DNA from: Odontesthes bonariensis
Lineage: Eukaryota; Chordata; Actinopteri; Atheriniformes; Atherinopsidae
Direction of reading: 5' to 3'
NCBI RefSeq assembly: GCF_027942865.1
Contig: NC_134520.1
Location: 35,970,688 to 36,034,687 of the forward strand
Length of the DNA stretch: 64,000 nt
Shown: piece after piece, positions 1-64,000 of the stretch
How the letters are laid out: each line of letters starts with the position of its first letter
Numbering within the stretch: position 1 is the stretch's first letter
Position numbers and translations under genes: made by a program
The notes under the pieces: model-generated
What the model saw: only the letters and a program-made list of their open reading frames with translations
The model's database searches: none
Told to the model about the DNA's origin: nothing

Positions 1-174
1 AGCAGAATAAAAATTACACCAGTGGCTTCCCCCGTCCCTTCTGGCGCTCACGATTCAAGAATTTGTCAGATATGACTCATAGTGTTCGAACAGCGACTAT
101 TTGTTCGAGGCATACGAATCAGTACTGAACACCAAGGTAAACTGTCAGTTGGTCATAGTGAGGGCGCTCCTGTC

Positions 175-1160
175 TGTTACACACAGCTGTCTCCATGGCA
201 ACCAGCCACACCTCTGCTACTCCTTGTGAGCCACAGCCAAGATGGCTGCCCTGTTATAACAGGTTTACGGACACAGATATGTATAGAATGGCTAGATGTC
301 TCGTCCGCGTTGCTGGGCAACGGAGAGGAACGTCCGCAGATGGCGGCCATCTTACCACAGGCAGCTCTCTCATTGTGTTGATGGTGAAACATTCAAACAT
401 TCAAGACATAACTTGCTTAATTCTCAAACGTTTAGGTTATTATAAACATCAAAGTAGTAAGCTAATTATCACACTACAGACGAAGTCCATATTTATTTTT
501 TTTAAATAAAAACGTAAATATTTAACGTTTATTTGCCCCATGACTCAACTTTATTTACCCCTTGGGATGACTCCCTCAGGGAAATTCAAGTCCCCAGTAG
601 CTCCAAACACACACATAGGATCTCTATAAATCTAAAATACAGTATAATATAGAATACTTAATATAATATATAATTATAATATAATTAATATAGAATAGTC
701 TAAAACAAAGTGTAAAAAAGAATATAGGCTATACAAGATATACAAAGTAAAGAGAGTTAAATAAAATAACTTATAGCACTATGGTTGAGTTATTGCCCAT
801 ATTGCACTACACTTGTGTTAATCACACATTGTATGCACATAGTCTGACCATAAATAGAAAAGATATTGCACAGTAGTGACGTGAATTATTGCACAGATGA
901 CCGAATAAATAAAATATCGCACAGGGTCTTTTAGTATGTAAAATAGTGTAAAATGGTGGAGATTTCTGTGAGATGAGAGTAATAGCGTCAGAGCAGATCA
1001 CTTACCGTAACTATGGTTACCTCAGGTTTGACTGTCTCCCGGACATCTCACCCTGTGGTAAGATGGCCGACTTGTGCGGACGTTCTAAACTCAGACGTAA
1101 CACATCTAGCCATTCTAAACATATCTGTGTTTACGGAAGCCACTGTGATATGTCTGCTCC
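175..1160. repeat. Foldback (inverted-repeat) element in block A
   Basis: Two arms, about 241-365 and 1056-1146, are imperfect reverse complements. Both contain GAATGGCTAGATGT and a GGCCATCTTACCACAGG-type segment. The middle is AT-rich and non-coding. Block B carries both arms (about 13325-13435 and 14265-14360); block C has lost the right arm through a 1.26-kb deletion. The short open frames here are shadows of the repeat. It is probably a non-autonomous DNA transposon; the outer ends and target duplication were not resolved. Confidence 0.55.
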
Positions 1161-1549
1161 CAAAACAATATAACACGACAGCCTCTGTCTTTCAGCGGGC
1201 AGTAGCTCCATTGACACCCATCAAAATTTCTTCAGAAATGTTCAAGTTATCACTTCCATTAACCCGTGTGTAAACATATAACTGCTACTTATTATTTTTC
1301 TGTACTGAAAATGAGATGACTCGTAGCTCTCTTTTCCCACTCCTGAGGTACAAGTGAATGCAGAGAAAGTAAAAAGAAAGTAAAATGGCATAAAAAAGAG
1401 AGGAAATCTCACGGTTCTTTTTGTTTAGTGTTGTTATTTGACCTTATTTTTTTAAGGAATTGGTGAACTTTCAGTTCCTGTTTTATTTTGTGCATTCTCT
1501 TTAACGAACTGCATTTTTTTGCACATTCTCTCGCTCACACCTCACTCCC

Positions 1550-1990
1550 GCACATAGAATAGAATAGAATAGAATAGAACAGAAAAATGCTATTTATTTA
1601 TTATTTATCCCCCAATGGGGGAAATTAAAAAAACATGCACAAATCTGCGGTTTTGCACACACGGTGTACATATCTCGGACTTTAACTTGTGCACATACAT
1701 ATATTTACTTTATTTTGTACTCTATTTTATTCTAAATGTATATATTTTTAATCTTATTTTGTATTTTAATCTTGCTTATATATTTTATATATTTTATTTG
1801 ACATTCTACTATTCTAATTTAGGAATATTTAATTTTACTTTAACTTTCTATTAATGTTACTTTGCTACCTAGTTTATATTTTATAGTTTATAGTTTGTAT
1901 TTTGTGGACGGCGGTCAAAGGTCATTTCACTGCATGTTGTACCGTGTATAACTGTGCATGTGACAAATAAAACTTTGAATTGAATTGAAC
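1550..1990 (+). mobile_element. Non-LTR retrotransposon 3' end (block A copy)
   Basis: A GAATA microsatellite and a TTATCCCCCAATGGGGGAAA motif are followed by TTGCAC-rich, AT-rich DNA. It ends with TTTCACTGCATGTTGTACC, GACAAATAAAACTTTGAATT and short GAATT repeats, a 3'-end style common in teleost LINEs. There is no coding capacity. Equivalent sequence lies near 14760-15190 in block B, and only its last part near 30500-30655 in block C. Family assignment is by resemblance only. Confidence 0.55.
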
Positions 1991-3159
1991 TTTACTTCCC
2001 AATCTTACTTCATACCAAGTAAAAATATGATTCTGCTTTCAGAAGCTCTCATTCTGGTTTGAAGGCCTAAGTACGCTGTCATCACAACCTGGATAAACTG
2101 GGATATTAACGAGAATTCAGTTACAGTCAGTGAGGAAAAGAAAACAGCAGCAGATATCATTAAAGGCAGCCACTCACCTCATCGTTCGGTCGACTCAGAA
2201 GAACAAAGATGCATCCGTGTTCTGCCTTTTATCTGCGCTGGGCTTTTTAGTGCAGTGCCGTAAAATAACTAATGTTTAACCTTTGTGATCTTGTAAATGA
2301 TGTTATCTCAGGACTCTGTGAGTTTCCTTTACCCATGAAACAGAAACACAGATGGGTTAGTTAGACCCGGGTCAGAGCGCTGTCAGAGAAATCAGAGTTG
2401 GCTGCACACTTTTTTATCTTGGGGTTGGGCGATTATTGAGCCATATTTGCTCAAAAGATTAAAGTCCAAGAGAAGTTAACACGTGTTGAATTCTCCTTTA
2501 AAACGGTCACAAGCATATCATAAGACTTCTGGTTAGGTACTAAATACATTCACACCACCAGTCATTTGATACCCAGAGTGGATCTTTACTTTTCTTTTCT
2601 TTTTTTTCCTCTCTTTCCTCCCTTCTTCTTTCTCTCCTTCTTTTAAAAAAATCATTTATTTTTTCTACTTATATTATTTATTTTTTTCCCTTTCAAATTA
2701 TCACTACAATTAAAATTATCATTATTTTTTTTTTTCTAAATCATGTTCAGTTATTTAAAAAATGAATAAAAATTAAGTTATTAAAAAAAAAAAACTGCAA
2801 AAAAAACCTGATCCCAACACAATGGAAGACGTTTGGTATTGTTTCCTTTGTAAGAATTTTTTGAGTTATTTGAGATTAATGATTCAGCCACGATTAAAAT
2901 CTGGTGTTAAACATAATTTTATGAACCATAAATCAGTGACATCATCCCTGAGCAGCTTAAAGCTGGCAGTAATAAACAAACTCATTCTGGTTGTACTGAC
3001 GGTTGGTTGAAAGTCCACGAACACATGACAGGGAGGCAGATGGACAGCTCAACAACATCGAGGAACCAACTCTGTTGGTTTCCTTAGCTAGGAAATTGTT
3101 TTTGAATTGGCTCTATATGAATGAATTGGATTATTTTATGAATAATTATGATTACAATT

Positions 3160-3262
3160 AATTCAATTCCAATTGGCTTGAATTGGACTTTATTATCTAA
3201 GTGCCTTGAGATGACATTTGTTTTATTTGGCGCTATATAAATAAAAATTAATTGAATTGAAT
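3160..3262 (+). mobile_element. L2-like LINE 3' tail
   Basis: The sequence runs GTGCCTTGAGATGACATTTG, then GGCGCTATATAAATAAAAAT, and ends in an AATTGAATTGAATT tail, the usual 3' end of teleost L2/CR1-clade LINEs. It is a short 5'-truncated remnant. In blocks B and C the tail is cut off by a shared deletion after GACATTTGTTGTATTT. Confidence 0.7.
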
Positions 3263-3659
3263 TCTGAGTGAACCTCATCCGGCCCCGGCTGGGCCCCCGG
3301 GGGCCTTTCCTCACAGAGCCTATGATGATTTTAAAGAAAACGCATTAGTTCAACTTCAAACCATCTCATTTAATTTCATATATTGTGTGAGAAGTAGTTC
3401 TGGATATGTCCAATTTGCTGGTCGTGCATCAGATTGTTTAGTATTGTTTGGCTGTTGTTTCATTTAGCTCCAAACTGGGACAAAACTATTTAATTTACAT
3501 GTGAACAATAAGTTCAGAGATGCTGCATTCTGTGTTGTTTACACATGAAATAAATGTCTTTGTTGTGGGGATGATTTAAAGGTTAAAGATGGTTTGATGT
3601 TTATAAGTTAAATTTTATATGAGAGGTTGAATTTAGATTTTTTTTTGGTTTGATAATAG

Positions 3660-3762
3660 ATGAGCCGATCTGCTGGATTTAATCTCTGACTCCGACTTTT
3701 AAACGATGACTCGAACTTTCTGACGGCCCGGCGGAGGAGGGCAGGCAGGCGGAGGGTCTTTA
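3660..3762 (+). pseudogene. Displaced fragment resembling the pomgnt1 5' UTR
   Basis: About 100 bp matches 35021-35120, immediately upstream of the pomgnt1 start codon, with only a handful of differences. Both contain TCTGCTGGATTTAATCTC, ACTTTCTGACGGCCCGGCGG and GGGCAGGCAGGCGGAGGGTCT. The match ends before the ATG, so nothing is encoded. It abuts the end of block A at 3659 and is followed by an inverted unit of the pomgnt1 intron-3 minisatellite, which marks a rearrangement breakpoint. Confidence 0.8.
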
Positions 3763-3908
3763 AAGTTTAAAGTGAATATCTGCAGATGTTTCCATGGTAA
3801 CAGCTGCAGAGATGCACTGAAACATGTTCCAACATGAACATAAACCCAGAATCTGAGGCAGAACCAGAGTTAGTTCAGTTCTGAGCAGCTTTAAAGTGAA
3901 TATCTGCA
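3763..3908 (-). repeat. Inverted single unit of the pomgnt1 intron-3 minisatellite
   Basis: Read on the minus strand this is one unit, plus the start of a second, of the 124-bp repeat found seven times at 37857-38713. It includes GTTACCATGGAAACATCTGC and the GGTTCTGCCTCAGATTCTGG segment. It lies in opposite orientation to the adjacent pomgnt1-like 5' UTR fragment, unlike at the real gene. Confidence 0.85.
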
Positions 3909-4200
3909 GCCCCCCTGCATTCCCCAGCCCCCCTCTCCAGCTCCTCCTGGGGGGTCCTGAGGCGTTCCCAGGCCAGATGGGATATAAAATCCCTCCAAAG
4001 AGTTCTGGTTCTGCCCTTGGGCCTCCTAACCATCCTAACCAGATACCTGAACCAGAGCATTGGCTCTCCCCTGAGCTCTCTCTGGATGGTCGAACTCCTC
4101 ACCCGATCTCCATCTCTAATCGCCACCTAAAGGTGGGGGAGGGGTTTAACTACCTCCATGATCCAGAGGGCTGTGTCATTGGGGGTATGAGCCCCTGGTA
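3905..4200 (-). mobile_element. Non-LTR retrotransposon ORF C-terminal fragment
   Basis: The minus strand encodes a stretch with WFRYLVRM, RPKGRTRTLWRDFISHLAWE and TPQEELERGAGE. This resembles the C-terminal end of reverse-transcriptase polyproteins common in teleost LINEs, in which a basic GRPRTRWRDY segment precedes LAWERLGIP. No catalytic domain is present, so it is a dead 5'-truncated copy. The clade (RTE, L1/Tx1 or other) cannot be fixed from this piece. Confidence 0.6.
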
Positions 4201-4346
4201 AGGAGAGCGGTCAGACTACGGCTGTGTTCGAAACCGCCTACTACATACTACATACTCATCGATCAGACAGTATGCAGTCTTTACACACAATGCATTTTGC
4301 TCCTGCCCGAGCCGAAATCAGCCGGCCTGAAGCTGATATCTCTTAA

Positions 4347-5229
4347 AGTGACCATCCGGGATTTTGGACACAGGACCTCATTTCCAAGTCAGCCGGGGTG
4401 TAAGAAATGTGTCCAGGTGTTTTTTTTGCATTCCATGCAGTCCTTGTGAAATCCCATATCCCTGTTGCTAAGCTAGCGCAAGTGAACGGCTATGCTCTAG
4501 CCTGTCCCAAAAACAGTCTTATCCAGTTTAAACAACATTCAAAACAAAACCGTAATTATGCCAGGCTCCGAATGTAAATGTTTGTCTTCATATAATGAGG
4601 TTTGAAATAAAACCGACCTAGCACTGCCTGGATTTTAGAATGTTGAGGGACTATTTTCTCGGGGTGAGCGGAATTTTACCTCGCTGTCTTCAGTTGTGAT
4701 GTAACCACACTGTCAACAACAGGTGAGGCGCAAGAGACGTCGCTTAGCAAGGCTAGTTGTACAACTCGCTTTCGGATCGAATAGTATATTAAAAAACAGC
4801 GACATAGCAACATGGTACATCAATGTGCATATATAAACTGCAACAATAAAGCCCACAGATGGGTACCGGCAAGTTTTCACTATTTTCCGGTAAAAGATGT
4901 GGAAAGAACCAAACTCTGTTGGCTGCAGGATCTGCAGTGATCATTTCAGTCCTGACGACTTCACAAAGTCCTTCTCGAAGTTCGCAAACATAACTCTAAA
5001 AGTGTCTGCGGTGCCATGATAATTGAGTTTCTTTCAGTGTGAAATAAATAGGTTATAGAGTGTTTTCGGGGCAGGCTAAAGCATAGCCGTTCACTTGCGC
5101 TAGCTTAGAAATAGGGATATGGGATTTCACAAGGACTGCATGGAATGCAAAAAAAACACCTGGACACATTTCTTACACCCCGGCTGACTTGGAAATGAGG
5201 TCCTGTGTCCAAAATCCCGGATGGTCCCT
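4347..5229. mobile_element. Nested palindromic element with TTAA target duplication (Kolobok- or piggyBac-like)
   Basis: TTAA lies at 4343-4346 and 5230-5233. The ends are AGTGACCATCCGGGATTTTG and the complement of AGGGACCATCCGGGATTTTG. Long arms (about 4347-4500 and 5080-5229) are inverted copies of each other. Removing the insert restores the single-TTAA sequence seen at 62550 and 40550. The centre carries a broken THAP domain. TTAA duplications, RRG-type ends and a THAP domain together suggest the Kolobok superfamily, but piggyBac cannot be excluded. Confidence 0.8.
4812..5019 (+). pseudogene. Degenerate THAP-domain fragment inside the nested transposon
   Basis: An ATG at 4812 opens a frame with the THAP-type start MVHQCAYINCNNKAH followed by SFHYFPVKD and an LCWLQDL segment. 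It hits a stop after about 41 codons. The adjacent frame continues with ICSDHFSPDDF, the conserved Cys-x2-His half of the THAP zinc site, and ends at TGA 5017-5019. A deletion of the expected spacer between the halves has broken the frame. THAP domains are DNA-binding modules of several transposases; this copy cannot make an intact one. Confidence 0.75.
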
Positions 5230-5719
5230 TTAAGCTATAAACTCTGTAAACTTTAGCAACATTTGAAACATTTTCAGGCGAGAAAGTAGTCGTTTAGATC
5301 CCCAACGTGTTGAAAACATGACAAAATACCAGCTATTTACAATTTTGTTCCCACGAATTTGGCGCTACTAAAGCTAGCCGCAGTGAGCTAACGCACTTCC
5401 TGTTATTTTCCCAAAATAAAATACCCGTTGCCTTTTATCATAGGGAAAGCCATTACCATACAATTGGTGCTTTTGTTTTGAAAACAGGAAGTGAACCTAC
5501 CCTCGTTGTAGCTAGCTTGAAACTGCCATTTTGACAGGAAATGACGATCGGCGACGTCACGTTACGTTGCATCTTGGGTAGTTTGAGTATGAGTAGTAAC
5601 CTCATGATGCATACCCAACATTTCGAAGAATCTCGTATGCATCTAGAACTTAAAAAAAGTTCAAGTTAGTTGGAGTAGTGGGAGTAGTAGGAGAAGTAGG
5701 CGGTTTCGAACACAGACTA

Positions 5720-6323
5720 AGAGTGATTCAAAGGCCTTGATGGAGCAGCATCATTTTAGAAAAGTCACCTCACCTGGAAAAGGAAACCGGTGAGTTCCTG
5801 GTGGCAGAGCCAGGATTCTGGGGCTCGGCCCACAGAAGCAACGACATGTCACCTTCACGTGGGCCCATCACTTGTGGAGAGGAAATATGAGGTGGAATTC
5901 AGTGGGAGCTGGGCGGGGGCGGGGTCCTGGGTGTTCTGATTCCTGTCAGGGTAAACGGACTCAGCAGGCCAGTTCGTACAGCTAACAGTTTTCTGGCAAA
6001 AGTCCAGTGTTGTCTGAATTCTCAGTTGAGTTTTTCTGTCTGGATTTAACATTTTTCACTCTACATTCATCCAACCTGCACTTTCTTTGAATGAAGTGTC
6101 ACGTGATCACCGTATGTTGTGTGTAGGAACGAAGCATCAAATGACCGTGATGCGCCCATTCATTTGAGAGCTCTCAGAGCTAGCACGGGCTAGCCTGAGT
6201 CGGAACCACCGCTGTAGAGCCTTTTGTGTTGAGTCAGCCAGCACAAAGAAAGCCTGGCTGTGTTGAGGACGTACTGTGTAATCGCATCGTTAAACTTATT
6301 CTTGTGTTCTCCTCTCCTTCCAG
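5720..6323. other. Intergenic or intron sequence upstream of the zinc-finger exon
   Basis: No coding exon is recognisable here. The short first coding exon normally expected for this class of fish zinc-finger gene was not found in this interval. The last 20 bases form a pyrimidine-rich tract ending in CCTTCCAG, the splice acceptor of the following exon. Confidence 0.5.
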
Positions 6324-7195
6324 AACTCCCTAAGCATTACATCTGTAGTGACGAGGAAGTTCTGACTAATGAGCCGCTCTGTAAGAAGAAGAGGAACTCC
6401 GGTCTGGACCGGGGAGAAGCAGCACCTCCACAGATTAAAGTGGAGGAGGAGGATTTCTGTATCAGTCCGGAGGAAGAACCATTTGTTCTGAAGCCAGAGA
6501 TGGATGCTTGTATGGTCACTCCAACTTATGAGGACAGTGAGGACAGTGAAGAGGAAGCAAACATGGATCAGCCTCTGTCTCCCAACGCTGCTGCAGCTGA
6601 GAGGCAAGACGAGGAAGCAACCGGTCAGAAAGCTGCTAAAAATGCAGCGAAGAAGCTGATTAAAAGACGTCCCATTAACAGAAGTCACACCGACGACGTC
6701 GACGGCTCTCAAACTTCCGAGATTCAGCGTGTTTCCAATACGGCCAAAAAGTTTATCAAATGTGAGTTCTTTGGGAAAAATTTTCGGTCTAAATCTAAAA
6801 CGAAGAAACATTACGTGTCCCACACAAACGAGAAGCCGTACATGTGCAATGCCTGCGGGAAAAGATTCAGCCACGTGTCGACCTTAAAGGTTCATTCCAG
6901 GATCCACACCGGGGAGGGCTTGTGGTTCTGTAAAATATGCGGGAGAGGTTTCACCCGAAGAGATATTCTGAGACTCCACATGAGAATTCACACGGGCGAA
7001 AAGACGTACTTTTGCAAAACATGCGGGAAAAGTTTCAGGCACAGTGGAACTTTGACCGACCATGTGAGAACTCACACAGGTGAGAGGCCTTTCTCCTGCC
7101 ACATCTGCTGGAAAAGTTTCACTTATAAAAGGGGTTTGACCGTGCACATGAGAACTCACTCGGCTGAAAATCTGTATTCTTGTGAGACTTGGTAA
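6324..7195 (+). CDS. C2H2 zinc-finger protein, main (3') exon
   Basis: Probable nuclear DNA-binding transcription factor of the teleost C2H2 zinc-finger expansion. The exon begins after the acceptor CCTTCCAG at 6323, with the first codon split (phase 1), so an earlier exon is needed; an ATG at 6260 lies in the presumed intron and is not used. The first part is the acidic linker typical of this family (ELPKHYICSDEEVL, APPQIKVEEEDFC, VTPTYEDSEDSEEE), then a lysine-rich region. Zinc fingers follow: one degenerate (CEFFGKNF lacks the second Cys), then four intact ones (MCNACGKRF, FCKICGRGF, FCKTCGKSF, SCHICWKSF) joined by HTGEK/R-like linkers. The protein stops in a truncated further finger, CETW, where Trp replaces the second Cys. 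DNA targets are unknown. Confidence 0.85.
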
Positions 7196-7326
7196 ATGAA
7201 AGTAAAGCAGCCAGATGCTGAGGGAGGTGACGGCAAACTGAAGGCATTTTTTTCCCTCCGTTGTTCTTACCAAAAACAGACAAAGTTCAGTTCTGATAAT
7301 GGCTGACAAAAGGCAGAATGTATATA

Positions 7327-7929
7327 CAGTGGAAACCGCTTATCGTGATCACGTTGGTCCAGAGCCAATTTGAACACTATAAGCGGTTGATTACTAAAAC
7401 CGAATTTGTATTACATGTACAGTGGAAACTGCAGGTGCTTTTCCCGGGCGCCGTCGTTTTCTTTCTCCGTCGTTAGCATTCATGACTGTCTCTCGTTGCT
7501 TAATTAGACTACACAAGGTAGCCTGAGGAATGCCAAGCTTCGCCGCAGCATCTCATTGGCTCGTTTTTGGTAATTTGTCATACGCCTCGAGGAGACTACG
7601 TTTTTCATTCAGAGAAAATTACTTCCTTTTTCCAGCCATGATTCGCGCGCTTGCTGCAACTCGTTACGTTAGCTAGCGAGGCAGAAGCAGACGTCCAGAA
7701 AGGAATCAAGGGAGTAAAAAATAAAATAGCTACACGTAGTTTTAAAATTATTTTTGCACATGTTTACATTCATAAAATGGGCAAAAATTAACATTATAAG
7801 CGGATTTCTTGATTACTATAAACAAATTATTTAAACAGCATTTGTATAGAAATGATTCTGTCCCAAGCCTTTTGATCTATATAAGCGGTTGATTACTATA
7901 TCCGTGACCACTATAAGCGGTTTCCACTG
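7327..7929. mobile_element. Tc1/mariner-superfamily (pogo/Tigger-like) non-autonomous element
   Basis: The terminal inverted repeats are CAGTGGAAACCGCTTAT and ATAAGCGGTTTCCACTG, flanked on both sides by TA (7325-7326 and 7930-7931), the target duplication of this superfamily. ATAAGCGGTTGATTACTA occurs near both ends. No transposase frame remains in the 603 bp. Assignment to pogo/Tigger rests on the end sequence and the TA duplication. Confidence 0.75.
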
Positions 7930-8690
7930 TATCAATAATGCGAAGAAATGCTATTAGAAGACTTAAAATTATAAATATTAGCAGAACATGCGGAGATGAA
8001 TGTTTTGTGCATCTCTGTACTGTCTAAAAGTAAGATTTGTGACTTCTTTAAACTTTCACTATTCTGATGTGTAACCTCAGAAACGTCATAGTTTCCATAG
8101 CAACTGAGGTCATTTTGTTATTCATTGTATGTGTGATCGTCTATGGCTTTATTGTCCGAGGCTTTTGGGCTCACATTGGACAGAACCAGACTCAGGATGG
8201 TCAGTGTTGGAGTTCAACTGTAATGTTCCACTTGGGCGATGCTCTCTTTTTCTCAGTTGTGTTCACACGACAACTAGCGTAAAACTGACCTCATGTGCCT
8301 GTCAGCCATTTTGGTTGTTGTTGAACTTTTTTGGCTTTTATCTTAACGTTGTACCTGCACAGATGTGTTCAGATATATATGTCAGCTATATGTCAGCCAT
8401 GACGGGAATATTCCTCAGACTGGTGCTGCAAAACAGTTTGAGAATGTAGCATTTAGCTCTGAATTTATCTGAAAGGGCTCATCAATTGGTTGGAGGGGGG
8501 GGTGTTAGGTAAGCAATACTTATTTATCTCCGAAGGAAAAGGGGACTATACCTCTACGAAACGGAGAGGAGATGAGGGGAATCTGAATTGGGTGGTTTTG
8601 TGAGCTGTTGGTAAAAACACTAAATAATATCCAGAACTGCGTAAAGCTGAACATCTGTTGGCGGCGTTATCTCGGCCACCAGTCCAGGAT
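7930..8690. other. Intergenic sequence without a recognised gene
   Basis: No convincing exon was seen. A G-rich run (GGAGGGGGGGGTG) lies near 8492. From about 8640 an L2 reverse-transcriptase C-terminal fragment begins and continues after the palindromic insertion that starts at 8699. Confidence 0.4.
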
Positions 8691-9757
8691 CACATTAAAG
8701 GTACAGTTTGCCTCTTTTGACATGAAGCTGTATAACATCCCATATCAGCAGCATCATTTATGAACATCTTCTTACCCCCTGCTGCGTCCTGTGAGCAGAG
8801 TTCCAGCCTCGTTTTGGTGTTGATGAAGGTAGTCCGGCTAGTTGGCTGGGGTTTAAAAAATAAAGTTCAACAGAGTAATACATTTGCTACACAAAATCGT
8901 TCTCCAGGAAAAAGTCAGACCTCACAATCGCTTGGCCCTATTTTTGCCTGCCTTGATATCAATGCATCCAATATAAAACTGTGCAGACCGAAGTGCAGAG
9001 CGAGCAGTCCCCTGCTTCTGAGCAGCAAACACAGTAACAGGCGCGGCTGTCGGCAGGCGGCAGCAGGCAGTGATACGAAGGGAGAGAAAATAGGGCCAAG
9101 AGATTGTGAGGTCTGACTTTTTCCTGGAGAACCATTTTGTGATGCAAATGTATTACTCTGTTGAACGCATATTGTTCTGAGAAGCAAAACGCTTTATTTT
9201 TTAAACCCCAGCCAACTAGCCGGACTACCTTCATCAACACCAAAACGAGGCTGGAACTCTGCTCACAGGACGCAGCAGGGGGTAAGAAGATGTTCAGAAA
9301 TGATGTTGCTGATATGGGATGTTACACAGCTTCATGTCAGAAGAGGCGAACTGTCCCTTTAAAGTCCCGCTGATTGCGTGTAAATGCTTGAATGGTCCGG
9401 CACCGGCTTCTCCGTCAGACTTTGTCACACTTGAAGGTCATCAGATCAGCAGTCGCTTGTTCGCCGGCCCCATCGTCCGACGCCGTGAACAGATTGTGCT
9501 CTTCGTCTTCTCTAAATCTTTTAAGTTTACTTTCTGTCCCTTTCTTAGGGATAAACAAAGCTTTAGGTGCTTTGTTTTCATAGTTTGAATTGAGAATGTG
9601 TTCAAATTCATTAGTTTAATTTAGTCTTTTACACCTTTTCAAATGTAAAATGATTGTGTGAATTATTGCAGTTTTTTTTATACTATGTTCTGTGCAACAC
9701 TTTGGTTCGGTTCACTTATTTTTGAATGTGCTGTATAAATAAACTGACTTGACTTGA
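8640..9757 (+). mobile_element. L2-like LINE fragment interrupted by a palindromic transposon
   Basis: Before the insertion the plus strand encodes a degraded HLLAALSRPPVQDHIK segment. After it, the same frame resumes with VPLIACKCLNGPAP, matching the C-terminal region of L2 proteins. The copy ends near 9757 with CAACACTTTGG, GTGCTGTATAAATAAACTGA and CTTGACTTGAC. The frame joins exactly when the insert at 8699-9358 and one TTAA are removed. Confidence 0.7.
8699..9358. mobile_element. Palindromic (foldback) MITE with TTAA target duplication, copy 1
   Basis: TTAA lies at 8695-8698 and 9359-9362. The ends are AGGTACAGTTTGCCTC and the complement of AGGGACAGTTCGCCTCTTCT. Arms of nearly 300 bp are inverted copies of each other, including GACATGAAGCTGT, CCCCTGCTGCGTCCTGTGAG and TAGTCCGGCTAGTTGGCTGG, around a small GC-rich centre. 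A second copy lies at 36069-36711. Open frames on both strands are by-products of the palindrome. TTAA plus AGG ends suggest a Kolobok- or piggyBac-like origin. Confidence 0.85.
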
Positions 9758-10552
9758 CGCTGTGCTGTTCTTACTGTCTGCTGCTCTCGTTCTTCTTCTT
9801 TATACTTTACAAGTTGAAGCGATTATTGAGGCCATCGGCTTGGCGTGCATTGGCGGCGTTCTTTCGTGACTCATCCAGCGGCATTCCTTCCTGGCCAATC
9901 GGTGGCCTGCAGTCTGTAGACGTCGCATTTTCATCTCGACTTAGCTCGCTTGGAACCCCGGCCGAGTAGGTTGCTAAAAATGGACCCGAGCCGGTTGCTC
10001 TTACCTGGTGTAAAACCCTAGAAGTCGAGCCGGGTCGGTACTGGTGGAAAAGGAGCACAAGTGTCCTCGGTAAGTTGATCTTGCCGGCTCTGGCTGAGAT
10101 TAACGGGACAGAATTAGTCCTGATGGATTCTCTCCCAGAACTGAATCTGTGCCGAGCAGCCAATCAAAAAGGAACTCCTTCCACTTTCATTTTTGTGAGT
10201 TTTTACTTGGTTGTAAAGTAAAGGAGTCGGCATTTATACAGCCTTTTAAAATTAATCTTTAATTTACTTTTTTTTACACATAAAACAAAGATGAAGCATA
10301 ATATTGCATTATAAGATATGATGACAGGAAGGGAAACATTTATATTTAAAGCTCATATTGGATATAGTTTTTCATTCTTTTAAAGCCTTTAGAAGCTACT
10401 TAATAATTACAGAATTCCATCTTGAAATGAATCTTAAAGTGTTGATAGTCAGTGTGAGGTTTGATGGAGACCTTTTTCATGCGATAAACACCAACATCAT
10501 TCTGGATTTGATGCAGTATTGTTCCAGACAGCTCAGCTTTGCCAGAAACTCT

Positions 10553-11828
10553 TTAATTTCTCCAATTTCTTCTGTTTCCGTGTTCAATCTTCTCCAGTTG
10601 CGTGATGCTGTGCTGGCGGTAGCGGGATGGTTGTGGTATCGCTACTACCTTCCTGTGGTATTCTATTGATTTCTGGCTCTCCTTTCGAATGTAATATAGA
10701 TGTTTTGCGTAGCAGTTGTAAAGCATCTGTTGATCTTCAGGGTCTAGATCTGAAGCAGCAGAAAGACACTCGTCGAATATCTTCTCGGCTTCCGCTATGT
10801 CACACTTTGCGTATATTTCTGCAAGATTTAATTTTATTTCAAATGAAGAATCGGGATAAAGAGCGATCACCTCCTTGCAGAGGCTGATCGCTCTGTCCAT
10901 CCGTTGCCTGTCATAGTTGCCTGTCTCATGAAAGATCCTCCTTTTGTAGCATATGGCGGCGCACCTCTTTACATAATGGGAATCTGGATACCTCGTCAGG
11001 GCCTCATCTGCCAAATGAATGGCTTCATCCATGGATATATGCTTTCTGTACAGCCTTAATAATGCGGTGAGGCCACTGTAGGTGCCGATTGGCTTCCGTA
11101 AAACCTTTCTCGCCAGCTCACGTGCATCATCGTCAACTTCTTCTCCTTTTGCAGCACGTATTTCCAGGTAGAAGGCAGCCAGGTACAAGTTGTCTGGATC
11201 GTGTTCTTTGGCGATTTTCATTATGTCCAGGACGTCAGCACTCAGGTTTTTGTCGTTGGCTTTAAAGCCGTGTGATAATGCCAAGGCTCGGCTGGTCTGC
11301 CATTCCACCATGTCCGGATTCATCCTGACGGCTCTCTGGAAGTAATCTGCAGCCTGCAGCTTCTTGTCTTTGTCAAACTTCATCAGGGTCCAGGCCTTCT
11401 CAGCGCAGATCTCCGGGTGGAGCTCGTCCTGGGACGGAGACGGGTATTTACCCATCAGGTCCTGGACCTTTAACAGGTAATCTTGACTCTGTGCTTGCTC
11501 TCCCAGATGATGATGCAGCCAAGCCAGATTCCCATAGTTCACCACCAACCAGGGGCCCTCGTCCGAGACCGAGTTTCTCATCTGGCGGAAAGCCTCTGTG
11601 GCCTTGTAGAGGAATCCACGGGCCTCTTCATCAAAGCCCAGCAGGGAATGAACAAATCCCTGCAGGTTGTTAATGTGACCCAGCCAGCTGAACCCTTCCT
11701 CTGGGCTGATGTCCTCCAGCTGGTCCCGTATAAAGAAAAGTCTGGACCTGCTGGGATTCAGGTCCCAGGTGAAGTGGCACTCAAGAGCCTCCAGTTTGGA
11801 CTCCAGTGTGGACTGACTGTTAGCAGCA
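10553..11828 (-). CDS. ifit: IFIT protein (copy 1), coding exon 2
   Basis: Interferon-induced protein with tetratricopeptide repeats. In vertebrates these cytosolic proteins bind viral RNA 5' ends and block translation. Exon 2 starts after the acceptor TATGTCCCCAG (AG at 11829-11830) with a split codon, and encodes about 425 residues to a stop at 10553. The start SKLEALECHFTWDL and the later NLAWLHHHLGE, CAEKAWTLMKF and YFQRAVRMNPDMVEWQTSRA segments are hallmark IFIT TPR sequence. IFIT genes normally have a tiny first exon holding the ATG; it was not located, and no in-frame ATG precedes residue 83 of this exon. A TATA-like ACTATATAATATACTG lies at about 11936-11946 on the minus strand. No canonical ISRE was found in the next kilobase. 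Length and frame are intact, so it is probably functional. Confidence 0.92.
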
Positions 11829-11936
11829 CTGGGGACATAAATAATGACAAATCTTAAAGCACATCAACAGAATAACGTGTTCTGGATAATTACTTGTGAA
11901 GAACAAATAAGGAGGAACAAAGAAGCAGACAGTATA

Positions 11937-11952
11937 TTATATAGTACTGCGT
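11937..11952 (-). promoter_or_regulatory. TATA-like element upstream of IFIT copy 1
   Basis: Read on the minus strand the sequence is ACTATATAATATACTG, about 110 bp upstream of the exon-2 acceptor. It is conserved in the second cassette near 28751-28765. If it is a true TATA box, exon 1 would have to be very short and close, but no ATG followed by a donor was seen there. It may equally be intronic AT-rich DNA. Confidence 0.25.
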
Positions 11953-12263
11953 CACTATGGGGCGCTGGTAGAGGCGACATTACATCTCCAGAGAGAGGAT
12001 AAACTTTTTAAACATTATTTTGGGTGCCAATGCCAAAGGCATCATGGCACACATTACTATTGTGCATACTTATTATTCTCCCGTTTCCGTCACAAATTTT
12101 GGTGCGCTACTGGTCCCACAGGGTTGGTCCGACCTGGATAAAAAGCTTATTCCCGGGTGTCCAGGGATTGGGAATAGTGTGCTTGTATTTTTCTCTCTCA
12201 TTACTTGAACGGAATGCCAGGAAAATTGGGAAAAACTGGGAATTTTTGCCCAATGTAAATGCA

Positions 12264-12552
12264 TAACTGACAATGTTTAAATCCAGGCTGACAACAGTTC
12301 TATTTAGCTGTGCATATGACACCTGAAAGTATTTTATCTGCACTCTTCACTTTTAAATTAATTAATTATTTTTAAATTTTAAAAGTTTTTAAATTATTAT
12401 TTTTTTAAATTTTATTATTATTTTTTTTTATTTTTTTCTTTATTTATTTTTAATGATTTTATTGCCTTCTTGTGATTTTATGTAGCTGTGAAGCACTTTG
12501 AATTGCCTTGTGTACGAATTGTGCTCTATAAATAAAATTGCCTTGCCTTGCC
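12264..12552 (+). mobile_element. L2-like LINE 3' end (duplicon 1)
   Basis: ATGTTTAAATCCAGGCTGAC matches the end of the L2 reading frame. AT-rich DNA and the tail GTGAAGCACTTTGAATTGCC, GTGCTCTATAAATAAAATTG and CCTTGCCTTGCC repeats follow. The same copy occurs at 29090-29392 in duplicon 2, so it predates the duplication. Confidence 0.7.
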
Positions 12553-13621
12553 ATTAAAATTCATAAGTAATGGGACAAAAACAGCCCTATTTGGAGGCCT
12601 CATAACTCAGCCATACGGCATCACAGATACATCATTCGAAGTTTAAACAAAGCAGGAAAGACTCATCTTTAACTGAACTAAAAGGTTTGTTGATCTATTT
12701 TATAGCTTTGACACAACGGCAGTTTACGTTTTAGGAAAAATCAGAACTCCTCTCACTCTGCTGTCCTGGGGTCTCGCACTCTATTTTAACCAGTTTGAAA
12801 TTAATACCAAAATCACTCAAACAAACGCCTTTCACGTCCAAAATGTTTGTTGCACCTAGACAAATTTTACTGTAAAACGTAGGTATTTTTGTCCTCTTTC
12901 ACCCAAAGTCACCGTGATTGTGCTCGGCCTCACGGTTTTCTCTCAAATCACCTCTGAGCTCAGAGAGCGACCACTCGGGCTCCCATGCCCGGCCATTACA
13001 ACCAGGCCTCATCTCCTTATCAAATCGATATGAAGGCTGTAATTAAAACTGCCATAAAAAAATACCGTACATAGGAGCAGAATAAAAATTACACCATTGG
13101 CTTCCCCCGTCCCTTCTGGCGCTCACGGTTCAAGAATTTGTCAGATATGACTCATAGTGTTCGAACAGCGACTATTTGTTCGAGGCATACGAATCAGTAC
13201 TGAACACCAAGGTCAACTGTCAGTTGGTCATAGTGAGGGCGCTCCTGTCTGTTACACACAGCTGTCTCCATGGCAACCAGCCACACCTCTGCTACTCCTT
13301 GTGAGCCACAGCCAAGATGGCTGCCCTGTTATAACAGGTTTACGGACATAGATATGTATAGAATGGCTAGATGTCTCGTCCACGTTGCTGGGCAACGGAG
13401 TGGAACGTCCGCAGATGGCGGCCATCTTACCACAGGCAGCTCTCTCATTGTGTTGATGGTGAAACATTCAAACATTCAAGACATAACTTGCTTAATTCCC
13501 AAACGTTTAGGTTATTATAAACATCAAAGTAGTAAGCTAATTATCACACTACAGACAAAGTCCATATTTATTTTTTAAAATAAAAACGTCAATATTTCAA
13601 GTTTATTTGCCCCATGACTCA

Positions 13622-13782
13622 ACAGCACTAGTTTTGCTCTTAGCTGTTTGGTATTGGGAGGAAATGCACTTATGATTTCTTGTGACCTGAAGTTCTTTTG
13701 CCTACCGATGTTGAACGCACTTATTGTAAGTCGCTTTGGATAAAAGCGTCTGCAAAATGACCGTAATGTAATGTAATGTAAT
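13622..13782 (+). mobile_element. SINE/LINE 3' fragment inserted only in block B
   Basis: Between TGACTCAAC and GACTCCCTC, block B has about 160 bp that blocks A and C lack. It ends in TAAGTCGCTTTGGATAAAAG, CGTCTGCAAAATGACC and GTAATGTAATGTAATG, a 3' tail common to teleost SINE/LINE partners. It replaces the short CCCTTGGGAT stretch present in A and C. Confidence 0.65.
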
Positions 13783-16700
13783 GACTCCCTCAGGGAAATT
13801 CAAGTCCCCAGTAGCTCCAAACACACACATAGGATCTCTATAAATCTAAAATACAGTATAATATAGAATAATTAATATAATATATAATTAAAATATAATT
13901 AATATAGAATAATCTAAAACAAAGTGTAAAAAAGAATATAGGCTGTACAAGATATACAAAGTAAAGAGAGTTAAATAAAATAAGTTATAGCACTATGGTT
14001 GAGTTATTGCCCATATTGCACTACACTTGTGTTAATTACACATTGTATGCACATAGTCTGACCATAAATAGATCAGATATTGCACAGTAGTGACGTGAAT
14101 TATTGCACAGATGACCGAATAAATAAAATATCGCACAGGGTCTTTTAGTATGTAAAATAGTGTAAAATGGTGGAGATTTCTGTGAGATAAGAGTAATAGC
14201 GTCAGAGCAGATCACTTAGCGTAACTATGGTTACCTCAGGTTTTGTCTCCCGGACATCTCATCCTGTGGTAAGATGGCCGACTTGTGCGGACGTTCTAAA
14301 CTCAGACGTAACACATCTAGCTATTCTATACATATCTATGTTTACGGAAGCCACTGTGATATGTCTGCTCCCAAAACAATATAACACGACAGCCTCTGTC
14401 TTTCAGCGGGCAGTAGCTCCATTGGCACCCATCAAAATTTCTTCAGAAATGTTCAAGTTATCACTTCCATTAACCCGTGTGTAAACATAACTGCTACTTA
14501 TTATTTTTCTGTACTGAAAATGAGATGACTCGTAGCTCTCTTTTCCCACTCCTGAGGTACAAGTGAATGCAGAGAAAGTAAAAAGAAAGTAAAATGGCAT
14601 AAAAAAGAGAGGAAATCTCACGGTTCTTTTTGTTTAGTGTTGTTATTTGACCTTATTTTTTTAGGTAATTGGTGAACTTTCAGTTCCTGTTTTATTTTGT
14701 GCATTCTCTTTAACGAACTGCATTTTTTGCACATACTCTCGCTCACACCTCACTCCCGCACATAGAATAGAATAGAATAGAACAGAAAAATGCTATTTAT
14801 TTATTATTTATCCCCCAATGGGGGAAATTAAAAAAACATGCACAAATCTGCGGTTTTGCACACACGGTGTACATATCTCGGACTTTAACTTGTGCACATA
14901 CATATATTTACTTTATTTTGTACTCTATTTTATTCTAAATGTATATATTTTTAATCTTATTTTGTATTTTAATCTTGCTTATATATTTTATATATTTTAT
15001 TTGAAATTCTACTATTCTAATTTAGGAATATTTAATTTTACTTTACCTTTCTATTAATGTTACTTTGCTACCTAGTTTATATTTTATAGTTTATAGTTTG
15101 TATTTTGTGGACGGCGGTCAAAGGTCATTTCACTGCATGTTGTGCCGTGTATAACTATGCATGTGACAAATACAACTTTGAATTGAATTGAACTTTACTT
15201 CCCAATCTTAGTTCATACCAAGTAAAAATATGATTCTGCTTTCAGAAGCCCTCATTCTGGTTTGAAGGCCTAAGTACGCTGTCATCACAACCTGGATAAA
15301 CTGGGATATTAACAAGAATTCAGTTACAGTCGGTGAGGAAAAGAAAACAGCAGCAGATATCATTAAAGGCAGCCACTCACCTCATCGTTCGGTCGACTCA
15401 GAAGAACAAAGATGCATCCGTGTTCTGCCTTTTATCTGCGCTGGGCTTTTTAGTGCAGTGCCGTAAAGTAACTAATGTTTAACCTTTGTGATCTTGTAAA
15501 TGATGTTATCTCAGGACTCTGTGAGTTTCCTTTACCCATGAAACAGAAACACAGATGGGTTAGTTAGACCCGGGTCAGAGCGCTGTCAGAGAAATCAGAG
15601 TTGGCTGCACACTTTTTTATCTTGGGGTTGGGCGATTATTGAGCCATATTTTGCTCAAAAGATTAAAGTCCAAGAGAAGTTAACACGTATTGAATTCTCT
15701 TCTAAAACGGTCACAAGCATATCATAAGACTTCTGGTTAGGTACTAAATACATTCACACCACCAGTCATTTGATAACTAGAGTGGATCTTTCCTTTTCTT
15801 TTCTTTTTTTCCCTCTCTTTCCTCCCTTCTTCTTTCTCTCCTTCCTTTAAAAAAATCTTTTTTTTCTACTTATATTATTTCTTTTTTTTCCCTTTCAAAT
15901 GATCACTACAATTAAAATTATCATTTTTATTTTTTTTTCTAAATTATGTTCAGATAAATATCTTTATCTAATTTTCACTTCAAATCTGTGTAATTGGTCC
16001 TTTGTTTTATTAGTTTTCATTTATTGAACGACTATATTTCATGACTGTTGATTTTGCTGAGATGATGTGCAGCTGTAAACAGAAACAGGAAAACATGTAC
16101 ATGAAGGGAAATTTGACTTGTCAGGTTACCATTGTGAAAAAATGAATAAAAATGAAGTTATTAAAAAAAAAAAAACTGCAAAAAAACCTGATCCCAACAC
16201 AATGGAAGACGTTTGGTATCATTTCCTTTGTAAGAATTTTTTGAGTTATTTGAGATTAATGATTCAACCACAATTAAAATCTGGGGATAAACATAATTTT
16301 ATGAACCATAAATCAGTGACATCATCCCTGAGCAGCTTAAAGCCGGCAGTAATAAACAAACTCATTCTGGTTGTACTGACGGTTGGTTGAAAGTCCACAA
16401 ACACATGACAGGGAGGCAGATGGACAGCTCAACAACATCCAGGAACCAACTCTGTTGGTTTCCTTAGCTAGGAAATTGTTTTTGAATTGGCTCTATATGA
16501 ACGAATTGGATTATTTTATGAATAATTATGATTACAATTAATTCAATTCCAATTGGCTTGAATTGGACTTTATTATCTAAGTGCCTTGAGATGACATTTG
16601 TTGTATTTGCTGGTCGTGCATCAGATTGTTTAGTATTGTTTGGCTGTTGTTTCATTTAGCTCCAAACTGGGACAAAACTATTTAATTTGCATGTGAACAA

Positions 16701-17194
16701 TAAGTTCAGAGACGCTGTATTCTGTGTTGTTTACACATGAAATAAATGTCTTTGTTGTGGGGATGATTTAAAAGTTAAAGATGGTTTGATGTTTATAAGT
16801 TAAATTTTATATGAGAAGTTGAATTTGGATTTTTTTTGGTTTGATAATAGACGATAACTTGATGATAAAATATCTTTCATTGGGAAAACAGCAAAAAAGT
16901 TTCTTGGATTACAACAATTTTCAATTATTTTTCCATATTTCAGCTGTTTAGAGCTGAGTAATTTAGATTCTGTGGATTTTATAGGGAAAATATCTGAGAC
17001 TGAGAACCTGCCAAAAGTTTAGTTAGTAAGTCAGAAGCTTAGAGATTCAAATGAGTTACAGACTTTAAAAAGGAAATATTTCCAGACAGTCTACAGTTTT
17101 TTTTATTAGTTATGAGGATGTGAACCATAGTTTTGAACCAGGCTTTTTGGGCTTGAACTTTACATTGGTTTGAACCCCTTTAACTCTTTATTTA

Positions 17195-17605
17195 TCGGCA
17201 GGGAACATCTCTGCTGACCCGTCACAATCTGTTCAAGCTCCTTCTCTCAGGCAGGCGTTACAGAGCTCTGTACACCAAAGCATCCCAACATAAGAACAGT
17301 TTCTTCCCTCTGATGAACTCATTCTAGTCTCAGAACTCTCACTGTGTAATAACTGTGTCTCTTTGCCTGTAATTAAGACTATTTATTATCATATTCACAC
17401 TGTATTTGTGTAAATATAATCCATTCTTCTGTTATAAAGCCAAATACACTCTTTCATGTAAATACACCTGTTCCACTATTACACTACTGTTCCCTGTAAG
17501 TATTAGTACTTAACTTATTTAGCTATATTTAGTTTCTCTCTTCATTACTGTACATAGGCTGTGTAGTGGCTGTTCGTTCTCTTGTGTCACTAATCAACAC
17601 TAAAA
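17195..17605 (+). mobile_element. Non-LTR retrotransposon C-terminal/3' fragment (block B)
   Basis: The plus strand encodes LLLSGRRYRALYTKASQHKN and SFFPLMNS, which resembles the extreme C-terminus of Rex1/CR1-type LINE proteins (a surface SGRRYR and a KNSFFP segment). AT-rich 3' sequence follows. The same fragment lies at about 32993-33428 in block C. Confidence 0.5.
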
Positions 17606-17667
17606 AATGTCAAAAACCATAATAAACTAATTAAATCAAACGGCCACTGAGACAGCTAGGGAGTGAA

Positions 17668-17850
17668 GTAGGATTATTTTTATTGGATTATTTTATTATT
17701 TTATTATTTTTAATTGGATTATTTTAAAAATAATTATGATTACAATTAATTGAATTCCAATTGGCTTGAATTGGACTTTATTATCTAAGTGCCTTGAGAT
17801 GACATTTGTTGTATTTGGCGCTATATAAATAAAAATGAATTGAATTGAAT
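17668..17850 (+). mobile_element. L2-like tail inserted in block B only
   Basis: Block C reads GGGAGTGAATTTACGCGGG uninterrupted. Block B has about 183 bp between GGGAGTGAA and TTTACGCAGG, ending in GGCGCTATATAAATAAAAAT and GAATTGAATTGAA. The likely target duplication is short (TGAA). Confidence 0.7.
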
Positions 17851-18331
17851 TTACGCAGGTAAAATGAGTCCATTGTCCAGGCAAAAAATTAGGTTTCTTT
17901 AGGTTTATTTCTCCAAACACAAGCAAACAAACAAAGAACAAAGAACAATGGGCCTTTGCCGCCTCTCTTGCCCTGGTAAAAAACCTATTAGCCCTCCCAG
18001 GTGCCTGCTCACCTGCCCATCTAAGTGAACTCTCCCAGTGCGCCCCAGCTAACCAGTGATTTCAAAATAAAAGCAGAATTAAATACCCAAATTAACTCAA
18101 ACAATACTAAATATCATGAACAACGAAAAAAGGTTTATTCCCCAAACTAAATCCCCAAAAGATAACTAAATAATAAGTGAGCCAAATATACAAAATAACA
18201 AATAGCTACTACAGGCTGTATCATTTAGAGAGCTAAGCCAACTGGAGTCAAATTCCAGCTATGGATGCACGTACATGGCCATTAAAGCGGATTCTGATAT
18301 GTTTTTAATTCTATTTTCTTCTTTTTTTTAA

Positions 18332-19079
18332 CCCTTATGCGGTCTTAACATTGTGTTTACTCCCCTTGTCCTACCAAAGCCCCAAAATAAAGCAACTTAA
18401 TTGAATTTTAAATCCAAAATCTATTTTGTATGATGAAACCACCTGTTATTTATCTATTCAACTCAATTTAATACATATTTTTTTCATGTATTTTTTGTTA
18501 CACAAAACAAAAAGACAATCACCAGTTTTCAGGATTACACTTTTTTTTTTTTTACTGTCAGTTGGACCAACAGTTTTCTTGTTTTCTCAGTTTTCTTTTA
18601 CATAATAAAGGTTTATTATTGCTATTATATAAATGTGAAGTAATTACTTCTGAATTAATTATATTGAAAGGGAAAAAAAACTGAACTTTTTTCTGGTGTT
18701 TAAATGTTTTTATAATTCACGGGTTCAAAAATGACCCATAAGACAATCTTTGTACCCTAGTGGTGTACAGCCCACATGGAGACATAAACAAAAATAAAGT
18801 GTGACTTTTTCTAATGATGATTACTTTGGGCGTGGAGTATGCAGATCTACTATCCTCGTGCACTTAAATGCGCACGGGTGGCATTCATCGTTTACACACA
18901 CTTTTTAACGAAGTTAAGAGCGTTTGTTGAATGTGACGTGGCGTGTTTGTACGGAAAAACGGAGAAATTTAGAATAAAAATAGGAAAATGTTCCTGCATG
19001 AGGCCCATTGTTTAAAACACACACCAAGATAAAAAGCAGAGCAGAATCACAGCGGCTGGGAGCAAACTTCCACTCTGTT
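18332..19079. other. AT-rich intergenic sequence
   Basis: No gene was recognised between the end of duplicon 1 and the stop codon of the TENA gene. The interval contains T-rich and A-rich runs and probably includes the 3' UTR of the minus-strand TENA gene near its right end. Confidence 0.4.
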
Positions 19080-19418
19080 TCATTTCTGCTCTTTGAGCGA
19101 AGCCATGAAGAAATCGCGCTCGTTCTGCATCTGCTGGCGGAAGATGGCGTCGGCCCTCCTGATCTGCTCGGGGGTCTTCAGGTGCTTGTCCAGCAGCTTC
19201 CTGTAGTGGTCCTCGGGGTGCCCCACCATGTTGTTCTTCTTCCAGGTGAAGTAGGCGTTGAACTCCCTTTCCTTGAGGTTTTGGGCGAGCCACAGCCAGA
19301 GCCTGGCGCAGGGAAGGAGGGCCACGGCGAAGAAGATGGGCTCCTGCTCGTTCATGGCGGCCTCGTAGTCCGACAGGTACTTCTCCATGACGGGGATCGC
19401 TTTGATCTCCGACACGCC
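19080..19418 (-). CDS. TENA/THI-4 family protein (thiaminase-like), 3' coding exon
   Basis: This exon encodes 112 residues and the stop (TGA at 19082-19080). It begins after the acceptor CCCCCACAG (AG at 19420-19419) in phase 0, matching the phase of the upstream exon. EPIFFAVALLPCARLWLW contains the LLPC cysteine (codon 19310-19308) that aligns with the catalytic cysteine of bacterial TenA. FRQQMQNERDFFMASL near the end aligns with the helix that carries the TenA catalytic glutamate. The family fold is heme-oxygenase-like; bacterial TenA hydrolyses thiamine or aminopyrimidines. Fish members have been discussed as candidates for fish thiaminase activity, so the reaction here is inferred, not shown. 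Confidence 0.85.
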   Translation of the reverse strand, partial: GVSEIKAIPVMEKYLSDYEAAMNEQEPIFFAVALLPCARLWLWLAQNLKEREFNAYFTWKKNNMVGHPEDHYRKLLDKHLKTPEQIRRADAIFRQQMQNERDFFMASLKEQK

Positions 19419-19769
19419 CTGTGGGGGTAACGGGTGGATATGTTACAGATCCTGGATATGAATCAATAAATCAGTTCAGCAGAATATTTAGAAGAAACCG
19501 GTTAAGTTCGTGTTCAGTGTACAGATCAATAATTCTGACTTTCCTTTCTTATTTCCTGACACATAAACTCATGATGGTACGTATCTGTGTATATTCTGCA
19601 TGCTGGAATGTTGTAAAAGCTGCTTCCTGGTTACATAAAGCCTAAATAACCTTGGGGTTCACTTACTTTTTCTACTAGCAAAATTTGTCTGCAATGTTTA
19701 ACTCAAACTTCCTCGTCTTTACGAGCAGTAATGACTATTGTTGACTGAATGAAAGTGACGGTTTCTCAC

Positions 19770-20096
19770 GCTCAGGTTGAACTGCTTCAGCGTTTCCACG
19801 GCGTACTCCTTGTAGCTCTTGTATCTGTCCTGCATGAACTGCCGGATGTCATCGGGGAGTGTCCCTCTCTGGCACATCTCCTGCAGCATCTCCGTTACCT
19901 TCACCAGGTAGTTGAAGTCCTGGATCATGAAGCAGGTGTAGTCATCGGCCTGCAGGTCTCCGGCCTGCATGTGCTGAACAAACGGCGCCCTGAGCGTCTG
20001 CTCGGCCACGTCCTTATTCTTGTTCCACAGCGAGTCGTAGACGTCCATGCCGCAGATGTGTCTGAGAGAGTAATAGGGACACTCGTTGACATTCAT
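19770..20096 (-). CDS. TENA/THI-4 family protein, 5' coding exon
   Basis: The exon encodes MDVYDSLWNKNKDVAEQ, APFVQHMQAGDLQADDYTCF and MIQDFNYL. The QD aspartate and the nearby Tyr match the N-terminal active-site positions of TenA. It ends at the donor AGC|GTGAGA (GT at 19769-19768) in phase 0. Two in-frame ATGs, at 20096 and 20048, each follow a near-identical acceptor-like sequence (CTCTCTCAG) produced by a 48-bp tandem duplication, so the start is uncertain: 221 residues from the upstream ATG, 205 from the downstream one. TenA proteins are typically about 220-235 residues. An open frame continues to 20294 but its sequence is unlike the family. Confidence 0.8.
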
Positions 20097-20145
20097 GGCA
20101 CAAAGGTTTCTGAGAGAGTAGGGACGCCGTGCACGCTTTAAATAA
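20050..20145 (-). repeat. 48-bp tandem duplication at the TENA exon boundary
   Basis: On the minus strand CCCTACTCTCTCAGAAACC then GCCATGAATGTCAACGA is repeated, with changes, as CCCTATTACTCTCTCAGAC then GGCATGGACGTCTACGA. The two ATGs are exactly 48 bp apart. Each repeat contains a pyrimidine tract, an AG and an in-frame ATG. Confidence 0.75.
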
Positions 20146-20799
20146 AAGCCCAGATGGAGTTTATGGGAAATGCTTATCAAAGAAGCTGCGTAAATAAACA
20201 GCAGTGACCTGGACACTGTGTGCAGAGGTACAACACCCGGGTTCATTCTTTTATTCCACTCAACACGAGCAGGACGACACACATTCAGCTTCACATCATG
20301 TAAGATCGGCTCTTTTTACTTCTGCTGATCAAGTGTGAAGCCCTAAAAGTTCTCTTAAAACATAACTGGGAACAAAGCCCGGCTGTCCAAAAAAAAAAAG
20401 AACAAAAATGACCAATTCAGCTCACATTTCCATCTTCTCTAGATGTTTAACCAACATTTTCTGCTCCCTGACAATAATATCTTGAACAGCGTTTCTGTAT
20501 TTTTCTGCTCCGCTCACCTGAACCGGAGCCGGTTCTGTAAATGTTTAACCGGTTCACCATATTTGCTCCTTTTTTTTCCAGCTGGATTTACTGTAAAAAC
20601 GTGGAGAATTCCCTCATTTTTCTCAACCCTCGCGCAGCCACGGAGACATTATTTAGAATTTAACACGAAAGTTTATTCATAATTCAGGTAAGAAATGGGC
20701 GAGTTAACTCGTTATTATCGCGTTAACTCGTTAATTATTTAACGCCGATAAATAAACATTAACGCAGGTTTTATTTATTTATTTTAAAAAATGTATATA

Positions 20800-20968
20800 T
20801 TAATTTTTTTTTAAATATAGAGAGACAGGAAGTAGGGGGCAGAGAGGGGGAACAACAGGCAGCACAGGGCCGTCCGATGTGGGACTCGAACCGGGGCCAG
20901 CTGCATCGAGGACTATAGCCTCTGTACATGGGGAGCCTGCTCAACCCACTACGCCACAGACCCCCCCT
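20800..20968 (-). mobile_element. tRNA-derived SINE
   Basis: On the minus strand TGGCGTAGTGGGTTGAGCAG fits a tRNA box A, and GGTTCGAGTCCC, about 50 bp further, fits box B. CGGACGGCCCTGTGCTGCC, a CT-rich body and an A/T-rich tail follow. It sits inside the hAT-like element, between its terminal region and its minisatellite. It is not a functional tRNA gene because no cloverleaf-compatible 3' half follows. Confidence 0.7.
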
Positions 20969-20993
20969 GTTTTATTATTTATTTTATTATTGT

Positions 20994-21262
20994 AAAAGTC
21001 TGTTACTCACAGGCTTTTATTTTGTAAAAGTATGTCGCTCACAGGCTTTTATTTTGTAAAAGTCTGCTGCTCACAGGCTTTTATTCTGTAAAAGTCTGTT
21101 GCTCACAGGCTTTTATTCTGTAAAAGTCTGCTGCTCACAGGCTTTTATTCTGTAAAAGTCTGTTGCTCACAGGCTTTTATTCTGTAAAAGTCTGCTGCTC
21201 ACAGGCTTTTATTCTGTAAAAGTCTGTTGCTCACAGGCTTTTATTTTGTAAAAGTCTGCTGC
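20994..21262. repeat. 32-bp minisatellite within the hAT-like element
   Basis: About eight tandem copies of a unit containing GTCTGCTGCTCACAGGC and TTTTATTTTGTAAAA. The G/T and T/C variants alternate (CTGCTGCTC and CTGTTGCTC), suggesting duplication of a two-unit block. The inverted equivalent lies at 47118-47320. Confidence 0.9.
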
Positions 21263-21310
21263 TGTCTGCTGCGGAACAGGAAAAGAAAGTAATCGGCGGA
21301 TCCACCAAAC

Positions 21311-21559
21311 ATGGAGAAGGGTACGGAACTTTTACTCGGCCATTTTCATTTTAAAGTTCTTCCAGACGGCGGAGTCGACAGAACCAAAGTCATCTGTAAA
21401 CACTGCCAAGTTGAATTGTCTTCTCAGCGTAGTAGTTCCAGTCTAAAATATCACTTAAAGGCAAAACACACAACTGATAGCAGCAAGTCATTCAAGGAAA
21501 CAGACAGTGGAGCGAGGCTTCTACATAAAAACTACAGAAAGATGCTGAGGGTCACCTGA
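21311..21559 (+). pseudogene. BED-type zinc finger of a hAT transposase (truncated)
   Basis: The ATG at 21311 opens 82 codons containing [12 protein letters not shown], then [11 protein letters not shown], a C-x2-C-x(n)-H-x4-H BED finger typical of ZBED1-like hAT transposases. It ends shortly after [10 protein letters not shown] with no catalytic domain. The 46.7-kb copy of this frame contains a nonsense codon where this one reads Phe-Lys. Confidence 0.75.
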
Positions 21560-21561
21560 CA

Positions 21562-22315
21562 CAGATGTGCATCAGGTGAACCTGTGAGTCAGTAAATAAA
21601 GTGACTTACCCGACTCCTTCAGAGGGCGAATCTGTCCGACGGCTTCTGTCTGTCTTCTTCTTAAAGGAACAAACTCAGGGAAGGGTTCAGAGGCTCCGCC
21701 TCCTGCCGCAGGGCTGCTTATGCACTTGTAAACTTCAGAAATTTAAATTTTCAGTGCGTCTGTGGATGTATCGTAGCATTGAAAATAAAGCCGACTTTGA
21801 CTTTGAGAGAATCAGGTTGTTGGTCCTGTTTTGACTGAATAAAAGAACTTGAAATACTTTCACTTCCTCTCTCTCTTTCACACAGTCGTTACGAAACTGA
21901 AGATTAACAGAAAGAATTACTTCCTCCTCACAAAAGCTCTGAAAGCCAATAAAAAACTGACTGATGTGTCCGAACATTCAGATGATACATGAAACGTATG
22001 AAATATATTTGCAGATATGTCGTTAAACCTGCTTGTTGAGGTAACGACATCCTGTTGGCGTTCAAACTGTTTCTCCCTCGTATCGTTTCTCAACACTCGG
22101 GTGAAATATCAGATGTGACAATAGGTCGGACTGATTAAAAGGTGGTGTGTCAGTTACTCGATGAGGAAGTTCGTCAACTCAGCTGACCTTCCCGTTCACC
22201 CAACATGATACTGTCCTCAGAACATCCCAGAATAAAACCATCTGACCCCTTATCAGGTGGTAAAACTCACAGCAGCACATCACGTATTACACTGGGTCAT
22301 TATTCATTTAAACAT
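21562..22315. other. Sequence with no recognised gene
   Basis: Short open frames on both strands show no recognisable domain. ATCGTAGCATTGAAAATAAA near 21770 resembles a LINE-type tail. Nothing else could be supported. Confidence 0.35.
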
Positions 22316-22425
22316 AGAAGCGCTGGGATGGGAAGTCGTTGATATTTAGGCTGAACAGTAGCGGCCCCACAACAGATCCTTGCGGTACCCCCGTGGTGCA
22401 CGCTGGATCATTTTCAATGCACTCA
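22316..22425 (-). mobile_element. LINE reverse-transcriptase fragment
   Basis: The minus strand encodes CTTGVPQGSVVGPLLFSLNI followed by NDFPSQRFY, the conserved RT motif (GVPQGSVLGPLLF) of non-LTR retrotransposons. Only about 35 codons remain. Confidence 0.75.
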
Positions 22426-22735
22426 GAAACAGGGGTACAGTACGAGTCCTTTTTTATCCCCTGAGGTACAATCTATACTAATGTACCCCCTAGGGTTAAT
22501 TATTGGACCTAAAGGTACATACATGTACCTTTTTTTCTACATGCTGGGGTACAATAGACAGTCTGTGTTAGGCTACTTCAGTATAAGGGTACAAAATTGC
22601 TACCAGAAGTACAAGATTGGTCTCTGTAGGGTACAAACCAAAAGGGTAAAAAACTATACCTTCTGAGGGTACTGCCCCAGTGACAAGCCATCGTACCCCT
22701 AAAGGTACAATTCTGTACTTTATTTTCTGAGAGTC
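22425..22735. mobile_element. Probable MITE rich in GGTAC/GTACC motifs
   Basis: The interval repeatedly uses GGTACA, GTACCCC and CTGAGGGTACTG in both orientations, with AAAGGTACATACATGTACCT forming a near palindrome. It abuts the RT fragment. No coding capacity was seen. Family is not determined. Confidence 0.45.
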
Positions 22736-23500
22736 TGGGCACAAAGGTGTCTGATACTCAAGAGAAACAGTTGGAAAGGACCATCGCTAAGGTCACTGAG
22801 TGTATGTGTCCCCAACCAGAGATAGCATATAATAAAATATGGAGATTCAGAGGGAAACCACATTTCAGAGAAATTAAGTCGTATGAAGTCGTATGCATTG
22901 TTTCCTGGCTAGATGTCTGGAAGAAAGGAGACCTGGAGCATCTTCACCATATAGGGATAAATTAACACCCATAAGAAGAGGCTTCACCCTCTGGAGGACA
23001 GAGATTTCATTCGAACAACTGGGCTGATCTCTCCAGACTTGATGCATCTTTTCTGTAAATTCGGACCTGATGAATGCAATAAAGGTTTCTATGTTAGATT
23101 AAGTCCGTGTCAGCAGAGTTCATCCCTCATCTCCACATCGGCTCGGCAACCATCCCTCACATTTACTACAGCACACAGGTAGGATTTTAGCTTTAGCACC
23201 GATCAACTCTCCTTTGTCCAAACTCGATTTTAGAGATTTCAGAAATAAACAGCAGAGGAACGGTTCGTCCTGAAGGAGGGCCTCTGGCTCAAGATGTTCT
23301 ACCAGCTTTTTCCAAACTTATGATTCACCAGTGGATGAAATATGGTCTTTTCCGCAGAAGCTCAGTCAGGAACTTCCTGGAAACATCTCCAAACTCCTTC
23401 AGCAGGAACAAACATCGTCCCGAAGCAGCAGAGTTTTTAACGAGATGGAAACATTGCAGAATATGTGTCACATCTGAACTCTGCTGAAGATAAACAGACC
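22736..23500. other. Unrecognised sequence with a short open frame
   Basis: A frame at 22747-22965 (plus strand) encodes EIAYNKIWRFRGKPHFREIK and SYEVVCIVSWLDVWKKGD, with no motif I recognise and no splice context strong enough to call it an exon. From about 23180 onward the sequence merges into L2-like LINE DNA. Confidence 0.3.
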
Positions 23501-23692
23501 AGGAGAAACTCATCCATGCATTCATCTCCAGTAGACTCCATCACTGTAACGCTTTTTTAACTGGACTTCCCAAAAAGAGCATTAAACATCTGCAGCTCAT
23601 CCAGAACGCTGCTGCTGGAGTTTTAACCCGGACTAAGAGATCTGAACACATCACAGCAGCTTTAAAATCTTTACTCTGGCCTTGCCATATCA
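23500..23692 (+). mobile_element. L2-like LINE reverse-transcriptase fragment
   Basis: With frame shifts allowed, the plus strand reads LTGLPKKSIKHLQLIQNAAA, GVLTRTKRSEHITAALKSL, the conserved C-terminal RT region of teleost L2 elements. It is heavily truncated. Confidence 0.75.
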
Positions 23693-23697
23693 TTGCA

Positions 23698-23775
23698 TAG
23701 GAGAGCACTGCATAGCATTGCTTTGCATTGCTTTGCATTGCTTTGCAATGCTATGCAGTGCCTCCATGCAAATGC
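23698..23775. repeat. Simple repeat of TGCTTTGCAT/TGCATAGCAT type
   Basis: About 75 bp of alternating GCATTGCTTTGCATTGCTTT and TGCAATGCTATGCAGTG units forms a low-complexity, partly palindromic tract. Confidence 0.7.
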
Positions 23776-23884
23776 ATGGCAAGGCACCTATTACTATTCC
23801 GTTGGCAAAAGTCTATGGGATTTAACATTGAAAACGTGTCTCTTTATAGATTTATTTATAGATTTATATATTTATTCTTCCGTC

Positions 23885-26545
23885 CACATTAATGCGGGCC
23901 CTGAGGGCCCGCACATCCCAACAATATATATATCAAAACGACCGGCTCGATGAGTTTTCGCGGGCTATTATTTTTATTGAAGATTGGAGTTACCATGGCG
24001 ACGTAATAAGCAAAAAACAGCCCCCAAAGCCCCCCTAGGAATAAACAGGGGGATGACCTGGAAAAATCATAAAAAACCCAAAATTTTGAGCAGTTACTGT
24101 GTCATCATGCCTTAACCTAGAAACGCCATTCAAATTCAAGTCGCCATTCAGTTTGTAGATACGTCCGTGCTGTGCTCAGAAGTGAAGACGCCATGTCGAT
24201 ACCTGCTACGGATTTCCCACAGCATGCCTCCAAGCGACCCAAAGTTTTGGCCAAAATCTGAACAATTTGAATTTTTAGAGCACAACTGCCATTTCATTAG
24301 AGTGTGGGAAGAGCAAGAGTTCTGACCTCAGATTCATTTTCGAATCGCCCTCACGCATACAAATATCGCTCCAATGCCATTATGTACTGTCATAATATAG
24401 GCACGCATGTTGGGATTCATACAATGTTTTCATATTTCATCTAGGGCTGACCGTTTGCTCTCAGAGCCCCTCAGAGCAAAGTGATGTCGGGGCTCAAAGA
24501 CCTCAAATCCCCATTTTAATTCATCCAATTCTCAGAATCTCAGCAGCTCCTGCAGCCCTTCTTTCTCTCATCCGTGCTTTCACTGTGAATGTGCTACAGA
24601 TCTGAAACGCGGGAATATTGAAGTCCAAAGGCGTCCCTCGCTCATTCTGTGAGAATTTTTTCCGTATCTCTTACGGTTTCCGAATGGGAAGCATCTGTTC
24701 GTAGAGGTTTTTTGGCTCTGAGAAGCCTGAGTCTCATATAATTAGTGTAGCAGCAGCTGGGGCAGCTTAACTGTCAGTTAAATGTTACCATAGAAACAAG
24801 GCTATTAGTGGCCCAGCCAGTCCTTTGCCTCTTTAAAGGGACAGTTCGCCTCTTTAAAGGGACAGTTTGCCTCTTTAAAGGGACAGTTCGCCTCTTTAAA
24901 GGGACAGTTTGCCTCTTTAAAGGGACAGTTCGCCTCTTTAAAGGGACAGTTCGCCTCTTTAAAGGGACAGTTCGCCTCTTTAAAGGGACAGTTCGCCGCT
25001 TTAAAGGGACAGTTCGCCTCTTTAAAGAGACAGTTCGCCTCTTTAAAGGGACAGATCGCCTATTTAAAGGGACAGTTCGCCTCTTTAAAGGGACAGATCG
25101 CCTATTTAAAGGGACAGTTCGCCTCTTTAAAGGGACAGTTCGCCTCTTTAAAGGGACAGTTCGCCTATTTAAAGGGACAGTTCGCCTCTTTAAAGGGACA
25201 GTTCGCCGCTTTAAAGGGACAGTTTGCCTCTTTAAAGGGACAGTTCGCCGCTTTAAAGGGACAGTTTGCCTCTTTAAAGAGACAGTTTGCCTCTTTAAAG
25301 GGACAGTTCGCCTCTTTAAAGGGACAGTTCGCCTCTTTAAAGGGACAGTTCGCCGCTTTAAAGGGACAGTTCGCCTCTTTAAAGGGACAGTTCGCCTCTT
25401 TAAAGGGACAGTTCGCCTCTTTAAAGGGACAGTTCGCCGCTTTAAAGGGACAGTTCGCCTCTTTAAAGGGACAGTTCGCCTCTTTAAAGGGACAGTTCGC
25501 CGCTTTAAAGGGACAGTTTGCCTCTTTAAAGGGACAGTTTGCCTCTTTAAAGGGACAGTTCGCCTCTTTAAAGGGACAGTTCACCGCTTTAAAGGGACAG
25601 TTTGCCTCTTTAAAGAGACAGTTTGCCTCTTTAAAGGGACAGTTCGCCTCTTTAAAGGGACAGTTCGCCTCTTTAAAGGGACAGTTACCCGCTTTAAAGG
25701 GACAGTTCGCCTCTTTAAAGGGACAGTTCGCCTCTTTAAAGGGACAGTTCGCCGTTTTAAAGGGACAGTTTGCCGCTTTAAAGGGACAGTTCGCCGCTTT
25801 AAAGGGACAGTTCGCCTCTTTAAAGGGACAGTTCGCCACTTTAAAGGGACAGTTCGCCGCTTTAAAGGGACAGTTCGCCTCTTTAAAGGGACAGTTCGCC
25901 GCTTTAAAGGGACAGTTCGCCTCTTTAAAGAGACAGTTTGCCTCTTTAAAGCGACAGTTCGCCTCTTTAAAGGGACAGTTCGCCTCTTTAAAGGGACAGT
26001 TAGCCGCTTTAAAGGGACAGTTCGCCTCTTTAAAGGGACACTTCGCCTCTTTAAAGGGACAGTTTGCCTCTTTAAAGGGACAGTTCGCCGCTTTAAAGGG
26101 ACAGTTCGCCACTTTAAAGGGACAGTTCGCCGCTTTAAAGGGACAGTTCGCCTCTTTAAAGGGACAGTTCGCCGCTTTAAAGGGACAGATCGCCTATTTA
26201 TAGGGACAGTTCGCCTCTTTAAAGGGACAGTTCGCCACTTTAAAGGGACAGTTCGCCACTTTAAAGAGACAGTTCGCCGCTTTAAAGGGACAGTTCGCCT
26301 CTTTAATGGGACAGTTCGCCGCTTTAAAGGGACAGTTTGCCGCTTTAAAGGGACAGTTCGCCGTTTTAAACGGACAGTTCACCGCTTTAAATTTTTAGAT
26401 TTAAACGTCTTTGATGCCGTTTAGGCTTGAATGCTTCTTCTTTAGGCCTTGCGAACCATTTCTGAGCAGCCGTGATTGGTTGAGCGATACGCACACTTTG
26501 GCAGGCCCCTTCTAAATTTCTTCAGAAATTTTCTAGTTATTATTA
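23885..26545 (+). mobile_element. Hairpin-ended repeat element hosting a 21-bp satellite
   Basis: The left end carries the palindrome GCGGGCCCTGAGGGCCCGC at 23895-23913. The right end has GGCAGGCCCCTTCTAAATTT followed by the palindrome AAATTTCTTCAGAAATTT and a TTATTATTATTAT tail. Non-coding body sequence lies at 23914-24820 and 26393-26500, with the satellite between. The architecture (5' hairpin, 3' hairpin, TTATTA flank) resembles the units in pomgnt1 intron 14, but the sequence differs. It probably belongs to a teleost repeat family I cannot name. Confidence 0.55.
24825..26391. repeat. 21-bp satellite (about 75 units) derived from a transposon terminus
   Basis: The unit is TTTAAAGGGACAGTTCGCCTC minus its last base for display (TTTAAAGGGACAGTTCGCCT), tandemly repeated about 75 times. 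Variants include GCCGCTTT, GCCTATTT, GTTTGCC and GAGACAG. The unit equals TTAA plus the terminal 16-17 bp of the palindromic MITE at 8699-9358 and 36069-36711. Because 21 is divisible by three and the unit has no stop in one frame per strand, it creates artificial long open frames. Confidence 0.95.
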
Positions 26546-27313
26546 TTATGCTTGAAGTTGTAGTAGTGGTTTTCCACCGATTTTTTTTCAGGTATTGTTT
26601 TCTGCCCCCCCAGATGAGCTAATTGCCCACCCACACATGCCATTCTGGTCACACCTCTGCTGTAGACATCGCATTTTCATCTCGACTTAGCTCGCTTGGA
26701 ACCCCGGCCGAGTAGGTTGCTAAAAATGGACCCGAGCCGGTTGCTCGTACCTGGTGTAAAACCCTAGAAGTCGAGCCGGGTCGGTACTGGTGGAAAAGGA
26801 GCACAAGTGTCCTCGGTAAGTTGATCTTGCCGGCTCTGGCTGAGATTAACGGGACAGAATTAGTCCTGATGGATGCTCTCCCAGAACTGAATCTGTGCCG
26901 AGCAGCCAATCAAAAAGGAACTCCTTCCACTTTCATTATTGTGAGTTTTTACTTGGTGGTAAAGTAAAGGAGTCGGCATTCATACAGCCTTTTAAAATTA
27001 ATCTTTAATTTACTTTTTTTACACATAAAACAAAGATGAAGCATAATATTGCATTATAAGATATGATGACAGGAAGGGAAACATTTATATTTAAAGCTCA
27101 TATTGGATATAGTTTTTCATTCTTTTAAAGCCTTTAGAAGCTACTTAATAATTACAGAATTCCATCTTGAAATGAATCTGAAAGTTAAAACATCTTAAAG
27201 TGTTGATAGTCAGTGTGAGGTTTGATGGAGACCTTTTTCATGCGATAAACACCAACATCATTCTGGATTTGATGCAGTATTGTTCCAGACAGCTCAGCTT
27301 TGCCAGAAACTCT

Positions 27314-28589
27314 TTAATTTCTCCAATTTCTTCTGTTTCCGTGTTCAATCTTCTCCAGTTGCATGATGCTGTGCTGGCGGTAGCGGGATGGTTGTGGTAT
27401 CGCTACTACCTTCCTGTGGTATTCTATTGATTTCTGGCTCTCCTTTCGAATGTAATATAGATGTTTTGCGTAGCAGTTGTAAAGCATCTGTTTATGTTCA
27501 GGGTCTAGATCTGAAGCAGCAGAAAGACACTCGTTGAATATCTTCTCAGCTTCAGCTACGTTCCACTTCGCGTATATTTCTGCAAGATTTAATTTTATTT
27601 CAAATGAAGAATCGGGATAAAGAACCATCACCTCCTTGCAGAGGCTGATCGCTCTGTCCATCCGTTGCCTGTCATAGTTGCCTGTCTCGTGAAAGATCCT
27701 CCTTATGTAGTATATGGCGGCGTACCTCTTTACATAATGGGAATCTGGATACCTCGTCAGGGCCTCGTCTGCCAAATGAATTGCTTCATCCATGGATATA
27801 TGCTTTCTGTACAGCCTTAATAATGCGTTGAGGCCACTGTAGGTGCCGATTGGCTTCCGTAAAACCTTTCTCGCCAGCTCACGCGCATCATCGTCAACTT
27901 CTTCTCCTTTTGCAGCACGTATTTCCAGGTAGAAGGCAGCCAGGTACAAGTTGTCTGGATCGTGTTCTTTGGCGATTTTCATTATCTCCAGGACGTCAGC
28001 ACTCAGGTTTTTGTCGTTGGCTTCAAAGCCGTGTGATAATGCCAAGGCTCGGCTGGTCTGCCATTCCACCATGTCCGGATTCATCCTGACGGCTCTCTGG
28101 AAGTAATCTGCAGCCTGCAGCTTCTTGTCTTTGTCAAACTTCATCAGGGTCCAGGCCTTCTCAGCGCAGATCTCCGGGTGGAGCTCGTCCTGGGACGGAG
28201 ACGGGTATTTACCCATCAGGTCCTGGACCTTTAACAGGTAATCTTGACTCTGTGCTTGTTCTCCCAGATGATGATGCAGCCAAGCCAGATTCCCATAGTT
28301 CACCACCAACCAGGGGCCCTCGTCCGAGACCGAGTTTCTCATCTGGCGGAAAGCCTCTGTGGCCTTGTAGAGGAATCGACGGGCCTCTTCTTTAAAGCCC
28401 AGCAGGGAATGAACAAACCCCTGCAGGTTGTTAATGTGACCCCGCCAGCTGAACCCTTCCTCTGCGCTGATGTCCTCCAGCTGGTCCCGTATAAAGAAAA
28501 GTCTGGACCTGCTGGGATTCAGGTCCCAGGTGAAGTGGCACTCAAGAGCCTCCAGTTTGGACTCCAGTGTGGACTGACTGTTAGCAGCA
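27314..28589 (-). CDS. ifit: IFIT protein (copy 2), coding exon 2
   Basis: Paralogue of the gene at 10553-11828, with the same exon length (1276 nt), acceptor (AG at 28591-28590) and stop. It is an intact TPR-rich IFIT protein, an interferon-induced RNA-binding antiviral factor. By hand comparison the two exons differ at about 29 sites, about 20 of them changing the amino acid. Examples are ISAEEGFSWRGH for ISPEEGFSWLGH, YVKRYAAIYYIRRIF for YVKRCAAICYKRRIF, and AKWNVAEAEKIFNE for AKCDIAEAEKIFDE. A 60-bp insertion lies in the presumed intron or promoter. Exon 1 with the start codon was not located. Confidence 0.92.
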
Positions 28590-28651
28590 CTGGGGACATA
28601 AATAATGACAAATCTTAAAGCACATCAACAGAATAACGTGTTCTGGATAAT

Positions 28652-28713
28652 TCAATTCAAATTCAATTCAAATTCAAAAATACTTTATTCATCCCAGAGG
28701 GAAATTAAATTTC
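28652..28713. mobile_element. Short LINE-tail-like insertion upstream of IFIT copy 2
   Basis: AATTCAATTCAAATTC repeats followed by TACTTTATTCATCCCAGAGG and GAAATTAAATTT are present here but absent from copy 1, where GATAATTACTTGTGAAG is uninterrupted. This is a reversed 3' end of a non-LTR element. It lies about 60-120 bp upstream of the exon-2 acceptor and could affect splicing or promoter function. Confidence 0.75.
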
Positions 28714-29089
28714 TCGTGAAGAAGAAATAAGGAGGAACAAAGAAGCAGACAGTATATTATATAGTACTGCGTCACTATGGGGCGCTGGTAGAGGCGACAT
28801 TACATCTCCAGAGAGAGGATAAACTTTTTAAACATTATTATGGGTGCCAATGCCAAAGGCATCATGGCACACATTACTATTGTGCATACTTATTATTTTC
28901 CCGTTTCCGTCACAAATTTTGGTGCGCTACTGGTCCCACAGGGTTGGTCCGACCTGAATAAAAAGCTTATTCCCGGGTGTCCAGGGATTGGGAATAGTGT
29001 GCTTGTATTTTTCTCTCTCATTACTCGAACGGAATGCCAGGAAAATTGGGAAAAACTGGGAATTTTTGCCCAATGTAAATGCATAACTC

Positions 29090-29392
29090 TGACAATGTTT
29101 AAATCCAGGCTGACAACAGTTCTATTTAGCTGTGCATATGACACCTGAAAGTATTTTATCTGCACTCTTCACTTTTAAATTAATTAATTAATGATTATTT
29201 TTTATGGGTTTTTAAATTTATTTAAATTTTATTATTATTATTTAATTTTTATTTATTTATTTATTTATTTATTATTATTTTTTAATGATTTTATTGCCTT
29301 CTTGTGATTTTATGTAGCTGTGAAGCACTTTGAATTGCCTTGTGTACGAATTGTGCTCTTTAAATAAAATTGCCTTGCCTTGCCATTAAAAT
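29090..29392 (+). mobile_element. L2-like LINE 3' end (duplicon 2)
   Basis: Counterpart of 12264-12552, ending in GTGCTCTTTAAATAAAATTG and CCTTGCCTTGCC. The TTTATTTATTTATT stretch is longer than in copy 1, consistent with microsatellite drift after duplication. Confidence 0.7.
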
Positions 29393-31070
29393 TCATAAGT
29401 AATGGGACAAAAACAGCCCTATTTGGAGGCCTCATAACTCAGCCATACGGCATCACAGATACATCATTCGAAGTTTAAACAAAGCAGGAAAGACTCATCT
29501 TTAACTGAACTAAAAGGTTTGTTGATCTATTTTATAGCTTTGACACAACGGCAGTTTACGTTTTAGGAAAAATCAGAACTCCTCTCACTCTGCTGTCCTG
29601 GGGTCTCGCACTCTATTTTGACCAGCTCAAAATTAATACCAAAATCACTCAAACAAACGCCTCTTACGTCCAAAATGTTTATTGCACCTAGACAAATTAT
29701 ACTGCAAAACGTAGGTATTTTTGTCCTCTTTCACCCAAAGTCACCCTGATTGTGCTCGGCCTCACGGTTTTCTCTCAAATCACCTCTGAGCGCAAAGAGA
29801 GACCACTCGGGCTCCCATGCCCGGCCATTACAACCAGGCCGCCTCATCTCCTTATCAAATCGATATGAAGGCTGTAATTAAAACTGCCATAAAAACAATA
29901 CCGTACATAGGAGCAGAATAAAAATTACACCAGTGGCTTCCCCCGTCCCTTCTGGCGCTCACGGTTCAAGAATTTGTCAGATATGACTCATAGTGTTCGA
30001 ACAGCGACTATTTGTTCGAGGCATACGAATCAGTACTGAACACCAAGGTCAACTGTCAGTTGGTCATAGTGAGGGCGCTCCTGTCTGTTACACACAGCTG
30101 TCTCCATGGCAACCAGCCACACCTCTGCTACTCCTTGTGAGCCACAGCCAAGATGGCTGCCCTGTTATAACAGGTTTACGGACATAGATATGTATAGAAT
30201 GGCTAGATGTCTCGTCCACGTTGCTGGGCAACGGAGTGGAACGTCCGCAGATGGCCGCCATCTTACCACAGGCAGCTCTCTCGCCGACAACATTGTGTTG
30301 ATGGTGAAACATTCAAACATTCAAGAAATAACTTGCTTAATTCTCAAACATTTAGGTTATTATAAACATCAAAGTAGTAAGCTAATCATAACACTACAGA
30401 CAAAGTCCATATTTATTTTTTTTAAATAAAAACGTAAATATTTAACGTTTATTTGCCCCATGACTCAACTTTATTTATCCCTTGGGATGACTCCCTAACT
30501 TTCTATTAATGTTACTTTGCTACCTAGTTTATATTTTATAGTTTATAGTTTGTATTTTGTGGACGGGGGTCAAAGGTCATTTCACTGCATGTTGTACCGT
30601 GTATAACTATGCATGTGACAAATAAAACTTTGAATTGAATTGAATTGAACTTTACTTCCCAATCTTACTTCATACCAAGTAATAATATGATTCTGCTTTC
30701 AGAAGCTCTCATTCTGGTTTGAAGGACTAAGTACGCTGTCATCACAACCAGCATAAACTGGGATATTAACGAGAATTCAGTTACAATCGGTGAGGAAAAG
30801 AAAAACAGCAGCAGATATCATTAAAGGCAGCCACTCACCTCATCGTTCGGTCGACTCAGAAGAACAAAGATGCATCCGTGTTCTGCCTTTTATCTGCGTT
30901 GGGCTTTTTAGTGCAGTGCCGTAAAATAACTAATGTTTAACCTTTGTGATCTTGTAAATGATGTTATCTCAGGACTCGGTGAGTTTCCTTTACCCATGAA
31001 ACAGAAACACAGTTGGGTTAGTTAGACCCTAAATTATGTTCAGTTATTTATCTTTATCTAATTTTCACTT

Positions 31071-31747
31071 ATAAACAAACAAATATAAATAATATCTACT
31101 TACTTCAAAAGAAGGCCATCCGAATTGTTAATAAAGTTAATTATATAACACCAACAAATCCTCTTTTTATTAACCAAAAGGCATTAAAATTTCCTGATCT
31201 TGTCAAATTGAACACTGCCGTAGTGATGTACAAGGCGTATAATCACATGCTCCCATCACCAGTCCAGGAGCTCTTTGAGCAGCGAGAGAGTCAGTATAAA
31301 CTTAGAGGAACAGGTATATTCAAAAAGATTCAAACTAGAACGAATAAAAAAAGGTTTTGTATTTCTATTCAAGGTGTTAGTGTGTGGAATAAGCTAAATG
31401 AGAACTTAAAAAGTTCTAAAACAGTAGAAAATTTAAAAAAAAAAGGTATAAATCATTATTAATTGAAAATGATAAAACTATAGTATGAATGATGGACATT
31501 GTTTAGCTTTAAATCTTCTGTCATGTTCAGATGTTTTATGTAAAGTTGTAAAATATCGGCTGCAGTTGTGTTTGCTAGTCTTCTTTTCTTGGAATCATAT
31601 ATAAAGTGTGTAATAGGGCTAGGCACAATAAGTTTCTTTTTACTTCAGCCTAGACCCTTTTGGTCATTACATAATCAAATAAATCGATTGATGTTTATAT
31701 TTTGTTATGTATTATAATGACCAAATAAAATTACCTTACCTTACCTT
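31071..31747 (+). mobile_element. 5'-truncated LINE inserted in block C
   Basis: Block B has TAATTTTCACTTCAAATCTG uninterrupted. Here 677 bp follow CACTT, ending in ACCAAATAAAATTACC and CCTTACCTTACC before ACTTCAAATCTG, giving a short target duplication (ACTT). The frame covering 31090-31460 encodes LQKKAIRIVNKV, LNTAVVMYKAYNHMLPSPVQ and GVSVWNKLNENLKSS, the C-terminal region of a non-LTR reverse transcriptase. It is a young, lineage-specific insertion. Confidence 0.85.
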
Positions 31748-33709
31748 ACTTCAAATCTGTGTAATTGGTCCTTTGTTTTATTAGTTTTCATTTATTGAAC
31801 GACTATATTTCATGACTGTTGATTTTGCTGAGATGATGTGCAGCTGTAAACAGAAACAGGAAAACATGTACATGAAGGGAAATTTGACTTGTCAGGTTAC
31901 CATTGTGAAAAAAATGAAAAAAAATTAAGTTATTAAAAAAAAAAAAAAAAAAAAACTGTCACGAGCAAAAAAACCTGATCCCAACACAATGGAAGACGTT
32001 TGGTATCATTTCCTTTGTATAAATTTTTTGAGTTATTTGAGATTAATGATTCAACCACAATTAAAATCTGGGGATAAACATAATTTTATGAACCATAAAT
32101 CAGTGACATCATCCCTGAGCAGCTTAAAGCCGGCAGTAATAAACAAACTCATTCTGGTTGTACTGACGGTTGGTTGAAAGTCCACAAACACATGACAGGG
32201 AGGCAGATGGACAGCTCAACAACATCCAGGAACCAACTCTGTTGGTTTCCTTAGCTAGGAAATTGTTTTTGAATTGGCTCTATATGAACGAATTGGATTA
32301 TTTTATGAATAATTATGATTACAATTAATTGAATTCCAATTGGCTTGAATTGGACTTTATTATCTAAGTGCCTTGAGATGACATTTGTTGTATTTGCTGG
32401 TCGTGCATCAGATTGTTTAGTATTGTTTGGCTGTTGTTTCATTTAGCTCCAAACTGGGACAAAACTATTTAATTTGCATGTGAACAATAAGTTCAGAGAC
32501 GCTGTATTCTGTGTTGTTTACACATGAAATAAATGTCTTTGTTGTGGGGATGATTTAAAAGTTAAAGATGGTTTGATGTTTATAAGTTAAATTTTATATG
32601 AGAAGTTGAATTTGGATTTTTTTTGGTTTGATAATAGACGATAACTTGATGATAAAATATCTTTCATTGGGAAAACAGCAAAAAAGTTTCTTGGATTACA
32701 ACAATTTTCAATTATTTTTCCATATTTCAGCTGTTTAGAGCTGAATTATTTAGATTCTGTGGATTTTATAGGGAAAATATCTGAGACTGAGAACCTGCCA
32801 AAAGTTTAGTTAGTAAGTCAGAAGCTTAGAGATTCAAATGAGTTACAGACTTTAAAAAGGAAATATTTCCAGACAGTCTACAGTTTTTTTTATTAGTTAT
32901 GAGGATGTGAACCATAGTTTAGAACCAGGCTTGACTTTTACATTGGAACCAGGCTTTTTGGGCTTGAACTTTACATTGGTTTGAACCCCTTTAACTCTTT
33001 ATTTATCGGCAGGGAACATCTCTGCTGACCCGTCACAATCTGTTCAAGCTCCTTCTCTCAGGCAGGCGTTACAGAGCTCTGTACACCAAAGCATCCCAAC
33101 ATAAGAACAGTTTCTTCCCTCTGATGAACTCATTCTAGTCTCAGAACTCTCACTGTGTAATAACTGTGTCTCTTTGCCTGTATTTAAGACTATTTATTAT
33201 CATATTCACACTGTATTTGTGTAAATATAATCCATTCTTCCGTTATAAAGCCAAATACACTCTTTCATGTAAATACACCTGTTCCACTATTACACTACTG
33301 TTCCCTGTAAGTATTAGTACTTAACTTATTTAGCTATATTTAGTTTCTCTCTTCATTACTGTACATAGGCTGTGTAGTGGCTGTTCGTTCTCTTGTGTCA
33401 ATAATCAAAACTAAAAAATGTCAAAAACCATAATAAACTAATTAAATCAAACGGCCACTGAGACAGCTAGGGAGTGAATTTACGCGGGTAAAATGAGTCC
33501 ATTGTCCAGGCCAAAAAATTAGGTTTCTTTAGGTTTATTTCTCCAAACACAAGCAAACAAACAAAGAACAAAGAACAATGGGAATAATTAAAAACCCAAT
33601 TTAACTCAAACAATACTTAATATCATAAACGACCAAAAAAGGTGTATTCACCAAACTAACCCCCCCAAAAGATAACTAAATAATAAGTGAGCCAAATATT
33701 ACAAAATAA

Positions 33710-33764
33710 CAAATAGCTCCTACAGGCTGTATCTTTTAGAGATACAGCCTGTAGGAGCTATTTG
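33710..33764. repeat. Perfect 24-bp stem hairpin
   Basis: AAATAGCTCCTACAGGCTGT and adjoining bases (33710-33733) are followed by the loop TTTTAGA and an exact reverse complement (33741-33764). Block B has only the left arm followed by unrelated sequence, so the right arm arose after duplication or replaced it. Confidence 0.9.
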
Positions 33765-33914
33765 TTTAAAATGCTTTAAAATGCTTTTAATTCTATTTTC
33801 TTCTTTTTTTAAAGCCATTGTTTTTCTTTATTGATTTAAAGTAGTTCACTGTGTTTAATGATGCTTGTTCGGCACTTTGAGCAACGATGAGTTATAAATA
33901 AACATGGTTTCCCT

Positions 33915-34835
33915 GTTACACCAAGAGAATATTCTAATGTATTCGATGCAATACCAGATGGAGTTAGGAGATTTATTGTTGTAAAAGCTGTATTATTCCA
34001 GGCTCAACGCCTGATGCCATATATATTGGTAACCTATGTCCTTTACTGAGTGATAAAGCCACTAATCAGTGCATTAGAAATATTATTCAAAGAGATGTTG
34101 TTTCTAAACCTGCAGCTGTTTTTTTTTTATTGGAATAATGTTTATAATAACACAGATTTGGAGAACACTTGGATCTTGTCAAGGAAATTTTTTATTACAA
34201 ATAAGGTACGAGAAGTTACATTTAAATTGCTCCACAGATGTTCTCCAGTCAAGACCCTTCTTGTAAAATACAAGATCAATATTGACACATACTGCTCCTT
34301 TTGTGGCAATGTAGATGAAACAATATGCCATTTATTTTGGGATTGCACCTACTCTCATTTCTTTTGGATTGACCTAAATAATTTTATAAACAACAAAATT
34401 GACTTTTATTACAAACTGAAAATCCAGCATGTTTTATTTGGTCTGACACAAAATGAGGAAAGAAATCCAGGAAAATTATATATTATCAACCTTCTTTTAA
34501 TATTTGCTAAATTTCATATTCATTATTATGATTAACATTATTATTAACCTTATTGTATTTAAAGCAGTCTTTTCATCCTATTTAGGATCTTTGGAAAATT
34601 GTATGAATTCTAAAACCAGCAAAACAAGAAGATTATGTGAAGAATATAATTTGATTTAAATCATATACCTCAAGCTCTTTTATTTTACTTTTTTTCTTTC
34701 ACTTATTTTGTTTATAGATCTCTAATTTAAAATGGTGAAATATATTTTATTTTTTTTAACTACCTTTTGTCCTATTGTGATGTAATATTTTCCTCTGTAT
34801 ACCGTATGTTATGTTCAATATGCAATAAAAAAATT
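33915..34835 (+). mobile_element. L1-type LINE ORF2 C-terminal fragment
   Basis: With frame shifts, the plus strand reads SNVFDAIPDGVRRFI, NVYNNTDLENTWILSRKFF, FKLLHRCSPVKTLLVKYK and YCSFCGNVDETICHLFWDC, the C-x2-C-x7-H-x4-C cysteine motif typical of L1 ORF2 C-termini. It ends in AATATGCAATAAAAAAATTT. The copy is 5'-truncated and broken. Confidence 0.8.
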
Positions 34836-34869
34836 TTTTTTTTTAAAAAGAGTTAAAAATAAACTTGAC

Positions 34870-35136
34870 TTGACTGAGTTTCACCGCTGGGTGGCAGCAA
34901 CGCGCTAAACCGGAAATACGATGAAGAAGAAGAAAAAAGAAGCAGCAGCAGCAGAAGAAGAAGAGCGTGCTGAGGCTATTTCCTGTGCGACAGAGTCTCA
35001 GGTAACATGTAGCAGCGTTACTGAGCAGATCTGCTGGATTTAATCTCCGACTCCGACTTTTAAACGATGACTGGAACTTTCTGACGGCCCGGCGGAGGAG
35101 GGCAGGCAGGCGGAGGGTCTGAGCTCCGCGTCCGGG
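34870..35136 (+). promoter_or_regulatory. pomgnt1: pomgnt1 promoter and 5' UTR
   Basis: GC-richer sequence precedes the start codon. AACCGGAAATACGATG near 34909 contains an ETS-type core, a (GAA/GCA)n purine-rich stretch follows, and GAGTCTCAGGTAAC near 34993 could be a donor for a non-coding first exon. The last ~115 bp before the ATG is the segment copied at 3660-3762. No TATA box was seen. Confidence 0.5.
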
Positions 35137-35256
35137 ATGGAGACCTGGACCCCGAACCCCCGAGCCAAGCCGTTCATCCCGCGGCAGCAGCGGAGCTGGT
35201 ACCTCACCTGGAAGTACAAACTGACCAATAAGAGGACGGTCCGCCGGCTCTGTCAG
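35137..35256 (+). CDS. pomgnt1: pomgnt1 coding exon 1
   Basis: Starts at ATG in GTCCGGGATGGAGACC and encodes 40 residues ending RTVRRLCQ. Donor CAG|GTCCGT, phase 0. Confidence 0.9.
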
Positions 35257-38200
35257 GTCCGTAGCTCAGCCAGCAAAGCTGCTCTGAACAAAGCTGCTGG
35301 TCCTGGTATGTCTCCGCTTCTGTGGTCGGATTGTGGGGGGAAAAAAGCCTGAAACTGGGAGAGAACCAGAACAAAAAGCGATAAACAGGTAGCTCAGTGA
35401 TGACGTAACGGCCTCCTGAGACAGGGAGTGTGAACAAAAATACATTTAAGAGAACAAACCTCCATCTTCTGATCAGATGCATGAGGAACAGATCAAATCA
35501 AATTAATTTATATAGCACATTTCATGTACAAACAGTTCAAAGTGCTTCACATAAAATAAAAGCATTGCAGCAGGGAGTGGAAGAAGCATTAAAAATACAT
35601 AAAAGAAGATAAAGATAAACAAATAAAATGATTTAAATGAATTTAAAAACAAGCAACAGTCCAGATAAGTTAGAAGATATCGTGCAGATTTCATGCATAG
35701 CTCTTTGGTTTCTGTCTCCTCGCTCTGCTCCTGTAGATCCGTCCTCGTGTCGTCCAAACTTCATCCAGGAAATGTCGAACGATCTTATCTGTTTCATTGT
35801 AGGAAGGAGATTAAAATTCGATTAATTGTGCAGCAGCCCCAGAGGATCCAGCTGGTTTGGATCCCTCCTGCATGGAAACACTCAGCTGCTCTGTTCAGGC
35901 TCCAAACTTCCATCTTTCTGCATCTTTCAGTAAAAAACATTATAAAGTGTTCATTAATCCCGCTGAACTCCCCATAAAGCTGCTCTCATTCACATGTTTT
36001 TCTGTTTCTTTGGTCAGAAACTGGGACTGAAAATCAGCCCATTGAGACTACGAGTCAGCTCAGCTTAAAGGGACAGTTCACCTCTTCTGACATGAAGCTG
36101 TGTAACATCCCATATCAGCAACATCATTTCTGAACATCTTCTTACCCCCTGCTGCGTCCTGTGAGCAGAGTTCCAGCCTCGTTTTGGTGTTGATGAAGGT
36201 AGTCCGGCTAGTTGGCTGGGGTTTAAAAAATAAAGCGTTTTGCTTCTCAGAACAATATGCGTTCAACAGAGTAATACATTTGCATCACAAAATGGTTCTC
36301 CAGGAAAAAGCCAGACCTCACAATCTCTTGGCCCTATTTTCTCTCTTCGTATCACTGCCTGCTGTGCAGACCGAGCAGCAAACACCGTAACAGGCGCGGC
36401 TGTCGGCAGGCGGCAGCAGGCAGTGATACGAAGGGAGAGAAAATAGGGCCAAGAGATTGTGAGGTCTGACTTTTTCCTGGAGAACCATTTTGTGATGCAA
36501 ATGTATTACTCTGTTGAACGCATATTGTTCTGAGAAGCAAAACGCTTTATTTTTTAAACCCCAGCCAACTAGCCGGACTACCTTCATCAACACCAAAACG
36601 AGGCTGGAACTCTGCTCACAGGACGCAGCAGGGGGTAAGAAGATGTTCAGAAATGATGTTGCTGATATGGGATGTTACACAGCTTCATGTCAGAAGAGGC
36701 GAACTGTCCCTTTAAAGAGGCGAACTGTCCCTTTAAAGCATTTCCAGACCGTCGCTCTGCTCTAATAAAATCCTGATTTTAGAACCACAGAATCAGCGTT
36801 AAAGCAGCTTAAAGACGGCGTCTGAGCAGAGAACTCAGCTGAACTCACAGGGACCACAGAGGAGGTTTGCAAGGTTTTCTCTCCCAGTTTTCATCCCCAG
36901 AGGAAGAGTTACTGAAGTGTTTCTGGAACACACTGAATACCAGTGAGCTTTTTCTTCTTTGTATTGAGCTTCAGCGACGATAACACCTCAGATACAGCAG
37001 CTAAAGGTGCGCTGGAGCACGTCTAATGTTGGCCTCTCTCTGGGGAAGTCTCCCTCAGGCCTTTCTGCCGACAGGTTTGGTAGAATAAAGTTCACTCAGG
37101 AGACCCGGGTCAGGGGACCGGTCTGAGCTCAGTGTTTTTATGGTAGAGGCGGTTCTGATGTGGAAGCTTCCTCGCTGTCTGATGGGATGTCTGAACAGTG
37201 TTCCCCCCCCGCAGGCCGGCGCTGTGCTGTTTCTCCTGGTAACCGTCATCGTCAACATCAAACTCATCTTGGACACGAGAAGAGTCGCCGACGAAGATGC
37301 AGCAGCTCAAGAATACGGTAAGAAACGCCTCTGACTCCTTTAGTTCTGGTTTAGTGAAGATCTCGTCTCGTTCTGAGAGTAAAACTTTCACTTTTCTCTG
37401 TTTTTTTGTTTCCCTTTTCCACTCGCTCCTGCAGAGGATGCGATTCCCAACATGGAGACGCCGCGCAGGCCGGCCAACGGACGCAAAGTGCTGGACATCG
37501 AAGTGTACTCCAGCCGCTCCAAGGTGTACGTGGCCGTGGACGGGACCACTGTGAGTGGCAGACTCCCACCCACTGATCATAATCATAAAACGCTCTTTTT
37601 TTATTTTATTGGTATAAACATGAGGTCTGTGATCATTTTATTTTTATTTTTTTAAACATTTATTGCACATTTTGTTAATTTACAAACGTTAAACAACATC
37701 GAACAATAAGGTACATACAAGAAAAAAAAACTGATAATAATAGCAATAATAATTATTAAAATAAAATTAATAAATAACTGGAAGAAGAAAAAAAAGAAAA
37801 GAAAAAGGGGGACGTTTTTATCCACAAAAAAAAATATCATTGCTTTGAAATATCTGTTACCATGGAAACGTCTGCAGATATTCACTTTAAAGCTGCTCAG
37901 AACTGAACTAACTCTGGTTCTGCCTCAGATTCTGGGTTTATGTTCATGTTGGAACATGTTTCAGTGAGTCTCTGCAGCTGTTACCATGGAAACATCTGCA
38001 GAGATTCACTTTAAAGCTGCTCAGAACTGAACTAACTCTGGTTCTGCCTCAGATTCTGGGTTTATGTTCATGTTGGAACATGTTTCAGTGAATCTCTGCA
38101 GCTGTTACCATGGAAACATCTGCAGATATTCACTTTAAAGCTGCTCAGAACTGAACTAACTCTGGTTCTGCCTCAGATTCTGGGTTTATGTTCATGTTGG

Positions 38201-41200
38201 AACACGTTTCAGTGAATCTCTGCAGCTGTTACCATGGAAACATCTGCAGATACTCACTTTAAAGCTGCTCAGAACTGAACTAACTCTGGTTCTGCCTCAG
38301 ATTCTGGGTTTATGTTCATGTTGGAACATGTTTCAGTGAATCTCTGCAGCTGTTACCATGGAAACATCTGCAGATATTCACTTTAAAGCTGCTCAGAACT
38401 GAACTAACTCTGGTTCTGCCTCAGATTCTGGGTTTATGTTCATGTTGGAACATGTTTCAGTGAATCTCTGCAGCTGTTACCATGGAAACATCTGCAGATA
38501 TTCACCTTAAAGCTGCTCAGAACTGAACTAACTCTGGTTCTGCCTCAGATTCTGGGTTTATGTTCATGTTGGAACATGTTTCAGTGAGTCTCTGCAGCTG
38601 TTACCATGGAAACATCTGCAGATATTCACTTTAAAGCTGCTCAGAGCTGAACTAACTCTGGTTCTGCCTCAGATTCTGGGTTTATGTTCATGTTGGAACA
38701 CGTTTCAGTCAGTTGTTGCATCTATTTCCTGTTTCCTGAATATATTTTCTATGACAGGAGCGGCTGTTTGGACTGTGTAGTTGGGAGTTCTGGCCTTAAC
38801 TCTGACAGAAGCATGAACAGAGATGTTTAATTCATGTGTTTTAATCGGCCTTGCTGTTGTGGACTCTGCAGGTCCTGGAGGACGACATGCGGGAACAAGG
38901 CCGAGGCGTCCACGTGATCGTTCTCAACCAGGCGACTGTGAGCATCGACAGCTTTAACTCTAAGTTAGAGTTTAACAGCTTTAAGTTTGAGTAGAGAAGA
39001 AGAAATTAAAGCATCTTTTAAGCCTCCTTTAGTCAGAAAGCTCCCCGTCTGTGTTTCAGGGACACGTGATGGCCAAGAGGATCTTCGACACCTACTCCCC
39101 CCACGAGGACGAAGCCATGATCCTCTTCCTGAACATGGTGACCCGGGGCCGGATCCTCATCTTCACCATAAAGGTGAGTGCAGTGGCAGGTGTGAGACGG
39201 GTGTGTGTGTTCGAGTCCGCTGACCGCTGGGTTACCGCCCCGCAGGACGAGGGAACGTTCCATCTGAAGGACGCCGCCAAGAACCTGCTGAAGACGCTGG
39301 GCAGCCAGGTGTCGCTCAACCTGAGCTGGAGGGACATGTGGACCCTGGTGGTGAAGAAAGGAGGTAGAGGAAGTTAAACTTTCCTCTTTAAAATGTCGCT
39401 TCATGCCGCGTGCGTTGATTCTGTGTGGAGTTGAGACCATAGATATAAAAAATTTGGGGAGTTCTGATGATTGTAGTTGGGGATAAACACCTTCCTCAGT
39501 GGAAATAAATGCAATGTGGAGGCATTGGAGACCCATCCAAGATGGCGGCCGCGCTGATACGTCAGTCTATGGCTGTGTTCAAAACTGCATACTACCACAG
39601 ATTCTATAATAGGACAGATACGCCACTCACGGTGCATTTCCGGTTTCCAACGAGGCGATTTTGGTTGCAGTTCCACCCTCTTTCCACGTGGGGCGCTCAA
39701 TTTTTGGAGACCAGAATGAATGGAGTCCTATGGAGCTATACGCCCTAGCGTGCCCTTATCTCAAGATATAATTTTTTTCTCTAGTAATTCGAATGTTGTG
39801 TTCGAAAGAGGATGTTTAGAAAATACCCATGGCTGAGTTTTAGATTTTTAGAGTCACTCATTTGCTTAAAAAAAGGATTTGAAGTGTATATGACGTCATA
39901 CATAGCTTACGACCGGAGATGCCGCTTTACGGCAACAATCCTGCTTGTTGTTGGTCTCAAAGGCAGCAGCGTTTTCAAGGAAGAGTGACCGTAACTGCGG
40001 AAAAGGTTTGGAAGAGCAGAGGTAACATAAGCGGAAAAAGTCCATCTTAATTCTGTTGTCGCTTGGTGTGGAGCCAGCCGTCAAGCGGTGCCTCTGGTCG
40101 TAATTCATTCTTTCGCCGGTCGACCAGCTGTCATTAGCACAATGCTAGCGCGTTGTGGACAACAAGAAGCCAACCTGTAAGAAATCAAAGCGATATATGT
40201 ACTCGTTCAGTAGATTTTTGACTTGAAACCCATGTTGAGCTCTCAGAAACTACATTCAAATCTGAGCGCTCTTGAGGAGACTTGGGTGAAACTGACCATT
40301 TGTAGCATCTAGCTCCATTGAGCCCCATTCATTCTGGTCTCCACCGACGCCCCCAGTGGAATTCTGGTGGAACTGCAGCCAAAAAGCCGGTACAATGGGG
40401 CTTAATAGAGAGTGGCAAGGCTGTTAGATAGATAGGCTGTGATACTACATACTGCATATTGATTGATCAGAGAGTATGCAGAGCGTTTACCCACAATGCA
40501 TTTCGCTCCTGCCCGACCCGAAATCAGCCGGCCTGAAGCTGATTTCCCTTAAGCTCTAAACTCTGTAAACTTTAGCAACATTTGAAACATTTTCAGTTTT
40601 TTTTTTTAATTGTTAGCGTTAGCTGCTGCTAAAGGAGAAAATAACTCCTTAGAAGCTGGTGGACGTCACTTTCATTAGCTAAGCTGTTAGCGTTAGCTGC
40701 TGCTAAAGGAACAGCAATAACTCCTGAGAAGCTGGTGTGCGTCACCTTCATTAGCTAAGCTGTTAGCGTTAGCTGCTGCTAAAGGAACAGCAATAACTCC
40801 TTAGAAGCTGGTGTACGTCATCTTCATTAGCTAAGCTGTTAGCGTTAGCTGCTGCTAAAGGAGAAAATAACTCCTTAGAAGCTGGTGTACGTCACTTTCA
40901 TTAGCTAAGCTGTTAGCATTAGCTGCTGCTAAAGGAGAAAATAACTCCTTAGAAGCTGGTGTACGTCACTTTCATTAGCTAAGCTGTTAGCATTAGCTGC
41001 TGCTAAAGGAGAAAATAACTCCTTAGAAGCTGGTGTACGTCACTTTCATTAGCTAAGCTGTTAGCGTTAGCTGCTGCTAAAGGAACAGCAATAACTCCTT
41101 AGAAGCTGGTGTGCGTCACCTTCATTAGCTAAGCTGTTAGCGTTAGCTGCAGCTAAAGGAACAGCAATAACTCCTTAGAAGCTGGTGTACGTCACCTTCA

Positions 41201-44200
41201 TTAGCTTAGCTGTTAGCGTTAGCTGCTGCTAAAGGAACAGCAATAACTCCTTAGAAGCTGGTGTACGTCACCTTCATTAGCTTAGCTGTTAGCGTTAGCT
41301 GCTGCTAAAGGAACAGCAATAACTCCTTAGAAGCTGGTGTACGTCATCTTCATTAGCTAAGCTGTTAGCGTTAGCTGCTGCTAAAGGAACAGCAATAACT
41401 CCTTAGAAGCTGGTGTACGTCATCTTCATTAGCTAAGCTGTTAGCGTTAGCTGCTGCTAAAGGAACAGCAATAACTCCTTAGAAGCTGGTGTACGTCACC
41501 TTCGTTAGCTAAGCTGTTAGCATTAGCTGCTGCTAAAGGAGAAAATAACTCCTTAGAAGCTGGTGTACGTCACTTTCATTAGCTAAGCTGTTAGCATTAG
41601 CTGCTGCTAAAGGAGAAAATAACTCTTTAGAAGCTGGTGTACGTCACTTTCATTAGCTAAGCTGTTAGCTGCTGCTAAAGGAGAAAATACAGATGCGTGT
41701 GTGTGTGTGTGTGTGTGCAGGTCAGGTTTATGGGGAGAAGCACTGCAAGTCTCCAGCTCTGTCCACCTGGGGCGACCCGGTTCTGCTGAAGACGGAGGTG
41801 CAGCTCACCGCCTCTGAAGGTACGGAACAGGTGGAACACACCTAGAAAGTAAAAGCCCAAACCAAAAGGTTCCTCTTTGAGCCTTTAACTGTCTCACCCT
41901 TCTGCGGTGTTGTGCTGTGCAGAGGCGGAGTGCCACTGGGCCGACACCGAGCTCAACAGGAGGAGGAAGCTGTTCTGCAGCAAGGTGGAGGGATACGGAA
42001 GCATCTGCGGCTGCAAAGACCCGGCGCCCATCGAGTTCAACCCCGACCCGGTGAGACTCTGTGTGGGAAGTTCGCTCAGTTATCGTTTATGATACCAAAA
42101 CATTCTGGCTCTAAACATCAGGTCAGGGAGAAGAAGAACGATGGAACCAGCTTTTAATTTGCAGTTAAAGGGCTTTTTGTGGAGTTTAAGAGAAAAACGA
42201 ACAGCTTTTAACCTGCTGAAACGACCAGAAACACATTTACCTCCAAACATCCCTCCTCCTGATTCTGATGACAGAGCAGCAGCTGTTAGCTTTCTGGCTA
42301 ATGTCCAGATGTGTTAGCATCTGTTTGCTTCTCTCCCGCAGTCTCTGATTTCAAATCAAATTTATTTGTACAGAACAGTTCAAAGTGCTTTACATAAAAT
42401 AAAAGCATTGCAGCAGGGAGTGGAAGAAGCATTAAAAATACATAAAAGAATATAAAGAGAAACAAATAAACTGAAACTGAGGACTTATTTTGGATTTCTT
42501 TTAGATTTTTTTTTATGTTTTCATGGTTTTATAAGTTTCTCTACCTGGTGTGAAAAAAAGTAATTTATTACAACAGTCAATCAGTTAATCTGTGTTTTAT
42601 TTCTATTTCTTAAAGCTGAATAAACCTCCTTCAGGAGGAGTAATTCCACATTTCTTTGGTCAGGAGGAGCACCGCCACAGTTTATCTGCTGCTCTGAGGT
42701 CGTGTTTAATGTTTTCCCGGCCTTCCACCAGCTGAAATGGAGTTTACCTTGGCTTGCTACTTTTATTGTTACTGTAATTGTTATTTTATTGCTAATTTTA
42801 TCTCAAATTTTATTTTTATCTGTGATGAAGTTATTCTCATTGCTATTTTATTGATGACTCTCTTAATATGTGATGCAGTTGCTGTTGTGAAGCACTTTGC
42901 TCAGCTGAGGTTGTTTTAATGTGCTTTATAAATACATTTTGAATTGAATGTTGCAGAAGAAGAAGAGGCCAGAGTCATACCTGCTGTTTGATTGGACTGT
43001 TTTTATCTTTTATCTGAACATTTTTGCTTCCCTTCTCCTCCCAGCTGCCCAACAGTAACGTCTTCAGCGTCCCGGTGGCCGTCATCGCAGGGAACAGACC
43101 CAACTACCTGTACAGGTGAGGAGGGAACACTTAAAGTTAAAGATTTCTTTTAGAACCTGAACCGCTCTTCACCAACGTGGCTCCGGGTCTGTTTCTGATT
43201 CAGAATCTGACTTATTTAACGGTTTCTTTCTGTGTCGGGGGCCAAATCTCAGGTTCTCAGAGTGAGATTTCAGGTTTTTATTGGTTAACTGTGGGAGTAT
43301 TTGCTCTTCTTTGTTGGTTTTTCATGAACATATCGCGGCTTATCATCTGCATATTTGATGATGATAATAGGAACATTTGTTCTGAGAACAATAAAACCTT
43401 TTTTTTTTTTTTAAACACTTTCCTGCTCCATATTAAACTGAAATGATGAAGAAAGATGGCAGCTCTGACATTCATTTAAAGGGAAGTTGGATCTGCTTCT
43501 CGGCTTCTTGGTTGTTCTGCTCCAAAGAAACGAACTGACTGACCATCCGTCTGTTTCCAGGATGCTGAGGTCGCTTCTTTCTGCTCACGGCGTCAACCCG
43601 CAGATGATCACCGTCTTCATCGATGGCTACTATGAGGTACCAGGTTTCAGTCGAGGTGTTCAGCACCTGAACTGCAGCTGAGTGCTGACGGTCAGAGGTA
43701 GTAAAGCTCAGTATAAAGATCCATCAGCAGAGTAGGAAACCCCTCCCAAAGTTCTCTGTTGAAAAGTGAAAAAACGAGCTGAAGTGACTCGTTTTGTGTG
43801 TCCAGGTAAGTGATGTGATTTTCATGTAAAGTGTTCTCTATCGAGCAGCAGACGCATTAAGTATTGATGCTTTACAGGGAAATTAAAAAAACATGAAAGC
43901 TGAAAAAGGTTCCTCAGTCAAACACGGTGCCCTCCATCAGTTTGAATTATTTAAACCTTAATCTTTGTGGAACAGAGGTTCACATGTTCACTTACCGGAT
44001 CGGATCGTTTTCAATTCCTCGTCAAATATTAAAAACTGGGAATTCTTTGGTTTTCTAGGATAAAAAAGACGGCTTAGACGTTATTTATGTGGCTCACAGT
44101 CAGGTTTGTTCTTTAGTTAATTCAATTCAATTCAATACATACATACAAACACAAACTCAACAAACACAGAGGGGGTGTATATTATATTCAGTTATACTTG

Positions 44201-45166
44201 CTTAAAGTTCTTTAAAAGTCCTTTCTCTCTTTTTTTTTTTCTTCCACTGACTAGATCTTTGTAAATTTCAGTCACCTTTACGTCATATTTCCGCTAATCC
44301 AATCCTCTTCTTCGCTCTATATGCCCTAACGAGCATTCTGCGTTAGTATGAGTACTTTACAGGTGCGAAAAACAAACATACAAAAAGAAAAAGAAAAGAA
44401 AGAACCCACTCTCCTGTAATTAATTAAAAAATAAGTAAGAAAAACAAGAATATAGAGGTAACTAAGGTCATACTAATAATAATGTACTAATAATGACCAT
44501 CTTTAATCTGTTAATCGTTTAATCATTAATGCCCATAATCTGTTTCATTTCCTTTTGAATATTCTTCCAAAAATCCTGTATTTGTGGGCGATCCCAGAAG
44601 ACATGAGTGGAGTCACCCACTGCTCCACACTCCCTCCAACATAAGTCAGTTGTATTGCTGTATTTCGATGGAATAAACGGAGTATAAAAGTAACGCGTTT
44701 TCACTTTCCAATCGAATTCCCTCCATGTTGGACTATTAGTTAGTTTATGTCCCTCTTTAAATGTTGATTTTAAACTTTTAATGTTGGTTTTTAAAGCTCT
44801 TAGCGGCCTCGCCCCGTCGTATTTATCTGAGCTTTTAACAGTCCTGGTAGAGCTCTGAGGTCAGCAGATCAGTTTCTGCTGGAAGTGCCCAGGTCAGAAT
44901 ACAAACCCTGGGGTGAGCGAGCCTTTTCCCAAAGCTGCCCCCAGGCTCTGGAATAAGCCCCCCGTCCAGCTGCGTCTTATTTCTGACCTGGGCCTCTAAA
45001 AACCTTAAAAACATACTGATTTAGGATGGCTTTTAATACCCAGTAGCATGATGACACTTTTATATTATTTGAATTTGTTGTATTTTATTGCTTTCACTGA
45101 TGGGCGTCGCACCCGTGGGGGATGAGGGTGTTCCGACACCCCCACTTTTACAGCTAGATGATTCCA

Positions 45167-45197
<31 letters not shown>

Positions 45198-48100
45198 ATT
45201 TTCCAAAGGTAAACCCGTTTGCCCACCCCCGTAGTGCACCAACATACAAAAATGGAGCGCACCTCAGCCCCCTTACGCTGCACGAAAAGGCATTGGTCAA
45301 ACTAAACGGACATTCACCCAATCACAGACTGTTATCTGCGACCCGGCCGCCGGCCCGGGATATTTGATATTACGTCAGAGACGAACTATATTGTGAGACT
45401 TACGTGCCAGTCGTAAGTTGAACCTACTTTCGTGGAATACATCATTTTGAGTTCAGTTTTAATGTGATTTCCAAATGAGTCATTGTTTTTTAAAGACACT
45501 GCACATTTAGAAAAGAGATTTTTGTTGCCAATTGTTACACTGTTCAAGTGGGCTAAAGTTATGAAAGGCTAACGTCACGTTAGCATGAAGCTATGTAGCA
45601 CTATGAAGTGGTACCTTGAGTTACGAGTGTCCCGACATACGAGTTTTTTTAGTTAAGAGCCGTTGTTATGACGCTGAAGTTGGCATCCGATTAACCAGAC
45701 TCCGATTTGCGAATTAAACGGATAGGCATAAAGGGCCATTTCACTGCATTTATTGCATTTTAATTGGCCAAAACAAGGTTTTTTTTTTTTTTTTAAGTTT
45801 TTTTTTCGTTTTTTTTCAGGAACTTCGTAGCCTACAGTAAATCCACGGTGATGACTCCGTGATAGTGATTAAATGTTACATTTTGTGATTACAAATGTGT
45901 AGATTATGATACCGTACCTCTATTGTGAGGCTGGACCTTTTTATATACAGTCTATGGGCTTGATGTGGTGCTCATGTGCCACCCCTGGAACACCCCCACA
46001 TTTAAAATCACTGCTCCACCCCTGCTTTCACTGTTCTTTTATTGTTTTTATTTGTTTTTACTTCTTCTTCTCTTTATTTATTACCTGCTGTAAAGCACTT
46101 TGGTACACCGTCGGACTTTATTTATCACTAAATGAACAAAAAGGCTTCAGTCAGCTGCAGCTTCACCGACTAAAGCAATTATTAAGGTTATTTCTCTGAG
46201 GTGCACTGAAACATGTTCGCATCTGTTTGACTCAGGAGCCGATGGACGTCGTGGAGCTGTTCGGACTGAAGGGCGTTCAGCACACGCCAATCAGCATCAA
46301 GAACGCCAGAGTGTCGCAGGTAACGTGCAGCCCGCTCATTTAGAACGACACGGATGGTGTTTTTGGGGAAAAGTTTCCACTGATGATCGTTAATGTGTCT
46401 CTCGTCTCGATCTCAGCACTACAAAGCGAGTCTGACTGCGACCTTCAACCTTCACCCGGTCAGTCTCACCGCCGGCACGTGTTCGCTGATTAATGTTTAG
46501 TTTGGCTGCGTCGGCGCCTCTGATCTGTTGCTTTTCATTCAATCAGGAGGCAAACTTTGCCATCATACTGGAGGAAGACCTGGATGTGTCCATCGACTTC
46601 TTCAGGTACACGTTGAACATGGTCCAACCAGGGCTGGGCAACGATTAACATGTTTCATCTAATTAATCACATGATTTCCCTGATTAATCACGATTAATCG
46701 CATTTGTACGCAGAATCCAAAAATGAATCCAAAAGTAGTGTATAGCTTTTAGCATTTAGCTTTATTTTAAATGTGCTGCCATATGAATGAAAGTGCCATA
46801 ACATTTGTTGTGCAAACACACTTTTAACATCAGCATCTTTCTGTAGTTTTTATGTAGAAGCCTCGCTCCACTGTCTGTTTCCTTGAATGACTTGCTGCTA
46901 TCAGTTGTGTGTTTTGCCTTTAAGTGATATTTTAGACTGGAACTACTACGCTGAGAAGACAATTCAACTTGGCAGTGTTTACAGATGACTTTGGTTCTGT
47001 CGACTCCGCCGTCTGGAAGAACTTAAACATGAAAATGGCCGAGTAAAAGTTCCGTACCCTTCTCCATGTTTGGTGGATCCGCCGATTACTTTCTTTTCCT
47101 GTTCCACAGCAGACAGCAGCAGACTTTTACAAAATAAAAGCCTGTGAGCAACAGACTTTTACAATAATAAAAGCCTGTGAGCAACAGACTTTTACAGAAT
47201 AAAAGCCTGTGAGCAACAGACTTTTACAAAATAAAAGCCTGTGAGCAACAGACTTTTACAATAATAAAAGCCTGTGAACAACAGACTTTTACAAAATAAA
47301 AGCCTGTGAGCAACAGAAAATATTTATCGGCGTTAAATAATTAGCGAGTTGATGCGATAATAACGAGTTAACTCGCCCAGCCCTAGTTTCAACAAATCAC
47401 TGCAACTGTTTTCATGGAAACGTGTACAGAAATGAGGGCTGGATCGAGTTGTCTTTCAGTAGAAGGTGTAGTTTGTATCTGGTGGTTAGTCCTGGCATCG
47501 GAACATGGTTGCAGAACATGGTTACCAGTCTGTAACCAGTACAGCATCCCCACGGCAGCACCTTCTGAGAAAGTCCTGCTAGGATCTCTGAAGTTAAACA
47601 CTCTTGACTCAGGCCTTCAGACCCTGTCATGTCACACCTTTACCACCAGGTGGCAGCAGATCCTCAGCTGCTCTCAGATCTGGACTCTCCAGCCTTCCTT
47701 TGTTTGACTTTCTGCTTTGAACTCCTTGTTCTGTTTATCGGTTTGAAGAAACAACTTCAAATAGCTTAGAAGCCATCGCCCCCTCCATTGATGTGAGTTT
47801 CGTTTGGAGAGCAGTAAAACCAAACCGGAGGGTTTTCTTTGGTTTATGAGTGTAATCGCTGCTCTTCTACAGTCCTGTCCTCAGTTCAGCTTCACCAAAC
47901 ATCAGCTGGATATCTACAGAGTCCAGTTAAACCTTTATGCTGCAGCATTATTGGCCCGTTCGCTTCCTGTTTGACTGTAACTGTGCTCCAGTTGTCCACA
48001 GTTTACTGCCGGGGTCGTTAATCCTGAACCTCCTTTGTGTTTCCGGCAGTTTCCTGAGTCAGACCGTCCACCTGCTGGATGAAGACGACAGTCTGTACTG

Positions 48101-51100
48101 TATCTCAGCCTGGAACGACCAGGTGAGCGTCGGCTGCACTTCAGATCATAATTAAAACTCTTTAACTAAACTACCTTCACACCAAACTGTTTAATTTCAT
48201 ACATTTAGCCACAACTCTTGTTTTAGGTCATTTTTTACATTTTTAAGAAGTCGCTTTTGTCCAATAACTTCTGGGTTTTGGAAGGCTGTAACGTCCCATG
48301 TTGAGAATCATTGCTCTATCCAAACATACTGATGGCATCACATTGGCTTCCTGTGGACCTCTGAGTCATCTTTGACCAGATTTTGTCATTTAACCTTGTA
48401 GCACCCACAGTTGCAGATATGCAACTGCCAATAAACCAAAAATATTGGTTTATTCCCACCCATTTTTACATAAAATGTAATGTAAAAAAATATTACACAT
48501 GAATGTAAATAATGTATGTAAATTTAAAAAATCAAATAATGTAAATAAAAATATAATGTAAAATATAGCTGCAAGCAGCGATGTGGGGGTCCTAGCAGAA
48601 TGGCACAATAGGGAAGGCTTGGGCTGCTCAGGAAGGCGTCGTGAGTCCATGCACCAAGTTTGGCATCGATACATCAATGCATCGCAGAGATACGGCCAAA
48701 TGTCCCATTTGCGCGTCGGCATGGAGTTTGATTGGCTGCCGCGGTTACACGGAAGTTAATTAAAAATATCCACATAATAACTTATGTGCGGCTTGGTCTG
48801 AAGATTCTATGTGCCAAGTCCCGTGGAGATTGGACAATCTTAGTGGCCTGAAATGCATTTTGAAGGTTTTTGATTAAATTCAAAATGGCGGACAATCCAA
48901 GATGGTGCAAATGATGTCATTAAGTGTGTTGACCTCGTCCTTATCCAGGGATTCTACTGGTACCTCATTTGTGAAATGTGGACCAAGGGGTCCAAAGATA
49001 TGAGCAAAAATGCATTTTTGCTACATATAGCGACACCTATAGGCCGAACGTCACCAAACTTCTTGGGCCTCTTACCTTAGCAGTCTTGAGTCTGTGTTAT
49101 AAGTTTAACGTCATGATATCAAATGGTTGCCAAGATATGACCTCACTTCCAGTTTGGGGGCGTCAACCTCGAGTTTGATTGGCTTTCATGGAAAAATGGA
49201 AGCCTAATTAAAAATTCCACACAATAACTTTTGTGCGGCTTGGTCTTAAGAGTCTATGTACCAAGTTTCGTGAAAATTGGACAATCTCTGTGACCTGAAA
49301 TGCTTTTTTAAGCTTTTTGATAAAATTCAAAATGGCGGAAAATCTAGGCATACGCAAATTGACGTCATAGGGTGCGTTGGACTCGTCATGATCCAAGGAT
49401 TCCAAGGATGCCTCATTTGTGAAATTTGGACAAAGTAGTCAAAAGTTATTAGGCTGAATGCACTTTGAACTTTGGCGTGTTGGTGGCGCTAGAGAGTAAG
49501 GTCTAGGGCCATGAAAATTCTTGAGTTTGCTTTTGGCACTTGGCTGATTAAGTGTGCCAAATTTCACAACTTTTTACCATAGCGTTCATGGGGCTGCCAT
49601 AGACTTCAATTGCAGAAGAAAGTAGAAGAAATATAGCTGCAAGCAGCGATGTGGGGGTCCTAGCAGAATGGCACAATAGGGAAGGCTTGGGCTGCTCAGG
49701 AAGGCGTCGTGAGTCCATGCACCAAGTTTGGCATCGATACATCAATGCAGCGCAGAGATACGGCCAAATGTCCCATTTGCTCGTCGGCATGGAGTTTGAT
49801 TGGCTGCCGCGGTTACACGGAAGTGAAATAAAAAAATCCACATGATAACTTATGTGCGGCTTGGTCTGAAGATTCTATTTGCCAAGTTCCGTTGAGATTG
49901 GACAATCTCAGTGGCCTGAAATGCTTTTTGGAGGTTTTTGATTAAATTCAAAATGGCGGACAATCCAAGATGGCGCAAATGACGTCATTAAGTGTGTTGA
50001 CCTCGTCCTTATCCAGGGATTGTACTGGTACCTCATTTGTGAAATGTGGACCGAGGAGTCCAAAGTTAAGAGCAAAAATGCATTTTTGCTACATATAGCG
50101 CCACCTATAGGCCGAACGTCACCAAACTTCTTGGGCGTCTTACCTTTGCAGTCTTGAGTCTGTGTCATAAGTTTGACGTCATGATATCAAATAGTTGCCA
50201 AGATATGACCTCACTTCCGGTTCGGGGGCGTCAACCTTGAGTTTGATTGGCTTTTATGGAAAAATGAACGCCTAATTAAAAATTCCACACGATAACTTTT
50301 GTGCGGCTTGGTCTTAAGAGTCTATGTGCCAAGTTTCGTGAAAATTGGACAATCTCTGTGACCTGAAATGCTTTTTTAAGCTTTTTGATAAAATTCAAAA
50401 TGGCGGAAAATCTAGGCATACGCAAATTGACGTCATAGGGTGCGTTGGACTCGTCATGATCCAAGGATTCCAACGATGCCTCATTTGTGAAATTTGGACC
50501 AAGTAGTCCAGAGTTATTAGGCTTAATGCACTTTGAACTTTGACGTGTTGGTGGCGCTAGAGAGTAAGCTTTTGGGGCATGAAATTTCTTGACTTTGGTT
50601 TTGGCACTTGGCTGATTAGGTGTGCCAAATTTCACAACTTTTTACCATAGCGTTCATGGGGCTGCCATAGACTTCAATTGCAGCGGAAAGTAGATCAAAT
50701 ATAGCTGCAAGCAGCGATGTGGGGGTCCTAGCAGAATGGCACAATAGGCAAGGCTTGGGCTGCTCAGGAAGGCGTCGTGAGTCAATGCACCAAGTTTGGC
50801 ATTGATACATCAATCCATCGCAGAGATACGGCCAAATGTCTCATTTGCGTGTCGGCATAGACTTTGATTGGCTGCCACGGTTAAACGGAAGTGAAATAAA
50901 AAAAATCCACATGATAACCCATATGCGGCTTGGTCTGAAGATTCTATGTGCCAAGTTCCGTGGAGATTGGACAATCTCAGTGGCTTGAAATGCTTTTTGA
51001 AGGTTTTCGATTAAATTCAAAATGGCGGATAATCCAAGATGGCGCATATGACGTTATTTGTTACCTTGACCTCGTCTGCATTCAGGGATTCCAACGGTAC

Positions 51101-54100
51101 CTCATTTGTGAAATTTGGCCCAAGGGGTCCAAAGATATGAGCAAATATGCATTTTTGCTACATATAGCGCCACCTATAGGCCGAACGTCACCAAACTTCT
51201 TGGGCCTCTTACCATAGCAGTCTTGAGTCTGTGTCATAAGTTTGACGTCATGATATCAAATGGTTGCCAAGATATGATCTCACTTCCGGTTTGGGGGCGT
51301 CAACCTCGAGTTTGATTGGCTTTTATGGAAAAATGGAAGCCTAATTAAAAATTCCCTTGGATAACTTTTGTGCGGCTTGGTCTGAAGAGTCTATGTGCCA
51401 AGTTTCGTGATAATTGGACAATCTCTGTGACCTGAAATGCTTTTTTAAGCTTTTTGATAAAATTCAAAATGGCGGAAAATCTAAGTATACGCAAATTGAC
51501 GTCATAGGTTGCATTGGACTCGTCATGATCCAAGGATTCCAATGATGCCTCATTTGTGAAATTTGGACCATGGAGTCCAAAGTTATTAGGCTTAATAGAC
51601 TTTGAACTTTGACGTGTTGGTGGCGCTAGAGAGTAAGCTCTTGGGGCATGAAAATTCTTGACTTTGGCTTTGGAACTTGGCTGATTACGTGTGCCAAATT
51701 TCACAACTTTTTACCATAGCGTTCATGGGGCTGCCATAGACTTCAATTGCAGCGGAAAGTAGATCAAATATAGCTGCAAGCAGCGATGTGGGGGTCCTAG
51801 CAGAATGGCACAATAGGCAAGGCTTGGGCTGCTCAGGAAGGCGTCGTGAGTCAATGCACCAAGTTTGGCATCGATACATCAATGCATCGCAGAGATCCGG
51901 CCAAATGTCCATTTTGCGCGTCGGCATGGAGTTTGATTGGCTGCCGCGGTTACACGGAAGTGAAATAAAAAAATCCACATAATAACTTATGTGCGGCTTG
52001 GTCTGAAGATTCTATGTGCCAAGTCTCGTGGAGATTGGACAATCTTAGTGGCCTGAAATGCGTTTTGAAGGTTTTTAATTAAATTCAAAATGGCGGACAA
52101 TCCAAGATGGCGCAAATGACGTCATTAAGTGTGTTGACCTCGTCCTTATCCAGGGATTCTACTGGTACCTCATTTGTGAAATGTGGACCAAGAGGTCCAA
52201 AGATATGAGCAAAAATGCATTTTTGCTACATATAGCGCCACCTATAGGCCGAACGTCACCAAACTTCTTGGGCCTCTTACGTTACCAGTCTTGAGTCTGT
52301 GTTATAAGTTTGACGTCATGATATCAAATGGTTGCCAAGATATGACCTCACTTCCGGTTTGGGGGCGTCAACCTCGAGTTTGATTGGCTTTTATGGAAAA
52401 ATGGAAGCCTAATTAAAAATTCCACACGATAACTTTTGTGCGGCTTGGTCTTAAGAGTCTATGTGCCAAGTTTCGTGAAAATTGGACAATCTCTGTGACC
52501 TGAAATGCTTTTTTAAGCTTTTTGATAAAATTCAAAATGGCGGAAAATCTAAGTATACGCAAATTGACGTCATAGGGTGCGTTGGACTCGTCATGATCCA
52601 AGGATTCCAATGATGTCTTGTTTGTGAAATTTGGGCCAAGTATTCAAAAGTTATTAGGCTGAATGCACTTTAAAATTTGACGTGTTGGTGGCGCTAGAGA
52701 GTAAGCTCTTGGGCCATGAAAATTCTTGAGTTTGTGATTGGCACTTGGCTGATTAAGTGTGCCAAATTTCACAACTTTTTACCATAGCGTTCATGGGGCT
52801 GCCATAGACTTCAATTGCAGCAGAAAGTAGAGGAATAATAATAATAAATATAGCTGCAAGCAGCGATGTGGGGGTCCTAGCAGAATGGCACAATAAGCAA
52901 GGATTGGGCTGCTCAGGAATGCGTCATGAGTCCATGCACCAAGTTTGGCATTGATACATCAATGCATGGCAGAGATACGGCCAAATGTCCTGTTTGCGTG
53001 TCGCCGTAGAGTTTGATTGGCTGCCGCGGTTAAACCGAAGTGAAATAAAAAAATTCACATGATAACTTATGTGCTGCTTGGTCTGAAGATTCTATGTGCC
53101 AAGTCCCGTGGAGATTAGACAATCTCAGTGGCCTGAAATGCTTTTTGAAGGTTTTCAATTAAATTCAAAATGGCGGACAATCCAAGATGGCGCAGATGAC
53201 GTCATGATGTGGGTTGATCTTGACTATATCCAGGGATTCCAACGGTACCTCATTTGTGAAATTTGGACCAATGGGTCCAAAGATATGAGCAAAAATGCAT
53301 TTTTGCTACATATAGCGCCACCTATAGGCTAAACGTCACCAAACTTCGTTGGCCTCTTACCGGCCTGGATATGAGTCTGTGTTAGAAGTTTGACGTCATA
53401 ACATCAAATGGTTACCAAGATATGGCCTCACTTCCGGTTTGGCGGCGTCAACCACGAGTTTGATTGGCTTTTATGGAAAATCGGAAACCTAATTAAAAAT
53501 TCCACCCAATAACTTTTGTGCGGCTTGGTCTTAAGAGTCTATGTGCCAAGTTTTGTGAAGATTGAACAATCTGCGTGGCCTGAAATGCTTTTTTAAGCTT
53601 TTTGATAAAATTCAAAATGGCGGAAAATCTAAGTATACGCAAATTGACGTCATAGGGTGCGTTGGACTCGTCATGATCCAAGGATTCCAACGATGCCTCA
53701 CTTGTGAAATTTGGACCAAGTAATCCAAAGTTATTAGGCTGAATGCACTTTGAACTTTGACGTGTTGGTGGCGCTAGAGAGTAAGGTCTTGGGGCATGAA
53801 ATTTCTTGACTTTGGCTTTGGCACTTGGCTGATTACGTGTGCCAAATTTCACAACTTTTTACCATAGCTTTAATGGGGCTGCCATAGACTTCAATTGCAG
53901 CGGAAAGTAGAAGAATAATAATAAGAAAAGCTACTAACACAATGGGTTCCTGCAGCTTCGCTGCTAGGACCCCCAATAATAGGAAAAGCTACTAACACAA
54001 TGGGTTCCTGCAGCTTCGCTGCTAGGACCCCCAAATATAGCTGCAAGCAGCAATGTGGGGGTCCTAGCAGAATGGCACAATAGGGAAGGCTTGGGCTGCT

Positions 54101-57100
54101 CAGGAAGGCGTCGTGAGTCCATGCACCAAGTTTGGCATCGATACATCAATGCATCGCAGAGATACGGCCAAATGTCCCATTTGCGCGTCGGCATGGAGTT
54201 TGATTGGCTGCCGCGGTTACACGGAAGTGAAATAAAAAAATCCACATAATAACTTATGTGCGGCTTGGTCTGAAGATTTTATGTGCCAAGTCTCGTGGAG
54301 ATTGGACAATCTTAGTGGCCTGAAATGCGTTTTGAAGGTTTTTGATTAAATTCAAAATGGCGGACAATCCAAGATGGCGCAAATTACGTCATTGAGTGGG
54401 TTGACCTCGTCCTTATCCAGGGATTCTACTGGTACCTCATTTGTGAAATGTGGACCAAGGGGTCCAATGATATGAGCAAAAATGCATTTTTGCTACATAT
54501 AGCGCCACCTATAGGCCGAACGTCACCAAACTTCTTGGGCCACTTACCTTAGCAGTCTTGAGTCTGTGTTATAAGTTTGACGTCATGATATCAAATGGTT
54601 GCCAAGATATGACCTCACTTCCGGTTTGGGGGCGTCAACCTCGAGTTTGATTGGCTTTTATGGATAAATGGAAGACTAATTAAAAATTCCCTTGGATAAC
54701 TTTTGTGCGGCTTGGTCTGAAGAGTCTATGTGCCAAATTTCGTGATAATTGGACAATCTCTGTGACCTGAAATGCTTTTTTAAGCTTTTTGATAAATTTC
54801 AAAATGGCGGAAAATCTAGGTATACGCAAATTGACGTCATAGGGTGCGTTGGACTCGTCATGATCCAAGGATTCCAACGATGCCTCATTTGTGAAATTTG
54901 GACCATGGAGTCCAAAGTTATTAGGCTTAATGTACTTTGAACTTTGACGTGTTGGTGGCGCTAGAGAGTAAGCTCTTGGGGCATGAAAATTCTTGACTTT
55001 GGCTTTGGCACTTGGCTGATTACGTGTGCCAAATTTCACAACTTTTTACCATAGCGTTCATGGGGCTGCCATAGACTTCAATTGCAGCGGAAAGTAGAAG
55101 AATAATAATAATAAGAAAAGCTACTAACACAATGGGTTCCTGCAGCTTCGCTGCTAGGACCCCCAAATATAGCTGCAAGCAGCGATGTGGGGGTCCTAGC
55201 AGAATGGCCCAATAGGGAAGGCTTGGGCCGCTCAGGAAGGCGTCGTGAGTCCATGCACCAAGTTTGGCATCAATACATCAATGCATCACAGAGATACGGC
55301 CAAATGTCCCATTTGCGCGTCGGCATGGAGTTTGATTGGCTGCCGCGGTTACACGGAAGTTAAATAAAAAAATCCACATAATAACTTATGTGCGGCTTGG
55401 TCTGAAGATTCGATGTGCCAAGTCCCGTGGAGATTGGACAATCTTAGTGGCCTGAAATTAGTTTTGAAGGTTTTTGATTAAATTCAAAATGGCGGACAAT
55501 CCAAGATGGCGCAGATGACGTCATTAAGTGTGTTGACCTCGTCCTTATCCAGGGATTCTACTGGTACCTCATTTGTGAAATGTGGACCAAGGGGTCCAAA
55601 GATATGAGCAAAAATGCATTTTTGCTACATATAGCGCCACCTATAGGCCGAACGTCACCAAACTTCTTGGGCCTCTTACCTTAGCAGTCTTGAGTCTGTG
55701 TCATAAGTTTGACGTCATGATATCAAATGGTTGCCAAGATATGACCTCACTTCCGGTTTGGGGGCGTCAACCTCGAGTTTGATTGGCTTTTATGGAAAAA
55801 TTGAAGCCTAATTAAAAATTCCACACGATAACTTTTGTGCGGCTTGGTCTTAAGAGTCTATGTGCCAAGTTTCGTGATAATTGGACAATCTCTGTGACCT
55901 GAAATGCTTTTTTAAGCTTTTTGATAAAATTCAAAATGGCGGAAAATCTAAGTATACGCAAATTGACGTCATAGGGTGCGTTGGACTCATCAAGATCCAA
56001 GGATTCCAACGATGCCTCATTTGTGAAATTTGGACCAAGTAGTCCAAAGTTATTAGGCTGAATGCACTTTGAACTTTGGCGTGTTGGTGGCGCTAGAGAG
56101 TAAGCTCTTGGGGCATGAAAATTCTTGAGTTTGCTTTTGGCACTTGGCTGATTAAGTGTGCCAAATTTCACAACTTTTTACCATAGCGTTCATGGGGCTG
56201 CCATAGACTTCAATTGCAGCGGAAAGTAGAGGAATAAATATAGCTGCAAGCAGCGATGTGGGGGTCCTAGCAGAATGGCACAATAAGCAAGGCTTGGGCT
56301 GCTCAGGAAGGCGTCGTGAGTCCATGCACCAAGTTTGGCATCGATACATCAATGCATCGCAGAGATACGGCCAAATGTCCCATTTGCGCGTCGGCATGGA
56401 GTTTGATTGACTGCCGCGGTTACACGGAAGTTAAATAAAAATATCCACATAATAACTTATGTGCGGCTTGGTCTGAAGATTCTATGTGCCAAGTCTCGTG
56501 GAGATTGGACAATCTTAGTGGCCTGAAATGCGTTTTGAAGGTTTTTGATTAAATTCAAAATGGCGGACAATTCAAGATGGCGCATATGACGTCATGATGT
56601 GCATTGACCTCGGCTGCATCCAGGGATTCCATTGGTACCTCATTTATGACATTTGGACCAAGTGGTCCAAAGATATGGGCAAAAATACATTTTTGCTACA
56701 TATAGCGCCACCTATGGGCCGAACGTCACCAAACTTCTTGGGCCTCTTACCTTAGCAGTGTTGAGTCTGTGTCATAAGTTTGACGTCATGATATCAAATG
56801 GTTGCCAAGATATGACCTCACTTCCGGTTTGGGGGCGTCAACCTCAAGTTTGATTGGCTTTTATGGAAAATTGGAAGCCTAATTAAAAATTCCACACGAT
56901 AACTTTTGTGCGGCTTGGTCTTAAGAGTCTATGTGCCAAGTTTCGTGAAAATTGGACAATCTGTGTGACCTGAAATGCTTTTTTAAGCTTTTTGATCAAA
57001 TTCAAAATGGCGGAAAATCTAGGTATACGCAAATTGACGTCATAGGGTGCGTTGGACTCGTCATGATCCAAGGATTCCAATGATGTCTTGTTTGTGAAAT

Positions 57101-60100
57101 TTGGACCAAGTAGTCCAAAGTTATTAGGCTTAATGTACTTTGAACTTTGACGTGTTGGTGGCGCTAGAGAGTAGACTCTTGGGCCATGAAAATTCTTGAG
57201 TTTGTGATTGGCACTTGGCTAATTACGTGTGCCAAATTTCACAACTTTTTACCATAGCGTTCATGGGGCTGCTATAGACTTACATTGCAGCAGAAATTGA
57301 AGAATAATAATAAATATAGCTGCAAGCAGCGATGTGGGGGTCCTAGCAGAATGGCCCAATAGGCAAGGCTTGGGCTGCTCAGGAAGGCGTCGTGAGTCCA
57401 TGCACAAAGTTTGGCATCGATACATCAATGCATCGCAGAGATACGGCCAAATGTCCCATTTGCGCGTCGGCATGGAGTTTGATTGGCTGCCGCGGTTATA
57501 CGGAAGTTAAATAAAAAAATCCACATAATAACTTATGTGCGGCTTGGTCTGAAGATTCTATGTGCCAAGTCTCGTGGAGATTGGACAATCTTAAAGGCCT
57601 GAAATGCGTTTTGAAGGTTTTTAATTAAATTCAAAATGGCGGACAATCCAAGATGGTGCAAATGACGTCATTAAGTGTGTTGACCTCATCTGTATCCAGG
57701 GATTCTACTGATACCTCATTTGTGAAATGTGGACCAACGGGTCCAAAGATATGAGCAAAAATGCATTTTTGCTACATATAGCGCCACCTATAGGCCGAAC
57801 GTCACCAAACTTCTTGGGCCTCTTACCTTAGCAGTTTTGAGTCTGTGTTATAAGTTTGACGTCATGATATCAAATGGTTGCGAAGATATGACCTCACTTC
57901 CGGTTTGGGGGCGTCAACCTTGAGTTTGATTGGCTTTTATCGAAAAATTGAAGCCTAATTAAAAATTCCACACGATAACTTTTGTGCGGCTTGGTCTTAA
58001 GAGTCAATATGCCAAGTTTCGTGATAATTGGACAATCTGTGTGACCTGAAATGCTTTTTTAAGCTTTTTGATAAAATTCAAAATGGCGGAAAATCTAAGT
58101 ATACGCAAATTGACGTCATAGGGTGCGTTGGACTCGTCATGATTCAAGGATTCCAATGATGTCTTGTTTGTGGAATTTGGGCCAAGTATTCAAAAGTTAT
58201 TAGGCTGAATGCACTTTGAACTTTGGCGTGTTGGTGGCGCTAGAGAGTAAGCTTTTGGGGCATGAAATTTCTTGACATTGACTTTGGCACTTGGCTGATT
58301 ACGTGTGCCAAATTTCACAACTTTTTACCATAGCGTTCATGGGGCTGCCATAGACTTCAATTGCAGCGGAAACGGATCAATAATAACAAGCAGCAATGTG
58401 GGGGTCCTAGCAGAATGGCACAATAGGGAAGGCTTGGAACGCTCAGGAAGGCGTCGTGAGTCCATGCACCAAGTTTGGCATCGATACATCAATGCATCAC
58501 ATAGATACGGCCAAATGTCCCATTTGTGCATCGGCATGGAGTTTGATTGGCTGCCGCAGTTACAGGGAAGTTAAATAAAAAAATCCATATAATAACTTAT
58601 GTGCGGCATGGTCTGAAGATTATATGTGCCAAGTCCCGTGGAGATTGGACAATCTTAGTGGCCTGAAATGCGTTTTGAAGGTTTTTGATTAAATTCAAAA
58701 TGGCGGACAATCCAAGATGGCGCAGATGACGTCATTAAGTGTGTTGACCTCGTCCTGATCCAGGGATTCCATTGGTACCTCATTTGTGAAATGTGGACCA
58801 AGGGGTCCAAAGATATGAGCAAAAATGCATTTTTGCTACATATAGCGCCACCTATAGGCCAAACGTCACCAAACTTCTTGGGCCTCTTACTTTAGCAGTC
58901 TTGAGTGTGTGTTATTAGTTTAACGTCATGATATCAAATGGTTGCCAAGATATGACCTCACTTCCGGTTTGGGGGCGTCAACCTCGAGTTTGATTGGCTT
59001 TTATGGTAAAATGGAAGCCTAATTAAAAATTTCACACGATAACTTTTGTGCGGCTTGGTCTTAAGAGTCTATGTGCCAAGTTTCGTGATAATTGGACAAT
59101 CTCTGTGACCTGAAATGCTTTTTTAAGCTTTTTGATAAAATTCAAAATGGCGGAAAATCTAAGTATACGCAAATTGACGTCATAGGGTGCGTTGGACTCG
59201 TCATGATCCAAGGATTCCAACGATGCCTCATTTGTGAAATTTGGACCAAGTAGTCCAAAGTTATTAGGCTTAATGCACTTTGAACTTTGACGTGTTGGTG
59301 GCGCTAGAGAGTAAGCTCTTGGGGCATGAAAATTCTTGACTTTGGCTTTGGCACTTGGCTGATTACGTGTGCCAAATTTCACAACTTTCTCGCATAGCGT
59401 TCATGGGGCTGCCATAGACTTCAATTGCAGCAGAAACGGATCAATAATAATAAGAAAAGCTACTAACACAATGGGTTCCTGCAGCTTCGCTGCTAGGACC
59501 CCCAATAATAATAATAGGAAAAGCTACTAACTCAATGGGTTCCTGCAGCTTCGCTGCTAGGACCCCCAAATATAGCTGCAAGCAGCAATGTGGGGGTCCT
59601 AGCAGAATGGCCCAATAGGCAAGGCTTGGGCTGCTCAGGAAGGCGTCGTGAGTCCATGCACCAAGTTTGGCATCGATACATCAATGCATCGCAGAGATAC
59701 GGCCAAATGTCCCATTTGCGCGTCGGCATGGAGTTTGATTGGCTGCCGCGGTTACACGGAAGTTAAATAAAAAAATCCACATAATAACTTATGTGTGGCT
59801 TGGTCTGAAGATTCTATGTGCCAAGTCTCGTGGAGATTGGACAATCTTAGTGGCCTGAAATGCGTTTTGAAGGTTTTTGATTGAATTCAAAATGGCGGAC
59901 AATCCAAGATGGCGCAAATGACGTCATTAAGTGTGTTGACCTCGACCTTATCCAGGGATTCTATTGATACCTCATTTGTGAAATTTGGTCCAAGGGGTCC
60001 AAAGATATGAGCAAAAATGCATTTCTGCTACATATAGCGCCACCTATAGGCCGAACGTCACCAAACTTCTTGGGCCTCTTACCTTAGCAGTCTTGAGTCT

Positions 60101-61702
60101 GTGTGATAAGTTTGACGTCATGATATCAAATGGTTGCCAAGATATGACCTCACTTCCTGTTTTGGGGCGTCAACCTCGAGTTTGATTGGCTTTTAAGGAA
60201 AAATGGAAGCCTAATTAAAAATTCCACACGATAACTTTTGTGCGGCTTGGTCTTAAGAGTCTATGTGCCAAGTTTCGTGATAATTGGATAATCTCTGTGA
60301 CCTGAAATGCTTTTTTAAGCTTTTTGATAAAATTCAAAATGGCGGAAAATCTAAGTATACGCAAATTGACGTCATAGGGTGCGTTGGACTCGTCATGATC
60401 CAAGGATTCCAATGATATCTTGTTTGTGAAATTTGGGCAAAGTATTCAAAAGTTATTAGGCTGAATGCACTTTGAACTTTGACGTGTTGGTGGCGCTAGA
60501 GAGTAAGCTCTTGGGGCATGAAATTTCTTGACTTTGGCTTTGGAACTTGGCTGATCACGTGTGCCAAATTTCACAACTTTTTACCATAGCGTTCATGGGG
60601 CTGCCATAGACTTCAATTGCAGCGGAAAGTAGATCAATAAATATAGCTGCAAGCAGCAATGTGGGGGTCCTAGCAGAATGGCCCAATAGGCAAGGCTTGG
60701 GCTGCTCAGGAAGGCGTCTTGAGTCCATGCAACAAGTTTGGCATCGATACATCAATGCATCGCAGAGATACGGCCAAATGTCCCGTTTACGCATCGGCGT
60801 AGAGTTTGATTGGCTGTCGCGGTTACACGGAAGTGAAGTAAAAAAATCCACATGATAACTTATGTGCGGCTTGGTCTGAAGATTGTATTTGCCAAGTTCC
60901 GTCGAGATTGGACAATCTCAGTGGCCTGAAATGCTTTTTGAAGGTTTTCGATTAAATTCAAAATGGCGGACAATCCAAGATGGCGCTCATGACGTCATGA
61001 CGTGCATTGACCTCGGCTGCATCCAGGGATTCCATTGGTACCTCATTTGTGACATTTGGACCAAGGGGTCCAAAGTTATGAGCAAAAATGCATTTTGGCT
61101 ACATATAGCGCCACCTATAGGCCGAACGTCACCAAACTTCTTGGGCCTCTTACCATCTTGGTCGTAAGTCTGTGTTATAAGTTTGACATCATAACATCAA
61201 ATGGTTACCAAGATATGGCCTCACTTCCGGTTTGGGGGCGTCAACGTCGAATTTGATTGGCTTTTATGGAAAAATGGAAGCCTAATTAAAAATTCCCTTG
61301 GATAACTTTTGTGCGGCTTGGTCTTAAGAGTCTATGTGCCAAGTTTCGTGTAAATTGGACAATCTCTGTGACCTGAAATGCTTTTTTAAGCTTTTTGATA
61401 AAATTCAAAATGGCGGAAAATCTAGGCATACGCAAATTGACGTCGTAGGGTGCGTTGGACTCGTCATGATCCAAGGATTCCAACGATTCCTCATTTGTGA
61501 AATTTGGACCAAGTAGTCCAAAGTTATTAGGCTTAATGCACTTTGAACTTTGACGTGTTGGTGGCGCTAGAGAGTAAGCTCTTGGGGCATGAAAATTCTT
61601 GACTTTGGTTTTGGCACTTGGCTGATTAGGTGTGCCAAATTTCACAACTTTTTACCATAGCGTTCATGGGGCTGCCATAGACTTCAATTGCAGCGGAAAC
61701 GG

Positions 61703-61733
<31 letters not shown>

Positions 61734-63934
61734 GGAAAAGCTACTAACTCAATGGGTTCCTGCAGCTTCGCTGCTAGGACCCCCAATAATAATAATAGGA
61801 AAAGCTACTAACACAATGGGTTCCTGCAGCTTCGCTGCTAGGACCCCCAATAATAATAGGAAAAGCTACTAACACAATGGGTTCCTGCAGCTTCGCTGCT
61901 AGGACCCCCAATAATAGGAAAAGCTACTAACACAATGGGTTCCTGCAGCTTCGCTGCTAGGACCCCCAATAAATAAAAAGCTTGTTGCATATCTGCAACT
62001 GTGGTTGCTACAAGGTTAAAGCAACACTGGAGAAATCTTTGACTCATTTTGAAGTTCACTGACTTTTTTTACACACATTTCTGGGCCTGAAACTGCCTTC
62101 GCGCTCCCAGAGAATGAAGCTGTGGGTTGTGCATGTGCAGGGCTCAGATGGTGGAGTTACACTTCCCAACAGCAGGGGGAGCCAAAGAGCAAGAAATTAG
62201 CCAAATTCTCTCGTTTTGCGTCCGTCTGCCTGATGTTACCAAGGTTACCGGAGGAATAAAACGCCATCTTCAGCTGGGTTTAAGAGAGTCGGAGCGCTCG
62301 TGTGATCTCGGTCGTTTGATGGTAATAAAACTCAGTCCACGCTGTTTTAAGGCGGTATTTCTCACATCAAAATCAAACCTGTTTAATATCATCAGAAAGT
62401 CTTGTTTCATTTAAATTGGGACCCTGAAAGATCTTCAGTCTGTGACTTTAAACTGTGTTTAAAGTTGTGTTCGAAACCGCATACTACATACTACATATTA
62501 GATATTACATATTACATACTACATACTTCCATACGGCCTGAAGCTGATTTCCCTTAAGCTCTAAACTCTGTAAACTTTAACAACATTTGAAACATTTTCA
62601 GGTGAGAAAGTAGTCGTTTAGATCCCCAACGTGTTGAAAACCTGACAAAATACCGGCTGTTTACAATTTTGTTACCACGAATTCGGCGCTGCTAAAGCTA
62701 GCCGCAGTGAGCTAACGCACTTCCTGTTATTTTCACAAAATAAAATACCCGTTGCCTTTTATCATAGGGAAAGCCATTACCATACAATTGGTGCTTTTGT
62801 TTTGAAAACAGGAAGTGAACCTACCCTCGTTGTAGCTAGCTTGAAACTGCCGTTTTGACAGGAAATGACGATCGGCGACGTCACATTACGTTGCGTCTTG
62901 GGTAGTTTGAGTATGAGTAGTAACCTCATGATGAATACCCAACATTTCGGAGAATCTAGTATGCATCCGGGAAAAAAGTCAGTATGAGTAGTAGGAGAAG
63001 TATGCGGTTTCGAACACAGCCTCTGACTTTGTGTTTAGATGTGAGAGGGTGTCAGGAGTTGGTCTGTTAAAGATCTTTGTCAGGTTTCATCAGTTCTCTG
63101 GGCTGTGGAAGGTTTTAACTGGGCAAAATACATCTGGGAGGTGTTTACTTCCTCCAGACACTGACACAGTACGTCTGCTGGGCTGCAGTTGCCACGGTGA
63201 CAGAGACACATAAAGTTGTGTATCGTCTGCATAAACTGTGATAATTGATGTTAAAGTTCTGCAATATCTGACCCAAAGGGAGCATATACAAGTTAAACAG
63301 AAGAGGTCCAAGAATTGACCCCTGGGGGACTCCACAAGTCATGGCCACTCGCTCAGATTCATAGATGGATGGATGGTTTAGGCCCAAAATACATCTGTGA
63401 TCTGTTCAGAGAATATAAAGCCAGCAGAGCTCTTAGATCCAAGGACTCAGGTCAGCTGGTCCAGTCCAGAGTCCAGACTAAACATGGAGAAGCAGCATTT
63501 AGCTGTTATGCTGCAAACAAGTGGAACAAACTGCCAGTGGAGATTAAACCCTGCTGCAATGCTTTTATTTTATGTGAAGCACTTTGAATTGTTTTGTACA
63601 TGAAATGAGCTACAGATAAATTTGATTTGATTTGATAATGGCCAAACTCCATCTTATCTGTAAAGTGTTGTTTACCCTCAGCCCACAGCAACTGTTCTCT
63701 TTGTTAGAATCTTTTATATTTTGTGTATTTTTAGTAGCTTTTTATGTGTAGTGGTAGGCTTGATGTGCTCGGAGAACCTTCATGTGACGGCTGTTGTTGT
63801 AACAGGGCTACGAGCACACAGCGGAGGACCCGGCCCTGCTCTACAGGGTGGAGAGCATGCCCGGTCTGGGCTGGGTGCTGAAGAAGAGCATCTACAAGGA
63901 CGAACTGGAGCCAAAATGGCCGACGCCCGAAAAG
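35137..63934 (+). CDS. pomgnt1: POMGNT1, protein O-linked-mannose beta-1,2-N-acetylglucosaminyltransferase 1 (15 exons, 3' end outside window)
   Basis: Golgi type II membrane enzyme that transfers GlcNAc from UDP-GlcNAc to O-linked mannose, notably on alpha-dystroglycan; human defects cause muscle-eye-brain disease. The 15 exons encode residues 1-466 of about 660. Order: cytosolic tail with [15 protein letters not shown] (19-33); membrane anchor [17 protein letters not shown] (about 42-58); stem domain beginning [19 protein letters not shown] and continuing through [18 protein letters not shown]; then the GT13-type catalytic domain with [20 protein letters not shown] and the metal-binding EEDLD (388-392). 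All 14 complete introns are GT-AG and every phase matches. The C-terminal third is off the right edge. Introns are transposon-rich, and intron 14 is about 15.7 kb because of a 13.6-kb insertion. Confidence 0.95.
35495..35640 (-). mobile_element. L2-like LINE 3' end in pomgnt1 intron 1
   Basis: On the minus strand: AATGCTTTTATTTTATGTGA, AGCACTTTGAACTGTTTG and GCTATATAAATTAATTTGAT, the L2 3' tail, preceded by a short [16 protein letters not shown] frame. A near-identical piece lies at 42350-42478. Confidence 0.7.
36069..36732. mobile_element. Palindromic MITE copy 2, with a duplicated 21-bp end
   Basis: TTAA at 36065-36068 precedes AGGGACAGTTCACCTCTTCT. The right arm ends AGAAGAGGCGAACTGTCCCT at 36711, followed by TTAA and one additional 21-bp copy of the end (36712-36732), then TTAA at 36733-36736. 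The arms are inverted copies of each other, matching 8699-9358. The extra 21-bp unit is the same sequence that forms the satellite at 24825-26391. Confidence 0.88.
37215..37317 (+). CDS. pomgnt1: pomgnt1 coding exon 2
   Basis: Acceptor CCCCCGCAG; encodes [20 protein letters not shown], the membrane anchor, then [14 protein letters not shown]. Donor G|GTAAGA, ends in phase 1. Confidence 0.93.
37435..37550 (+). CDS. pomgnt1: pomgnt1 coding exon 3
   Basis: Acceptor CTCCTGCAG; encodes [18 protein letters not shown] and [19 protein letters not shown]. Donor ACT|GTGAGT, phase 0. Confidence 0.93.
37857..38713. repeat. 124-bp minisatellite in pomgnt1 intron 3
   Basis: About seven tandem copies of a 124-bp unit containing GTTACCATGGAAACATCTGC, TTTAAAGCTGCTCAGAACTG and GGTTCTGCCTCAGATTCTGG. 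GTTACCATGGAAAC matches the RFX X-box consensus closely. A single inverted copy lies at 3763-3908. Confidence 0.92.
38872..38937 (+). CDS. pomgnt1: pomgnt1 coding exon 4
   Basis: Acceptor ACTCTGCAG; encodes [20 protein letters not shown] then AT. Donor ACT|GTGAGC, phase 0. Confidence 0.92.
39060..39173 (+). CDS. pomgnt1: pomgnt1 coding exon 5
   Basis: Acceptor GTGTTTCAG; encodes [20 protein letters not shown] then [18 protein letters not shown]. Donor AAG|GTGAGT, phase 0. Confidence 0.93.
39246..39363 (+). CDS. pomgnt1: pomgnt1 coding exon 6
   Basis: Acceptor CCCCGCAG; encodes [20 protein letters not shown] and [17 protein letters not shown]. Donor GGAG|GTAGAG, ends in phase 1. Confidence 0.92.
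39430..40440. mobile_element. Probable inverted-repeat DNA element in pomgnt1 intron 6
   Basis: Segments near 39645-39745 and 40290-40395 are imperfect reverse complements, sharing GAGACCAGAATGAATGG and GCAGTTCCACC. The central part is non-coding. Exact ends and target duplication were not resolved. Confidence 0.5.
40440..40605. mobile_element. Fragment of the GTGTTCGAAACCGC transposon family
   Basis: Matches 4245-4346 joined to 5230-5280, including CCACAATGCATTTCGCTCCT and AGCCGGCCTGAAGCTGATTT. It reads through the single TTAA (CCCTTAAGCTCTAAACTC) where the 4.2-kb copy has its nested insertion, so it is an empty site. Confidence 0.75.
40610..41685. repeat. 74/76-bp minisatellite in pomgnt1 intron 6
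   Basis: About 14 tandem units containing TTAGCGTTAGCTGCTGCTAA and TAGAAGCTGGTGTACGTCA. Two length classes differ at AAAGGAGAAAATAAC (74 bp) and AAAGGAACAGCAATAAC (76 bp) and occur in blocks rather than at random. It ends just before the GT-rich acceptor of exon 7. Confidence 0.92.
41721..41819 (+). CDS. pomgnt1: pomgnt1 coding exon 7
   Basis: Acceptor TGTGTGCAG after a GT microsatellite; encodes [20 protein letters not shown] then [12 protein letters not shown]. Donor GAAG|GTACGG, ends in phase 1. Confidence 0.93.
41923..42050 (+). CDS. pomgnt1: pomgnt1 coding exon 8
   Basis: Acceptor GCTGTGCAG; encodes [20 protein letters not shown] and the cysteine-containing [20 protein letters not shown]. 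Donor CCG|GTGAGA, phase 0. Confidence 0.93.
42350..42478 (-). mobile_element. L2-like LINE 3' end in pomgnt1 intron 8
   Basis: Close match to 35500-35625 on the minus strand: AATGCTTTTATTTTATGTAA, AGCACTTTGAACTGTTCTG and an AAATTTGATTTGA tail. Confidence 0.7.
42735..42955 (+). mobile_element. L2-like LINE tail in pomgnt1 intron 8
   Basis: AT-rich DNA followed by GTGAAGCACTTTGCTCAGC, GTGCTTTATAAATACATTTT and GAATTGAATG, the L2-style 3' end, in the same orientation as the gene. Confidence 0.65.
43045..43115 (+). CDS. pomgnt1: pomgnt1 coding exon 9
   Basis: Acceptor CTCCTCCCAG; encodes [20 protein letters not shown] then YLY, the start of the catalytic domain. Donor ACAG|GTGAGG, ends in phase 2. 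Confidence 0.93.
43561..43636 (+). CDS. pomgnt1: pomgnt1 coding exon 10
   Basis: Acceptor CTGTTTCCAG; encodes [20 protein letters not shown] then DGYYE. Donor GAG|GTACCA, phase 0. Confidence 0.93.
44440..44765 (-). mobile_element. L1-type LINE ORF2 C-terminal fragment
   Basis: The minus strand reads [34 protein letters not shown] and [12 protein letters not shown], the C-x3-C-x7-H cysteine region and following helix of L1 ORF2. It is upstream-truncated and lies in pomgnt1 intron 10. Confidence 0.75.
44770..46170 (+). mobile_element. L2-like LINE fragment split by a 924-bp insertion
   Basis: [20 protein letters not shown] and a later [17 protein letters not shown] are the C-terminal L2 protein region. 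The copy is interrupted at 45099 and resumes at 46024 with GCTTTCACTGTTCTTTTATT, ending with CTGTAAAGCACTTTGG. Confidence 0.7.
45100..46023. mobile_element. Unclassified 924-bp insertion with a 10-bp target duplication
   Basis: GCTTTCACTG lies at 45090-45099 and again at 46024-46033. The insert begins ATGGGCGTCGCACCCGTGG and ends CACTGCTCCACCCCT. Both ends carry a similar direct motif (ACACCCCCACTTTTA and ACACCCCCACATTTA). It contains C-rich and T-rich runs and no coding region. Superfamily unknown. Confidence 0.6.
46236..46319 (+). CDS. pomgnt1: pomgnt1 coding exon 11
   Basis: Acceptor TTTGACTCAG; encodes [20 protein letters not shown] then IKNARVSQ. Donor CAG|GTAACG, phase 0. Confidence 0.93.
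46417..46458 (+). CDS. pomgnt1: pomgnt1 coding exon 12 (42 nt)
   Basis: Acceptor CGATCTCAG; encodes only [14 protein letters not shown]. Donor CCG|GTCAGT, phase 0. The exon is too short for ordinary open-frame detection but is fixed by frame and by the family sequence. Confidence 0.9.
46547..46605 (+). CDS. pomgnt1: pomgnt1 coding exon 13 (catalytic metal-binding motif)
   Basis: Acceptor TTCAATCAG; encodes [19 protein letters not shown], which holds the EEDLD motif that binds Mn2+ and the donor nucleotide-sugar in GT13-type enzymes. Donor CAG|GTACAC, ends in phase 2. Confidence 0.93.
46629..47388 (-). mobile_element. hAT-like element with BED finger and 32-bp minisatellite (pomgnt1 intron 13)
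   Basis: Both ends carry AGGGCTGGGC in inverted orientation (46630 and 47380). On the minus strand, from the right: GGGCGAGTTAACTCG, the 32-bp repeat (47118-47320), the ATG at 47067, a nonsense codon about 15 codons in (TTTAAG for TTTTAAAG), then the BED finger [11 protein letters not shown] (about 46900-46960). It is a dead copy of the element at 20690-21560. Flanking target duplication is not clear. Confidence 0.7.
47389..48049. other. Remainder of pomgnt1 intron 13
   Basis: No repeat family or exon was recognised. The interval ends in the acceptor TTTGTGTTTCCGGCAG of exon 14. Confidence 0.4.
48050..48122 (+). CDS. pomgnt1: pomgnt1 coding exon 14
   Basis: Acceptor TTCCGGCAG; encodes [20 protein letters not shown] then WNDQ. 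Donor CAG|GTGAGC, phase 0. A 15.7-kb intron follows. Confidence 0.93.
48563..61970 (+). repeat. Array of twelve ~1.07-kb hairpin-ended repeat units
   Basis: All twelve units are in the same orientation, starting at 48563, 49631, 50699, 51768, 52848, 54035, 55167, 56238, 57314, about 58385, 59570 and 60641. Each begins ATATAGCTGCAAGCAGC, then GATGTGGGGGTCCTAGCAG, and most run 1068-1080 bp to an ATAATAATAA-like tail. Units 5, 6, 10 and 12 end with one to four extra copies of a 3' module finishing GCAGCTTCGCTGCTAGGACC. GGGGGTCCTAGCAG and CTGCTAGGACCCCC are exact inverted repeats. The start of unit 10 is degraded. There is no coding sequence; the recurrent ~119-codon minus frames are shadows of the repeat. 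Confidence 0.93.
61717..61970 (+). repeat. Four tandem 3'-terminal modules at the end of the array
   Basis: Each module reads AATAATAGGAAAAGCTACTA, then ACACAATGGGTTCCTGCAGC and TTCGCTGCTAGGACCCCC. Spacing varies with the number of AAT repeats. Single or double modules end units 5 (53930-54034), 6 (about 55105-55166) and 10 (about 59450-59569). Confidence 0.9.
62016..62463. other. pomgnt1 intron 14 sequence right of the composite element
   Basis: No family or exon was recognised. The left end begins with the TTAA target site followed by AGCAACACTGGAG, presumably the original intron continuing from GATTTTGTCAT at 48389. Confidence 0.4.
62464..63021. mobile_element. GTGTTCGAAACCGC transposon, uninterrupted copy
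   Basis: The ends GTTGTGTTCGAAACCGCATA and GCGGTTTCGAACACAGCC are inverted repeats. The body matches 5230-5715, including AGTAGTCGTTTAGATCCCCA and GCTAACGCACTTCCTGTTAT. It reads CCCTTAAGCTC at the site where the 4.2-kb copy holds the nested element. At 558 bp it gives the empty-site form. Confidence 0.8.
63050..63640 (+). mobile_element. L2-like LINE with inverted 5' part (twin-priming structure)
   Basis: The left part (about 63060-63360) encodes RT sequence on the minus strand: [20 protein letters not shown] and the catalytic [11 protein letters not shown]. The right part (about 63370-63640) encodes the downstream region on the plus strand: [20 protein letters not shown] and [15 protein letters not shown]. 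It ends with GTGAAGCACTTTGAATTG and GATTTGATTTGAT. The two segments are adjacent and oppositely oriented, as twin priming produces. Confidence 0.8.
63806..63934 (+). CDS. pomgnt1: pomgnt1 coding exon 15 (last in window)
   Basis: Acceptor TTGTAACAG; encodes [40 protein letters not shown] and PEK. The proposed donor AAAG|GTGTGG is weak. The frame would stay open further, but the family sequence diverges after PEK, so I end the exon there. Confidence 0.85.
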
Positions 63935-64000
63935 GTGTGGTTTTTCCTCCGTCAGAACTTTAAATCGGAGTTTGTGGATGTTTACAGGTGGTTAACTTCC

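Follow-up and report, generated by a model that had tools for sequence, protein, structure and literature searches.

The systems closest to the locus described here are Helentron-type (Helitron2) transposons and their non-autonomous relatives, such as HINEs and DINE-1. In the sections cited, HINEs have a TT target, a 3' palindrome and an inverted repeat of 12–15 bp that is placed at the 5' end and again at an offset from the 3' end, the offset being 38–60 bp in mite HINEs (PMC4067079). They have no coding capacity, Rep-encoding relatives are present in the genome, and DINE-1 contains an internal microsatellite; tandem rows of Helitrons are explained by replication that continues beyond the end signal (PMC4067079, in part). 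In Fusarium, Helitron2 elements have a 5' hairpin whose arms are separated by GAA, a 3' terminus of ATATTTT and an asymmetric inverted repeat ~20–40 bp from the 3' end (38–51 bp in FoHeli1/2). The repeated 5' termini of FoHeli elements are ascribed to self-insertion, and for a row of three copies repeated insertion and rolling-circle replication are both left open (PMC5148889, in part). In the oyster, dispersed satellite-like arrays are tied to non-autonomous Helentrons (Cg_HINE; PMC7492417, in part). A MITE or foldback element around a tandem array has been described in Xenopus (miDNA4 and Xstir; PMC12628747, in part) and in Drosophila (Tetris; PMC4079207, in part).

In Odontesthes bonariensis, a stretch of 64,000 nucleotides (positions 35,970,688 to 36,034,687 of contig NC_134520.1; hereafter the window) combines several of these features. 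An intron of pomgnt1 contains a piggyBac-type MITE, and the MITE encloses twelve head-to-tail units that resemble a macrosatellite. This 'macrosatellite' is very probably the product of serial nested self-insertion of Helentron-type elements, begun inside the MITE. The components are all of familiar types; no description of self-nesting on such a scale, in which the landing pad is the microsatellite of the element itself, was found, and none of the matches listed from the open-licence PMC literature traces arrays to Helentrons that nest in their own microsatellite. As far as the cited parts of the sources go, the arrays of miDNA4, Xstir and Tetris belong to the element's own family, whereas the window array is a second mobile element inside one MITE, and the oyster repeats are monomers of ~140–180 bp inside one element, whereas here each repeat is a whole element of ~1.1 kb. 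The copies here would also differ from HINEs and DINE-1 as presented there in building rows of several kb by nesting in one another's microsatellite, and the few FoHeli cases compare with about a thousand units here.

The MITE frame in the pomgnt1 intron

The host gene is pomgnt1: three pieces of flanking exons, joined into one peptide, give a match to human POMGNT1 (PDB 5ggf, E 2e-48). The host intron (gt..ag; 48123..63805, plus strand) is 15,683 bp long, or 2,057 bp without the inserted element. A first-pass annotation, made from the letters of the sequence, had placed the element inside a pomgnt1 intron and proposed that it enlarged the intron from 2.1 to 15.7 kb; both statements hold, as do its coordinates and numbers for the element. 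The empty-site string given there contains one T in excess, and the joined flanks read GTCATTTAAAGCAACACTG.

The frame opens with a TTAA target-site duplication (48390..48393) and a 32-bp terminal inverted repeat (48394..48425, plus strand) that has a GTTGCA..TGCAAC palindrome inside. This repeat is the beginning of an AT-rich left part (48394..48560, plus strand; GC 0.25) with 94–97% identity to five short complete MITEs. On the other side of the array, the right part (61968..62015, plus strand) includes the second 32-bp inverted repeat (61984..62015, minus strand), which has one mismatch relative to the left repeat and is followed by the right TTAA (62016..62019). At up to three mismatches the 32-bp repeat has two matches in the whole window, which are the two MITE ends. 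The annotated TTAA and inverted repeats around the array can thus be read directly in the sequence; they enclose more than the array and 'little else', because 48394–48560 is the body of the MITE.

In the genome (945 Mb, 187 contigs), a search for the 32-bp MITE end that allowed up to three mismatches gave 458 matches, against none for the reversed control, so the inverted repeats are not a product of chance. A sample of 50 MITE loci was drawn from exact-match ends in contig order and is not random, and the first 30 of these include two pairs that are the two ends of one element. The first-pass annotation had suggested that MITE copies be listed with their TTAA sites; exact TTAA was found outside 27 of the 30 ends read, and none of the 50 other loci has units within ~1–2 kb. 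Seven of the 30 loci, representing five distinct elements, are short complete MITEs of 211–254 bp with both TTAA and no array; 17 are longer, at 420–1,057 bp, and differ in their second end, and for six a second end was not found within 1.4 kb. The right part of the window MITE aligns with the last 52 bp of the short MITEs, and both MITE ends have the CCTT terminal motif, in agreement with the CC[C/T]T motif of piggyBac-type MITEs (PMC2872659, in part). The frame is a real piggyBac-type MITE of ~0.25 kb when empty, and the genome copies support the class first assigned from the TTAA duplication and the CCTT ends. It resembles the coral CMITE in its TTAA duplication, CC[C/T]T ends, small non-coding body and many copies, and differs from that element, as described in the cited part of the source, by its longer 32-bp inverted repeats and by the inner palindrome in the short form (PMC2872659).

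The MITE copies represent the empty site for the array, which is inserted between ...AATATAATGTA and AATAAATAAAAAGC. Duplication of 0 bp and of 2 bp (AA) are indistinguishable at this junction, and either would apply provided that the target MITE was without ~12 bp of the AT-rich part, an absence that the variable length of MITE copies suggests.

The array unit and its candidate partner

The array (48561..61967, minus strand) consists of twelve Helentron-like, apparently non-autonomous elements arranged head-to-tail, in line with the twelve units counted earlier between the MITE ends. Judged by the unit ends, the minus strand would be the Helentron 5' to 3' sense of the array. Units start on the left at (AA)ATATAGCTGCAAGCAGC, and the array finishes on the right with ...CTAGGACCCCC(AA). 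The unit had been described as one hairpin repeat; in the window it is a body of ~1,068 bp with a hairpin end, followed by zero to four tails of ~60 bp, and the array contains 12 bodies and 9 tails in total. Two tails (terminal hairpin repeats) follow unit 5 (53917..54033), a single tail follows unit 6 (55109..55164), unit 10 has two tails and lacks its first ~10 bp (58376..59567), and unit 12 has four (60639..61967), all on the minus strand. The longest stop-to-stop frame of the array is 122 aa.

The unit is a mobile element in its own right. Its left end has 1,034 matches in the genome (control 0), and unit 7 as a query gave 90 matches in 17 scored stretches, arranged as unit rows on numerous chromosomes; because the scoring covered 17 of the 582 candidates from a first look, identities to nearest relatives are lower bounds. 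Two single-unit elements with identical ends were read (L082 and L083). All ten left ends read start at ATATAGCTGCAAGCAGC / ATATAGCTGC, with AA preceding in eight of them, and all eight right ends read stop at CTAGGACCCCC (CCCCC), with AA next in every case. AA is found directly before 87 of 90 unit starts, the three others being the left ends of L068 and L082 and unit 10 of the window.

On the minus strand, the unit reads TT, GGGGGTCCTAGCAGCGAAGCTGC (inverted repeat and hairpin), the interior, CTGCTAGGACCCCC, ACATC, GCTGCTTGCAGC (hairpin), TATAT and TT. The inverted repeat is the 14-bp GGGGGTCCTAGCAG at the 5' end, and its complement lies ~22 nt from the 3' end; GCTGCTTGCAGC is the 3' palindrome, with TATAT at the terminus. 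Insertion is into TT as in HINEs, the AA flanks being TT on the other strand, and there is no long duplication. Because these ends match the anatomy published for Fusarium Helitron2 elements and for HINEs, the unit can be classed by end anatomy as a putative ~1.1-kb non-autonomous Helentron-type (Helitron2) element, that is, a HINE. With HINEs and DINE-1 it shares the TT target, an inverted repeat of which one copy marks the 5' end and the other stands some way in from the 3' end, the 3' palindrome, the absence of coding capacity and Rep-encoding relatives in the genome; like DINE-1 it contains a microsatellite, and it differs from mite HINEs in the shorter 3' offset (PMC4067079, in part). With FoHeli1/2 it shares the 5' hairpin with GAA, the ATATTTT terminus and the asymmetric inverted repeat, whereas the FoHeli target preference is TNAT/A (PMC5148889, in part). 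A scan of IMG/VR with the unit tail gave no matches, and a literature search with sequence strings returned nothing related by title.

An element of this kind would be moved in trans by a relative that encodes Rep and helicase. The Pfam model Helitron_like_N has 126 matches in the genome and none in 14 control genomes, and many of these frames are open for 2,400–3,000 codons. At least eight matches are inside unit clusters or within 36 kb of them, on the strand of the cluster (C1:12.681, C3:28.953, C3:40.995, C3:41.028, C3:46.377, C15:12.400, C17:2.037 and C21:8.210 Mb), in a comparison covering a unit left-end listing that reaches into C3 and the scored unit stretches. Seven of the eight cluster-associated Rep frames have 2,683–2,825 codons, and the one on C1 has 1,382; four more matches on C15 are 50–125 kb off the nearest scored unit. 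At C3:28.94–28.96 Mb, the left arm begins with the hairpin end of the unit and corresponds to unit positions 1–190 at 92.6% identity, and the right arm corresponds to positions 221–1026 (813 bp) at 91.5%, up to the end of the body, where the next unit follows. The frame at C3 runs against the Helentron sense shown by the ends, being on the other strand, and reversed frames are on record for one Helentron (PMC4067079, in part) and for some FoHelis (PMC5148889, in part). Read in pieces as two arms and a frame, this Rep-encoding C3 element is likely to be the partner of the unit.

Landing sites and relationships between units

An (AAT)n run lies between the unit body and the ~60-bp tail. Among 90 unit starts, 40 come after a body and (AAT)nAA, 22 directly after a tail and AA, 11 after a tail and (AAT)nAA, and 14 after another AA, these last being array left ends and short runs; the remaining three are those without AA. 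The six rows compared for the alpha-type body include an insertion into such a run. In C6, C3, C1 and C19, the alpha body is joined to its tail by 9, 9, 8 and 7 AAT copies, respectively. In the two-unit array of C7, the alpha body is followed by five AAT copies, an inserted unit with a tail, four AAT copies and a second tail, and the two parts of the run add up to nine. The newer unit at C7 is inside the (AAT)n run of the older one, between its body and its tail. Both C7 tails belong to a single variant, and their sequence therefore does not assign the second one; rightward displacement of tails is indicated because the alpha body occurs with both intact and split (AAT)n runs.

Tails and bodies are present in a ratio of about one to one in the genome as a whole (1,075 tails vs 1,034 bodies), with zero to six tails per body locally. 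Four small complete cases are balanced (bodies/tails 1/1 twice, 2/2 and 3/3); the window (12/9) and an array in C1 (8/7, left end unread) are unbalanced, some tails being missing. From the left end, the array at C3:40.96 Mb has the order body, tail, body, tail, tail, which pure nesting disallows; perhaps a two-tailed unit transposed there as a single piece, as proposed for FoHeli (PMC5148889, in part). A bracket test of tail order discriminates poorly, as random placement of tails is valid for the window 63% of the time; in its strings, one body whose start escaped the pattern was added by hand to C21:21.13 and one to C1. Comparison of tail and body signatures, with C3:40.96 and C15:12.45 (the 12450252 piece) left out, gave no decisive pairing. 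Among the first 100 listed places (C1–C3), neighbours within 6 kb are on the same strand in 71 of 71 cases, and an inverted junction at C15:12.451 Mb is one exception to this rule. If insertion into AA/TT is in one sense, an (AAT)n run with AA on one strand only would force a single orientation.

For 77 of the 90 unit starts the body is complete, and identity between units was compared with these bodies, which belong to two single units, the C3:28.94 cluster and 16 array places, one of them in the window. Mean identity is alike for cross-contig (94.2%) and adjacent (94.0%) bodies, with neighbours differing by ~6%. At a threshold of 99.3% or higher, 44 of 2,752 cross-contig pairs are near-identical (range 99.3–100%), compared with none of 54 adjacent pairs; C21:21.12/21.13, C21:32.53/32.54, the two pieces at C15:12.45 and the two at C3:28.9 count here as different contigs though they come from the same or neighbouring arrays. 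Where both members of a near-identical pair have a neighbour, these neighbours are also at least 99% identical in 1 of 16 cases on the left and 1 of 32 on the right, and exact identity leftward of the unit start extends for 9 bp or less in 43 of the 44 pairs. Of 72 units, 66 have their best match outside their own contig; certain contigs are pieces of a single array. For instance, the body of unit 12 is 99.9% identical to three C1 units and at best 93.5% to units of its own array, and together with its first tail it has one mismatch in 1,148 bp relative to one of the C1 units. Similarly, the body of unit 10 is 99.5% identical to a C3 unit vs 96.2% for the best match in its own array. Identical units inside one array were found twice: two in C28 and three in C1. 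An innermost position in the window array is not clearly linked to a younger age (best matches elsewhere 99.9, 99.5, 97.2 and 94.1% for the innermost units, vs 94.4–98.5% for the others).

Since near-identical units are found in different arrays, next to unlike neighbours and with identity ending at the unit start, the comparison suggests that units arrive singly from elsewhere in the genome. The array has the head-to-tail tandem repeats of a satellite and shows no local homogenisation: divergence within the window array is independent of the distance between units (rho -0.03, permutation p 0.55), and near-identical adjacent pairs are absent. In-place expansion of one unit was rejected on this lack of a distance effect, on the absence of near-identical neighbours and on the presence of cross-contig twins. 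Copying of multi-unit blocks was rejected because matching neighbours are so few. The entry of one repeat into the MITE, which the first-pass annotation had put forward, agrees with these results; the subsequent expansion in place does not, growth having occurred by the arrival of further copies.

Proposed history and alternative explanations

In the proposed history, a piggyBac-type MITE of ~0.25 kb would have inserted at a TTAA of the pomgnt1 intron and would have been in place before the array. A HINE of ~1.1 kb, mobilised in trans by its Rep/helicase-encoding relative and presumably by a rolling-circle mechanism, would have entered the AT-rich interior of the MITE at an AA, which is TT on the strand of the HINE. 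The (AAT)n of each element, located between the ~1-kb body and the ~60-bp 5'-terminal hairpin tail, would offer TT targets on one strand only. More copies from elsewhere would then land singly in these runs in the same orientation, and older tails would be pushed rightward by each new copy. The outcome would be head-to-tail bodies with tails collected at branch ends, a satellite look-alike made by self-nesting, and nesting was probably the rule for all twelve window units.

Tandem rows could also be made in a single event, if rolling-circle replication ran through the termination signal, so that a concatemer of a single element was inserted. Tandem Helitron arrays are attributed to such read-through in the cited part of PMC4067079, with a related model in that of PMC12628747, and the single strand of the listed neighbours and the ends read in phase are as expected from it. 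A concatemer predicts near-identical neighbours, however, and near-identity was seen across contigs and in no adjacent pair; with genome-wide tails about equal to bodies as well, read-through is very unlikely. Ordinary satellite growth, by unequal exchange within arrays and conversion between arrays on different chromosomes, has a small probability. The identical units in C28 and C1 point to some local duplication or repeated arrival, but divergence in the window array has no distance dependence, array ends are read in phase, and near-identity stops at the unit start in 43 of the 44 pairs compared, a border that conversion tracts would ignore. An origin of the rows by site-specific recombination of circular cassettes at the hairpin ends, in the manner of Cryptons or integrons, is likewise improbable. 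Integron cassette rows contain mixed cassettes in a single orientation with imperfect-palindrome ends, and the unit arrays resemble them. Against this, insertions occur at varied AAs of the (AAT)n with no fixed core, single elements and array ends are at unrelated AA sites, and the arms of the unit at C3 flank a Rep-type frame and not a tyrosine recombinase.

The first-pass annotation had considered the locus a composite transposon, and in one of its two readings the whole array was carried along by the piggyBac-type MITE. The array does lie between intact TTAA and almost identical inverted repeats, and a single move could have occurred, since cut-and-paste transposition keeps no donor copy. 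Nothing indicates, however, that MITE and array ever moved as one, because the right junction, at up to three mismatches, has the window locus as its single match in the genome, no units were found within ~1–2 kb on each side of 50 other MITE-end loci (exact ends, contig order), and the MITE is absent from 16 flanks (36 to 1,500 bp) of other arrays and single units. The cargo reading is thus unsupported and highly improbable. Least probable of all is an assembly artefact in which unrelated copies of a repeat were joined: high-identity repeats are difficult to assemble, but the sixteen array places (window included) differ in unit composition, the ends read have proper host flanks, and the MITE and its TTAA close correctly around the window array.

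Serial nested self-insertion would turn a transposon into a macrosatellite with no need for unequal exchange. Tandem Helitron rows have been ascribed to replication beyond the end signal or to repeated insertion, as noted above; for many arrays of this one genome, the cassette-like units, the split run and the displaced tails speak for repeated insertion. Both processes were left open for the FoHeli row, and serial insertion is favoured here because the unit arrays are mosaic in composition. For annotation, an array found within inverted repeats is not necessarily cargo of the outer element. The nesting also suggests a possible reason why Helentron-type elements keep an internal microsatellite. 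Tentatively, and with some doubt, the (AAT)n run may be a maintained self-docking site, so that one insertion becomes the platform for the next, which may be a general route to the dispersed macrosatellites of fish. If this were true, autonomous and non-autonomous copies of different lineages would gather in one orientation in an integron-like manner, and the microsatellites of HINEs and DINE-1 would be explained.

Repeats and reading frames around the array

In the pomgnt1 intron that precedes the host intron of the array, a 32-bp tandem repeat (AGCAACAGACTTTTACAAAATAAAAGCCTGTG) is present in six copies (window 47115–47317). A minus-strand frame at window 46762–47022 resembles a BED zinc finger from a hAT-like element. 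A second minus-strand frame, in the same pomgnt1 intron as the array (window 63145–63405), resembles a fragment of a LINE reverse transcriptase.

Forms and chromosomal places of the MITE family

The piggyBac-type MITE that frames the array also occurs in longer forms elsewhere in the genome (loci L005, L015, L021 and others). These have one terminus in common with the short MITE, differ from it inside and carry a shorter second end. The short and longer forms appear to be a single family whose internal parts have been exchanged. By inspection, many of the 100 MITE ends listed (contigs C1–C15) are located in the first ~13 Mb or the last ~10 Mb of a chromosome.

Structure and orientation of the Helentron-like units

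The unit body at window 55165–56235 contains an internal duplication; because its positions 153–458 and 600–906 are 76% identical, the body itself may be an old dimer. Unit bodies also carry the motifs AAGATGGCG and TGACGTCA (window 49949–49990, and similar places in other units), candidate motifs that resemble YY1 and CRE sites. At locus L057 (C15:12450252–12454322), a minus-strand row of units adjoins a plus-strand row with two tails, the terminal hairpin repeats, at ~1491–1501 of the locus, and this is the sole inverted junction among the unit loci read.

Clusters of Rep-encoding Helitrons

Rep-encoding Helitron frames of ~2,400–3,000 codons form clusters on four contigs (C23:27.1–27.47, C24:27.75–27.94, C4:37.9–38.03 and C20:1.43–1.56 Mb), with all frames of a cluster on the same strand, as if autonomous copies from other subfamilies pile up too.
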